Assembly: GCA_937872065.1 (NCBI GenBank)
Contig: CALMRA010000155.1
Span: 1-35,495 of the forward strand
Direction: 5' to 3'
Length of the DNA: 35,495 bases
Source of the DNA: an uncultured Eubacteriaceae bacterium
GTDB taxonomy: Bacteria; Bacillota; Clostridia; Eubacteriales; Eubacteriaceae
Shown here: positions 1 through 35,495 of the stretch, in pieces
Numbering within the stretch: the stretch's first letter is position 1
How the letters are laid out: each line of letters starts with the position of its first letter
The notes under the pieces: model-generated
What the model was told of the DNA's origin: nothing
Seen by the model: the letters and a program-made list of their open reading frames with translations, nothing else
Databases searched by the model: none
Position numbers and translations under genes: made by a program

Positions 1-152
1 CTGATCTCTTCACCTGCGGAGAACGCGAAGACCGTGATCCCGACATGTCCGTTCTGCACGAGGGTCTTGCTCACGACCTGTCCCGGCAGTACACTCACCT
101 GATCCGCCATGCGGAATGGGTCTTCGAAGGGAATATTTTTCAGATAAGCCAT
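1..152 (-). CDS. Cupin-domain protein, 5' part only (gene runs off the left edge)
   Basis: The minus strand opens with ATG at 152-150, preceded by GGAGGT nine bases upstream, and stays open to the window edge, giving about 50 residues. The visible peptide begins MAYLKNIPFED and contains VLPGQVVSKTLVQN, then GITVFAFSAGEEI. This resembles the first strands of small single-domain cupins common in Clostridia. The metal-binding HxH motif normally comes just after this point and is outside the window, so neither metal binding nor substrate can be judged. The gene is divergent from the uracil permease and has its own promoter-like -10. Cupin identity is by pattern recognition of a short stretch; that the gene is real is more certain than its function. 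Confidence 0.7.
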   Translation of the reverse strand, partial: MAYLKNIPFEDPFRMADQVSVLPGQVVSKTLVQNGHVGITVFAFSAGEEI

Positions 153-183
153 TTGATACCTCCAGATTCCTGCTATATAGATT

Positions 184-189
184 ATTATA
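184..189 (-). promoter_or_regulatory. -10 box of the cupin gene
   Basis: The minus strand reads TATAAT at 189-184, placing a start about 25 nt before the ATG at 152. No good -35 is seen at 17 bp spacing. Confidence 0.5.
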
Positions 190-369
190 CAGAGTCAGTT
201 TATCTTTGTATGTTCATTTTATTCCCAATAGAGCCGCAAAACCCGCGAAAGCATCTCCGATCTTCCGGGTATACTTCTTATCAGCATCCGGTGGGAAACG
301 CACACGCAGATTTACAGACAGGGATAATTCATTGACTGAAATTTAGTTTAATGAGAAGATTATCAGAAG

Positions 370-430
370 AAAATAACCGCGAACCGAACCGGGAAGCCAG
401 CGCAGCCGCTGCGCGGACCGGTTATTTTTA
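370..430 (+). terminator. Leader terminator/attenuator before the uracil permease
   Basis: The 363-base gap between the cupin start (152) and the permease start (516) holds no gene. It contains a hairpin with a perfect 10-bp outer stem, AAAATAACCG at 370-379 pairing with CGGTTATTTT at 419-428. Inside it is a second perfect helix GCGCAG/CTGCGC around 400-414. The 3' arm merges into a T-tract. Its position 86 bases before the permease start suggests transcription attenuation. I looked for a PyrR-binding anti-antiterminator and for a purine riboswitch core and found neither, so the control signal is unknown. Confidence 0.6.
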
Positions 431-515
431 CGCTGTGTTTTCACACTCGCATTTATTGCGTATTTTATCCATCTTATTGATCTGCCATATTTTCAATTAT
501 CTGAAAGGAAAACGC

Positions 516-1808
516 ATGTCCAAGAAACAAATCATCGACGTCGAAGACAGACTGCCTCTGGCTAAAATGATCCCGCTGTCCATCCAGCACGTCTTCGCGA
601 TGTTCGGCGCATCCGTCCTCGTCCCGATCCTGTTCGGCATCAACCCGAGCATCGTCCTGCTGATGAACGGTGTCGGAACGCTGCTCTTTATCTGGATCAC
701 GAAGGGGAAGGCTCCCGCGTATCTCGGCTCGAGCTTCGCGTTCCTAGCGCCGGCCTCCATCGTCATCGCGTCTAAAGGCTTCGAGTACGCCCAGGGCGGC
801 TTTGTCGTCGTAGGCCTCGTGGGCTGTCTGCTGTCGTGGGTCTTCTATAAATACGGGACCGACTGGATTGACATCGTCCTGCCGCCTGCAGCGATGGGAC
901 CCGTCGTCGCGCTTATCGGACTCGAACTTGCGAAGAACACCGTAACACCCGGTACCACCGGCGCGGATCTCGCGTCCACGCCCCATGCGATCGTCTTCGC
1001 AGTCACCCTCGGCGTCGCGATCTTCGGCTCCATTCTGTTCAGAAAGTTCTTCTCCGTCATTCCGCTGCTTATCGCGATGGTCGCGGGATATCTCACCGCG
1101 GTAATCGTCGGGATCGTCGACTTCTCGCCGCTTCAGCAGGCGAGCCTGTTCACGATGCCCCAGTTCCATCTCGCGAAGTTCGACCTCGAGTCCATCGTCA
1201 CGATGCTGCCAGTAATCCTCGTCCTGACCGCCGAGCATGTCGGCCATCAGATCGTCACCGGGAGCATCGTCAAGCGCGACCTGCTCAAGGAACCCGGACT
1301 GTACCGGACCTTCCTCGGCGACTCGCTGTCCTCCGCGATTTCCGGTCTCGTAGGCTCCGTACCGACCACGACCTACGGAGAAAACATCGGCGTCATGGCG
1401 ATGACAGGCGTCTACAGTGTCCAGGTTATCGCGGGAGCGGCCGTCATCTCGATCCTGATGGCGTTCATCGGCCCCTTAAGCGCGCTCATCACGACCATTC
1501 CCGGAGACGTCATCGGCGGGATCACCTTCCTGCTGTACGGCATGATCGGAACCTCGGGACTTCGCATCCTCGTCGACGAAAAGGTCGACTACTCGAAGAA
1601 TCAGAATCTGATCCTGACCTCCGTCGTATTTGTCGCGGGCCTGTCGGGACTCCAGCTCAAGCTGGGCTCCGTCACGATCACCGGCATGACCCTCGCCGCG
1701 CTGACCGCCGTCTGCCTGTCGCTGATCTTCTATATCCTGAACCGTCTGGGCTGGACCAACGACAACGTTCTCGTCGAAGACGAAACCGAACGCGAACTCA
1801 GCGAATAG
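516..1808 (+). CDS. uraA: Uracil permease, NCS2 family (UraA/PyrP type)
   Basis: A 430-residue integral membrane protein that brings uracil into the cell by proton symport, for pyrimidine salvage. The N-terminal part (PLSIQHVFAMFGASVLVPIL, then KGKAPAYLGSSFAFLAPA) matches UraA nearly word for word. The two glutamates that bind uracil in UraA are kept, in TAEHVGHQ and TTYGENIGVMA. Length equals the family norm. The frame is open upstream to 351, but the start at 516 is preferred: it has GAAAGGAA six bases upstream and begins at the conserved MSKKQIIDVEDRLPLAKMIP, whereas the extra 55 codons run through the leader hairpin. The gene is monocistronic, between a leader terminator and a strong 3' terminator. 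Xanthine transport is possible within NCS2 but less likely from these motifs. Confidence 0.92.
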   Translation: MSKKQIIDVEDRLPLAKMIPLSIQHVFAMFGASVLVPILFGINPSIVLLMNGVGTLLFIWITKGKAPAYLGSSFAFLAPASIVIASKGFEYAQGGFVVVGLVGCLLSWVFYKYGTDWIDIVLPPAAMGPVVALIGLELAKNTVTPGTTGADLASTPHAIVFAVTLGVAIFGSILFRKFFSVIPLLIAMVAGYLTAVIVGIVDFSPLQQASLFTMPQFHLAKFDLESIVTMLPVILVLTAEHVGHQIVTGSIVKRDLLKEPGLYRTFLGDSLSSAISGLVGSVPTTTYGENIGVMAMTGVYSVQVIAGAAVISILMAFIGPLSALITTIPGDVIGGITFLLYGMIGTSGLRILVDEKVDYSKNQNLILTSVVFVAGLSGLQLKLGSVTITGMTLAALTAVCLSLIFYILNRLGWTNDNVLVEDETERELSE

Positions 1809-1859
1809 ATACAGCGGATGCTGCCGGCAGAATGATCACAGAATAAACGAAGCATAACG

Positions 1860-1896
1860 AAAGCCGTCGTATGAGAAATCATGCGGCGGCTTTTTC
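1860..1896 (+). terminator. Intrinsic terminator after the uracil permease
   Basis: AAAGCCGTCGTATGA and TCATGCGGCGGCTTT form a 15-bp stem (two G-T pairs) closed by a GAAA loop, followed by TTTTT. It lies between the converging uraA and mocR-type genes. Confidence 0.85.
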
Positions 1897-1928
1897 ATTT
1901 ACGTATCAGGTTTAATCAGCTGATCATC

Positions 1929-3362
1929 TTACTCATCTGAATCAGCTGTGTCGGCTCCCCGGCTTTCATTCTGTCCGAACCATGCGTCTCTCAGCTTTGT
2001 CAGCGCGTCGATATACTCGTCGTTCCGGACTCCGCCGAACCCGAGGATGAGCCGGCTGTCGGCTTTATGCTTTCTGTTCAGATAATATTCGCTGACAGGG
2101 TAGACTTTGATGCCCATCTCGAGAGCCGCCTCGGTCAGCTCCTGAGCGGACATGTCGTTACGGACGCTGATCAGCAGATGAGATCCGGCCTGGCGGTCGA
2201 TAATGTCGATCCTGTCTCCGAATACCTGATCGAGAGATTTGACGAAGGCTTCGTGCTTTGTGGAAAAGGCGATCCGGAGTCTGTCCAGATGACGCTTGTA
2301 GCTGCCGTCCGCAATCAGATCGGCCAGGGCGGTCTGAATCAGGATCGACACCATCGCGAGGTAGTCGCCGCAGCGCTTCTGATAGGGCTCGATCAGCTGC
2401 TTCGGCAGAACCATGTAGGAAGCGCGGATCGAAGAGGACAGAGATTTGGAAAAGGTTCCCGTGTAGATCACGCGGTCAAAATGATCGAGCGCCTGCAGAG
2501 ACGGGATCGGGGACCCGTTGTACTGGAGCTCGCTGTCGTAGTCATCTTCAATAATAAAGGCCTTGTTCGCTCCGGCCCAGTCCAGGATGTCCATCCGCTT
2601 GTCGATCGGAAGTACCGCGCCCGTCGGGAACTGGTGAGACGGCGTGATGTACAGAAGCTTGAGCTTATGACGACGAAGAGACGCGGTATCGAGACCGTCC
2701 GATTTCACCGGGATCGGATGGAGAGAGAAGCCGCTGCTCCTGAAGACGTTCCAGACTCCGTAATAGCCCGGATCCTCCATGCCCACCGTGTCCTTAGCGG
2801 GATCGAACAGCTTGAGCAGCATTTCAAGATTGAACTGCATGCCGCAGCTGATGACGATCTGTTCGGGAGAGCAGACGACGCCCCGGGACAGATATAGATG
2901 CTGCGCCAGCTCATTGCGGAGCTTTTCAGATCCCTTCCGCTCCGGATAGCTGATGAACCTGCGCCGCTCGATTTCTTCAAGAGCGTCCGACAGCGCCCGG
3001 CTCCAGGCGTTCTTCGGGAACCAGCATTCGCGGGTGAGAGGATACCAGAAATCGTAGCGGATCTCAGGAGTCTCTGAAATCTCTTCCGGTTTTTCCGGCG
3101 TCCACGCAGTCTGGTGAAGGTCCGTCCGGACATTCTGGACGATAAAGCCCGATCCTCCGATGGATCGTACGTAGCCTTCGTCCGCCAGATTTTTATACGC
3201 GGTGATCACGGTGTTCCTGCCCACTCCGAGCTCTGCCGCCAGCGTCCGGGTAGCGGGCAGACGCGTGCCTGCAGCGAAGCTTCCCTGAAGAATCGCGTCC
3301 TTTACCCGGATGTAGACCTGTTCATGCAGCGGCATTTTTAAATTTCTGTCAATGTAAATCAT
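1929..3362 (-). CDS. MocR-family transcriptional regulator (GntR HTH plus aminotransferase-like domain)
   Basis: A 477-residue two-domain regulator. Residues 1-75 form a GntR winged helix (PLHEQVYIRVKDAILQGSFA, LAAELGVGRNTVITAYKNLADEGYV). Residues about 115-460 form a fold-type I aminotransferase-like domain that binds PLP, with EDDYDSE at 272-278 and the Schiff-base lysine K306 in TGTFSKSLSSSIR. Family members such as GabR and PdxR sense amino acids or vitamers and bind direct repeats. The start has GGAG nine bases upstream. It is transcribed away from the dehydrogenase operon at 3742 across a 379-bp region with two pairs of 24-bp-spaced direct repeats, one pair over its own 5' end. It is therefore inferred to control itself and the oxidation operon. 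The effector is unknown; an amine or imino/amino acid is likely from the neighbours. Confidence 0.9.
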   Translation of the reverse strand: MIYIDRNLKMPLHEQVYIRVKDAILQGSFAAGTRLPATRTLAAELGVGRNTVITAYKNLADEGYVRSIGGSGFIVQNVRTDLHQTAWTPEKPEEISETPEIRYDFWYPLTRECWFPKNAWSRALSDALEEIERRRFISYPERKGSEKLRNELAQHLYLSRGVVCSPEQIVISCGMQFNLEMLLKLFDPAKDTVGMEDPGYYGVWNVFRSSGFSLHPIPVKSDGLDTASLRRHKLKLLYITPSHQFPTGAVLPIDKRMDILDWAGANKAFIIEDDYDSELQYNGSPIPSLQALDHFDRVIYTGTFSKSLSSSIRASYMVLPKQLIEPYQKRCGDYLAMVSILIQTALADLIADGSYKRHLDRLRIAFSTKHEAFVKSLDQVFGDRIDIIDRQAGSHLLISVRNDMSAQELTEAALEMGIKVYPVSEYYLNRKHKADSRLILGFGGVRNDEYIDALTKLRDAWFGQNESRGADTADSDE

Positions 3363-3370
3363 GGGTGCTC

Positions 3371-3406
3371 CAAATTGGTTCTATTAAAAACGGAGGAATT
3401 GGTCCC
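3371..3406. promoter_or_regulatory. Candidate MocR operator pair next to the regulator gene
   Basis: AATTGGTTCT (from 3373) and AATTGGTCCC (from 3397) are direct repeats spaced 24 bp, within the 5' leader of the MocR gene. The stretch CAAATTGGTTCT at 3371-3382 is repeated exactly at 3581-3592. A minus-strand TATAAT lies at 3429-3424, so binding here would fit autoregulation. Confidence 0.6.
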
Positions 3407-3582
3407 GTCTTTCTGAAAATACGATTATAATATTTATCATAATATAAAATGTTTACAGCTTCTGTATATTTTCAGGTTCTTAAATCCCGGGCTGATTATA
3501 TTGATCGAAGGGCTTACTGAAAGGATCCAGTCAGAATAAAAAGCGGTTCTATGATTCTTGAAATCTGTTTAAAAGAGAATCA

Positions 3583-3616
3583 AATTGGTTCTGTAATTAT
3601 TTTCAAAACTGGCTCT
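3583..3616. promoter_or_regulatory. Candidate MocR operator pair upstream of the dehydrogenase promoter
   Basis: AATTGGTTCT (from 3583) and AACTGGCTCT (from 3607) are again spaced exactly 24 bp and end at the -35 box, the position typical of MocR activation. A further related half-site with GGTTCTAT lies at 3545-3552. The rest of the gap 3363-3741 shows no gene. Confidence 0.6.
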
Positions 3617-3643
3617 TTACAGTTATTTTCAGTCCCGTATAAT
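3616..3643 (+). promoter_or_regulatory. Promoter of the FAD/Fe-S dehydrogenase operon
   Basis: TTTACA (3616-3621), a 16-bp spacer and TATAAT (3638-3643). Transcription would start near 3650, about 90 nt before the first gene, and pass through the leader terminator. Confidence 0.7.
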
Positions 3644-3661
3644 GGATTTAAAGTCACAGAC

Positions 3662-3729
3662 AAAACAACACAGACAAGACAAAGAGGTCGCATGCGGACG
3701 CCGGACAGGCATCTGCAGCGGCCTTTTTT
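3662..3729 (+). terminator. Leader terminator with 5' CACAGACAA motif, dehydrogenase operon
   Basis: AAAGAGGTCGC (3681-3691) pairs with GCGGCCTTTTT (3718-3728) and runs into six Ts, only about a dozen bases before the start codon at 3742. The hairpin must be read through or opened for expression. Immediately 5' is AAAACAACACAGACAA (3662-3677), which recurs with one mismatch before the terminator at 7239. CACAGACAA also occurs at 3655-3663. Confidence 0.6.
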
Positions 3730-3741
3730 ATTGGAGGCAGT

Positions 3742-4101
3742 ATGGATACGAGCGAAAGAATTGCCGTACATCCGATTCTCGGAGTTCCCGAAAAGGGGCG
3801 GCAGGTTCAGTTTACGTATAACGGAAAAACGATGAGCGGATGTGAAGGCGAGCCGGTGGCGATGGCGCTCAAGGCAGCCGGAGTCATGGTCCATCGATAC
3901 ACAAAAAAACGGCATGAGCCCCGCGGGATATTCTGCGCGATAGGCAGATGCACCGACTGCGTCATGGTCGTCGACGGAGTTCCGAACATCCGGACCTGCG
4001 TCACGCCCCTCGCGGAAGGCATGGACGTGCGGACACAGGACGGCGTCACCCCGCTTGCCGGGGATAAAGCGGATAAGGAGGAAGCTGATGGAACGATATG
4101 A
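3742..4101 (+). CDS. [2Fe-2S] subunit of an FAD-dependent amine/amino-acid dehydrogenase (HcnA/gamma-like)
   Basis: A 119-residue protein of the Fer2-type small-subunit family found with sarcosine oxidase, HcnABC, octopine/nopaline oxidases and archaeal/bacterial proline dehydrogenases. It has the plant-ferredoxin cysteine set C65-x4-C70-x2-C73-x12-C86 (IFCAIGRCTDC, RTC), which ligates one [2Fe-2S] cluster, and an N-terminal beta-sheet region (VQFTYNGKTMSGCEGEP). It would pass electrons between the flavin subunits. GGAGGC lies seven bases before the ATG. The gene is first in a four-gene overlapping operon; its last 14 bases overlap the next gene. Family and role in electron transfer are firm; the substrate is not given by this subunit. 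Confidence 0.85.
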   Translation: MDTSERIAVHPILGVPEKGRQVQFTYNGKTMSGCEGEPVAMALKAAGVMVHRYTKKRHEPRGIFCAIGRCTDCVMVVDGVPNIRTCVTPLAEGMDVRTQDGVTPLAGDKADKEEADGTI

Positions 4102-5671
4102 TCTGGTCATTATCGGAGCAGGTCCCGCAGGACTGTCAGCCGCCATCGAAGCCGCCCGCTGCGGCATGAACATCGCGGTGTACGACGAAAACAAACGTCC
4201 CGGCGGACAGCTGTTCAAGCAGATCCACAAATTCTTCGGGTCGAAGGAGCACCACGCGAAGGAACGCGGCTTCCATATCGGGGAGGAGCTTCTGGCGGAG
4301 GCAGACAGACTCGGCGTTGACGTATCCCTGGATACGGTCGTTACGGGTCTGTATCCCGGCAACGAGGTTATGATCAAAAAGGGCGGTCAGGTAAGCCACG
4401 TCCGGGGAGACACGGTGCTCCTCGCGGCAGGCGCTTCTGAAAATATGGCGCCCTTCGACGGATGGACGCTACCCGGCGTCATCGGCGCTGGAGCGGCACA
4501 GACGATGATGAACCTTCACGGCATACGCCCGGGAAGCAGAGTGCTGATGCTCGGGAGCGGCAACGTCGGACTCGTCGTCAGCTATCAGCTGCTTCAGGCA
4601 GGCTGCGAGGTGGCGGCAGTGGTCGACGCGGCGCCGAAGATCGGAGGATACGGCGTCCATGCGGCGAAGCTCGCAAGATGCGGCGTCCCCTTCCAGCTCT
4701 CAAGCACGATTGTCAGGGCGAAGGGCGGCGACCACGTCGAAGGCGCGGTGATCGGCCGGATGGATGAACACGGGAAGATCATACCCGGAAGCGAAACGGA
4801 GATCGACTGCGATACGATCTGCATCGCCGTAGGGCTCTCGCCGATGAACCAGCTGGCCAGAATGTCCGGCTGCCGGATGGAACAGAATCCGAAAAAGGGC
4901 GGCTGCGTTCCCGTATGCAATGAGTACGGCGAAACGAGCGTCCGGGGTCTGTTCGCGGCAGGGGACGCGGAGGGAATCGAAGAAGCGAGCTCGGCGATGA
5001 TCGAAGGACGCATCGCGGGGATCGCCTGCGCGAACCGCCTCGGATTTCTCGAAGATGGTAAAGCGAAGGAAGCAGTCGAGTCAAACGAACAGGCTCTGGA
5101 TACGCTTCGTCAGGGAATGTTCGCTCCGAAGAACCGCGGAAAACAGATCGAAAAGACGGACGAAGGATTTCCGGTCTCTCAGCATCTGCTGGTTACAGGA
5201 TTTCTCGGAGACGACGAGGTGGAAGTCTATCCCGGCGTCACGCACCCGAAGGGACTGCATCCCGTCATCGAATGCACGCAGAACATCCCGTGCAACCCCT
5301 GCCAGGACGCCTGTCCACACGGGTGCATCCATATCGGAAGCTTCATCACGGCGCTTCCGGCAGTGGAAGCCTCGGCCGAATGCATCGGCTGCGGCAGGTG
5401 CGTCGCCTCCTGTTCCGGACAGGCGATCTTCCTCGTCAACGAGGATATCGGCGGCGGATACGCGTCGGTGACGATGCCCTATGAATTCATGCCGCTGCCT
5501 GAAAAGGGCGATATCGGCCTGGCCTGCTCCAGAGACGGACAGGCAATCGGCGAAGCGGAGGTTCTCGACGTCAAGTCGGTGAAGGCGTTCGATCATACGA
5601 ATCTGCTCACCATCCGCGTTCCCGCGGAACTGTCGGGAAAAGCAAGATTTTACAAGGCGGCCCAGCAATGA
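4088..5671 (+). CDS. FAD/NAD(P)-binding subunit with two C-terminal 4Fe-4S motifs (dehydrogenase alpha-like)
   Basis: A 527-residue flavoprotein of the pyridine-nucleotide-disulfide oxidoreductase fold, like HcnB, OoxA and the alpha subunit of dye-linked proline dehydrogenases. The first dinucleotide fold is IIGAGPAG (8-15), a second is VLMLGSGNVG (152-161), and the late FAD motif RGLFAAGDAEG lies at 286-296. After residue 395 comes a ferredoxin-like insert: C402-x2-C405-x3-C409-x3-C413 and C432-x2-C435-x2-C438-x3-C442, plus C396, suggesting up to two [4Fe-4S] clusters. Many relatives have a 2Fe-2S domain in this position instead; here that role sits in the separate gene at 5668. The start at 4088 has AAGGAGGA upstream and begins at MERYDLVIIG; an upstream in-frame start at 4055 lies inside the previous gene. 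The stop overlaps the next start (ATGA). Confidence 0.88.
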   Translation: MERYDLVIIGAGPAGLSAAIEAARCGMNIAVYDENKRPGGQLFKQIHKFFGSKEHHAKERGFHIGEELLAEADRLGVDVSLDTVVTGLYPGNEVMIKKGGQVSHVRGDTVLLAAGASENMAPFDGWTLPGVIGAGAAQTMMNLHGIRPGSRVLMLGSGNVGLVVSYQLLQAGCEVAAVVDAAPKIGGYGVHAAKLARCGVPFQLSSTIVRAKGGDHVEGAVIGRMDEHGKIIPGSETEIDCDTICIAVGLSPMNQLARMSGCRMEQNPKKGGCVPVCNEYGETSVRGLFAAGDAEGIEEASSAMIEGRIAGIACANRLGFLEDGKAKEAVESNEQALDTLRQGMFAPKNRGKQIEKTDEGFPVSQHLLVTGFLGDDEVEVYPGVTHPKGLHPVIECTQNIPCNPCQDACPHGCIHIGSFITALPAVEASAECIGCGRCVASCSGQAIFLVNEDIGGGYASVTMPYEFMPLPEKGDIGLACSRDGQAIGEAEVLDVKSVKAFDHTNLLTIRVPAELSGKARFYKAAQQ

Positions 5672-5997
5672 CACAGATAACAGACCGCAGTATGAGAACC
5701 GCGGCTTTTAAACCGGAGGCAGACGACGATATGCTCATCTGCCGCTGTGAAGAGATCACCAAGGGTGAAATACGGAGAGCGGTGTACGAGGGCATGTACG
5801 AAATCACCGAAATACGCCGCTGGCTCCGTGTAGGAATGGGGCTTTGTCAGGGACAGACCTGCACGAAACTCGTACAGCGCATCGTCGCGAAGGAGCTTGG
5901 CGTCTCTCCCGCACAGCTGGAGAGCGCCGCGGCAAGAGGTCCTGTCCGGCCCATCGAAATGGCGTGCATGGGCAATGAGAAAGGCGGGGTATGCTGA
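5668..5997 (+). CDS. BFD-type [2Fe-2S] subunit
   Basis: A 109-residue protein with the BFD-like [2Fe-2S] pattern C25-x-C27 (LICRCEEIT) and C60-x4-C65 (GMGLCQGQTC), as in bacterioferritin-associated ferredoxin, NirB and the fused C-terminal domains of HcnB/OoxA relatives. It follows the FAD/4Fe-4S subunit with an ATGA overlap, so translation is coupled. Its presence as a free subunit explains why the preceding protein lacks this domain. Expected role: an extra electron relay in the same membrane-free or loosely attached complex. The C-terminal 40 residues show no further motif and end in Cys. Confidence 0.85.
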   Translation: MTQITDRSMRTAAFKPEADDDMLICRCEEITKGEIRRAVYEGMYEITEIRRWLRVGMGLCQGQTCTKLVQRIVAKELGVSPAQLESAAARGPVRPIEMACMGNEKGGVC

Positions 5998-7160
5998 TGA
6001 AAACCACAAGCGATGTCCTGATCATCGGCTCCGGTATCAACGGAAGCGCCGCGGCGTACTATCTCGCGAAAAGCGGTGTCGATGTCACAGTGCTCGAAGG
6101 AGCTTCGGTGATCGGCGGAGGCGGATCGTCCAGGAACGGCGGCGGTGTCCGCCAGTCCGGACGCGACAGCAGAGAGCTTCCCTATGTGATGTGGGGAATC
6201 GAAAATCTTTGGCCGACCCTGTCCGAAGAGCTGGACGCCGATACGGAATATACGCAGAAGGGAAACCTGAGACTCGGAAAGACTCAGGCCCATCTCGACA
6301 AGCTCGCGCAGCTTGCGCAGTCCGCCGGGAAGGTCGGACTCGACGTCCGGATGATCGATGCGATGGAGGCCCGGGAGATCAACCCGTACCTGTCTGAGGA
6401 AGTTGCCGGCGCCAGCTGGTGTCCAACCGACGGCCATGCGAATCCGCTGAAGACGACGCTGGCATTCTATCGGGCGGCGAGAAGACTCGGCGCGAGATTC
6501 TATACGAACGCGATTGTCGAACGGATCGAGAAGGTCCACGGACGGGCCAGAAAGGTCGTGCTTAAGAACGGAATGGTCTTCGAGGCGGACTGCATCATCG
6601 TTGCGGCGGGATACGCGAGCCGGAAGATCGTCAATTCCGTCGGGATCGACGTCCCGATGGATCTGAAGGTCTCCGAAACCCTCGTCACAGAAACACAGCC
6701 CCATATGTTCGACCAGATGCTGGGAACGGCGGCGGCCGACTTTTACGGACATCAGACGAAGGACGGATCCTTCGTATTCGGCGGCTCCGCAGGCTACGAT
6801 CAGTTTGTACGCCATGACGAGACGACGTTTTCGACGCCTCCGGCTTCAAGTCTCCACGGTCCCTGCATCTGTCGGGCCGTAACGGGATACTTCCCGAGCC
6901 TTGAGCACGCGAAGATCATCCGCTGCTGGGGCGGCTGGACCGATCTGTGTGCGGACGGCGTGCCTGTGATCTCTCCGGTGGACGAGGTCCCCGGGCTTAT
7001 CCTGGCCTGCGCCTTCACCGGCCACGGCTTCGGTTCCGGGCCTGTCGTCGGGCTCATGCTCGCGCAGATGGCCCGGGGCGAAGAGACTGTCGTCGATCTG
7101 AGCGCCCTGCGCTACGACCGTTTCGCGGCAAAGGATAAAAAGAATAAGAAGGCAGCCTGA
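5997..7160 (+). CDS. DAO-family FAD-dependent amine/amino-acid dehydrogenase, catalytic subunit (HcnC/sarcosine-oxidase-beta-like)
   Basis: A 387-residue flavoenzyme of the D-amino-acid oxidase (DAO) family. The N-terminal FAD fold reads DVLIIGSGINGSAAAYYLA (Gly-11, 13, 16), followed by GGGGSSRNGGGVRQSGRD, typical of sarcosine oxidase beta, HcnC and proline dehydrogenase beta subunits. The C-terminal FAD motif CAFTGHGFGSGPVVG is also present. This subunit should oxidise the substrate C-N bond and pass electrons to the three Fe-S/FAD partners encoded just upstream. ATGs exist at 5991 and 5997; 5997 is preferred because the AAAGGCGG site sits nine bases away and the TGATG overlap couples it to the previous stop. 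No [Fe-S] motif is present. Which amine, imino acid or amino acid is used cannot be read from the sequence. Confidence 0.88.
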   Translation: MKTTSDVLIIGSGINGSAAAYYLAKSGVDVTVLEGASVIGGGGSSRNGGGVRQSGRDSRELPYVMWGIENLWPTLSEELDADTEYTQKGNLRLGKTQAHLDKLAQLAQSAGKVGLDVRMIDAMEAREINPYLSEEVAGASWCPTDGHANPLKTTLAFYRAARRLGARFYTNAIVERIEKVHGRARKVVLKNGMVFEADCIIVAAGYASRKIVNSVGIDVPMDLKVSETLVTETQPHMFDQMLGTAAADFYGHQTKDGSFVFGGSAGYDQFVRHDETTFSTPPASSLHGPCICRAVTGYFPSLEHAKIIRCWGGWTDLCADGVPVISPVDEVPGLILACAFTGHGFGSGPVVGLMLAQMARGEETVVDLSALRYDRFAAKDKKNKKAA

Positions 7161-7223
7161 CAGGCGGCCAAAAACCATAAAGATAATAAGTCAGAACAGA
7201 TCTGATCAGCATAATCATTGAGT

Positions 7224-7278
7224 AAAACAGCACAGACAACGGGGTCGAAGGCGAAAGCCTCCGGCCCCGTTTTTTTTA
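7224..7278 (+). terminator. Terminator between dehydrogenase operon and permease, with the shared 5' motif
   Basis: ACGGGGTCGAAGGC (7239-7252), a GAAA loop and GCCTCCGGCCCCGT (7257-7270) form a strong stem with one A-C mismatch, followed by eight to nine Ts. It is preceded directly by AAAACAGCACAGACAA (7224-7239), 15 of 16 bases identical to the motif before the operon's leader terminator. It may end the dehydrogenase operon, attenuate the permease gene at 7346, or both. Confidence 0.85.
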
Positions 7279-7345
7279 TACACAGCTATTATCATCCGTT
7301 TTCGGCATCTGGTATTACCGTTTTATTTCTAAGAAGGAGGAAATC

Positions 7346-8776
7346 ATGGAATCCAAATTTAACAAAGTACTCGGCATGAAAGACATTCTGGTTATCGCGT
7401 TCGGCGCCATGATCGGATGGGCATGGGTCGTCAGTTCAGGCGACTGGATCAGCACGGCAGGCACCTGGGGAGCGGTCATCGCGTTTCTGATCGGCGGGAT
7501 CATGGTCCTGTTTGTCGGTCTGACCTATGCGGAGCTGACATCCGCGATGCCGCAGTGCGGCGGCGAGCATGTGTTCAGCTACAGAGCGCTGGGACCCAAC
7601 GCGTCGTTTATCTGTACCTGGGAGATTATCCTCGGGTATGCGTCCGTAGCAGCCTTTGAAGCCGTCGCTTTCCCGACGGTCATCACGTGGATTTTCCCGA
7701 ACTTCCTGGTGGGCTATATGTACACCGTGGCAGGCTTCGACGTCTACGCCTCATGGGTCGCGGTAGCCGTCATCACCGCAGTCTTCATGACCTTTATCAA
7801 TATCCTCGGCGCAAAAACCGCCGCGAAGATTCAGTCGGTACTGACCTTTATCATTGCGGCCGCAGGCATCCTGCTCCTGGTCGGTTCGGTAATGCACGGG
7901 AGTATGGCCAATATCGAAGCATCCGCATTCTCAACTGAAACCGGCTCCGGTATGAGCGTTCTCGGCGCGATTCTGACCATCGCCGTCATGACGCCCTTCT
8001 ATTTCGTCGGATTTGACGTCATCCCGCAGGCTGCGGAAGAAGTCAACGTTCCGTACAAGAAGCTTGGCAGCATCATGCTGTTATCGATCTTCCTGGCCGT
8101 TATCTTCTACGCGGGCATTGTCTTCGCGGTAGGCTATATCCTTCCGGTTTCTCAGATGACAGGCGACAGCCTTCCGTCTGCAGATGCGATGAGACTTGCC
8201 TTCAACAGCGATATCATGGCGAAGGTCCTCGTAATCGGCGGCATGTCCGGGATCATCACATCCTGGAACGCCTTTATCATCGGCGGCAGCCGCGCGATCT
8301 TCTCGATGGCAGAATCCAAGATGCTTCCGGCTTTCTTCGGCAAACTCAGTGAAAAATACAACACGCCGGTCAACGCGATCCTGCTTATCGGCCTGATGTC
8401 CGTAATCGCGCCGTTCTTCGGCAGAAAGATGCTGGTCTGGATCGTCGACGCAGGCTCACTCGCCGTCGTCATCGCGTATTTCCTCGTTTCACTGTCGTTC
8501 CTCGTGCTCAGAGTCAAGGAACCTGAAATGATCCGTCCGTACAAGGTTAAGGGCGGGACATTCGTCGGCGTTATGGCCGTACTGATGTCGGGAATCTTCG
8601 TACTGCTGTACGTCGTTCCGCTTCCCTTCGCATCCTCCGCGCTCGTATGGCAGGAATGGCTGTGGTTCGGCGGCTGGGCGGCTGTGGGCGCCGGTTTCTA
8701 CGCGTACTGCAATAGAGCCTACGGCAAAAAGTTCGCGTCGCATATCGATGTGGCTCTCGACAGCAGCCTGATGTAA
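7346..8776 (+). CDS. APC-family amino-acid/amine permease
   Basis: A 476-residue polytopic membrane protein of the amino acid-polyamine-organocation superfamily. TM1 begins VIAFGAMIGWAWVVSSGDWI, the unwound GxxIGxG-type substrate helix in slightly altered form, and LTYAELTSAMPQCGGEHVFSYRALG after TM2 is the classic APC consensus. About twelve hydrophobic segments are seen by eye. AAGGAGG lies seven bases before the ATG. It sits directly after the dehydrogenase operon behind a terminator that shares a sequence motif with the operon's leader, and before the OCD-like enzyme. It is inferred to import the substrate oxidised by the upstream complex. The exact substrate is unknown. Confidence 0.88.
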   Translation: MESKFNKVLGMKDILVIAFGAMIGWAWVVSSGDWISTAGTWGAVIAFLIGGIMVLFVGLTYAELTSAMPQCGGEHVFSYRALGPNASFICTWEIILGYASVAAFEAVAFPTVITWIFPNFLVGYMYTVAGFDVYASWVAVAVITAVFMTFINILGAKTAAKIQSVLTFIIAAAGILLLVGSVMHGSMANIEASAFSTETGSGMSVLGAILTIAVMTPFYFVGFDVIPQAAEEVNVPYKKLGSIMLLSIFLAVIFYAGIVFAVGYILPVSQMTGDSLPSADAMRLAFNSDIMAKVLVIGGMSGIITSWNAFIIGGSRAIFSMAESKMLPAFFGKLSEKYNTPVNAILLIGLMSVIAPFFGRKMLVWIVDAGSLAVVIAYFLVSLSFLVLRVKEPEMIRPYKVKGGTFVGVMAVLMSGIFVLLYVVPLPFASSALVWQEWLWFGGWAAVGAGFYAYCNRAYGKKFASHIDVALDSSLM

Positions 8777-8842
8777 TCAGGTCATACAGCTGATCGGCAG
8801 GACTTTTGAACAATTAAGTTTTGTAAACAGATGGAGTAATCA

Positions 8843-9985
8843 ATGAACGAACAGGAAGTAAACTTTTTATATCTGAGCGAAGCCGATCTTATCGAAGCCG
8901 GCGTTCAGGATATGGCCGGCTGTATCGATACGATGGAAGAGCTCTTCTCGCTGATGAGCAAGGGCGACTACATGATGGGCGGTCCCAACGGGAACGAACA
9001 CGGCATCAAGATGCGCTTTCCGGAGCATTCCGAAATCAAGGGAATGCCGCTGGACAAGCCCGACTACCGTTTTGTCGCAATGCCTGCCTACGTGGGCGGT
9101 CCGTATAAAATGTGCGGGATCAAGTGCTACGGTTCAAACCAGGAAAACAGGAAGAAGGAGCTGCCGCGCTCGATCCTGATGATCACGCTGATGGATTACG
9201 TATCGGGCGTCCCCCTCGCCTATATGTCGGCCAACGAGATCTCCGCGATCCGTACAGGCGCCGTCCCGGGACTCGGGGCCCGCTACCTGAGCGTCAAAGA
9301 GCCGAAAACCGCGGCGATTATCGGACCGGGTGTGATGGGACGCACCGCAATCGACGCGTTCCTGACGGAAAAGCCTTCCATCACGAAGGTCAAGGTCAAG
9401 GGACGCAGTCAGAGCGGCATCGACGGGTTTATCGACTACTGCAGGGAACGTTTCCCGAAGGTCACGGATTTTGAAGTCTGCGCCACGGATGAGGAAGCCT
9501 GCAGAGACGCGGATATCGTCTACTTCGGTACGACGAACGCGCCGGTCTTCGAAGACAATCCGAGGGTCGAGGAAAGCTGGCTTAAGCCGGGCGCGCTGGT
9601 CATGAGCACCTCCGCGCTGCTCGTCGACGACGGATTCATGTCGGACAAGACCAGATGCAAGCTGATCTCCGACAATTACAAAATGTACGAGGGCTGGGGA
9701 GTCGGGCAGGAGCTGCCTACCCAGAAGACCGTCTCCTCGCTGATCGGCATGAAATTCTACGATCTCGTCGCTTCGGGACAGATCGCGAGAGAGGATATCA
9801 CCGATATCGGGGATATCATCAACGGTTATGCGCCGGGCAGGGACAGCGAAGACCAGATCATCATCTACGCGGTGGGCGGCATGCCCACCGAGGACGTGGC
9901 CTGGGGAAGCAAGCTGTATCATACGGCGCTTGAGAAGAATATCGGAACCCCGCTGATGCTCTGGGATAAGCCTGCGATTGCCTGA
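8843..9985 (+). CDS. Ornithine cyclodeaminase/mu-crystallin family enzyme ('tyramine oxidase subunit B'-like)
   Basis: A 380-residue NAD(P)-binding protein. The family signature MSANEISAIRTGAVPG (128-143) includes the conserved Arg of ornithine cyclodeaminases, followed by the Rossmann motif AAIIGPGVMGR (157-167). Members are lysine/ornithine cyclodeaminases, imine (ketimine, pyrroline-2-carboxylate) reductases and opine-type enzymes. The N-terminal block around MMGGPNGNEHGIKMRFPE is characteristic of a clostridial subgroup that I recall being labelled 'tyramine oxidase subunit B' in databases; that name is not proof of function. TGGAGT precedes the ATG. Lying between two permeases and behind an FAD imine-forming dehydrogenase, it could reduce or deaminate the imine product. 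This is inference. Confidence 0.82.
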   Translation: MNEQEVNFLYLSEADLIEAGVQDMAGCIDTMEELFSLMSKGDYMMGGPNGNEHGIKMRFPEHSEIKGMPLDKPDYRFVAMPAYVGGPYKMCGIKCYGSNQENRKKELPRSILMITLMDYVSGVPLAYMSANEISAIRTGAVPGLGARYLSVKEPKTAAIIGPGVMGRTAIDAFLTEKPSITKVKVKGRSQSGIDGFIDYCRERFPKVTDFEVCATDEEACRDADIVYFGTTNAPVFEDNPRVEESWLKPGALVMSTSALLVDDGFMSDKTRCKLISDNYKMYEGWGVGQELPTQKTVSSLIGMKFYDLVASGQIAREDITDIGDIINGYAPGRDSEDQIIIYAVGGMPTEDVAWGSKLYHTALEKNIGTPLMLWDKPAIA

Positions 9986-10036
9986 CTGCAGACGATCTGA
10001 CGGAAATCAGACGGTATGAAATAGAATGAATACAAC

Positions 10037-10070
10037 GCGCTGCCGGAACATTCCGGCGGCGTATTTTTTT
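10037..10070 (+). terminator. Terminator after the OCD-family gene
   Basis: GCGCTGCCGGA pairs with TCCGGCGGCGT over 11 bp with an ACAT loop, followed by a run of seven Ts. The rest of the 253-base gap before 10239 shows no gene. Confidence 0.85.
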
Positions 10071-10238
10071 ACGTAAATGTTAAGACGCCGCGCCGGGGTA
10101 CATTATTTCTATAAGAATTTTCAGGCAGATTTCAGACAGAAAGAAAGCGGTATGAACGCGGCAAGCCGGATCTTTCTGGAAATCCTTCTAAATAATCAGC
10201 ATAACGGCCGGTTTGAGTGACGACAGCGGAGGCGCGGC

Positions 10239-11681
10239 ATGAAACAGATACGGACAACGGACAGAAAATACATCAGCTGGTACGCGGTCGTACTCATCGG
10301 CTTTACGATGGTATGGGGCTTCCCAAATGTCATAAACGGCTTCGCGCTGTTCGGAGGGATCCGGGCCATCGTTCCGTGGATCGCCGTATTCCTGCTGTAC
10401 ATGCTCCCGTATTCGCTGATGGTGGCGGAGCTCGGCTCGGTCTTCTCCAGAGAGGGCGGGGGCGTCAGCTCCTGGCTCCTGAAAACCGCAGGTCCGATGA
10501 TGGCCTTTTACGCGGGCTGGACCTACTGGGTCACCCAGCTGCCTTTTATCGCGCAGACGCCTAATAACATCATCATCGCGATGAGCTGGATCGTCTACGA
10601 GAAGAACGACGTCAATTCGATGAGCGTGCTGTTTACCCAGCTGGTGAGTCTGGCGGTGTTCGCAGCCGCGCTGTATCTCTCGTCCCGGGGAATGTCCGCG
10701 CTCAAAAAGCTCGGAAGCGTCGCGGGGGGCGCGATGATCGTCCTGTCGCTTCTGTATATCGCCCTTGTCTTCGCGGCGCCGGGGCTTGCCGGAGCGAAGG
10801 TGAACACCATCGACTGGAGCTGGTCTGCGATTAAGCCTGAATTCGACGTGACGACTATCACCAACTTTTCTGTTCTCGTCTTCTCCGTCGTCGGGATGGA
10901 GGAGGTCGCGCCGTATATCACGGAGATGCGAAACCCGAAGAAGGGCTTTCCGAAGAGCATGGTCTGGCTTGTCCTGATCGTCATGGTGTGCGCGCTGCTG
11001 GGGACTGTCGCGATGGGGATGATGTTCAATTCCAGCGCGATCCCCGCGGACATGGTGACCAACGGCGGCTTCTACGCCTTCCGTCTTCTGGGCGAATACT
11101 ACCATATCGGGAATGCGCTGCTTATCATCTACTCTGTGTGCTGGATCATCTACAATCTGGCCGTGATCGTCCTGTCCATCGACGCACCGCTGCGTATCCT
11201 GATGCGGGGCACGAACAGCGACTACATCCCGAAGCCGATGTTCAGGCAGAACCGGCACGGCGCCTACATCAACGGACTCAAGCTCGTCGCGGCGATCGTC
11301 TGTCCGCTGATCATCCTGCCTGTCTTCGGGATAAGCGGGATCAACAATCTGGTGTACTGGCTCGTCAAGGTCAATTCGGTCACGACACCGCTGGTCAACC
11401 TGTGGGTATTCGCCGCGTACTTCCTGCTGAAGAAACGGCATGAGAACCTCGAGCTGAGCACTGACTACCAGCTCACGAAGAGCCGGGGCTTCGGAATGTT
11501 CCTCGCTGTCTGGTGCTTCGCGATTACCGCCGCCTCGTGTATTGCGGGAATGTACTCCACCGATACCTTCGAGCTTGTCATGAATATCGCGACGCCTGTC
11601 GTTCTCGTCGGTCTCGGCGTGATCATGCCCAGGCTTGCCAGGCGCTGGAATATCAGACACGGCGCTTCCGGCAACGGTTAA
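10239..11681 (+). CDS. APC-family permease, glutamate/GABA-antiporter-like
   Basis: A 480-residue polytopic membrane protein. The first segments (WYAVVLIGFTMVWGFPNVIN, LPYSLMVAELGSVFSREGGG) follow the glutamate:GABA antiporter/AGT branch of the APC superfamily rather than the branch of the permease at 7346. About twelve membrane segments are seen. CGGAGGCG lies before the ATG. It follows the terminator at 10037-10070, so it may have its own transcript, although no clear promoter was found in 10071-10238. It may exchange the oxidation product or a related amine/amino acid. Substrate unknown. Confidence 0.85.
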   Translation: MKQIRTTDRKYISWYAVVLIGFTMVWGFPNVINGFALFGGIRAIVPWIAVFLLYMLPYSLMVAELGSVFSREGGGVSSWLLKTAGPMMAFYAGWTYWVTQLPFIAQTPNNIIIAMSWIVYEKNDVNSMSVLFTQLVSLAVFAAALYLSSRGMSALKKLGSVAGGAMIVLSLLYIALVFAAPGLAGAKVNTIDWSWSAIKPEFDVTTITNFSVLVFSVVGMEEVAPYITEMRNPKKGFPKSMVWLVLIVMVCALLGTVAMGMMFNSSAIPADMVTNGGFYAFRLLGEYYHIGNALLIIYSVCWIIYNLAVIVLSIDAPLRILMRGTNSDYIPKPMFRQNRHGAYINGLKLVAAIVCPLIILPVFGISGINNLVYWLVKVNSVTTPLVNLWVFAAYFLLKKRHENLELSTDYQLTKSRGFGMFLAVWCFAITAASCIAGMYSTDTFELVMNIATPVVLVGLGVIMPRLARRWNIRHGASGNG

Positions 11682-11733
11682 GAAAACAAAGAAGCTTTTA
11701 CTAAAAGGAAAATGCGCCGGGGTCATCTGACGG

Positions 11734-11742
11734 TGTTATAAT
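11734..11742 (+). promoter_or_regulatory. Extended -10 promoter of the degV gene
   Basis: TGTTATAAT at 11734-11742 is an extended -10 (TGnTATAAT). No good -35 is seen, which the TG extension can compensate for. Confidence 0.55.
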
Positions 11743-11814
11743 ATGGTTACAAAAATCAGGAATACGACGCAGCGACGTTTAACTGGGCGGAACTGCGCCG
11801 ACAGGAGGACGATT

Positions 11815-12708
11815 ATGACAGAAAAAACGATGGACAGAGCACCTGTGCATCTGATCGTAGACAGCACCTGCGATATGCCGGCAGAGTGGAAAGATCAATA
11901 CGACATTATCACAATGCCGCTGGGCGTCGTCCTCAACGGAAAAGAATACAAGGACGGGGTGGACCTGAGCCTTGACGAGCTGCACGACGCGATGCGGGCG
12001 GGGATTATCCCGAAGACGACCCAGGTACCGCCGGGAGAGATGCTCGAAACCTTCAGAGCCTGCCTGAACAGGGGAGAGGACGTGCTCTACATCGCCTTTT
12101 CCGCGGCGATGTCGGGGACCTTCAGAACAGCCTCTGTCGTCATGGACAAGCTCCGGGAGGACTATCCAGACCGACGCATGGCCGTCGTCGATTCGAAGGG
12201 CGGCTGTCTCGGCTCCGGTCTTCTGGCGGGTCGCGTCGCGGAGCTGCTGGCCGACGGAGCGGATCTCGACACCGCAGTCACCGCTGCAGAGGGGATGGCG
12301 GAGCAGGAGGAATACCTGTTTACGATTCCGAATCTTGACTGGATGGTGAAGGGCGGCCGTGTCGGACACATGAGAGGCTATCTCGGGGACAAGCTGAACA
12401 TCAAGCCCATTCTCGATGTCGAGAACGGGATGATCTGCGTGGTCAGAAAGGTCCGCGGCATGAAGAAAGCGCTGGGAGACCTGGTCGATCATCTTGCGGA
12501 GAGCGCCGCCGGCTGGCCGGTTCAGATTGTCGGCATCGCCCATTCCGCGGACCTTGCGACGGCGAAGACGCTGGACAGCATGGTCAAAACGAAGCTGCCC
12601 CAGTGCAGAACAGTTATCTGCGAGATCGGAGAAGTGCTGACGACGCACCTCGGCATCGGCGGAGTCGCCGTGTTCTGGTTTCCGACGAAGGGAACTGCCG
12701 CGGAATAA
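11815..12708 (+). CDS. DegV-family fatty-acid-binding protein
   Basis: A 297-residue cytosolic protein of the DegV/FakB type. The N-terminus VHLIVDSTCDMPAEW is the family hallmark, followed by GVDLSLDELHDAM, TTQVPPGEML and YIAFSAAMSGTFRTA, where the Ser/Thr residues contact the fatty-acid head group. FakB proteins hand exogenous fatty acids to FakA kinase for phospholipid synthesis; no FakA-type gene is in the window. The start at 11815 has ACAGGAGGAC upstream; the frame is open to 11743 but that overlaps the promoter. The gene is flanked by its own promoter and terminator and is probably monocistronic. Confidence 0.9.
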   Translation: MTEKTMDRAPVHLIVDSTCDMPAEWKDQYDIITMPLGVVLNGKEYKDGVDLSLDELHDAMRAGIIPKTTQVPPGEMLETFRACLNRGEDVLYIAFSAAMSGTFRTASVVMDKLREDYPDRRMAVVDSKGGCLGSGLLAGRVAELLADGADLDTAVTAAEGMAEQEEYLFTIPNLDWMVKGGRVGHMRGYLGDKLNIKPILDVENGMICVVRKVRGMKKALGDLVDHLAESAAGWPVQIVGIAHSADLATAKTLDSMVKTKLPQCRTVICEIGEVLTTHLGIGGVAVFWFPTKGTAAE

Positions 12709-12727
12709 GAAATCAATCCATAATAAA

Positions 12728-12759
12728 TAAAGCCGCTCCCGTGAGGGAATGGCTTTATA
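12728..12759 (+). terminator. Terminator after degV
   Basis: TAAAGCC...GGCTTTA arms with an inner TCCC/GGGA helix and GTGA loop; only a short T-rich tail follows. It lies between converging genes and could act in both directions. Confidence 0.65.
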
Positions 12760-12827
12760 TCTTTCAGACTGAAGACGCGGATGATGTCGCTGCAAGATGT
12801 CGTACGTCCGCAGCCGCAAAAGCAGGA

Positions 12828-13808
12828 TCAGAATTTTTCCGCGCTGAGCTTGTCGATAATTTCGTCAGCTTTTTCATAGACACCCGGGAATGAGCTGAAG
12901 CCGAGTCCCTGGGTCAGGCACGGAATGAAGTAGAGCTTGCCGCATTCGTCGACGGCTTCACGTGTCTTTTCTTCGAGGATTTCAGGCGTCCATTCCGGGA
13001 AGTCGACGACGCCGCTGTCGATATCGCCCATGAAGGAGATCTGCGGTCCGTATTTTTCGATCAGTTCCGGAACATTGTTGGTGGTCATGCAGCCCTGCCA
13101 GACGTCGATGCCGACATCGATCATATCGGGTACGAGAGTCGCGGCGTAGCAGTCCGAGTGATGGACGATATATTCGACGCCGTTGTCTTTATAATGCTTG
13201 TAGATCTTCGCGTAAGCAGGCTTGATGAATTCTTCGAACATATCAGGCGACATAAACGTGCTGCGCTGTCCGCCCCAGTCGTCGTGATGGAAGATGACTT
13301 CCGGATGGAGATGTTCGATGATCTGATCCGCCCAGTCAATTTCATACTGAGTCAGTCTGTCGATGAGTTCGTGCATCGCTTCAGGTTCTTCGTAGTAAGC
13401 GATCAGGGCTTCTTCCATGCTCATCAGGTGATGGGTGCGTTCGAAGATTCCGGGTGCAATGAAGGCTGTGACATATTTCTGGCCGTCTTCGCGGATTTTC
13501 GCCGCGTGATCCATCGCAGGCTTCCATTCTTCTTCGGTATACATGACTGACGGAACCTTGAGCTGGTTTTTCCAGTCGGTTACGTCTTTAATTACGATAT
13601 GTTCCGCGTCGTGAACCGGAAACTGTCCGATCTGGCCCACCGGCCATTCCCAGGTAATTCCCCAGTCATCCAGGAACTGCGTGCCCGGTTCACCGAAAAA
13701 TTTGCCGGGAGCTTCGAGGATAATATCCATGAATTCGTACTGCTTGACGAAACGGTCAGGGTTTCCGCCGTTAATTGTTTCTTTAAAGTTGTCTTTGATC
13801 GAAAGCAT
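12828..13808 (-). CDS. Uroporphyrinogen-decarboxylase-family corrinoid methyltransferase
   Basis: A 326-residue protein of the URO-D/MtaA/CmuA family. Methyl-transfer members bind zinc through His/Cys to activate a thiol or substrate; true URO-D enzymes lack these cysteines. Here the region reads IVHHSDCY with H216, H217 and C220, and a further cysteine C297 lies in FIPCLTQG, so C220-x76-C297 has the same spacing as the two zinc cysteines I recall for MtaA. HHDDWGG (174-180) is another conserved patch. GGAGGA precedes the ATG. The gene follows the corrinoid-protein gene by 15 bases in one minus-strand operon, so a methyl group is inferred to move between a methylated compound or acceptor and the corrinoid. 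Whether it is the donor-side or acceptor-side enzyme is undecided. Confidence 0.85.
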   Translation of the reverse strand: MLSIKDNFKETINGGNPDRFVKQYEFMDIILEAPGKFFGEPGTQFLDDWGITWEWPVGQIGQFPVHDAEHIVIKDVTDWKNQLKVPSVMYTEEEWKPAMDHAAKIREDGQKYVTAFIAPGIFERTHHLMSMEEALIAYYEEPEAMHELIDRLTQYEIDWADQIIEHLHPEVIFHHDDWGGQRSTFMSPDMFEEFIKPAYAKIYKHYKDNGVEYIVHHSDCYAATLVPDMIDVGIDVWQGCMTTNNVPELIEKYGPQISFMGDIDSGVVDFPEWTPEILEEKTREAVDECGKLYFIPCLTQGLGFSSFPGVYEKADEIIDKLSAEKF

Positions 13809-13823
13809 GTTGTCCTCCGTTAT

Positions 13824-14453
13824 TTAAGCTGTCAGTTCTTTGGCTTCAGTTACTGCAGAGCCTGCGTCAGGCGCATATCCGTCCGCACCGATTTCAGAAG
13901 CGAAGTCAGGCGTTACCGGCGCTCCGCCGACGATTACCTTGAAGTCGCCGAGATCGGAATTCTTCAGAGTTTTGACGGTTTCTCTCATTGCGGGCATCGT
14001 TGTGGTCAGAAGTCCGGACAGTGCGACAAGCTTGACGTCCGGCTGTTTTTTGATTTCGTCCACGAACTGGGAAGCTTTGACGTCGACGCCGAGGTCGATT
14101 ACGTCGTAGCCTGCGCTCTTGATCATCATCGCGACGAGATTCTTGCCGATATCGTGCAGGTCGCCTTCGACGGTTCCGATAATGCAGGTACCGAGATTTT
14201 CCGTCGCGCCTTCAGCGAGAAGCGGTTCGAGAACGGCGAGGCCGTTTTTCATCGTCTTTGCGGAAATGAGCATTTCAGGTACGAAGATTTCGTCTCGTGA
14301 GAAGCGGTCTCCGACTTCGCCCATTGTGTCGATCATTGCGTCCAGGATTTCCTGCGGGGTGCTGCCGTCATCCAGCGCTTCCTGTACCTTTGCCGCGATC
14401 AGTTTCGATCTGCCTCTCGAAACCAGGTCCTTTACGTCATCTAATTTAGCCAT
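13824..14453 (-). CDS. Methyltransferase cognate corrinoid protein (B12-binding)
   Basis: A 209-residue protein of the MtmC/MttC/MtaC type. Residues 1-85 form the helical B12-2 domain (LDAMIDTMGEVGDRFSRDEI, FVPEMLISAKTM). Residues 88-209 form the Rossmann B12-binding domain, with the cobalt-ligand motif DLHDIGKNLV (D98, H100, G103) and ALSGLLTTTMPAMRETV. It carries the methyl group on cobalamin between methyltransferases. The start at 14453 has GGAGGAG five bases upstream; a GTG at 14465 overlaps that site. It is the first gene of a two-gene operon divergent from two tetR genes, with an operator-like palindrome just inside the transcript start. The substrate-specific methyltransferase partner and the activating ATPase (RamA-like) are not in the window. 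Confidence 0.92.
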   Translation of the reverse strand: MAKLDDVKDLVSRGRSKLIAAKVQEALDDGSTPQEILDAMIDTMGEVGDRFSRDEIFVPEMLISAKTMKNGLAVLEPLLAEGATENLGTCIIGTVEGDLHDIGKNLVAMMIKSAGYDVIDLGVDVKASQFVDEIKKQPDVKLVALSGLLTTTMPAMRETVKTLKNSDLGDFKVIVGGAPVTPDFASEIGADGYAPDAGSAVTEAKELTA

Positions 14454-14471
14454 TTTCTCCTCCACGTTTGT

Positions 14472-14485
14472 TTAATCGTGATTAG
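14472..14485. promoter_or_regulatory. Operator-like palindrome at the corrinoid operon
   Basis: TTAATCGTGATTAG lies between the predicted transcript start (about 14488) and the corrinoid start codon. It matches TTAATCATAATTAA at 14634-14647 in 11 of 14 bases, with all three differences A-to-G. Confidence 0.5.
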
Positions 14486-14494
14486 CCTAACTGC

Positions 14495-14523
14495 AGAATA
14501 TAACGATGGGCATCCGATGTCAA
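14495..14523 (-). promoter_or_regulatory. Promoter of the corrinoid methyltransferase operon
   Basis: On the minus strand TTGACA (14523-14518) is followed after 17 bp by TATTCT (14500-14495); TATATT (14502-14497) at 15 bp is the alternative. Confidence 0.65.
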
Positions 14524-14632
14524 TTGAAACTGTAAAGGAAACGCATCGAAGACTGCGCGAACTTTCAGGGCTATTTTCGTGCATAATGTAGGATTGACAG
14601 AGGTGCAGAGTGCTGGTAAAATCTGGGCGATT

Positions 14633-14648
14633 ATTAATCATAATTAAT
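14633..14648. promoter_or_regulatory. Operator-like palindrome upstream of the tetR pair
   Basis: ATTAAT-CATA-ATTAAT is a near-perfect palindrome about 40 bases before the first tetR start and touches a TAAAAT -10-like box (14649-14654). With the related site at 14472 it makes a two-operator arrangement between divergent genes. Confidence 0.5.
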
Positions 14649-14684
14649 TAAAATAGTTGATTCATTGGAAAATACGAGGGCATT

Positions 14685-15353
14685 ATGGCAGACTTTACGG
14701 CGGGACAGGATACGAAACAGAAAATATACGATACCGCCAGGAGACTGTTTTATCAGCGCGGCTACCTGAAGACAACCCTGGCCGCGATCTCACAGGAATC
14801 GGGGATCAATTCGGCGATGGTCTCTTACTATTTTGACAGCAAGGCGAATCTCGCGCTGGCTGTTTTTGCCGAATACATGCAGGATACGAAGAATCTGGTT
14901 GGCGAGCTGCTTCCGTCAGTTTCCGAACGATCGGATCTGATGTTTCAGACTGCGGTAGAGGTTCGCGTTCATGTGAAGAATATGCAGAGCTTCTATCAGC
15001 TGGGCCGTTTTCTTCACGAGCTGAATCAGACAAGCTTCTATCTGAAGAGAGAGAGTATTACCACCGAATTTTTCGAACGGCTCAGCTCGGCATACGATTT
15101 GAATATAAGCTACGACAAGGTCTGCGGAATTACGGTTACGAATTACGCGATTATGGCTTCGCTGATCGCGGCGCGCTACGAAGGCGTGCTTGATCTGACA
15201 AACGCGGATCTTGCCCGCATCATTGTAACCCAGTATGCCCATGCTCTGGGGTTTTCCGATGCGGAGATCAAGGATCTGATCGATTCTTCCTATGATGCCT
15301 TTCGGAAGATGTCGATTCATGTCGGCGATAACTTTACGCTGATCAGCGGCTGA
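14685..15353 (+). CDS. TetR-family regulator, first of a tandem pair
   Basis: A 222-residue TetR/AcrR-type repressor. The HTH at about residues 10-55 reads IYDTARRLFYQRGYLKTTLA then SGINSAMVSYYFDSKANLA, a standard TetR recognition region. The C-terminal ligand domain is unspecific. GAGGGC precedes the ATG. It is divergent from the corrinoid operon and followed after 12 bases by a related regulator with an almost identical NSAMVSYYF-SK recognition helix, so the two probably see the same DNA site. It is inferred to repress the corrinoid operon and itself through the two palindromes in the intergenic region. The ligand is unknown and may be the methylated substrate. Confidence 0.88.
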   Translation: MADFTAGQDTKQKIYDTARRLFYQRGYLKTTLAAISQESGINSAMVSYYFDSKANLALAVFAEYMQDTKNLVGELLPSVSERSDLMFQTAVEVRVHVKNMQSFYQLGRFLHELNQTSFYLKRESITTEFFERLSSAYDLNISYDKVCGITVTNYAIMASLIAARYEGVLDLTNADLARIIVTQYAHALGFSDAEIKDLIDSSYDAFRKMSIHVGDNFTLISG

Positions 15354-15365
15354 TCGGAGGCGGAG

Positions 15366-16037
15366 ATGGCAGGAAACGGTGAAATCAGAGAGCGTATTTA
15401 TGAGGCCGCGAAGGATCTGTTTTACGAAAACGGATTTGCAAAAACGACGCTTCGGATGATCGCGGAAAGAGCCGATGCGAACAGCGCGATGGTTTCGTAT
15501 TATTTCGGCAGCAAGACTCAGCTCGCATCGGAGATTATCGGGGATTATTATGCAGCTGCCAGGAGGGCGGGTAAAGTCTGTCTGGATGAACTGTGTCCGA
15601 ATGCAAGTCTGTATCTGGAGTCCGCGCTTGACAACAGGATCACGACGCAGAACTTTTCGGATAATCAGAAGCTGCTCCGGTTTTATCTCGAACTCGATGA
15701 GACCAATTTTTATGTCGATTCGGATATCGTTGCGGTAGACATCTTCAGAGAGCTGTTTAAAAGTCGTTCGGCACAGATGGATGAGGATAAGATCCGGGCT
15801 GCCGCGATCAGTGTTTCCGCCCTGGCGAATGCGCTGATCAGCGCGCGTGCAAACGGAATGATTCACTACAGCGACGAAGAGATTGTCCGTTCGATCATGG
15901 ATTATCACGGTGTCTGTCTGCAAATTCCTCAGGATGAGACCGAACGGGTGCTCGCTGAGTCGAAGGAGCTTGCGAAACGGATCAGGACCACGACCGGCCC
16001 CGGTTTTGAGGTCAGATGCGAAGTCATCGGCGAATAA
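15366..16037 (+). CDS. TetR-family regulator, second of a tandem pair
   Basis: A 223-residue TetR-type protein. Its HTH (IYEAAKDLFYENGFAKTTLR, ANSAMVSYYFGSKTQLA) is clearly homologous to the preceding protein, and similarity continues weakly into the C-terminal domain at similar positions (ALISARANG versus SLIAARYEG; DEEIVRSI versus NADLARII). This points to an old tandem duplication with diverged ligand pockets. CGGAGGCGGAG lies before the ATG and the gene is cotranscribed with the first. A TetR heterodimer, or two sensors acting on one operator, are both possible. Confidence 0.88.
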   Translation: MAGNGEIRERIYEAAKDLFYENGFAKTTLRMIAERADANSAMVSYYFGSKTQLASEIIGDYYAAARRAGKVCLDELCPNASLYLESALDNRITTQNFSDNQKLLRFYLELDETNFYVDSDIVAVDIFRELFKSRSAQMDEDKIRAAAISVSALANALISARANGMIHYSDEEIVRSIMDYHGVCLQIPQDETERVLAESKELAKRIRTTTGPGFEVRCEVIGE

Positions 16038-16061
16038 AGAAAGTCAGACATTCATATTAAC

Positions 16062-16098
16062 AGTAAAAAAAGGCGCTTCCGTTTCCGGAGGCGCCTTT
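16062..16098 (-). terminator. Terminator, best oriented for the minus-strand gene at 16154
   Basis: AAAGGCGCTTCCG (16069-16081) pairs with CGGAGGCGCCTTT (16086-16098). On the minus strand the stem is followed by a run of seven Ts, so it should end the small membrane-protein transcript. On the plus strand the T-run is short, but it may also stop the tetR transcript. Confidence 0.75.
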
Positions 16099-16153
16099 GT
16101 CGCAGTCAGATGCTATGCTGCTTATAGATTTTATTCGAACTGCAATTCGTTTT

Positions 16154-16528
16154 TTATTTCCGTCTGGCTGCGGCAATTCCTGTTTCCTGATAATGCTGCA
16201 GCAGAAAGATGTTGAGCAGCGTCATGAGAATGATATAAACGCAGGTGAATTTTCCGATTATCAGCTGCATATCAAAGAATGCCGCTGCGAAGATGAGCAT
16301 GATGAAGATTTCGAATATCCACAGCGCTCTGATCTGCCGGAACTGCCGGTGTAGTCTGCGGACTGCGTACAGGTAACTGCCGATCCAGAGCGCGTTAAAC
16401 AGAAGCATAAGCAAAATAAAACTGAAAAGCTGTCCGCCTGCTGAGGGAAGTCTCTGAATCATTCCGCCGACGGTTAAACCTGTAATCAGGCTTGCGATAA
16501 AGCCTGTTATGACTGATACGTAAATCAT
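16154..16528 (-). CDS. Small hypothetical membrane protein, four predicted membrane segments
   Basis: A 124-residue protein I do not recognise. Four hydrophobic stretches are visible at about residues 2-22, 35-55, 68-88 and 92-110, separated by short basic loops (RRLHRQFRQIR) and with a basic C-terminus (AAARRK), suggesting a four-helix inner-membrane protein. A weak TGAGGT site precedes the ATG. Support for a real gene comes from the terminator with T-run just past its stop on the same strand and from the lack of a better frame. It lies downstream of, and on the same strand as, the YtrA-type ABC operon, but a hairpin at 16609-16640 separates them. Confidence 0.6.
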   Translation of the reverse strand: MIYVSVITGFIASLITGLTVGGMIQRLPSAGGQLFSFILLMLLFNALWIGSYLYAVRRLHRQFRQIRALWIFEIFIMLIFAAAFFDMQLIIGKFTCVYIILMTLLNIFLLQHYQETGIAAARRK

Positions 16529-16606
16529 CTCGATACCTCATCATTTTCGTTTATCACAAATTCTATCTGTCTGATTTTTATACCCATCGCAAGACCCCGG
16601 ATAATA

Positions 16607-16641
16607 TAACAGGCCGCCGGACTTTTATCCGACGGCCTGTA
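16607..16641 (-). terminator. Hairpin terminator after the ABC permease
   Basis: ACAGGCCGCCGGA and TCCGACGGCCTGT form a 13-bp stem with one mismatch. On the minus strand it is followed by a weak TTATATT tail. Confidence 0.65.
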
Positions 16642-16684
16642 AGCTTTCGTATCTGTTTAATTGTCCTGCCTGTCCGATTCCAGT

Positions 16685-17449
16685 CTATTCCAGATTCAGA
16701 TGCTTTCTCATAATATAGTCTGTCCCGAAGAACATCGCCGCGGCGATCGCCATCATCCACAGTGACTGAAGGCCGATAAATGTATTTATCATCCCGATCA
16801 GCGAATCCAGCGAATCCACCGACTGCTGATATGTGGACAAAATATCTGACATATTCATCGTGCCGGCAAAGAGGAGGCTTGTAAGCAGACCGATTACAGA
16901 CTGGATCACGAAGAAAAAGACGAAGCTGAGGGCAACTTTATGATCATGGAACAGCTGTCCGATGCTTATGGCAAGATAGATCGCCAGGATGGTCACGAAC
17001 AGATTGCGGGCGACAGCCCCGAGAATGTTCAGCGCGAGCCCCGCGGCATTGCCGGCTCCTACTGCCTGAAGCCCCTGTTCGAAGGCGGCGACCATATCGC
17101 TCATATCGATGCTGTTCCAGGTGTTAAACGGAACGGCAAGCAGTACGCCTCCGCAGATTACGGCAAGGGTGCAGATAATGAGCAGCGCCGATGAGAGCGT
17201 CTTGCTCAGCAGGATCTGCCAAGGCTTGACCGGCAGAGTAAACGTCAGATAGCCTTCCGGTCCGTAGCAGTTCTTGTAGAACCGTTCGATACAGACAACG
17301 ACTGTCAGAACGATAATCGCGACGAACAGGGCGAAATCGATCAGCAGGAGGATCCCGTTAATAATTTCGGCAGCCGAACCTGTCGTACTCAATGTGCCTA
17401 AAAAAAGATTTGTCAGCAGGCAGCAGGCGGCAAAGGCAAGATACATCAT
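16685..17449 (-). CDS. ABC-2-type membrane permease, N-terminus cut off by an in-frame stop
   Basis: The open frame gives 254 residues with about six hydrophobic segments (VAIIVLTVVVCIERFYKN, LTFTLPVKPWQILLSKTLSS, VTILAIYLAISIGQLF). This is the permease of a YtrABC-like operon, downstream of its ATPase and GntR regulator. No good ribosome site precedes ATG 17449. A better start is ATG at 17503, overlapping the ATPase stop by 7 nt and preceded by GAGAGG. It would begin MLGHLFYYDFR, the usual opening of this family, but codon 12 (17470-17468) is TAA, after which the same frame continues TGRKLGMMYLAF into this protein. So the gene is either inactivated by one nonsense base, translated from a poor internal start, or affected by a sequence error. 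Confidence 0.75.
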   Translation of the reverse strand: MMYLAFAACCLLTNLFLGTLSTTGSAAEIINGILLLIDFALFVAIIVLTVVVCIERFYKNCYGPEGYLTFTLPVKPWQILLSKTLSSALLIICTLAVICGGVLLAVPFNTWNSIDMSDMVAAFEQGLQAVGAGNAAGLALNILGAVARNLFVTILAIYLAISIGQLFHDHKVALSFVFFFVIQSVIGLLTSLLFAGTMNMSDILSTYQQSVDSLDSLIGMINTFIGLQSLWMMAIAAAMFFGTDYIMRKHLNLE

Positions 17450-17496
17450 GCCGAGCTTTCTGCCTGTTTACCTGAAATCGTAATAAAATAAATGAC

Positions 17497-18222
17497 CTAA
17501 CATCTAAAAACCTCTCTGAATGTTTCATCCACAGACAGGCCGCGTTCTTCACGGATCGTGTCTACACTTTCCTGAAGTATAAGCTTTCCATCCTGAAGGA
17601 ACAGCACTTCGTCCAGGATCTGTTCGACGTCTGCGATCAGATGAGTCGAGATAATCACAGTCGCGTCCTCCTCATAATTCTGCAGGATCGTGTTCAGGAT
17701 ATAATCACGGGCCGCCGGGTCGACCCCGCCGATCGGTTCATCCAGAAGATATAACCGTGCTTTGCGGCTCATCACGAGGATAAGCTGTAACTTTTCCTTC
17801 GTCCCCTTGGAAAGATTCTTGACCGGTTTCGTGCGGTTCACATTCAGACTTTCCATCATCTCGCCCGCACGCTCCGGATCGAAATCCTCATAAAAATCGG
17901 AAAAGAACTTAATTGTCTGATCCGGCGTCATGCTCTCGTTCAGATATGTCCGTTCCGGCAGGTAGGAGACGATTCCCTTCGAATAAACGCCGGGCGCATC
18001 GCCGTCGATCAGGATGGCGCCCGAGGTCGGAGTCAGAAGTCCTGCCGCCATTTTGATCAGAGTGGTCTTGCCGGCGCCGTTCGGTCCCAGCAGTCCGACA
18101 ATATGTCCCGGATCCAGCGAGAAGCTTATGTTGTCGAGAGCCGTATCCTTCCCGAATTTTTTAGTCAGATCCTCGCATTTAAGCAGGTCTGCAGTGCTAT
18201 TCATTGCTCGCACTCTTCTCAT
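17497..18222 (-). CDS. ABC transporter ATP-binding protein (YtrB-like)
   Basis: A 241-residue ATPase subunit. Walker A is GLLGPNGAGKTTLIKM (near residue 40), the signature is the variant NLSKGTKEKLQL, and Walker B is LYLLDEPIGGVDP; the H-loop is VIISTHLIADVEQ. The TKEKLQ-type signature and GGVDP D-loop are common in YtrB/BcrA-like exporters linked to GntR regulators. The start at 18222 has GAGGAGG upstream and overlaps the regulator gene by 26 bases; ATG 18204 is possible but has no site. It should drive the membrane protein encoded just downstream, whose N-terminus is interrupted. Confidence 0.9.
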   Translation of the reverse strand: MRRVRAMNSTADLLKCEDLTKKFGKDTALDNISFSLDPGHIVGLLGPNGAGKTTLIKMAAGLLTPTSGAILIDGDAPGVYSKGIVSYLPERTYLNESMTPDQTIKFFSDFYEDFDPERAGEMMESLNVNRTKPVKNLSKGTKEKLQLILVMSRKARLYLLDEPIGGVDPAARDYILNTILQNYEEDATVIISTHLIADVEQILDEVLFLQDGKLILQESVDTIREERGLSVDETFREVFRC

Positions 18223-18589
18223 CTTTATCCTCCTCGAAGATAGCCCTGAGCAGGCGGGCGATCTCGTCCGCGCTCAGGTCGAGCTTCTTCATATTGTCAA
18301 AAAAAGTTCGTGCATCTTCTTCAGCCTTCTGGTATCTCAGCTTATCTATCATTTCTTCGTCATCCGTAATAAAACGCCCGCTGGTACGCTGGGAGTACAA
18401 AATTCCGCTCCGCTCCAGCTCGGCTAATGCCCGCTGCATCGTATTCGGGTTTACACCCGCTTCGGCCGCCAGATCCCTGACGCTTGGCAGCCGTTCTCCT
18501 GGAGAAAAGATCCCGGAGACGATCGCCTGTTCAGTCTGCTCGATGAGCTGTTTATAAACAGGCCGGTCTGAGTCAATCTGCCACTTCAT
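18197..18589 (-). CDS. GntR-family regulator, YtrA subfamily
   Basis: A 130-residue regulator. The winged helix (RPVYKQLIEQTEQAIVSGIF, SVRDLAAEAGVNPNTMQRALAELERSGIL) is followed by only about 55 residues of helical tail with no ligand domain, as in YtrA. Such proteins regulate adjacent ABC exporters, often in response to cell-wall-active compounds or membrane stress. The start at 18589 (MKWQIDSDRP) has AAAGGAAC upstream; an upstream ATG at 18649 lies within the operator. It leads the operon and has a perfect 9-bp inverted repeat over its promoter, so it is inferred to repress itself and the two transporter genes. Confidence 0.9.
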   Translation of the reverse strand: MKWQIDSDRPVYKQLIEQTEQAIVSGIFSPGERLPSVRDLAAEAGVNPNTMQRALAELERSGILYSQRTSGRFITDDEEMIDKLRYQKAEEDARTFFDNMKKLDLSADEIARLLRAIFEEDKDEKSASNE

Positions 18590-18648
18590 AATGTTCCTTT
18601 CATAAATGAACCTATGCGGCGGAAAATGTCTTCCGTACCGCGCTTTCA

Positions 18649-18676
18649 TGTATTAATGTACTATCTGATTAATACA
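18649..18676. promoter_or_regulatory. Operator of the YtrA-type regulator: perfect 9-bp inverted repeat
   Basis: TGTATTAAT (18649-18657) and ATTAATACA (18668-18676) are perfect inverted arms with a 10-bp spacer. On the minus strand a TTGACA (18702-18697) lies just upstream and the repeat covers its -10 position, which suits repression of the regulator/ABC operon. It lies in the 304-base gap 18590-18893, which otherwise holds the promoter and leader of the CydDC-like operon. Confidence 0.7.
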
Positions 18677-18752
18677 GTAATACTTTATCGGCACGATGTC
18701 AAGTATTTGACTCATCTAATTATAAATATTTTTCTGAGGGATGGATATTTTC

Positions 18753-18781
18753 TTGACAAAAAGTTAGACAACCCTTATCAT
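18753..18781 (+). promoter_or_regulatory. Promoter of the CydDC-like/YgbA operon
   Basis: TTGACA (18753-18758), an exact 17-bp spacer and TATCAT (18776-18781). Confidence 0.75.
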
Positions 18782-18808
18782 GTATGTTATATGAAGCTAA
18801 CAGTAACG

Positions 18809-18840
18809 GCGGATGCTGCCGGACGGCATCCGCTATTTTT
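18809..18840 (+). terminator. Leader terminator before the CydDC-like operon
   Basis: GCGGATGC (18809-18816) and GCATCCGC (18826-18833) form a perfect 8-bp stem followed by TATTTTT, about 20 nt after the predicted transcript start and 53 nt before the first gene. Between it and the gene is GTTAGT-CTAT-ACTAAC (18851-18866), a perfect 6-bp palindrome. Confidence 0.7.
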
Positions 18841-18893
18841 ATGTCCGAGAGTTAGTCTATACTAACCAGGGCCGACAGAAAGGATCTTCGCAG

Positions 18894-20642
18894 ATGATGA
18901 TCGACAAACGGCTGATCGGAACAGTCAGTGAAAGTAAAAAGTATATCGCGCGCAATGTGGCGCTGCAGTGGCTGGCGCTGGCGGCCAACATCGTGATGCT
19001 CATAAGCGTCACGGGATTCATCGCGTCCCTGTATTACGGGATCGCGACGGATGCTTCGATGATCGTGACCGCGGTCACGGCGCTCGCCGCGCTGACAGTC
19101 AGATTCGTCTGCGCCCGGGGCGCCGCGCGGATGAGCTACCTCTCGTCGAAAGCGGTCAAGAGAACGCTTCGGGAGAAAATCTACTCGAAGCTCTTAAAGC
19201 TCGGGGCCTCTTATGGGGATAAGATCCGGACATCGGAAATCGTCCAGGTCGCGGTGGAAGGGGTCGAACAGCTGGAAAGCTATTTCGGCGCTTATCTGCC
19301 GCAGTTCTTCTATGCGATGCTCGCGCCCCTCACGCTGTTCGCGGTTCTGTGCTTTGTGAACGTTCCGTCGGCTGTCGTGCTGCTGATCTGCGTACCGCTC
19401 ATACCGGCGGCGATCGCTGCGGTTCAGACATGGGCGAAGAAGCTCCTGTCAAAGTACTGGGATCAGTATACGGAGCTGGGGGATACCTTCCTCGAGAATC
19501 TTCAGGGACTGACGACGCTTAAGATCTATCAGGCGGACGAATACAAGAACGAAGAGATGAACGGTCAGGCGGAAAAATTCCGCCGGATCACAATGAAGGT
19601 TCTGTCGATGCAGCTCAATTCGATCACGATTATGGATCTGATCGCCTACGGCGGAGCGGCTGCAGGGATCATTACGGCTGTCACACAGTTTGCGGCGGGC
19701 CGCGTCTCGCTGGCGGGATGTCTGCTGATTATCCTGCTGTCCGCGGATTTCTTTATCCCGATGAGGCAGCTCGGCTCCTTCTTCCATGTCGCGATGAACG
19801 GCATGGCGGCCAGTGAGAAGATATTCAGACTGCTGGATCTGCCGGAAGAAGAAATGAAGACTGAAAAAGTTCCGGAGGACGTGTCCGTCACGGTATCGGG
19901 ACTGCGCTATTCCTACGATGAAGAACGGGAGATTCTGAAGGGGATCGATCTGAAGGTTCCGGAGGGTTCGTTCGTATCGATCGTCGGGGAGAGCGGATGC
20001 GGCAAATCGACGACCGCCGCGATCCTGACCGGCCGGAACAAAGGCTACGCAGGCTCCGTCAGCATCGGAGGCACCGAGCTGTCCGAGATCTCGGAAGCGA
20101 ACCTGTTTGAAAATATCAGCTACGTGAGTCATCAGAGCTGTCTGTTCAAGGGAACGGTCCGGGACAATCTGCAGATGGGGAAACCCGACGCGGCGGATGA
20201 CGAAATGTGGGACGTCCTTGAGCGGACGAACATGGCGGGCTTCCTGCGCGCGGAAGACGGTCTGTCTACAAAGCTGGCGGAACGGGCATCCAACCTGTCC
20301 GGCGGTCAGTGCCAGCGTCTCGCGCTTGCCCGGGCGCTGCTCCACGATACGCCGGTTTACATCTTTGACGAAGCGACATCGAATATCGATGCGGAAAGCG
20401 AAAATGCGATTATGGACGAAATCCGGAGGCTCAAGGGCCGGAAGACAGTGATCATGATTTCCCATCGCCTCGCGAATGTGACGGATTCGGACCGGATCTA
20501 CGTGATGGACGGCGGAACGATCCCGGAATACGGGACACACCGCAGCCTGCTCGGACTCGGCGGCGCCTATTCGCAGCTCTGGAACGCGCAGCAGTCGCTT
20601 GAAAACTACGGTGAAAATTACGGAAAGGAAACAGCTGCATGA
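18894..20642 (+). CDS. ABC exporter half-transporter, CydD-like
   Basis: A 582-residue protein with an N-terminal six-helix ABC exporter domain and a C-terminal ATPase: Walker A IVGESGCGKSTT, signature NLSGGQCQRLALARALL, Walker B VYIFDEATSNID, switch His in MISHRLANV. The membrane domain has the CydD-type features CARGAARMSYLSSKAVKRTLREKI and GVEQLESYFGAYLPQ. CydDC exports glutathione/cysteine and influences heme proteins in enterobacteria; the role in anaerobic Clostridia is open. The start at 18894 has AAAGGA upstream; the frame reaches back to 18813 but only through the leader hairpin. The stop overlaps the next ABC gene (ATGA). Note IPEYGTH where many relatives have IVExGTH. Confidence 0.88.
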   Translation: MMIDKRLIGTVSESKKYIARNVALQWLALAANIVMLISVTGFIASLYYGIATDASMIVTAVTALAALTVRFVCARGAARMSYLSSKAVKRTLREKIYSKLLKLGASYGDKIRTSEIVQVAVEGVEQLESYFGAYLPQFFYAMLAPLTLFAVLCFVNVPSAVVLLICVPLIPAAIAAVQTWAKKLLSKYWDQYTELGDTFLENLQGLTTLKIYQADEYKNEEMNGQAEKFRRITMKVLSMQLNSITIMDLIAYGGAAAGIITAVTQFAAGRVSLAGCLLIILLSADFFIPMRQLGSFFHVAMNGMAASEKIFRLLDLPEEEMKTEKVPEDVSVTVSGLRYSYDEEREILKGIDLKVPEGSFVSIVGESGCGKSTTAAILTGRNKGYAGSVSIGGTELSEISEANLFENISYVSHQSCLFKGTVRDNLQMGKPDAADDEMWDVLERTNMAGFLRAEDGLSTKLAERASNLSGGQCQRLALARALLHDTPVYIFDEATSNIDAESENAIMDEIRRLKGRKTVIMISHRLANVTDSDRIYVMDGGTIPEYGTHRSLLGLGGAYSQLWNAQQSLENYGENYGKETAA

Positions 20643-22297
20643 AACAGCGAAGCGGAATTCAGGTTATGGCCAGACTGATCGGTCTGGTCAAACCTCTGAC
20701 GGGCTATATGGTGCTCGCGATCCTGATGGGACTCATCGGGAATCTGTGCGCGAGCTTTATTACAATTTTCGGCGCATACGCGGTACTGAACGTGCTCGGC
20801 TTTTTCGTTCCGTTCACGCTGCAGACCCTGTTTGTTTCTGTCGCCGCCTTCGCTGTTCTGCGAGCGGCGCTGCGCTACGGCGAACAGACCTGCAACCATT
20901 TCATCGCCTTCAAGCTTCTGGCGCTTATCCGCGACAGGGTGTTCCAGGCGCTCCGGCGTCTGTGTCCGGCGAAGCTGGAAGGCCGTGACAAGGGAGATCT
21001 CGTCTCGGTGATCACGGCGGATATCGAGCTGCTCGAAGTTTTTTACGCCCATACGATTTCGCCGGCTGCGATCGCGGCGCTGTTTACGGCGGTGATGGTC
21101 CTGTTTATCGGAACGTATAATCCGGTTCTCGGTATGATCGCCCTAGCCGCGTATCTGACGGTTGGCGTACTTATCCCGTTTGTCACTTCGAGACAGGGCG
21201 GGGATGACGGGATGAGATTCCGTCAGAAGGCCGGTGAGCTCAGCGGTTTCGTGCTTGAGAGTCTCAGAGGACTGTCTGAAACACTGCAGTACGGTCAGGG
21301 AGGCAGCCGCCTTGCCGAGATGAACGCGAAAACCGACGCGCTGTCGGAAGACGAATCGCGTCTTAAGAAGACGGCCGGATTCAATCAGGCGATGACGCAG
21401 TCCGTGATGATCCTCTTCGATCTCGCGATGCTCTTCACGTCCGCGGCGCTGTACCGGTCAGGAAGCGTAGGTTTCGCAGGCGTCGTGATCCCGACCGTCG
21501 CGCTGATGAGTTCCTTCGGACCGACGGCGGCGCTCGCCGGCCTGGGAAGCATGCTTCAGAATACCTTTGCCGCGGGCAGCCGCGTCCTGGACATTCTCGA
21601 TGAAACGCCGGTCACCGAAGAGGTGACGGGGAAGGCCCCGATCGGATTCGAAGGCGCCGGCACCTCGGAGGTTTCCTTCGCCTACGGCGACGAAATGATT
21701 CTGGACGGGATTTCCGTGAACATTCCGAAGGGATCGGTGATCGGCATCAACGGTCGAAGCGGCAGCGGCAAGTCGACGCTGCTCAAGCTTCTGATGCGTT
21801 TCTGGGAAGCGGATTCAGGAGATGTGAAGATCTCCGGAACGGACATCGGCGAGATCAACACGAAGGATCTGCGCAGCATGCAGAGCTACGTGACACAGGA
21901 GACTCATCTGTTCCACGACTCCATCCGGAACAACCTGCGCATTGCCCGCCTCGATGCGACAGACGCGCAGATCGAGGAAGCCTGCAGAAAGGCTTCAATC
22001 CACGACTTTATCGAAAGTCTTCCCGACGGGTACGATTCACAGGCGGGCGAGCTTGGAGATTCCCTCTCCGGCGGCGAACGGCAGCGTATCGGTCTTGCGA
22101 GGGCATTCCTTCATGACGCGCCGCTGATGCTCCTGGACGAACCGACCAGCAATCTTGACAGCCTGAACGAAGGGGTGATCCTGAAGTCGCTCAACGAAGA
22201 GCGGGGAGACAGGACTGTTGTCCTCGTCTCCCACAGGCTTTCCACGATGCGCACGGCGGACAGGATCGTCAGCGTTGAAAACGGAAGGATAAGCTGA
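20639..22297 (+). CDS. ABC exporter half-transporter, CydC-like
   Basis: A 552-residue partner of the preceding protein, with a membrane domain then an ATPase: Walker A INGRSGSGKSTLLKLL, Q-loop YVTQETHLFHDSI, signature SLSGGERQRIGLARAFL, Walker B LMLLDEPTSNLD, switch VLVSHRLSTM. The segment LRYGEQTCNHFIAFKLLALI followed by LLEVFYAHTISP is typical of CydC. Together with the CydD-like protein it should form a heterodimeric exporter of small thiols or another redox compound. It starts in the stop of the first gene and its stop overlaps the YgbA-like start (TGATG), so four genes are translated as one unit. No cytochrome bd genes are nearby. Confidence 0.88.
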   Translation: MKQRSGIQVMARLIGLVKPLTGYMVLAILMGLIGNLCASFITIFGAYAVLNVLGFFVPFTLQTLFVSVAAFAVLRAALRYGEQTCNHFIAFKLLALIRDRVFQALRRLCPAKLEGRDKGDLVSVITADIELLEVFYAHTISPAAIAALFTAVMVLFIGTYNPVLGMIALAAYLTVGVLIPFVTSRQGGDDGMRFRQKAGELSGFVLESLRGLSETLQYGQGGSRLAEMNAKTDALSEDESRLKKTAGFNQAMTQSVMILFDLAMLFTSAALYRSGSVGFAGVVIPTVALMSSFGPTAALAGLGSMLQNTFAAGSRVLDILDETPVTEEVTGKAPIGFEGAGTSEVSFAYGDEMILDGISVNIPKGSVIGINGRSGSGKSTLLKLLMRFWEADSGDVKISGTDIGEINTKDLRSMQSYVTQETHLFHDSIRNNLRIARLDATDAQIEEACRKASIHDFIESLPDGYDSQAGELGDSLSGGERQRIGLARAFLHDAPLMLLDEPTSNLDSLNEGVILKSLNEERGDRTVVLVSHRLSTMRTADRIVSVENGRIS

Positions 22298-22647
22298 TGA
22301 AACAGGTTAACGTTAACGAAAAGCGCGAGCGGGAAAAGGCGCTCGTCTCGGAGATGATCGCGCTGTACTGCAGAAAAAATCATCATACGGGCGGAGCGCT
22401 GTGTCCGGAATGTCAGGCCCTGGCGGATTATGCCCGGATGCGTTCCGAGAAGTGCCCCTTTATGGAAAACAAGACCTTCTGCGCGAACTGTACGGTTCAC
22501 TGCTACAAGCCCGAGATGCGGGAGAAGATCCGCGAGGTCATGCGATATTCGGGACCTCGGATGCTCTTTATCCATCCGCTGGTCGTGATCCGACATATGC
22601 TCGAGACGCGAAAAGAGAAGCGAAGAATAGAAAGACAATACACATGA
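22297..22647 (+). CDS. YgbA-like 'nitrous oxide-stimulated promoter' family cysteine-rich protein
   Basis: A 116-residue basic protein with seven cysteines: C25, C36-x2-C39 (LCPEC), C53, C62-x2-C65-x3-C69 (FCANCTVHC), spaced for metal or Fe-S binding. The pattern REKALVSEMIALYCRKNHH and MREKIREVMRYSGPRMLFIHP identifies the YgbA/NO-stimulated family; in enterobacteria YgbA belongs to the NsrR regulon and helps recovery from nitric oxide. Here it sits in one operon with a CydDC-like exporter and a YbaN-type protein, all overlapping by 1-4 bases, suggesting a shared role in nitrosative/redox stress or heme/Fe-S upkeep. That joint role is inference. Confidence 0.85.
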   Translation: MKQVNVNEKREREKALVSEMIALYCRKNHHTGGALCPECQALADYARMRSEKCPFMENKTFCANCTVHCYKPEMREKIREVMRYSGPRMLFIHPLVVIRHMLETRKEKRRIERQYT

Positions 22648-23120
22648 AACTCAAACGACTGTTATTAATCGCCGCCGGATGGATCTCGCTGATTCTCGGC
22701 GTGATCGGAATCGTGCTGCCTCTGCTGCCGACCGTTCCTTTTTTCCTGCTTACGGTTTTCTGCTTCGGGAAATCCTCGGAACGTCTCAGCGTATGGTTTA
22801 AATCTACAAGTCTGTATGAAAAGTATCTGGCATCCTATGTCAGAAAGGAAGGACTCACGGCAAAAGCAAAGGCCGGCATCCTGATCCCGACGACGCTCCT
22901 GATGGGCTTCGGCATCATCATGATGGGCAACGTTCCAATCGCAAGAGCCTTTGTTGCATTCGTCTGGGTTCTCCATATCTATTACTTTGTCTTCAGAGTT
23001 AAAACGATCCCGGAAGTCAGGACGGAGACTGTATCAGCGGAAGATTCGAAAGCACCGGAAACCGGTACTCCCGAAAGAGCGCCGGCATTTCGCGCTGCTG
23101 TCGAAGAACTGGAAGTATAA
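22644..23120 (+). CDS. YbaN/DUF454-family inner-membrane protein
   Basis: A 158-residue protein. Its first 110 residues match DUF454 (YbaN): LIAAGWISLILGVIGIVLPLLPTVPFFLLTVFCFGKSSERL, here quoted in parts as the opening GWISLILGVIGIVLPLLPTV and then FCFGKSSERL, with LYEKYLASY and a TM pair IPTTLLMGFGIIMM / FVAFVWVLHIYYFVF. The last 45 residues are a hydrophilic Pro/Glu-rich tail seen only in some members. The ATG overlaps the YgbA-like stop (ATGA). Pairing of YbaN and YgbA with ABC exporters recurs in Clostridia as far as I recall. Function unknown; in E. coli ybaN lies next to priC and is uncharacterised. Confidence 0.85.
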   Translation: MKLKRLLLIAAGWISLILGVIGIVLPLLPTVPFFLLTVFCFGKSSERLSVWFKSTSLYEKYLASYVRKEGLTAKAKAGILIPTTLLMGFGIIMMGNVPIARAFVAFVWVLHIYYFVFRVKTIPEVRTETVSAEDSKAPETGTPERAPAFRAAVEELEV

Positions 23121-23240
23121 GCAGCAGGGAGAATTCTGAGTATTGTTTCAGACTGATGAGTTATGGCGCCGGCTTCCGGGTATTCTTTTAAATATCAATA
23201 TTATGATAGAATATGAGTAGAATAATTCGGAGGTGATCTC

Positions 23241-23546
23241 ATGGCAGTGATCAGACCAAGTTCCGATCTGCGGAATAAGTATAATGAAATTTCGGCATTC
23301 TGCAATACCAGCAGCGAACCGGTTTTTATCACAAAGAACGGTACGGGAGATCTCGTCGTTCTGTCCAACGCCGAATACGAGAGATTGTGCGGCAGACACG
23401 AGCTGCATCGTCTTCTTAATGAAGGTCTTGAAGCTCAGAGTGAAGGTAGAGTAAAGTCGGCGGAAGACGTATTCGAGGGGCTGGAATGGACAATCACGGT
23501 TCTTCGAGAACTATACAATCGACAAGAAGATAAGAAAGATTTATAA
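23241..23546 (+). CDS. Phd/YefM-type antitoxin, apparently without a toxin gene
   Basis: A 101-residue protein. Residues 1-55 carry the Phd/YefM fold: IRPSSDLRNKYNEISAFCN, EPVFITKNGTGDLVVLSNAEY. The usual family C-terminus (about 30 residues that wrap the RelE/ParE toxin) is present to KSAEDVFEG and then departs into WTITVLRELYNRQ. An excellent CGGAGGTGATC ribosome site lies before the ATG. Such antitoxins are normally followed at once by an overlapping toxin; here a strong terminator begins seven bases after the stop and no toxin frame is seen on either side. It may be an orphan DNA-binding antitoxin or the remnant of a module. Confidence 0.82.
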   Translation: MAVIRPSSDLRNKYNEISAFCNTSSEPVFITKNGTGDLVVLSNAEYERLCGRHELHRLLNEGLEAQSEGRVKSAEDVFEGLEWTITVLRELYNRQEDKKDL

Positions 23547-23551
23547 TACAC

Positions 23552-23604
23552 AAAACGCACCGTACATCCGGATCTGTTCCGGATATACGGTGCGTTTGTT
23601 TTTT
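23552..23604 (+). terminator. Strong terminator after the antitoxin gene
   Basis: AAACGCACCGTA pairs with TACGGTGCGTTT and, past one mismatch, ATCCGGA with TCCGGAT, giving a 19-bp stem followed by a T-rich tail with six Ts. Also positioned to stop the converging exporter transcript. Confidence 0.88.
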
Positions 23605-23647
23605 GTATCTTTGTTTTGTACCTTCGTATCGAGGTAGATCAGCCTGT

Positions 23648-25558
23648 TTAGTCGAGTTCCATCTGTCCGGTCTGCAGCTGATAGTAGCGGCCCTTGTGTT
23701 CCATGAGCTCGTTGTGGTCGCCGCGTTCGATAATCTTGCCGTGTTCGAGGACGAGGATCGCGTTGGAGTTCTGGACTGTCGACAGTCTGTGGGCGATGAC
23801 GAAGACTGTACGGTCGTTCATCAGAGCGTCCATCCCGCGTTCGATCGCTTTTTCAGTACGGGTATCGATGGAGCTTGTCGCTTCGTCGAGAATCAGTACC
23901 GGCGGATTGGCGACTGCCGCTCGTGCGATTGCCAGCAGCTGGCGCTGTCCCTGGGACAGGTTCGCGCCGTCTCCGGTGATTACCGTATCGTAGCCGTGAG
24001 GCAGATGCTGGATAAAGCTGTCGGCGTTGGCGAGCTTCGCCGCGCCTTCGACTTCTTCATCCGTCGCATTGAGCCGCCCGTAACGGATATTGTCGCGGAT
24101 CGTTCCGGTGAACAGGTGCGTATCCTGAAGAACCATCGCCAGCGAGTGGCGAAGATCCGCCTTCTTGATATCCTTGATATCGACGCCGTCGTAGGTGATC
24201 TTCCCGTGGTCGATATCGTAGAAACGGTTCAGCAGGTTCGTTATGGTCGTCTTGCCGGCGCCGGTGGAGCCGACGAGGGCGATTTTCTGACCGGGCTTCG
24301 CGAACAGCGAGATATTGTCGAGGATCCTGCGCTTGCCGTCATAGCTGAAGGAAACGTCTTCGAACCGGACATCTCCCTTCAGTTCCTTGAACAGGTAGCT
24401 GCCGTCCTTCTGCGGAATCTTCCATGCCCAGACATTCGTGACTTCATTGCACTGGGAAAGTTTCCCGTCCTTGTCTCTGCAGACATTGGCCAGCGTCACG
24501 ACGCCTTCATCCGTTTCAGGTTCTTCATCCATCAGCGTGAAGATTCGTTCCGCGCCCGCAAGCGCTGTCAGGATTACGTTGATGAGCTGGGATACCTGGG
24601 TGATAGGCTGGGAGAAGCTTCTCGAATACTGCAGGAACGATGCGAGGGCGCCGATGCTCATGCTGCCGGTAATAATGAGCCAGCCGCCTGTCGCCGCGGT
24701 GAACGCGTACTGGATATACGACAAATTCCCCATGATAGGCATCAGGATATTCGAGTAGGTGTTCGCCTTTGTCGATGCGACTCGCAGCTCTTCGCTGAGC
24801 TTCGCAAAGTCCTTCTTGACTTCCGGCTCGTGGTTGAAGACCTTGACGACTTTCTGTCCGGAGATCATTTCTTCGATATAGCCGTCGACGACGCCCAGGG
24901 CCTTCTGCTGCGCCGCAAAACCGCGGGCACTCTTTCCACCGAGGCTTTTAATGATCGCAAACATGATGACCAGCATCACGATTACGATAAGCGTCAGCTG
25001 CCACGACAATACGAGCATCATGACAAAGGTGCCGATAATCGTAATGAGCGAGGCGAACAGCTGGGGTACCGCATTAGACAGACAGTCTCGCAGCGTATCG
25101 ACGTCGTTCGTGTACCGGGACATGATATCGCCGGTCGCGTGAGTGTCGTAATATTTGACAGCCAGCGTTTCCATCTTGTCGAACATCTGATTTCTGATCT
25201 TTTCCAGAATCCGTGCGGACATTCGCATCATGATGAAATTATATACGTATGTCGCAGCTGCGCCGCACAAGTAGATAATCCCCATCAGGACGACTGTCCT
25301 GACGAAAGGTGCGATGGATTCTGCCGTGATGGTCGTACCGATCAGCGGGATGATCCCGTTAATCGCAGGCGTCAGCAGGTAGGTTCCTGCGATGCTCGCG
25401 CCGGAGCTGCAGATGACGAGTACAAAGACGATGATGAGTCTGATCTTCGCCCCCGCCGTATCTGTGAGGTAGCCCATCAGGCGCTTAAATGTCTGACCGA
25501 GATCTTTAGGCTTGGCGCCGGGCTTTCCGCCGCCTCTCGGGCCGTGTCCCATACCCAT
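23648..25558 (-). CDS. Heterodimeric ABC exporter subunit with canonical ATPase (LmrD/BmrD-like)
   Basis: A 636-residue half-transporter. The N-terminus is Gly/Pro-rich (GPRGGGKPGAKPKDLGQTFK), then six membrane helices and an ATPase: Walker A VGSTGAGKTTITNLL, signature NLSQGQRQLLAIARAAV, Walker B VLILDEATSSIDTRTE with the catalytic Glu, switch VIAHRLSTV. About 40 residues before the ATPase (CRDKDGKLSQCNEVTNVWAW) form the linker insertion typical of this clostridial group. It follows its partner by three bases. Together they form a multidrug/peptide exporter of the LmrCD/TM287-288 type; this subunit holds the hydrolytically active residues. Confidence 0.92.
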   Translation of the reverse strand: MGMGHGPRGGGKPGAKPKDLGQTFKRLMGYLTDTAGAKIRLIIVFVLVICSSGASIAGTYLLTPAINGIIPLIGTTITAESIAPFVRTVVLMGIIYLCGAAATYVYNFIMMRMSARILEKIRNQMFDKMETLAVKYYDTHATGDIMSRYTNDVDTLRDCLSNAVPQLFASLITIIGTFVMMLVLSWQLTLIVIVMLVIMFAIIKSLGGKSARGFAAQQKALGVVDGYIEEMISGQKVVKVFNHEPEVKKDFAKLSEELRVASTKANTYSNILMPIMGNLSYIQYAFTAATGGWLIITGSMSIGALASFLQYSRSFSQPITQVSQLINVILTALAGAERIFTLMDEEPETDEGVVTLANVCRDKDGKLSQCNEVTNVWAWKIPQKDGSYLFKELKGDVRFEDVSFSYDGKRRILDNISLFAKPGQKIALVGSTGAGKTTITNLLNRFYDIDHGKITYDGVDIKDIKKADLRHSLAMVLQDTHLFTGTIRDNIRYGRLNATDEEVEGAAKLANADSFIQHLPHGYDTVITGDGANLSQGQRQLLAIARAAVANPPVLILDEATSSIDTRTEKAIERGMDALMNDRTVFVIAHRLSTVQNSNAILVLEHGKIIERGDHNELMEHKGRYYQLQTGQMELD

Positions 25559-25561
25559 GAG

Positions 25562-27286
25562 CTACACTCCTTTCTTCTGTGAATTCAGGATATCCTGATA
25601 AATCGGATTCGACTCCGCAAGCTCCGCGGGAGATGCAAAGGCGTTGATCCGGCCGTTATCGAGTACGAGGACCTTGTCCGCGTCTTCAATGGTCGCGATA
25701 CGCTGGGCGACGATAATAGTCGTCATGTCCTTCAGATGAGTCTTGAAGGATTCGCGTATCTTCTTGTCTGTCGCCATATCGACCGCGGAGGTACTGTCAT
25801 CGAGGATGATGATCTTCGGCTTCTTCAGCAGTGCGCGCGCGATGCACAGGCGCTGCTTCTGGCCGCCGGAGAGATTGACGCCGCTCTGGCCCAGCTGTGT
25901 ATGCAGTCCGTCAGGAAGCTCTTCGATATAATCCGCGATGCTGGCCTGTTCGCACGCATCCATGAGCTGTGCGTCGGTAGCATTCGCGTCGCCCCAGCGC
26001 AGATTGTCCGCGATGGAGCCGGAGAACAGGACATTCTGCTGCAGGACCATCGAGACCGAATCTCTAAGGTGTTCGAGGGTGTAATCCTGAACCGGATGGC
26101 CGCCGACACAAACCGTTCCCTCCGTCGCCTGGTACAGGCGCGGAATAAGCTGAACGAGCGTCGATTTTGCGGAGCCCGTTCCGCCGATGATCCCGATCGT
26201 TTCGCCGGAAGCGATCTTCAGGTCGATATCGTCGAGCACGTCGGCATCGCCCTTCAGGTCATACTTGAAATAGACGTCGTCGTAAGCGACGGTTCCGTCT
26301 GCCACGACGAGCTTCGGATCTGCATCCGCATTCGTAATTTCAACAGGTTCGTCCAGAACTTCGCAGACACGCTTGAGGGAGCTGCTCGAGATGACGATCA
26401 TCATGAATACCTGGGCGATCATCATCAGACTGGTCAGAATCTGCGTGCAGTATGTCAGAAAGCTGATCAGTTCGCCTGTCAGAAGCGTTCCGCCGATGAT
26501 CATGTTGCCGCCGTACCACAGGACCGCAAGGATCGTGCCGTACATAACGATCATCATCGCAGGCATAATGCTGATAATCAGATTCTGAGCTTTGATAAGC
26601 GCATCCGTCAGGTTCGTGTTGGCCGTATGAAATTTCTTGATTTCAAATTTCTGGCGGTTAAAGGCTTTGACGACGCGGATACCTGTCAGATTTTCCTGAA
26701 CGTCCGCGTTAAGTTCGTCGGTGCGTTTGAGCATCTTCGTAAAGCGCGGATAGGACTGGCTCATAACGATTCCGAGGAATATTGCCAGGACCGGGATGGA
26801 CACGAGGAAGACTTTGACAAGATCTCCGTTAATTGTCGCAGCCATAATCGCCGCGCTGATGAGCATGACCGGCGCGCGGACCAGTACACGGATAATCATC
26901 ATATAAGAATTCTGAATATTCGTGATATCCGTCGTCAGTCTCGTGATCAGAGACGGCGTGCTGAAATGGTCGATGTTGGAAAAAGAGAAGTCCTGGATCT
27001 TATTGAAAACACCGACACGTACCTCGTTGCCGAAACCGACGGCCCCCTTCGCAGCGAATATCCCCGACAGAATCCCGCAGATCAGGGAACCGCAGGCCAG
27101 CGCGATCATGATCCACCCCGTATTGATGATATAGGGGAGATCCCGGTTGGCAACGCCGATATCGACGATCTTTGCCATCATGAACGGGATCTGGATTTCG
27201 AGCAGTACTTCGCAGGTGATCGCGATTGGCGAGAGGATCGAAGGCCATTTGTATTTCGACAGAAAAGGCCTGATCGTCTTTAGCAT
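25562..27286 (-). CDS. Heterodimeric ABC exporter subunit with degenerate ATPase (LmrC/BmrC-like)
   Basis: A 574-residue half-transporter, transcribed first. Walker A is IIGGTGSAKSTLVQL (GxK glycine changed to Ala), the signature NLSGGQKQRLCIARALL is complete, but Walker B reads IIILDDSTSAVD with Asp in place of the catalytic Glu, and the switch position is VAQRIATI, with Gln instead of His. These are the hallmarks of the non-catalytic site in heterodimeric exporters and not damage. GGAAGG lies before the ATG. A TATATT -10 with a poor -35 lies just upstream around 27310. Its partner starts three bases after its stop. Confidence 0.92.
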   Translation of the reverse strand: MLKTIRPFLSKYKWPSILSPIAITCEVLLEIQIPFMMAKIVDIGVANRDLPYIINTGWIMIALACGSLICGILSGIFAAKGAVGFGNEVRVGVFNKIQDFSFSNIDHFSTPSLITRLTTDITNIQNSYMMIIRVLVRAPVMLISAAIMAATINGDLVKVFLVSIPVLAIFLGIVMSQSYPRFTKMLKRTDELNADVQENLTGIRVVKAFNRQKFEIKKFHTANTNLTDALIKAQNLIISIMPAMMIVMYGTILAVLWYGGNMIIGGTLLTGELISFLTYCTQILTSLMMIAQVFMMIVISSSSLKRVCEVLDEPVEITNADADPKLVVADGTVAYDDVYFKYDLKGDADVLDDIDLKIASGETIGIIGGTGSAKSTLVQLIPRLYQATEGTVCVGGHPVQDYTLEHLRDSVSMVLQQNVLFSGSIADNLRWGDANATDAQLMDACEQASIADYIEELPDGLHTQLGQSGVNLSGGQKQRLCIARALLKKPKIIILDDSTSAVDMATDKKIRESFKTHLKDMTTIIVAQRIATIEDADKVLVLDNGRINAFASPAELAESNPIYQDILNSQKKGV

Positions 27287-27732
27287 AAATTCACATCCTT
27301 CCTTAATATAGTTTCAGCAGCTGATGTCTAAACAGAGCGTTTCTGCTCATGGATATTTTTTTCTTACCCGAAAAGCACAGATTAAAGAATGGAAAATAAA
27401 TTCGTTAAGAAAGATAAACTACTGCTGGTAATTGAATATTTTATCTAATAGAAATTGAATATTAAAGCCCCTGAATCGTTCGTCTGAAATTTGTCAGATA
27501 GTTTCGAACATCAGTCGTGAACATTCTTTCTCTGCAAAAAAATCGTTCTACCACAGCAAAAAAACGTTTTTCGCGGGATAACAAATAGGCCTGTTCCTGC
27601 AAATTTCCGGGAAGTTCCCAATGAAAGTCGGCCGCTGATTATAATAAAAACAACAGCGGAGTCTGTCCGGATTATCATTCGCCGGTCAGATTTGCAGGAG
27701 AAAACGACGGGTCCGCCCGGAGAGGAGAAAAT
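27287..27732. promoter_or_regulatory. 446-bp divergent intergenic region with stacked direct repeats
   Basis: No gene is supported here. AATTGAATATT occurs at 27430-27440 and 27453-27463 (23-bp step). GCAAAAAAA followed by CGTT occurs at 27534 and 27556 (22-bp step). A TATAAT at 27640-27645 is the likely -10 of the alcohol dehydrogenase gene, without a clear -35. The minus-strand side holds the exporter promoter near 27310. The A-tracts phased by about two helical turns may also bend the DNA. Confidence 0.5.
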
Positions 27733-28914
27733 ATGGCAAAATTCGATCAGACCAGATTTTTTCAGGTTAAGCCGGCAATCTACTACGGAATGAACGCGCT
27801 CGATACCCTGGGAACGCTGGATCTGACACACGTCTGTATCGTTACGGATGCGGGGATGGTCAAATTCGGGATCCTGAAAAAGATAACCGATGTGCTAGAC
27901 AAGTACGGGATCACCTACGATGTATTTGACGACGTACAGCCGGACCCGACGACGGATATCGTTCAGAAGGGTCTTGTGAACCTGATGCTCAAGAAGCCTC
28001 AGGCACTGATCGCTCTCGGAGGAGGTTCGTCCATCGACTCGGCCAAAGCGATCATCTATTACGGCAACGCGATCCGCAAGATGTTCTCGGGATCCGACGT
28101 GTATCAGAAGCCTTACTTTATCGCGCTTCCGACGACAGCCGGAACCGGTTCCGAAGTTACAGAATATGCGGTCATCACCGATCCTGTCAGGAATACGAAG
28201 ATTCCGCTTACCGATCCCCAGATGCTCCCGGACGCCGCGATCCTCGATCCGCGGCTTATCGAAAGCGTTCCGGCGGGAGCGACTGCGGCAACCGGCATGG
28301 ATGTTCTGACACATGCGGTCGAAGCCTATTCGTCCACCAACAACAATCCCTTCGCGCGCTGCTATGCTGCGAAGGCTGCGGAGCTCGTATTCAAGAGCCT
28401 GTACGATGCATATGAAGACGCCCACGATCTGAACGCGAAGGCAAGCATGCAGATCGCCTCGTGTATGGCGGGTATCGCCTTCAACAGCTCGGGACTCGGG
28501 ATCACTCATTCCCTCGCTCATGCGATCGGATCCCAGTGGCACCTGCCTCACGGTCTCGCCAATGCGATCGTACTTCCGTATGTGGTGCTGTTCAACGGAC
28601 AGGATCCCTATACGTCTTCTGTATACGGACGTCTGCTGTCGGCGATGGGAATTCTGAACATTTCAGGCAACGCGCCCCAGATGCTCATGCGCAGCATCGA
28701 GATGCTCAATCGTGAAATGAACATTCCGAAATCGCTGCAGGCTGCGGGAATCGACGAAGCGGACTATATGGAAAACCGCGGAGCGATTATCGGCAAGGCG
28801 ATGAACGATGTCTGCACGAAGACCAACCCGATCTCGCCGTCCATCGAACAGATGCTGATGGTGCTGGACAACGTGTATTACGGAACGAAGAATATCGAAC
28901 CGGAAATGGAATAG
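27733..28914 (+). CDS. Iron-containing alcohol dehydrogenase (PduQ/EutG-like)
   Basis: A 393-residue group III alcohol dehydrogenase that interconverts aldehydes and alcohols with NAD(H). The NAD region has ALGGGSSIDSAKAI and LPTTAGTGSEVTEYAV. The iron site has MDVLTHAVEAY and THSLAHAIGSQWHLPHGLANAI, with the conserved Asp and three His. The N-terminus KPAIYYGMNALDTLG is most like 1-propanol dehydrogenase PduQ, EutG and the C-terminal half of AdhE. GGAGAGGAG precedes the ATG. It stands alone, between a long repeat-rich leader and a terminator. No microcompartment shell genes are in the window, so a role in general fermentation (NADH disposal) is more likely than in propanediol use. Confidence 0.92.
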   Translation: MAKFDQTRFFQVKPAIYYGMNALDTLGTLDLTHVCIVTDAGMVKFGILKKITDVLDKYGITYDVFDDVQPDPTTDIVQKGLVNLMLKKPQALIALGGGSSIDSAKAIIYYGNAIRKMFSGSDVYQKPYFIALPTTAGTGSEVTEYAVITDPVRNTKIPLTDPQMLPDAAILDPRLIESVPAGATAATGMDVLTHAVEAYSSTNNNPFARCYAAKAAELVFKSLYDAYEDAHDLNAKASMQIASCMAGIAFNSSGLGITHSLAHAIGSQWHLPHGLANAIVLPYVVLFNGQDPYTSSVYGRLLSAMGILNISGNAPQMLMRSIEMLNREMNIPKSLQAAGIDEADYMENRGAIIGKAMNDVCTKTNPISPSIEQMLMVLDNVYYGTKNIEPEME

Positions 28915-28921
28915 CGAATTC

Positions 28922-28947
28922 AGGACACCTTCGGGTGTCTTTTTATT
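28922..28947 (+). terminator. Terminator after the alcohol dehydrogenase
   Basis: GACACC-TTCG-GGTGTC with the stable UUCG loop, followed by TTTTTATTT. Confidence 0.9.
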
Positions 28948-28969
28948 TAGAGATTTTATAAAAGCCCTA

Positions 28970-28975
28970 TATAAT
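28970..28975 (+). promoter_or_regulatory. -10 box immediately before the helicase start codon
   Basis: A perfect TATAAT ends seven bases before the ATG at 28983, so a transcript from it would be leaderless or nearly so. TTTAGA at 28946-28951 is the best -35 (18-bp spacer). Confidence 0.45.
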
Positions 28976-28982
28976 AGAGGCA

Positions 28983-30887
28983 ATGCAAGAAAATAACAGA
29001 AAACTCAATCATTTTATAAAAGAATACGGACTGCGGCTCAACGAGCAGCAGAGAAGTGCCGTTCTGCGGACTCAGGGGAAGACTCTCCTCCTTGCGGTTC
29101 CGGGAAGCGGCAAGACCACGGTAATTCTCGCCAGGACCACGTTTATGATCCGTGAGCTCGGGGTGGATCCCGGAAGTATCCTGACGGTCACGTTCTCCAG
29201 AGCCGGCGCCCGGGATCTTCAGGAACGCTGCCTCGATGTTTACGGCGACGACCGTCCCCCTGCGTTCAGCACGATCCATTCCTTCGCGCTGTCGGTGATC
29301 CGGTACTGTGAGCGGCGTATGCACAGGGAGGCCTTCGGGATCCTTGAGAACAGCGCAAGACTTCAGAGCGAGGTGTACCGGGAAATAAAGGGGCAGAATC
29401 CGTCGGAAGCGGACCTGTCGGATATCGCTTCGAAGGTCACCTACGTCAAGAATCTGATGCTTCCGGCAAAAGAGATCGCAAAGCTTGAATGCGCGGATCT
29501 CGATTTCGGAGAATTCTACACAAAATACGAAAAGGTTAAGAAGCAGAAGCGCCTGATGGACTTTGACGATCTGCTGGTTTATGCTTACCGGCTGCTGAAG
29601 AAGAGCCGGCCGCTTCTGGCCTATTACAGGAAGCGCTACCGACACATCAATATCGACGAAGCACAGGACACGTCGAAGGTTCAGTATGAGATAATACGGC
29701 TCCTGGCAGAGGGCTGCGAGAGTCTGTTCATGGTGGGCGATGAAGACCAGAGCATCTACGGTTTTCGCGGCGCCTATCCGGAAGGGCTGCTTTCATTTAA
29801 AGAGGATTATCCGGACGGAGAGATTCTGCTGATGGAGACGAATTTCAGAAGCACGGGGCGGCTCGTTAAAAGCGCCGACGCGTTTATCCGTCTGAATGAA
29901 GGACGCTATGACAAGAGGATCCGCACGGACAATCCTGACGGCGTCAGTCCGGAGCACGAATATTTTAAAAATCAGGAAGAGCTGTACCACTATATTCTCG
30001 AGAGCGTAAAACGGGAGCGGAAGGATACCGCGGTTCTGTACCGGAATAACGAATCGGTTCTGCCTCTTATCGACCTGTTCGAACGCGAAGGGGAACCCTA
30101 TTTCTTAAAGGAACACAATCCGCTGTTCTTCTCGAATTTCATGATCCGCGATATCAGGGATTTCTGCCGTTTTGCAGTACATCCGAACGATTTTGAAACC
30201 TTTGTCAGGATCTATTACAAAATGAGCGCGTCGATTTCCAAAGGAAATATCCGGGCTCTGTCGAGAGGCAGCGGACCAGTGCTGGAGCGTTTCCTGAACA
30301 TGGATATTCCCGACTGGCTGTACGATCAGGTGGACGAACTCAGAAAAGGCTTTGAAAAGCTGCCGGATTCGTCTCCTGCGGAAGGACTGAGGACGATTTT
30401 GTACGAGATTGGGTATATGGATTTTCTGGAGTATCGGATCGAGAACGGTATTAAGCGGACCTACGTTACGCAGAAGCTCGATATTATCCGGACACTGGCC
30501 GGGCGTGAGACGACCATGACTGGTTTCTTCGAACGGCTTGACCGTCTCAGGAGTATCGTCCTCAGTCCGCCGGAACAGTCTCGGAGAGGTCCGGTCTTCA
30601 CAACGATTCATTCGGCCAAGGGACTCGAATTCGAAAAGGTCCTGATGCTCGATATCTGCGATACGGTCCTTCCGGCGGCATCTCAGGGAACGCCTGAGGA
30701 AGTCAGACGCGCCTATCTGGAGGAGGTCCGTCTTTTTTATGTAGGGGTGACACGGGCAAAAAAGGAGCTGGTATTTCTCAGCGCCGGAACCCCCAGACGC
30801 CAGCCGCAGGGCAGGGAGGATTCTCCATTTATTCCGTATTATCTAAAGCCCGGCAGGAAAAACCGTCCGAAGCTTCCCCAGGTGTGA
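28983..30887 (+). CDS. UvrD/PcrA-type superfamily 1 ATP-dependent DNA helicase
   Basis: A 634-residue 3'-5' helicase of the UvrD/Rep/PcrA family with all SF1 motifs: Q-motif LNEQQRSAVL, motif I LAVPGSGKTTVIL, Ia TFSRAGARDLQER, II INIDEAQDTSKVQYE, III MVGDEDQSIYGFRGA, IV METNFRST, V TIHSAKGLEFEKVLML, VI YVGVTRAKKEL. It is about 100 residues shorter than PcrA and lacks the C-terminal RNA-polymerase-binding tail, as in a clostridial subgroup. No nuclease motif is seen. The start must be 28983 because the next ATG is beyond motif I. A TATAAT sits right before it. It is possibly cotranscribed with the following genes, as no terminator was found after it. Confidence 0.92.
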   Translation: MQENNRKLNHFIKEYGLRLNEQQRSAVLRTQGKTLLLAVPGSGKTTVILARTTFMIRELGVDPGSILTVTFSRAGARDLQERCLDVYGDDRPPAFSTIHSFALSVIRYCERRMHREAFGILENSARLQSEVYREIKGQNPSEADLSDIASKVTYVKNLMLPAKEIAKLECADLDFGEFYTKYEKVKKQKRLMDFDDLLVYAYRLLKKSRPLLAYYRKRYRHINIDEAQDTSKVQYEIIRLLAEGCESLFMVGDEDQSIYGFRGAYPEGLLSFKEDYPDGEILLMETNFRSTGRLVKSADAFIRLNEGRYDKRIRTDNPDGVSPEHEYFKNQEELYHYILESVKRERKDTAVLYRNNESVLPLIDLFEREGEPYFLKEHNPLFFSNFMIRDIRDFCRFAVHPNDFETFVRIYYKMSASISKGNIRALSRGSGPVLERFLNMDIPDWLYDQVDELRKGFEKLPDSSPAEGLRTILYEIGYMDFLEYRIENGIKRTYVTQKLDIIRTLAGRETTMTGFFERLDRLRSIVLSPPEQSRRGPVFTTIHSAKGLEFEKVLMLDICDTVLPAASQGTPEEVRRAYLEEVRLFYVGVTRAKKELVFLSAGTPRRQPQGREDSPFIPYYLKPGRKNRPKLPQV

Positions 30888-30932
30888 CCTGTCGGAGCAC
30901 GGAAACGTTTTCTCGACATGAACGCCATCTGA

Positions 30933-30938
30933 TATAAT
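30933..30938 (+). promoter_or_regulatory. -10 box before the DUF6440-like gene
   Basis: TATAAT followed by AGAGG, in the same wording (ATATAATAGAGG) as before the helicase gene. TTTTCT 18 bp upstream is a weak -35. Confidence 0.45.
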
Positions 30939-30953
30939 AGAGGAAAAGACAGA

Positions 30954-31178
30954 ATGAGCTGTCAGGTAAGGGTATCTAAGGACAGGATGAAGCAGAAAAA
31001 ACAGAAGCATCGTTTCAAAGAGAAATTCAGTCAGATTGAGCATGACGGGACTGGATTCAAAACAATTGAAGATACAGAAACAGGCGTAATGTATCTGTAT
31101 GTCTACGGCCCCGGCCACGGCGGTCTCACCGTTCTCAGAGATGAGGAAGGAAATCCGCTTATCGAACCGGAGGCTTAA
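30954..31178 (+). CDS. Small DUF6440-like protein
   Basis: A 74-residue protein. The core GFKTIEDTETGVMYLYVYGPGHGGLTVLRDEEGNPL, quoted here in parts as GFKTIEDTETGVMYL and GGLTVLRDEEGNPL, matches small clostridial proteins I recognise as DUF6440, a single beta-rich domain of unknown function. The first 25 residues are very basic (KQKKQKHRFKEK). ATG 30954 has GAGGA ten bases upstream; ATG 30987 with AAGGA four bases upstream is an alternative and would leave 63 residues. It lies 63 bases before enolase and may share its transcript. Confidence 0.7.
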   Translation: MSCQVRVSKDRMKQKKQKHRFKEKFSQIEHDGTGFKTIEDTETGVMYLYVYGPGHGGLTVLRDEEGNPLIEPEA

Positions 31179-32534
<1,356 letters not shown>

Positions 32535-32556
32535 TTTGCTTGAAAGTTTATGAAAT

Positions 32557-32596
32557 AAAGAAAGCACAGTTATCCAACTGTGCTTTCTTTTATTTG
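32557..32596 (+). terminator. Terminator after enolase
   Basis: AAAGAAAGCACAGTT (32557-32571), ATCC loop, AACTGTGCTTTCTTT (32576-32590): a perfect 15-bp stem running into a T-rich tail. Confidence 0.92.
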
Positions 32597-32663
32597 ACCT
32601 TATTTTAACGATGCGATTGTGCTTATTTTATTAAAAATTCTGTTTAAGCAAAAAAATCAAGTT

Positions 32664-32955
32664 TTATCCACAAAAAAGTTCAAATTGTGGATAGTACTGT
32701 GCATAAAACGTGGAAAACTCGAACAATTCACAAAGTTATCCACAGAGCTTCTGAGCAGACAGTGGAGAATCAAAAAACAAGTCGAAATACTTGAACGTTT
32801 CTTCTATCTCACAGCCGACTCCGCTTAGATATGATTTGTTTTTATACAATGCTAAAATATCGTCAGATGTAAAGTTGTTTTTTTGAATCAGACTGTTCGT
32901 ATTTTCGAGAAGATATGCACCTTTATCCACAGCGCTGTGGAAAAGTTGTGGATAA
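32664..32955. other. Cluster of DnaA boxes
   Basis: Four exact TTATCCACA boxes lie within 292 bp: 32664-32672 (+), 32736-32744 (+), 32923-32931 (+) and 32947-32955 (-). One-mismatch boxes lie at 32686-32694 (-, CTATCCACA) and 32936-32944 (-, TTTTCCACA). The third and fifth share the perfect palindrome TCCACAGCGCTGTGGA. The left group lies in an AT-rich intergenic stretch (32592-32735) and the right group inside the 3' part of the phospholipase-like gene. One exact box overlaps that gene's stop codon. By chance an exact 9-mer on either strand is expected about once per 130 kb. Confidence 0.8.
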
Positions 32956-33746
32956 CTTTCGTTATGGGCCTGTCCGGTGACCGGCTGATGCCATGTTTCA
33001 TGGTTCAGGTTGAGTACCGACAGCTCGTCCGTATAGACTGGATAGAGGAGCCTCGTCACAGCCAGGGGCTGTCCGACCATGTTCTCGACAGGTGCGATAA
33101 TCTTTCTGCGAATACCGCTGGGATCCTTAGCTGTCTCTACAATGTGGAGGGCAGCTTTCTGAGAAGCGGTTACCGCGCCCGGAGTTGTTACGAAACCGTA
33201 GGTTTCCAGCGCTGTGTCATGGTAAAATTTTTCGAGGTAGTCTGATGTTTCGGGACGGACCTGAAAAACCTTTTCGCAGGTCTGATACACAGCCTGCTCT
33301 TTATATTCATACTGGGCCATCGCGGTATCCAGGAGAACCTCATACATCTTGTGCATATATCCGTAAACACGGGTCCACGGCTGCGAAGCCTCGAACTTGC
33401 CGGTTCTGCAGAAAATGAACGGGTGTGTTTCGACATCCAGTGCATAATGGGTCGTATAGCCGGCCATATATGCGAGTCCGATATCCGGATTTTCTGAATT
33501 CAGACTGTACCGGAGTCCGTCATAAAAAAAGCGCGACGTATTCTGGGTATGTATGAGTTTAGCCAGCTTCTGGCTTTTCCGGTTCACCAGTGCTGAAAGA
33601 ACCGAGTAGTACAGAAAATCGGGTCCCTGTGTACCGAAACGATAAGCGTCGTAGTGGGTCAGTGCTGCCTGTCTGAAACGATTGTCGTCAGGCAGTTTCT
33701 GCAGAATTTCTCTTCCGCAGTAATAATGGTTAAGCATATCAGACAT
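32736..33746 (-). CDS. Zinc-dependent phospholipase C-like protein
   Basis: A 336-residue protein matching the Zn-dependent phospholipase C family often found as cytosolic proteins in Clostridia. Likely metal ligands are H6 in MLNHYYCG, D43 in GTQGPDFLYY, H66, and H100/D104/H108 in GYTTHYALDVETHPF. No signal peptide is present, unlike secreted alpha-toxin-type enzymes, so an intracellular role is likely. GGAGGAAATT precedes the ATG. The C-terminal third has no recognised motif. Unusually, its last 220 bases contain three DnaA-box sequences and its stop codon lies in a fourth, so the coding sequence may be constrained by a second function. It converges on enolase and is transcribed alone. Confidence 0.82.
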   Translation of the reverse strand: MSDMLNHYYCGREILQKLPDDNRFRQAALTHYDAYRFGTQGPDFLYYSVLSALVNRKSQKLAKLIHTQNTSRFFYDGLRYSLNSENPDIGLAYMAGYTTHYALDVETHPFIFCRTGKFEASQPWTRVYGYMHKMYEVLLDTAMAQYEYKEQAVYQTCEKVFQVRPETSDYLEKFYHDTALETYGFVTTPGAVTASQKAALHIVETAKDPSGIRRKIIAPVENMVGQPLAVTRLLYPVYTDELSVLNLNHETWHQPVTGQAHNESYPQLFHSAVDKGAYLLENTNSLIQKNNFTSDDILALYKNKSYLSGVGCEIEETFKYFDLFFDSPLSAQKLCG

Positions 33747-33868
33747 AATTTCCTCCGGCCGCCTGGAGCAGGCGGCAGTTAGGTTCGATTATTATCAAAC
33801 CGTGAATCTATTATAACGCGTATTACTAAACATGAGACAAATAAACAACAAAACGAAAGGGGCACGTT

Positions 33869-35317
33869 ATGCGATTAAAGGGAACAGCCGTCTTACCGCA
33901 CAGCCTTGTGCTTGCAGCACCGAAAGAAGATAAATTTGAGAAAACCGTTCGCGGACTGAAGGATATTTCGCTTGAGGTCGCGAAGGCAAAGCCGGATACG
34001 ATTGTCCTGATCACGAAGCAGGGGAATGTATTCGAGGATGCTGTCGGAGTCGATTACGCCAGCAGGCTTTCGGGGAGCTGGAAATTATCTGCTGAAGCTG
34101 GTTCCGAAGAAATTTCCATGGAAAAAGAATGCGATATGGGTCTTCTGGAAGAGATCAACAGGCGCGCCGGCAGAGAGGAGCTGCCTGTATTCATGGTCAA
34201 CGAACGAAGCGCTGAAGAATTCGGGATCAGCCAGGAGCTCAGTCCGGCTGCTTTCATACCTCTCTATTATATAGACCGTGTTTTTCCTGACTATAAGATT
34301 GTACAGCTTACAGCCGGAGATCTGTCACCGGAAGTGCTGTATCAGGTCGGGATGATCGTCCGTGAGGCTTCGGAGGCAAACGGGAAGGACGTGTTTGTCC
34401 TGGCCTGCGCTGATCTGAGTACGAATCTGTCCTCGGATGATCCAGTCTGTGCTCAGACTGCGGCTGATTACGACGGGCGTGTTCAGGCGGATCTGGCTGA
34501 TACCGATTATCTGAGTCTGATGCAGCTGCGCCCGAATATAATTCGGGATGCCGGGGCGGAGGATCATGATTTGATCCTTATGATGCTGGGCATGTTTGAG
34601 AAGATCAAGACTGAATCGAAGGTTCTTTCTTTTGAAGATGTCGAAGGAACAGGATCCTTATGCTCGGTAAGCACCTTTATGATCGATGATAAGGATTTTG
34701 TCGTCCCGAGTCTGCTTGCGGTCTATGAAGATCGGGCTGCAAGAGAACGGGAAGCTCTGCGGGCTGGAGAACACGAGATTCTGAAGATGATCCGCGCGGC
34801 ATCAAATCTCTGGGTCAGAGAACAGCGGAAGCTGGATTTCCCGACTTATGCTTCGTTAATAAACGATCAGTCTCTGCGTGAAGAGCTTGAATCCCGTCAG
34901 GCAGGTGTGTTCGTTACGGTGATGAAGGACGGAAAACTCAGGGGCTGCATGGGCAGCATCAATCCCTTCGGAGACAATATCGGTGAAGCCTTCATTAACT
35001 ATACGATCGAGGCGCTGTCGTATGATCCGCGGTTTATGCCGGTCGAAGAGGAAGAGCTGGGCAGGCTTCAGTTCACCGCCGATATACTGGATATTCCTGA
35101 AGATGTCGAAGAGGCTTCGGAGTTGGATCCTTCTATATACGGGCTGATTGTCGAACAGGGCGTCCATCGCAGCGTACTGCTTCCGAACCTGCCGGGTATA
35201 CGGACAGCTGAACAGCAGATCGCGGAAGGGAAGGAAAAAGCGGGAATCTCTTCTGTTACGCTTGAAGCAGGGGAGCCGCTTGTCATGAAGCGGTTCAGGA
35301 CGGAGCATTTCGATTAA
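33869..35317 (+). CDS. Fused MEMO-like and AMMECR1 protein (AmmeMemoRadiSam system A plus B)
   Basis: A 482-residue fusion. Residues about 1-270 resemble the LigB/MEMO class III dioxygenase-like domain (AVLPHSLVLAAPK, IPLYYIDRVFPDYKIVQLTAG, VLACADLSTNLSSDDP). Residues about 300-480 are an AMMECR1 domain with the hallmark GVFVTVMKDGKLRGCMGSI, YTIEALSYDPRFMPVEEEEL and the C-terminal SVLLPNLPGI region. In many anaerobes these two domains occur with a radical SAM enzyme (the AmmeMemoRadiSam system, of unknown chemistry); that third member is not visible here. AAAGGGGC precedes the ATG. In the MEMO half the usual metal-binding HxH positions are only partly visible (PHS near residue 11), so catalysis is uncertain. 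Confidence 0.88.
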   Translation: MRLKGTAVLPHSLVLAAPKEDKFEKTVRGLKDISLEVAKAKPDTIVLITKQGNVFEDAVGVDYASRLSGSWKLSAEAGSEEISMEKECDMGLLEEINRRAGREELPVFMVNERSAEEFGISQELSPAAFIPLYYIDRVFPDYKIVQLTAGDLSPEVLYQVGMIVREASEANGKDVFVLACADLSTNLSSDDPVCAQTAADYDGRVQADLADTDYLSLMQLRPNIIRDAGAEDHDLILMMLGMFEKIKTESKVLSFEDVEGTGSLCSVSTFMIDDKDFVVPSLLAVYEDRAAREREALRAGEHEILKMIRAASNLWVREQRKLDFPTYASLINDQSLREELESRQAGVFVTVMKDGKLRGCMGSINPFGDNIGEAFINYTIEALSYDPRFMPVEEEELGRLQFTADILDIPEDVEEASELDPSIYGLIVEQGVHRSVLLPNLPGIRTAEQQIAEGKEKAGISSVTLEAGEPLVMKRFRTEHFD

Positions 35318-35381
35318 TGCTTCATATTCGGAAGCTGAAATAGAGATGATAACAGATTCGTAATTTAATTGAAAAAAGCTG

Positions 35382-35410
35382 TTGACAAAGCGCCGCTCTC
35401 CCCGTATAAT
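35382..35410 (+). promoter_or_regulatory. Consensus sigma-70 type promoter at the right end
   Basis: TTGACA (35382-35387), exactly 17 bp, TATAAT (35405-35410): a perfect consensus. An A/T-rich tract precedes it (GAAAAAAGC, UP-element-like). The transcript would start near 35417 and leave the window; no start codon with a good ribosome site is seen to the end. The target could be an rRNA operon or another highly expressed unit. Confidence 0.85.
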
Positions 35411-35437
35411 AAATAAGCTGTCTTGAGAGAGCGGCGC
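35390..35437. promoter_or_regulatory. 11-bp perfect inverted repeat straddling the -10 box
   Basis: GCGCCGCTCTC (35390-35400) lies in the -35/-10 spacer and GAGAGCGGCGC (35427-35437) just after the transcript start. The arms are perfect and 26 bp apart, centred near the start site. Only the second arm would be transcribed, so this is more likely a DNA operator than an RNA hairpin. Confidence 0.7.
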
Positions 35438-35495
35438 AACAAGTCAATGAAAACATGAAGGCAGAGATGTCTTCCTCTGAATCTGAAGCGAACAA

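Follow-up and report, generated by a model that had tools for sequence, protein, structure and literature searches.

The donor-side methyltransferases (MTI) OdmB, VdmB, MtvB and MtoB belong to the UroD superfamily and demethylate methoxylated aromatics, as set out in passages of PMC13222342 and PMC8630106, and a passage of PMC10418091 gives the accessions O87604 (OdmB) and Q6W001 (VdmB). In the vanillate and veratrol O-demethylases of Acetobacterium dehalogenans, the MTI (OdmB or VdmB) is accompanied by a corrinoid protein (CP), a second methyltransferase (MTII) and an activating enzyme. Excerpts of PMC13222342 credit this organism with 26 putative methyltransferase systems, and with a single activator that serves Cdm's CP as well as those of two O-demethylases. 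Acetogens hold dozens of corrinoid methyltransferase cassettes whose substrate is unassigned.

The window, a stretch of 35,495 nucleotides from an uncultured Eubacteriaceae bacterium, comes from a relative of the acetate-forming Acetobacterium and carries an ordinary member of this known kind, with a mild regulatory twist. Of the four components of a corrinoid methyl-transfer system, we take it to supply those that set the substrate, and the system to be most likely an O-demethylase of aryl methyl ethers. We give this reading a probability of roughly 0.68; it builds on the genes themselves, the predicted fold, the parts found elsewhere in the genome and the recurrence of the layout in relatives. 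As in the A. dehalogenans O-demethylases, a UroD-superfamily MTI adjoins a B12-binding CP, and a pterin-binding-family MTII and a RACo activator are present in the genome, where one activator could serve several CPs as described in part of PMC13222342. Unlike there, the MTII and activator do not lie beside the MTI. The CdmBCA chloromethane system of A. dehalogenans likewise combines a UroD-superfamily MTI, a CP and a folate MTII, but CdmB, whose closest relative is archaeal MtoB (31%), sits in one cluster with its MTII, and the portions of PMC13222342 that cover it do not describe a TetR pair. MtoABCD of Methermicoccus shengliensis resembles our case in its UroD-type MT1, CP, MtrH-like MT2, reductive activator and nearby regulator, but it is archaeal, lies entirely in one operon and uses tetrahydromethanopterin as acceptor (PMC8630106, in part).

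The methyltransferase and its corrinoid protein

Table 1. Features of the cassette, with positions in the window.
Feature	Position	Strand	Family
MTI, UroD-superfamily corrinoid methyltransferase, donor side, 326 aa	12828..13808	-	PF01208
CP, methyltransferase corrinoid protein, 209 aa	13824..14453	-	PF02607 + PF02310
Divergent intergenic region, promoter-like sites and AT-rich palindromes (possible operators)	14454..14684	.	
TetR-family regulator 1 (TetR1), 222 aa	14685..15353	+	PF00440, 48.6 bits
TetR-family regulator 2 (TetR2), 223 aa, homologue of regulator 1	15366..16037	+	PF00440, 49.7 bits

All four genes are intact open frames at these positions. The CP gene lies 15 bases upstream of the MTI gene on the same strand, the two regulator genes are separated by 12 bases (15354-15365), and the two pairs point apart across 231 bases. 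The sequence-only reading had described a compact MTI and CP module facing two homologous TetR genes, and domains, positions and homology all bear this out. The lists of open reading frames begin the CP at a GTG at 14465; since this GTG overlaps a ribosome-binding site, GGAGGAG, that precedes the ATG at 14453, and members of the CP family start at the same ATG position (MSKIEEVK...), we take the CP to be the shorter product given in Table 1.

Both domains of the CP score over their cut-offs (B12-binding_2 62.6 bits against 23, B12-binding 88.3 bits against 32.1), its translation contains the corrinoid motif DxHxxG, read as GDLHDIGK, and the closest solved chain is 1y80 (E 1.5e-46). Its score against the NCBIfam model TIGR02370, 175.7 bits, is below the curated 215.3, and we thus regard it as a corrinoid protein outside that subfamily. 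The MTI matches URO-D (PF01208) with 58.7 bits, the cut-off being 23.9, and its predicted model (pLDDT 94.9) resembles UroD and the methyltransferase 4ay7/4ay8 with Z about 24; the best Foldseek match is 4ay7, a Methanosarcina mazei methyltransferase (E 1e-10, Z 23.8). In the PDB no related solved structure was found by sequence, nor by family profile at E 0.1, and CdmB (9RUI) is absent among the fold-search matches in a structure set up to April 2026. The MTI and CP would form the half of a corrinoid methyl-transfer system that faces the substrate, most likely in a system resembling the O-demethylases with OdmB, VdmB, MtvB or MtoB.

Homologues of the MTI occur in 38 of the 61 genomes searched, counting its own, often in many copies; the named species include Sporobacter termitidis, Eubacterium aggregans, Blautia and Alkalibacter. 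In a tree of 96 rows, made up of MTIs above 330 bits and 20 sequences chosen from the 77 remaining named loci, the MTI is the sister of one from another genus with support 99/99; the relatives, in the tree as in the counts given below, are not independent of each other, L142 and L148 being nearly identical. Nowhere else in the genome did an identical copy of the module genes turn up, nor was any orthologue of characterised function found, so that neither of the two observations named beforehand as speaking against the sequence-only reading occurred.

Candidate partner genes in the genome and in related genomes

Neither the open reading frames of the window nor the whole-genome matches place an MttB, MTII or RACo gene in it, and no aromatic transporter adjoins the module there. 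The sequence-only reading had noted a missing partner and activator. Contig C59 carries an MTII (methyl-corrinoid:folate methyltransferase), a second CP, a DUF2284 gene and a RACo-type activator; the absence beside the CP and MTI is therefore only local, and a genome lacking either part is ruled out. The MTII of C59 (265 aa) scores 300.7 bits to 4o0q/4o1e/4o1f and is over the NF005719 cut-off, its CP is 56% identical to that of the window, and its activator has the domains Fer2, Raco_middle and RACo_C_ter. Wood-Ljungdahl acceptor genes are found on contigs C165 and C222 (AcsE 492 bits against a cut-off of 370, ACS gamma 525, AcsV 856). As the genome holds one MTI of this clade and one complementary MTII and activator locus, it is about as simple a setting as there can be for assigning a split system, and one where redundancy of paralogues would not interfere.

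On the donor side, a methyltransferase may be of the UroD type or, alternatively, of the MttB type, for which reason an MttB/MtmB-like protein, earlier called the usual partner of such a module, is not to be expected beside the MTI. A search for MttB gave 0 matches in this genome (97% complete, 315 contigs), with a control search that does respond in Methanosarcina acetivorans, and on this basis we reject amine demethylation through MttB.

Placement of the MTII or activator away from the CP and MTI is common in related genomes: order-wide, 21 of 54 cassettes have neither within 3 kb, and an activator is near in 2 of 54 at the same distance. The 60 related-genome regions behind these counts come mostly from the top of the MTI match list; MTIs too close to a region or contig end were dropped (in these regions, 18 for the 3 kb count and 26 for the 5 kb count; among the named loci, 25 and 33), and L046-L048 were excluded as duplicates of fetched regions. 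Nine related loci (L141, L145, L154, L158, L164, L172, L173, L182 and L185) share with the window an MTI of the family, a CP and TetR neighbours, and there too the MTII or activator is often absent nearby.

Proposed mechanism and rival explanations

From these parts we infer the following course. The MTI would bind the methylated donor, and the CP, with its corrinoid in the Co(I) state, would take the methyl group; the methyl-Co(III)-CP would pass it to tetrahydrofolate through an MTII, and the resulting methyl-tetrahydrofolate would enter the Wood-Ljungdahl pathway. Corrinoid accidentally oxidised to Co(II) would be reduced by a RACo-type activator, and both activator and MTII would be supplied in trans, most likely from C59. 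The likeliest substrates would be methoxylated aromatics, presumably of plant origin. Among the three substrates proposed earlier, the methoxylated aromatic is preferred, methylamine is made less likely by the lack of MttB in the genome, and a thioether is at most conceivable.

The same machinery could instead serve another methyl donor, a haloalkane, thioether or other non-aromatic compound, and we regard this as unlikely but as the alternative that deserves most attention. The MTI paralogues diverge strongly in an N-terminal stretch (about residues 28-45), as would be expected if their substrates differ, and passages of PMC13222342 report that CdmB, a UroD-superfamily MTI, acts on chloromethane, a haloalkane, and not on methoxylated aromatics, that it nonetheless sits close to O-demethylases and that several MTI clades are of unassigned substrate. 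Against this stands the high number of paralogues, which would be expected for many aromatic substrates. The clade is moreover present in organisms known for demethoxylation, and part of PMC12915777 touches on this physiology in E. aggregans and Blautia.

That the cassette is a relic, left without a working partner because C59 served an MttB system since lost, appears improbable to us. The nearest sequences to the C59 MTII, at 62-63%, are MTIIs found in relatives; the neighbouring gene was tested at two of their loci, L206 and L207, and is MttB in both, so that a quaternary-amine module may be the origin of C59, MttB itself being absent from this genome. On the other hand, all four window genes are intact, the MTI and both TetRs retain 42-66% identity to another genus, and the window and C59 loci complement each other exactly. 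More improbable still is a non-catabolic MTI, which would be either a decarboxylase resembling UroD (HemE) or a methylase of the coenzyme M type (MtaA). The fold is common to them and weak NCBIfam matches exist, but the 38.2 bits to MtaA/CmuA (TIGR01463) and 29.4 bits to HemE (TIGR01464) lie far under the curated cut-offs of 235.4 and 302.95, which rejects either identity, and the MTI is cotranscribed with a corrinoid protein. The zinc cysteines of MtaA lie in two loops, those of C220 and C297 in the window MTI; among 26 members of the family, neither residue is conserved, whereas H216, H217 and D219 are kept. A role in anti-phage defence was also considered and dropped, 0 families being found for the four window proteins.

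The TetR pair and the intergenic region

The outstanding feature of the locus is its TetR pair, which is kept in another genus next to the sister MTI. Both regulators have a TetR_N domain (cut-off 24 bits) and are 27.9% identical over 215 aa, their whole length (E 3e-31), and they are probably the products of an old tandem duplication. TetR1 is 44% identical to G002:C16:34023+ and TetR2 42% identical to G002:C16:34710+, the latter pairing being supported 100/99 in a TetR tree of 46 rows (at least 100 bits each). Most likely both regulators would repress the divergent CP and MTI operon as well as their own, and the substrate, or the phenol formed from it, would lift the repression.

Promoter-like sites precede the TetR operon (TTGACA-17-TAAAAT, 14594-14622, plus strand) and the CP and MTI operon (TTGACA-17-TATTCT, 14523-14495, minus strand); the region scanned has five such sites where shuffled sequence gives 3.0, and the scan itself is weak evidence. 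AT-rich palindromes at 14630-14650 are putative operators, but they do not stand out from shuffled sequence: when the divergent intergenic region was searched for palindromes, 81 of 200 shuffles reached the best score of the window, and 39 of 200 that of L126. Shared words of at least 10 between this region and that of the relative arose in 72 of 300 shuffles, and a word of at least 10 shared at least twice, as observed, or a longer one, in 29 of 300. The shared 10-mer, chosen after the fact, occurs once per source, with 0.09 and 0.21 expected.

TetR genes are enriched near such MTIs (12 of 31 against 1.7 expected by rotation), a test that took 31 of the 59 MTI matches, all above 450 bits with 28 weaker ones dropped, and all 99 TetR matches. 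Paired regulators, earlier held to be unusual beside such modules, are not so, since two or more TetRs lie within 5 kb of 7 of the 46 MTIs having 5 kb on both sides; these survey counts are lower bounds, from profiles seeded with the window's two TetRs. A literature query for TetR pairs at such modules, limited to open-licence PMC papers, returned no match, and we make no claim that they are unpublished.

The conserved pair offers a handle, through ligand and operator, on the methyl donor served by the cassette. We tentatively raise, as a doubtful idea, that the pair is an old paralogous unit, a heterodimer or a two-ligand switch responding for instance to substrate and phenolic product, that controls a demethylase cassette, and that such pairs arose independently several times; if so, two-input TetR control would be a recurrent solution in acetogens. 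The TetRs at related cassettes belong to several subfamilies, and in the TetR tree the two regulators of L185 are each other's sisters, as are the two of L173.

A four-gene cassette in the window

The corrinoid module with a TetR pair described in the sequence-only reading is real and was correctly located. The genes for the donor-side methyltransferase (MTI) and the corrinoid protein (CP) look like a two-gene operon, with 119 bases between its end and a DegV gene that is convergent to it; TetR1 and TetR2, spaced by 12 bases, look like a second operon. The 231-base divergent region contains promoter-like sites for both. The CP start was placed at the ATG since the upstream GTG of the ORF list overlaps the ribosome-binding site GGAGGAG.

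Coordinates of the genes and loci discussed (L, locus handles; C, contigs; G040, a searched genome)
Feature	Location	Strand	Remark
MTI	window 12828-13808	-	intact gene
CP	window 13824-14453	-	intact gene, ATG start 14453
TetR1	window 14685-15353	+	intact gene
TetR2	window 15366-16037	+	intact gene
C59 locus	L011:5176-10866		MTII (+), CP (+), DUF2284 (+), RACo activator (-), preceded on C59 by a PucR-type regulator (-)
AcsD, C165 part	L013:7164-7544		cut by contig end
AcsD, C222 part	L014:3099-3755		cut by contig end
C202 UroD-family protein	L012:2546-3790		414 aa
Amine or opine catabolism-like cluster	window 4055-11681		
MTI copy in G040	G040:C1:756012-756997		matches in two pieces

MTI is assigned to URO-D by Pfam, and no NCBIfam family scored over cut-off. 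Its structure model, built with 26 relatives (alignment A1; pLDDT 94.9), has the UroD superfamily fold, with the methyltransferase 4ay7/4ay8 among the top matches of the fold search (E 1e-10); in the structural comparison 4ay7/4ay8 (Z 23.8-23.9) and UroD entries (Z up to 24.5) are tied. The residues invariant among the 26 relatives include E25, E123, E156, H174, H175, D176, D177, H216, H217, D219 and Q238, and the N-terminal stretch (roughly residues 28-45) belongs to the most variable parts. Among the 96 MTIs placed in a tree, the sister of the window MTI is that of G002 (support 99/99, 66% identical), a genome of another genus in the same family.

The cluster nearby in the window encodes sarcosine oxidase alpha-like and beta-like proteins, both below cut-off, a protein of the ornithine-cyclodeaminase family that scores 464.9 with NF004848 'tyramine oxidase subunit B' (cut-off 362), and two APC permeases. 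One conceivable link to the MTI-CP module would be 3-methoxytyramine.

Complementary loci and the proposed reaction

The suggestion that the system is incomplete, lacking a partner and an activator, is removed by the genome itself (2.55 Mb, 315 contigs, 97% complete). A methyl-corrinoid:folate methyltransferase (MTII), a CP and a reductive activator (RACo) are encoded on C59, and AcsV, AcsE, ACS gamma, ACS delta and CODH on C165 and C222, two contigs that probably join, since the translated ends of their truncated AcsD genes share the same residues. With these parts located, the window (MTI and CP) and C59 (MTII, CP and activator) complement each other, with the folate methyl branch elsewhere. 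No MTI or other donor-side methyltransferase was found at the C59 locus, and no PF06253 (MttB) protein in the 315 contigs. The three proteins with PF02607 are the CPs of the window and of C59 and a MetH-like protein encoded on C8; RACo_C_ter has two matches and Pterin_bind three. PF01208 occurs in two proteins, MTI and a distant one on C202. The latter has a MarR gene alongside, and its relatives, found in E. limosum-like and Acetobacterium-like genomes, lie next to single TetRs that belong to the subfamily of the window pair.

The C59 MTII matches 4o0q/4o1e/4o1f at 300.7 bits; 4O1E and 4O1F were used in PMC13222342 to model tetrahydrofolate in CdmA, also an MTII. The C59 MTII has its closest relatives (62-63%) in E. 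limosum-like genomes and G002. At L206 and L207, the two of these loci whose neighbour was checked by Pfam, that neighbour is MttB, so a quaternary-amine module may be the ancestor of the C59 locus.

In the proposed mechanism the activator would produce Co(I)-CP, the Co(I) would attack the methyl of a donor presented by MTI, and MTII would move the methyl to tetrahydrofolate, steps that correspond to the chemistry published for O-demethylases and Cdm (PMC13222342 and PMC8630106). By analogy, use of a distant activator by the window cassette is supported by A. dehalogenans, where, according to PMC13222342, a single activator is common to the CPs of two O-demethylases and Cdm. An aryl methyl ether would be the most likely substrate for two reasons: among the bacterial MTIs of the UroD type that have been characterised and that have a separate CP and a folate MTII, most use methoxylated aromatics, and the organisms carrying this MTI family include demethoxylators, although the UroD superfamily also takes haloalkanes, as CdmB of the Cdm system illustrates. 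Sporobacter is such a demethoxylator; demethoxylation by E. aggregans and Blautia is touched on in PMC12915777.

History of the TetR pair

TetR1 shares 44% of its residues with G002:C16:34023 and 32% with the adjacent G002:C16:34710; for TetR2 the figures are 42% with the latter and 34% with the former. A tree built from 46 TetRs puts the two pairs into one group (99/96) with long branches, in which TetR2 joins its counterpart (100/99) and TetR1 and its counterpart form an open fork. The G002 pair lies downstream, in the direction diverging from CP-MTI, with UroD-like frames before it and another UroD protein after it. The sister group consists of single TetRs of E. limosum-like and Acetobacterium-like genomes, which likewise adjoin UroD-family genes (L186, L187, L188, L192, L194, L203). 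From this grouping we infer that a single TetR beside a UroD methyltransferase was likely duplicated in tandem before the two genera split, both copies being kept. The pairs at L185 (97/78) and at L173 (a join flagged as long branches) each group together and look, from the same tree, like separate duplications. The claim that the regulation is unusual comes out weaker: the pair is conserved in G002, and it is one of several such pairs. Control by two inputs or by a heterodimer is compatible with the pair, and so, equally, are independent repressors that have sub-functionalised.

Frequency of the layout

The survey covered 60 MTI regions from related genomes, picked mostly from the top-ranked matches; the relatives are not independent of one another. 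Only MTIs with full flanks on both sides were counted. Within 3 kb (54 MTIs), CP was found at 42, MTII at 22, a RACo activator at 2, and CP without MTII or activator at 21; as lower bounds, at least one TetR was found at 15 and at least two at 4. Within 5 kb (46 MTIs) the corresponding numbers were 39, 22, 5 and 17, with at least one TetR at 18 and at least two at 7, again lower bounds. Among the named loci L049-L125 (Lachnospiraceae, Oscillospiraceae and others; n=54, 3 kb), 27 have a PucR-type regulator instead and one has a TetR of the window kind; RACo is present at 19 and MTII at 17. The layout is therefore not unusual: this order has very many CP-MTI cassettes, and the one in the window is of an ordinary kind.

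The linkage of TetR to MTI was assessed in three single-contig genomes (31 MTIs) by rotating the MTI positions 5000 times. A TetR lay within 3 kb of 12 MTIs against a rotation mean of 1.7, and none of the 5000 rotations reached 12. Two TetRs lay within 5 kb of three MTIs (0.30 by rotation; 1.1% of rotations) and within 3 kb of one (0.13; 11.6%). One of the MTI copies in G040, which matches the profile at 1-261 and 259-326, is probably a frame-broken paralogue.
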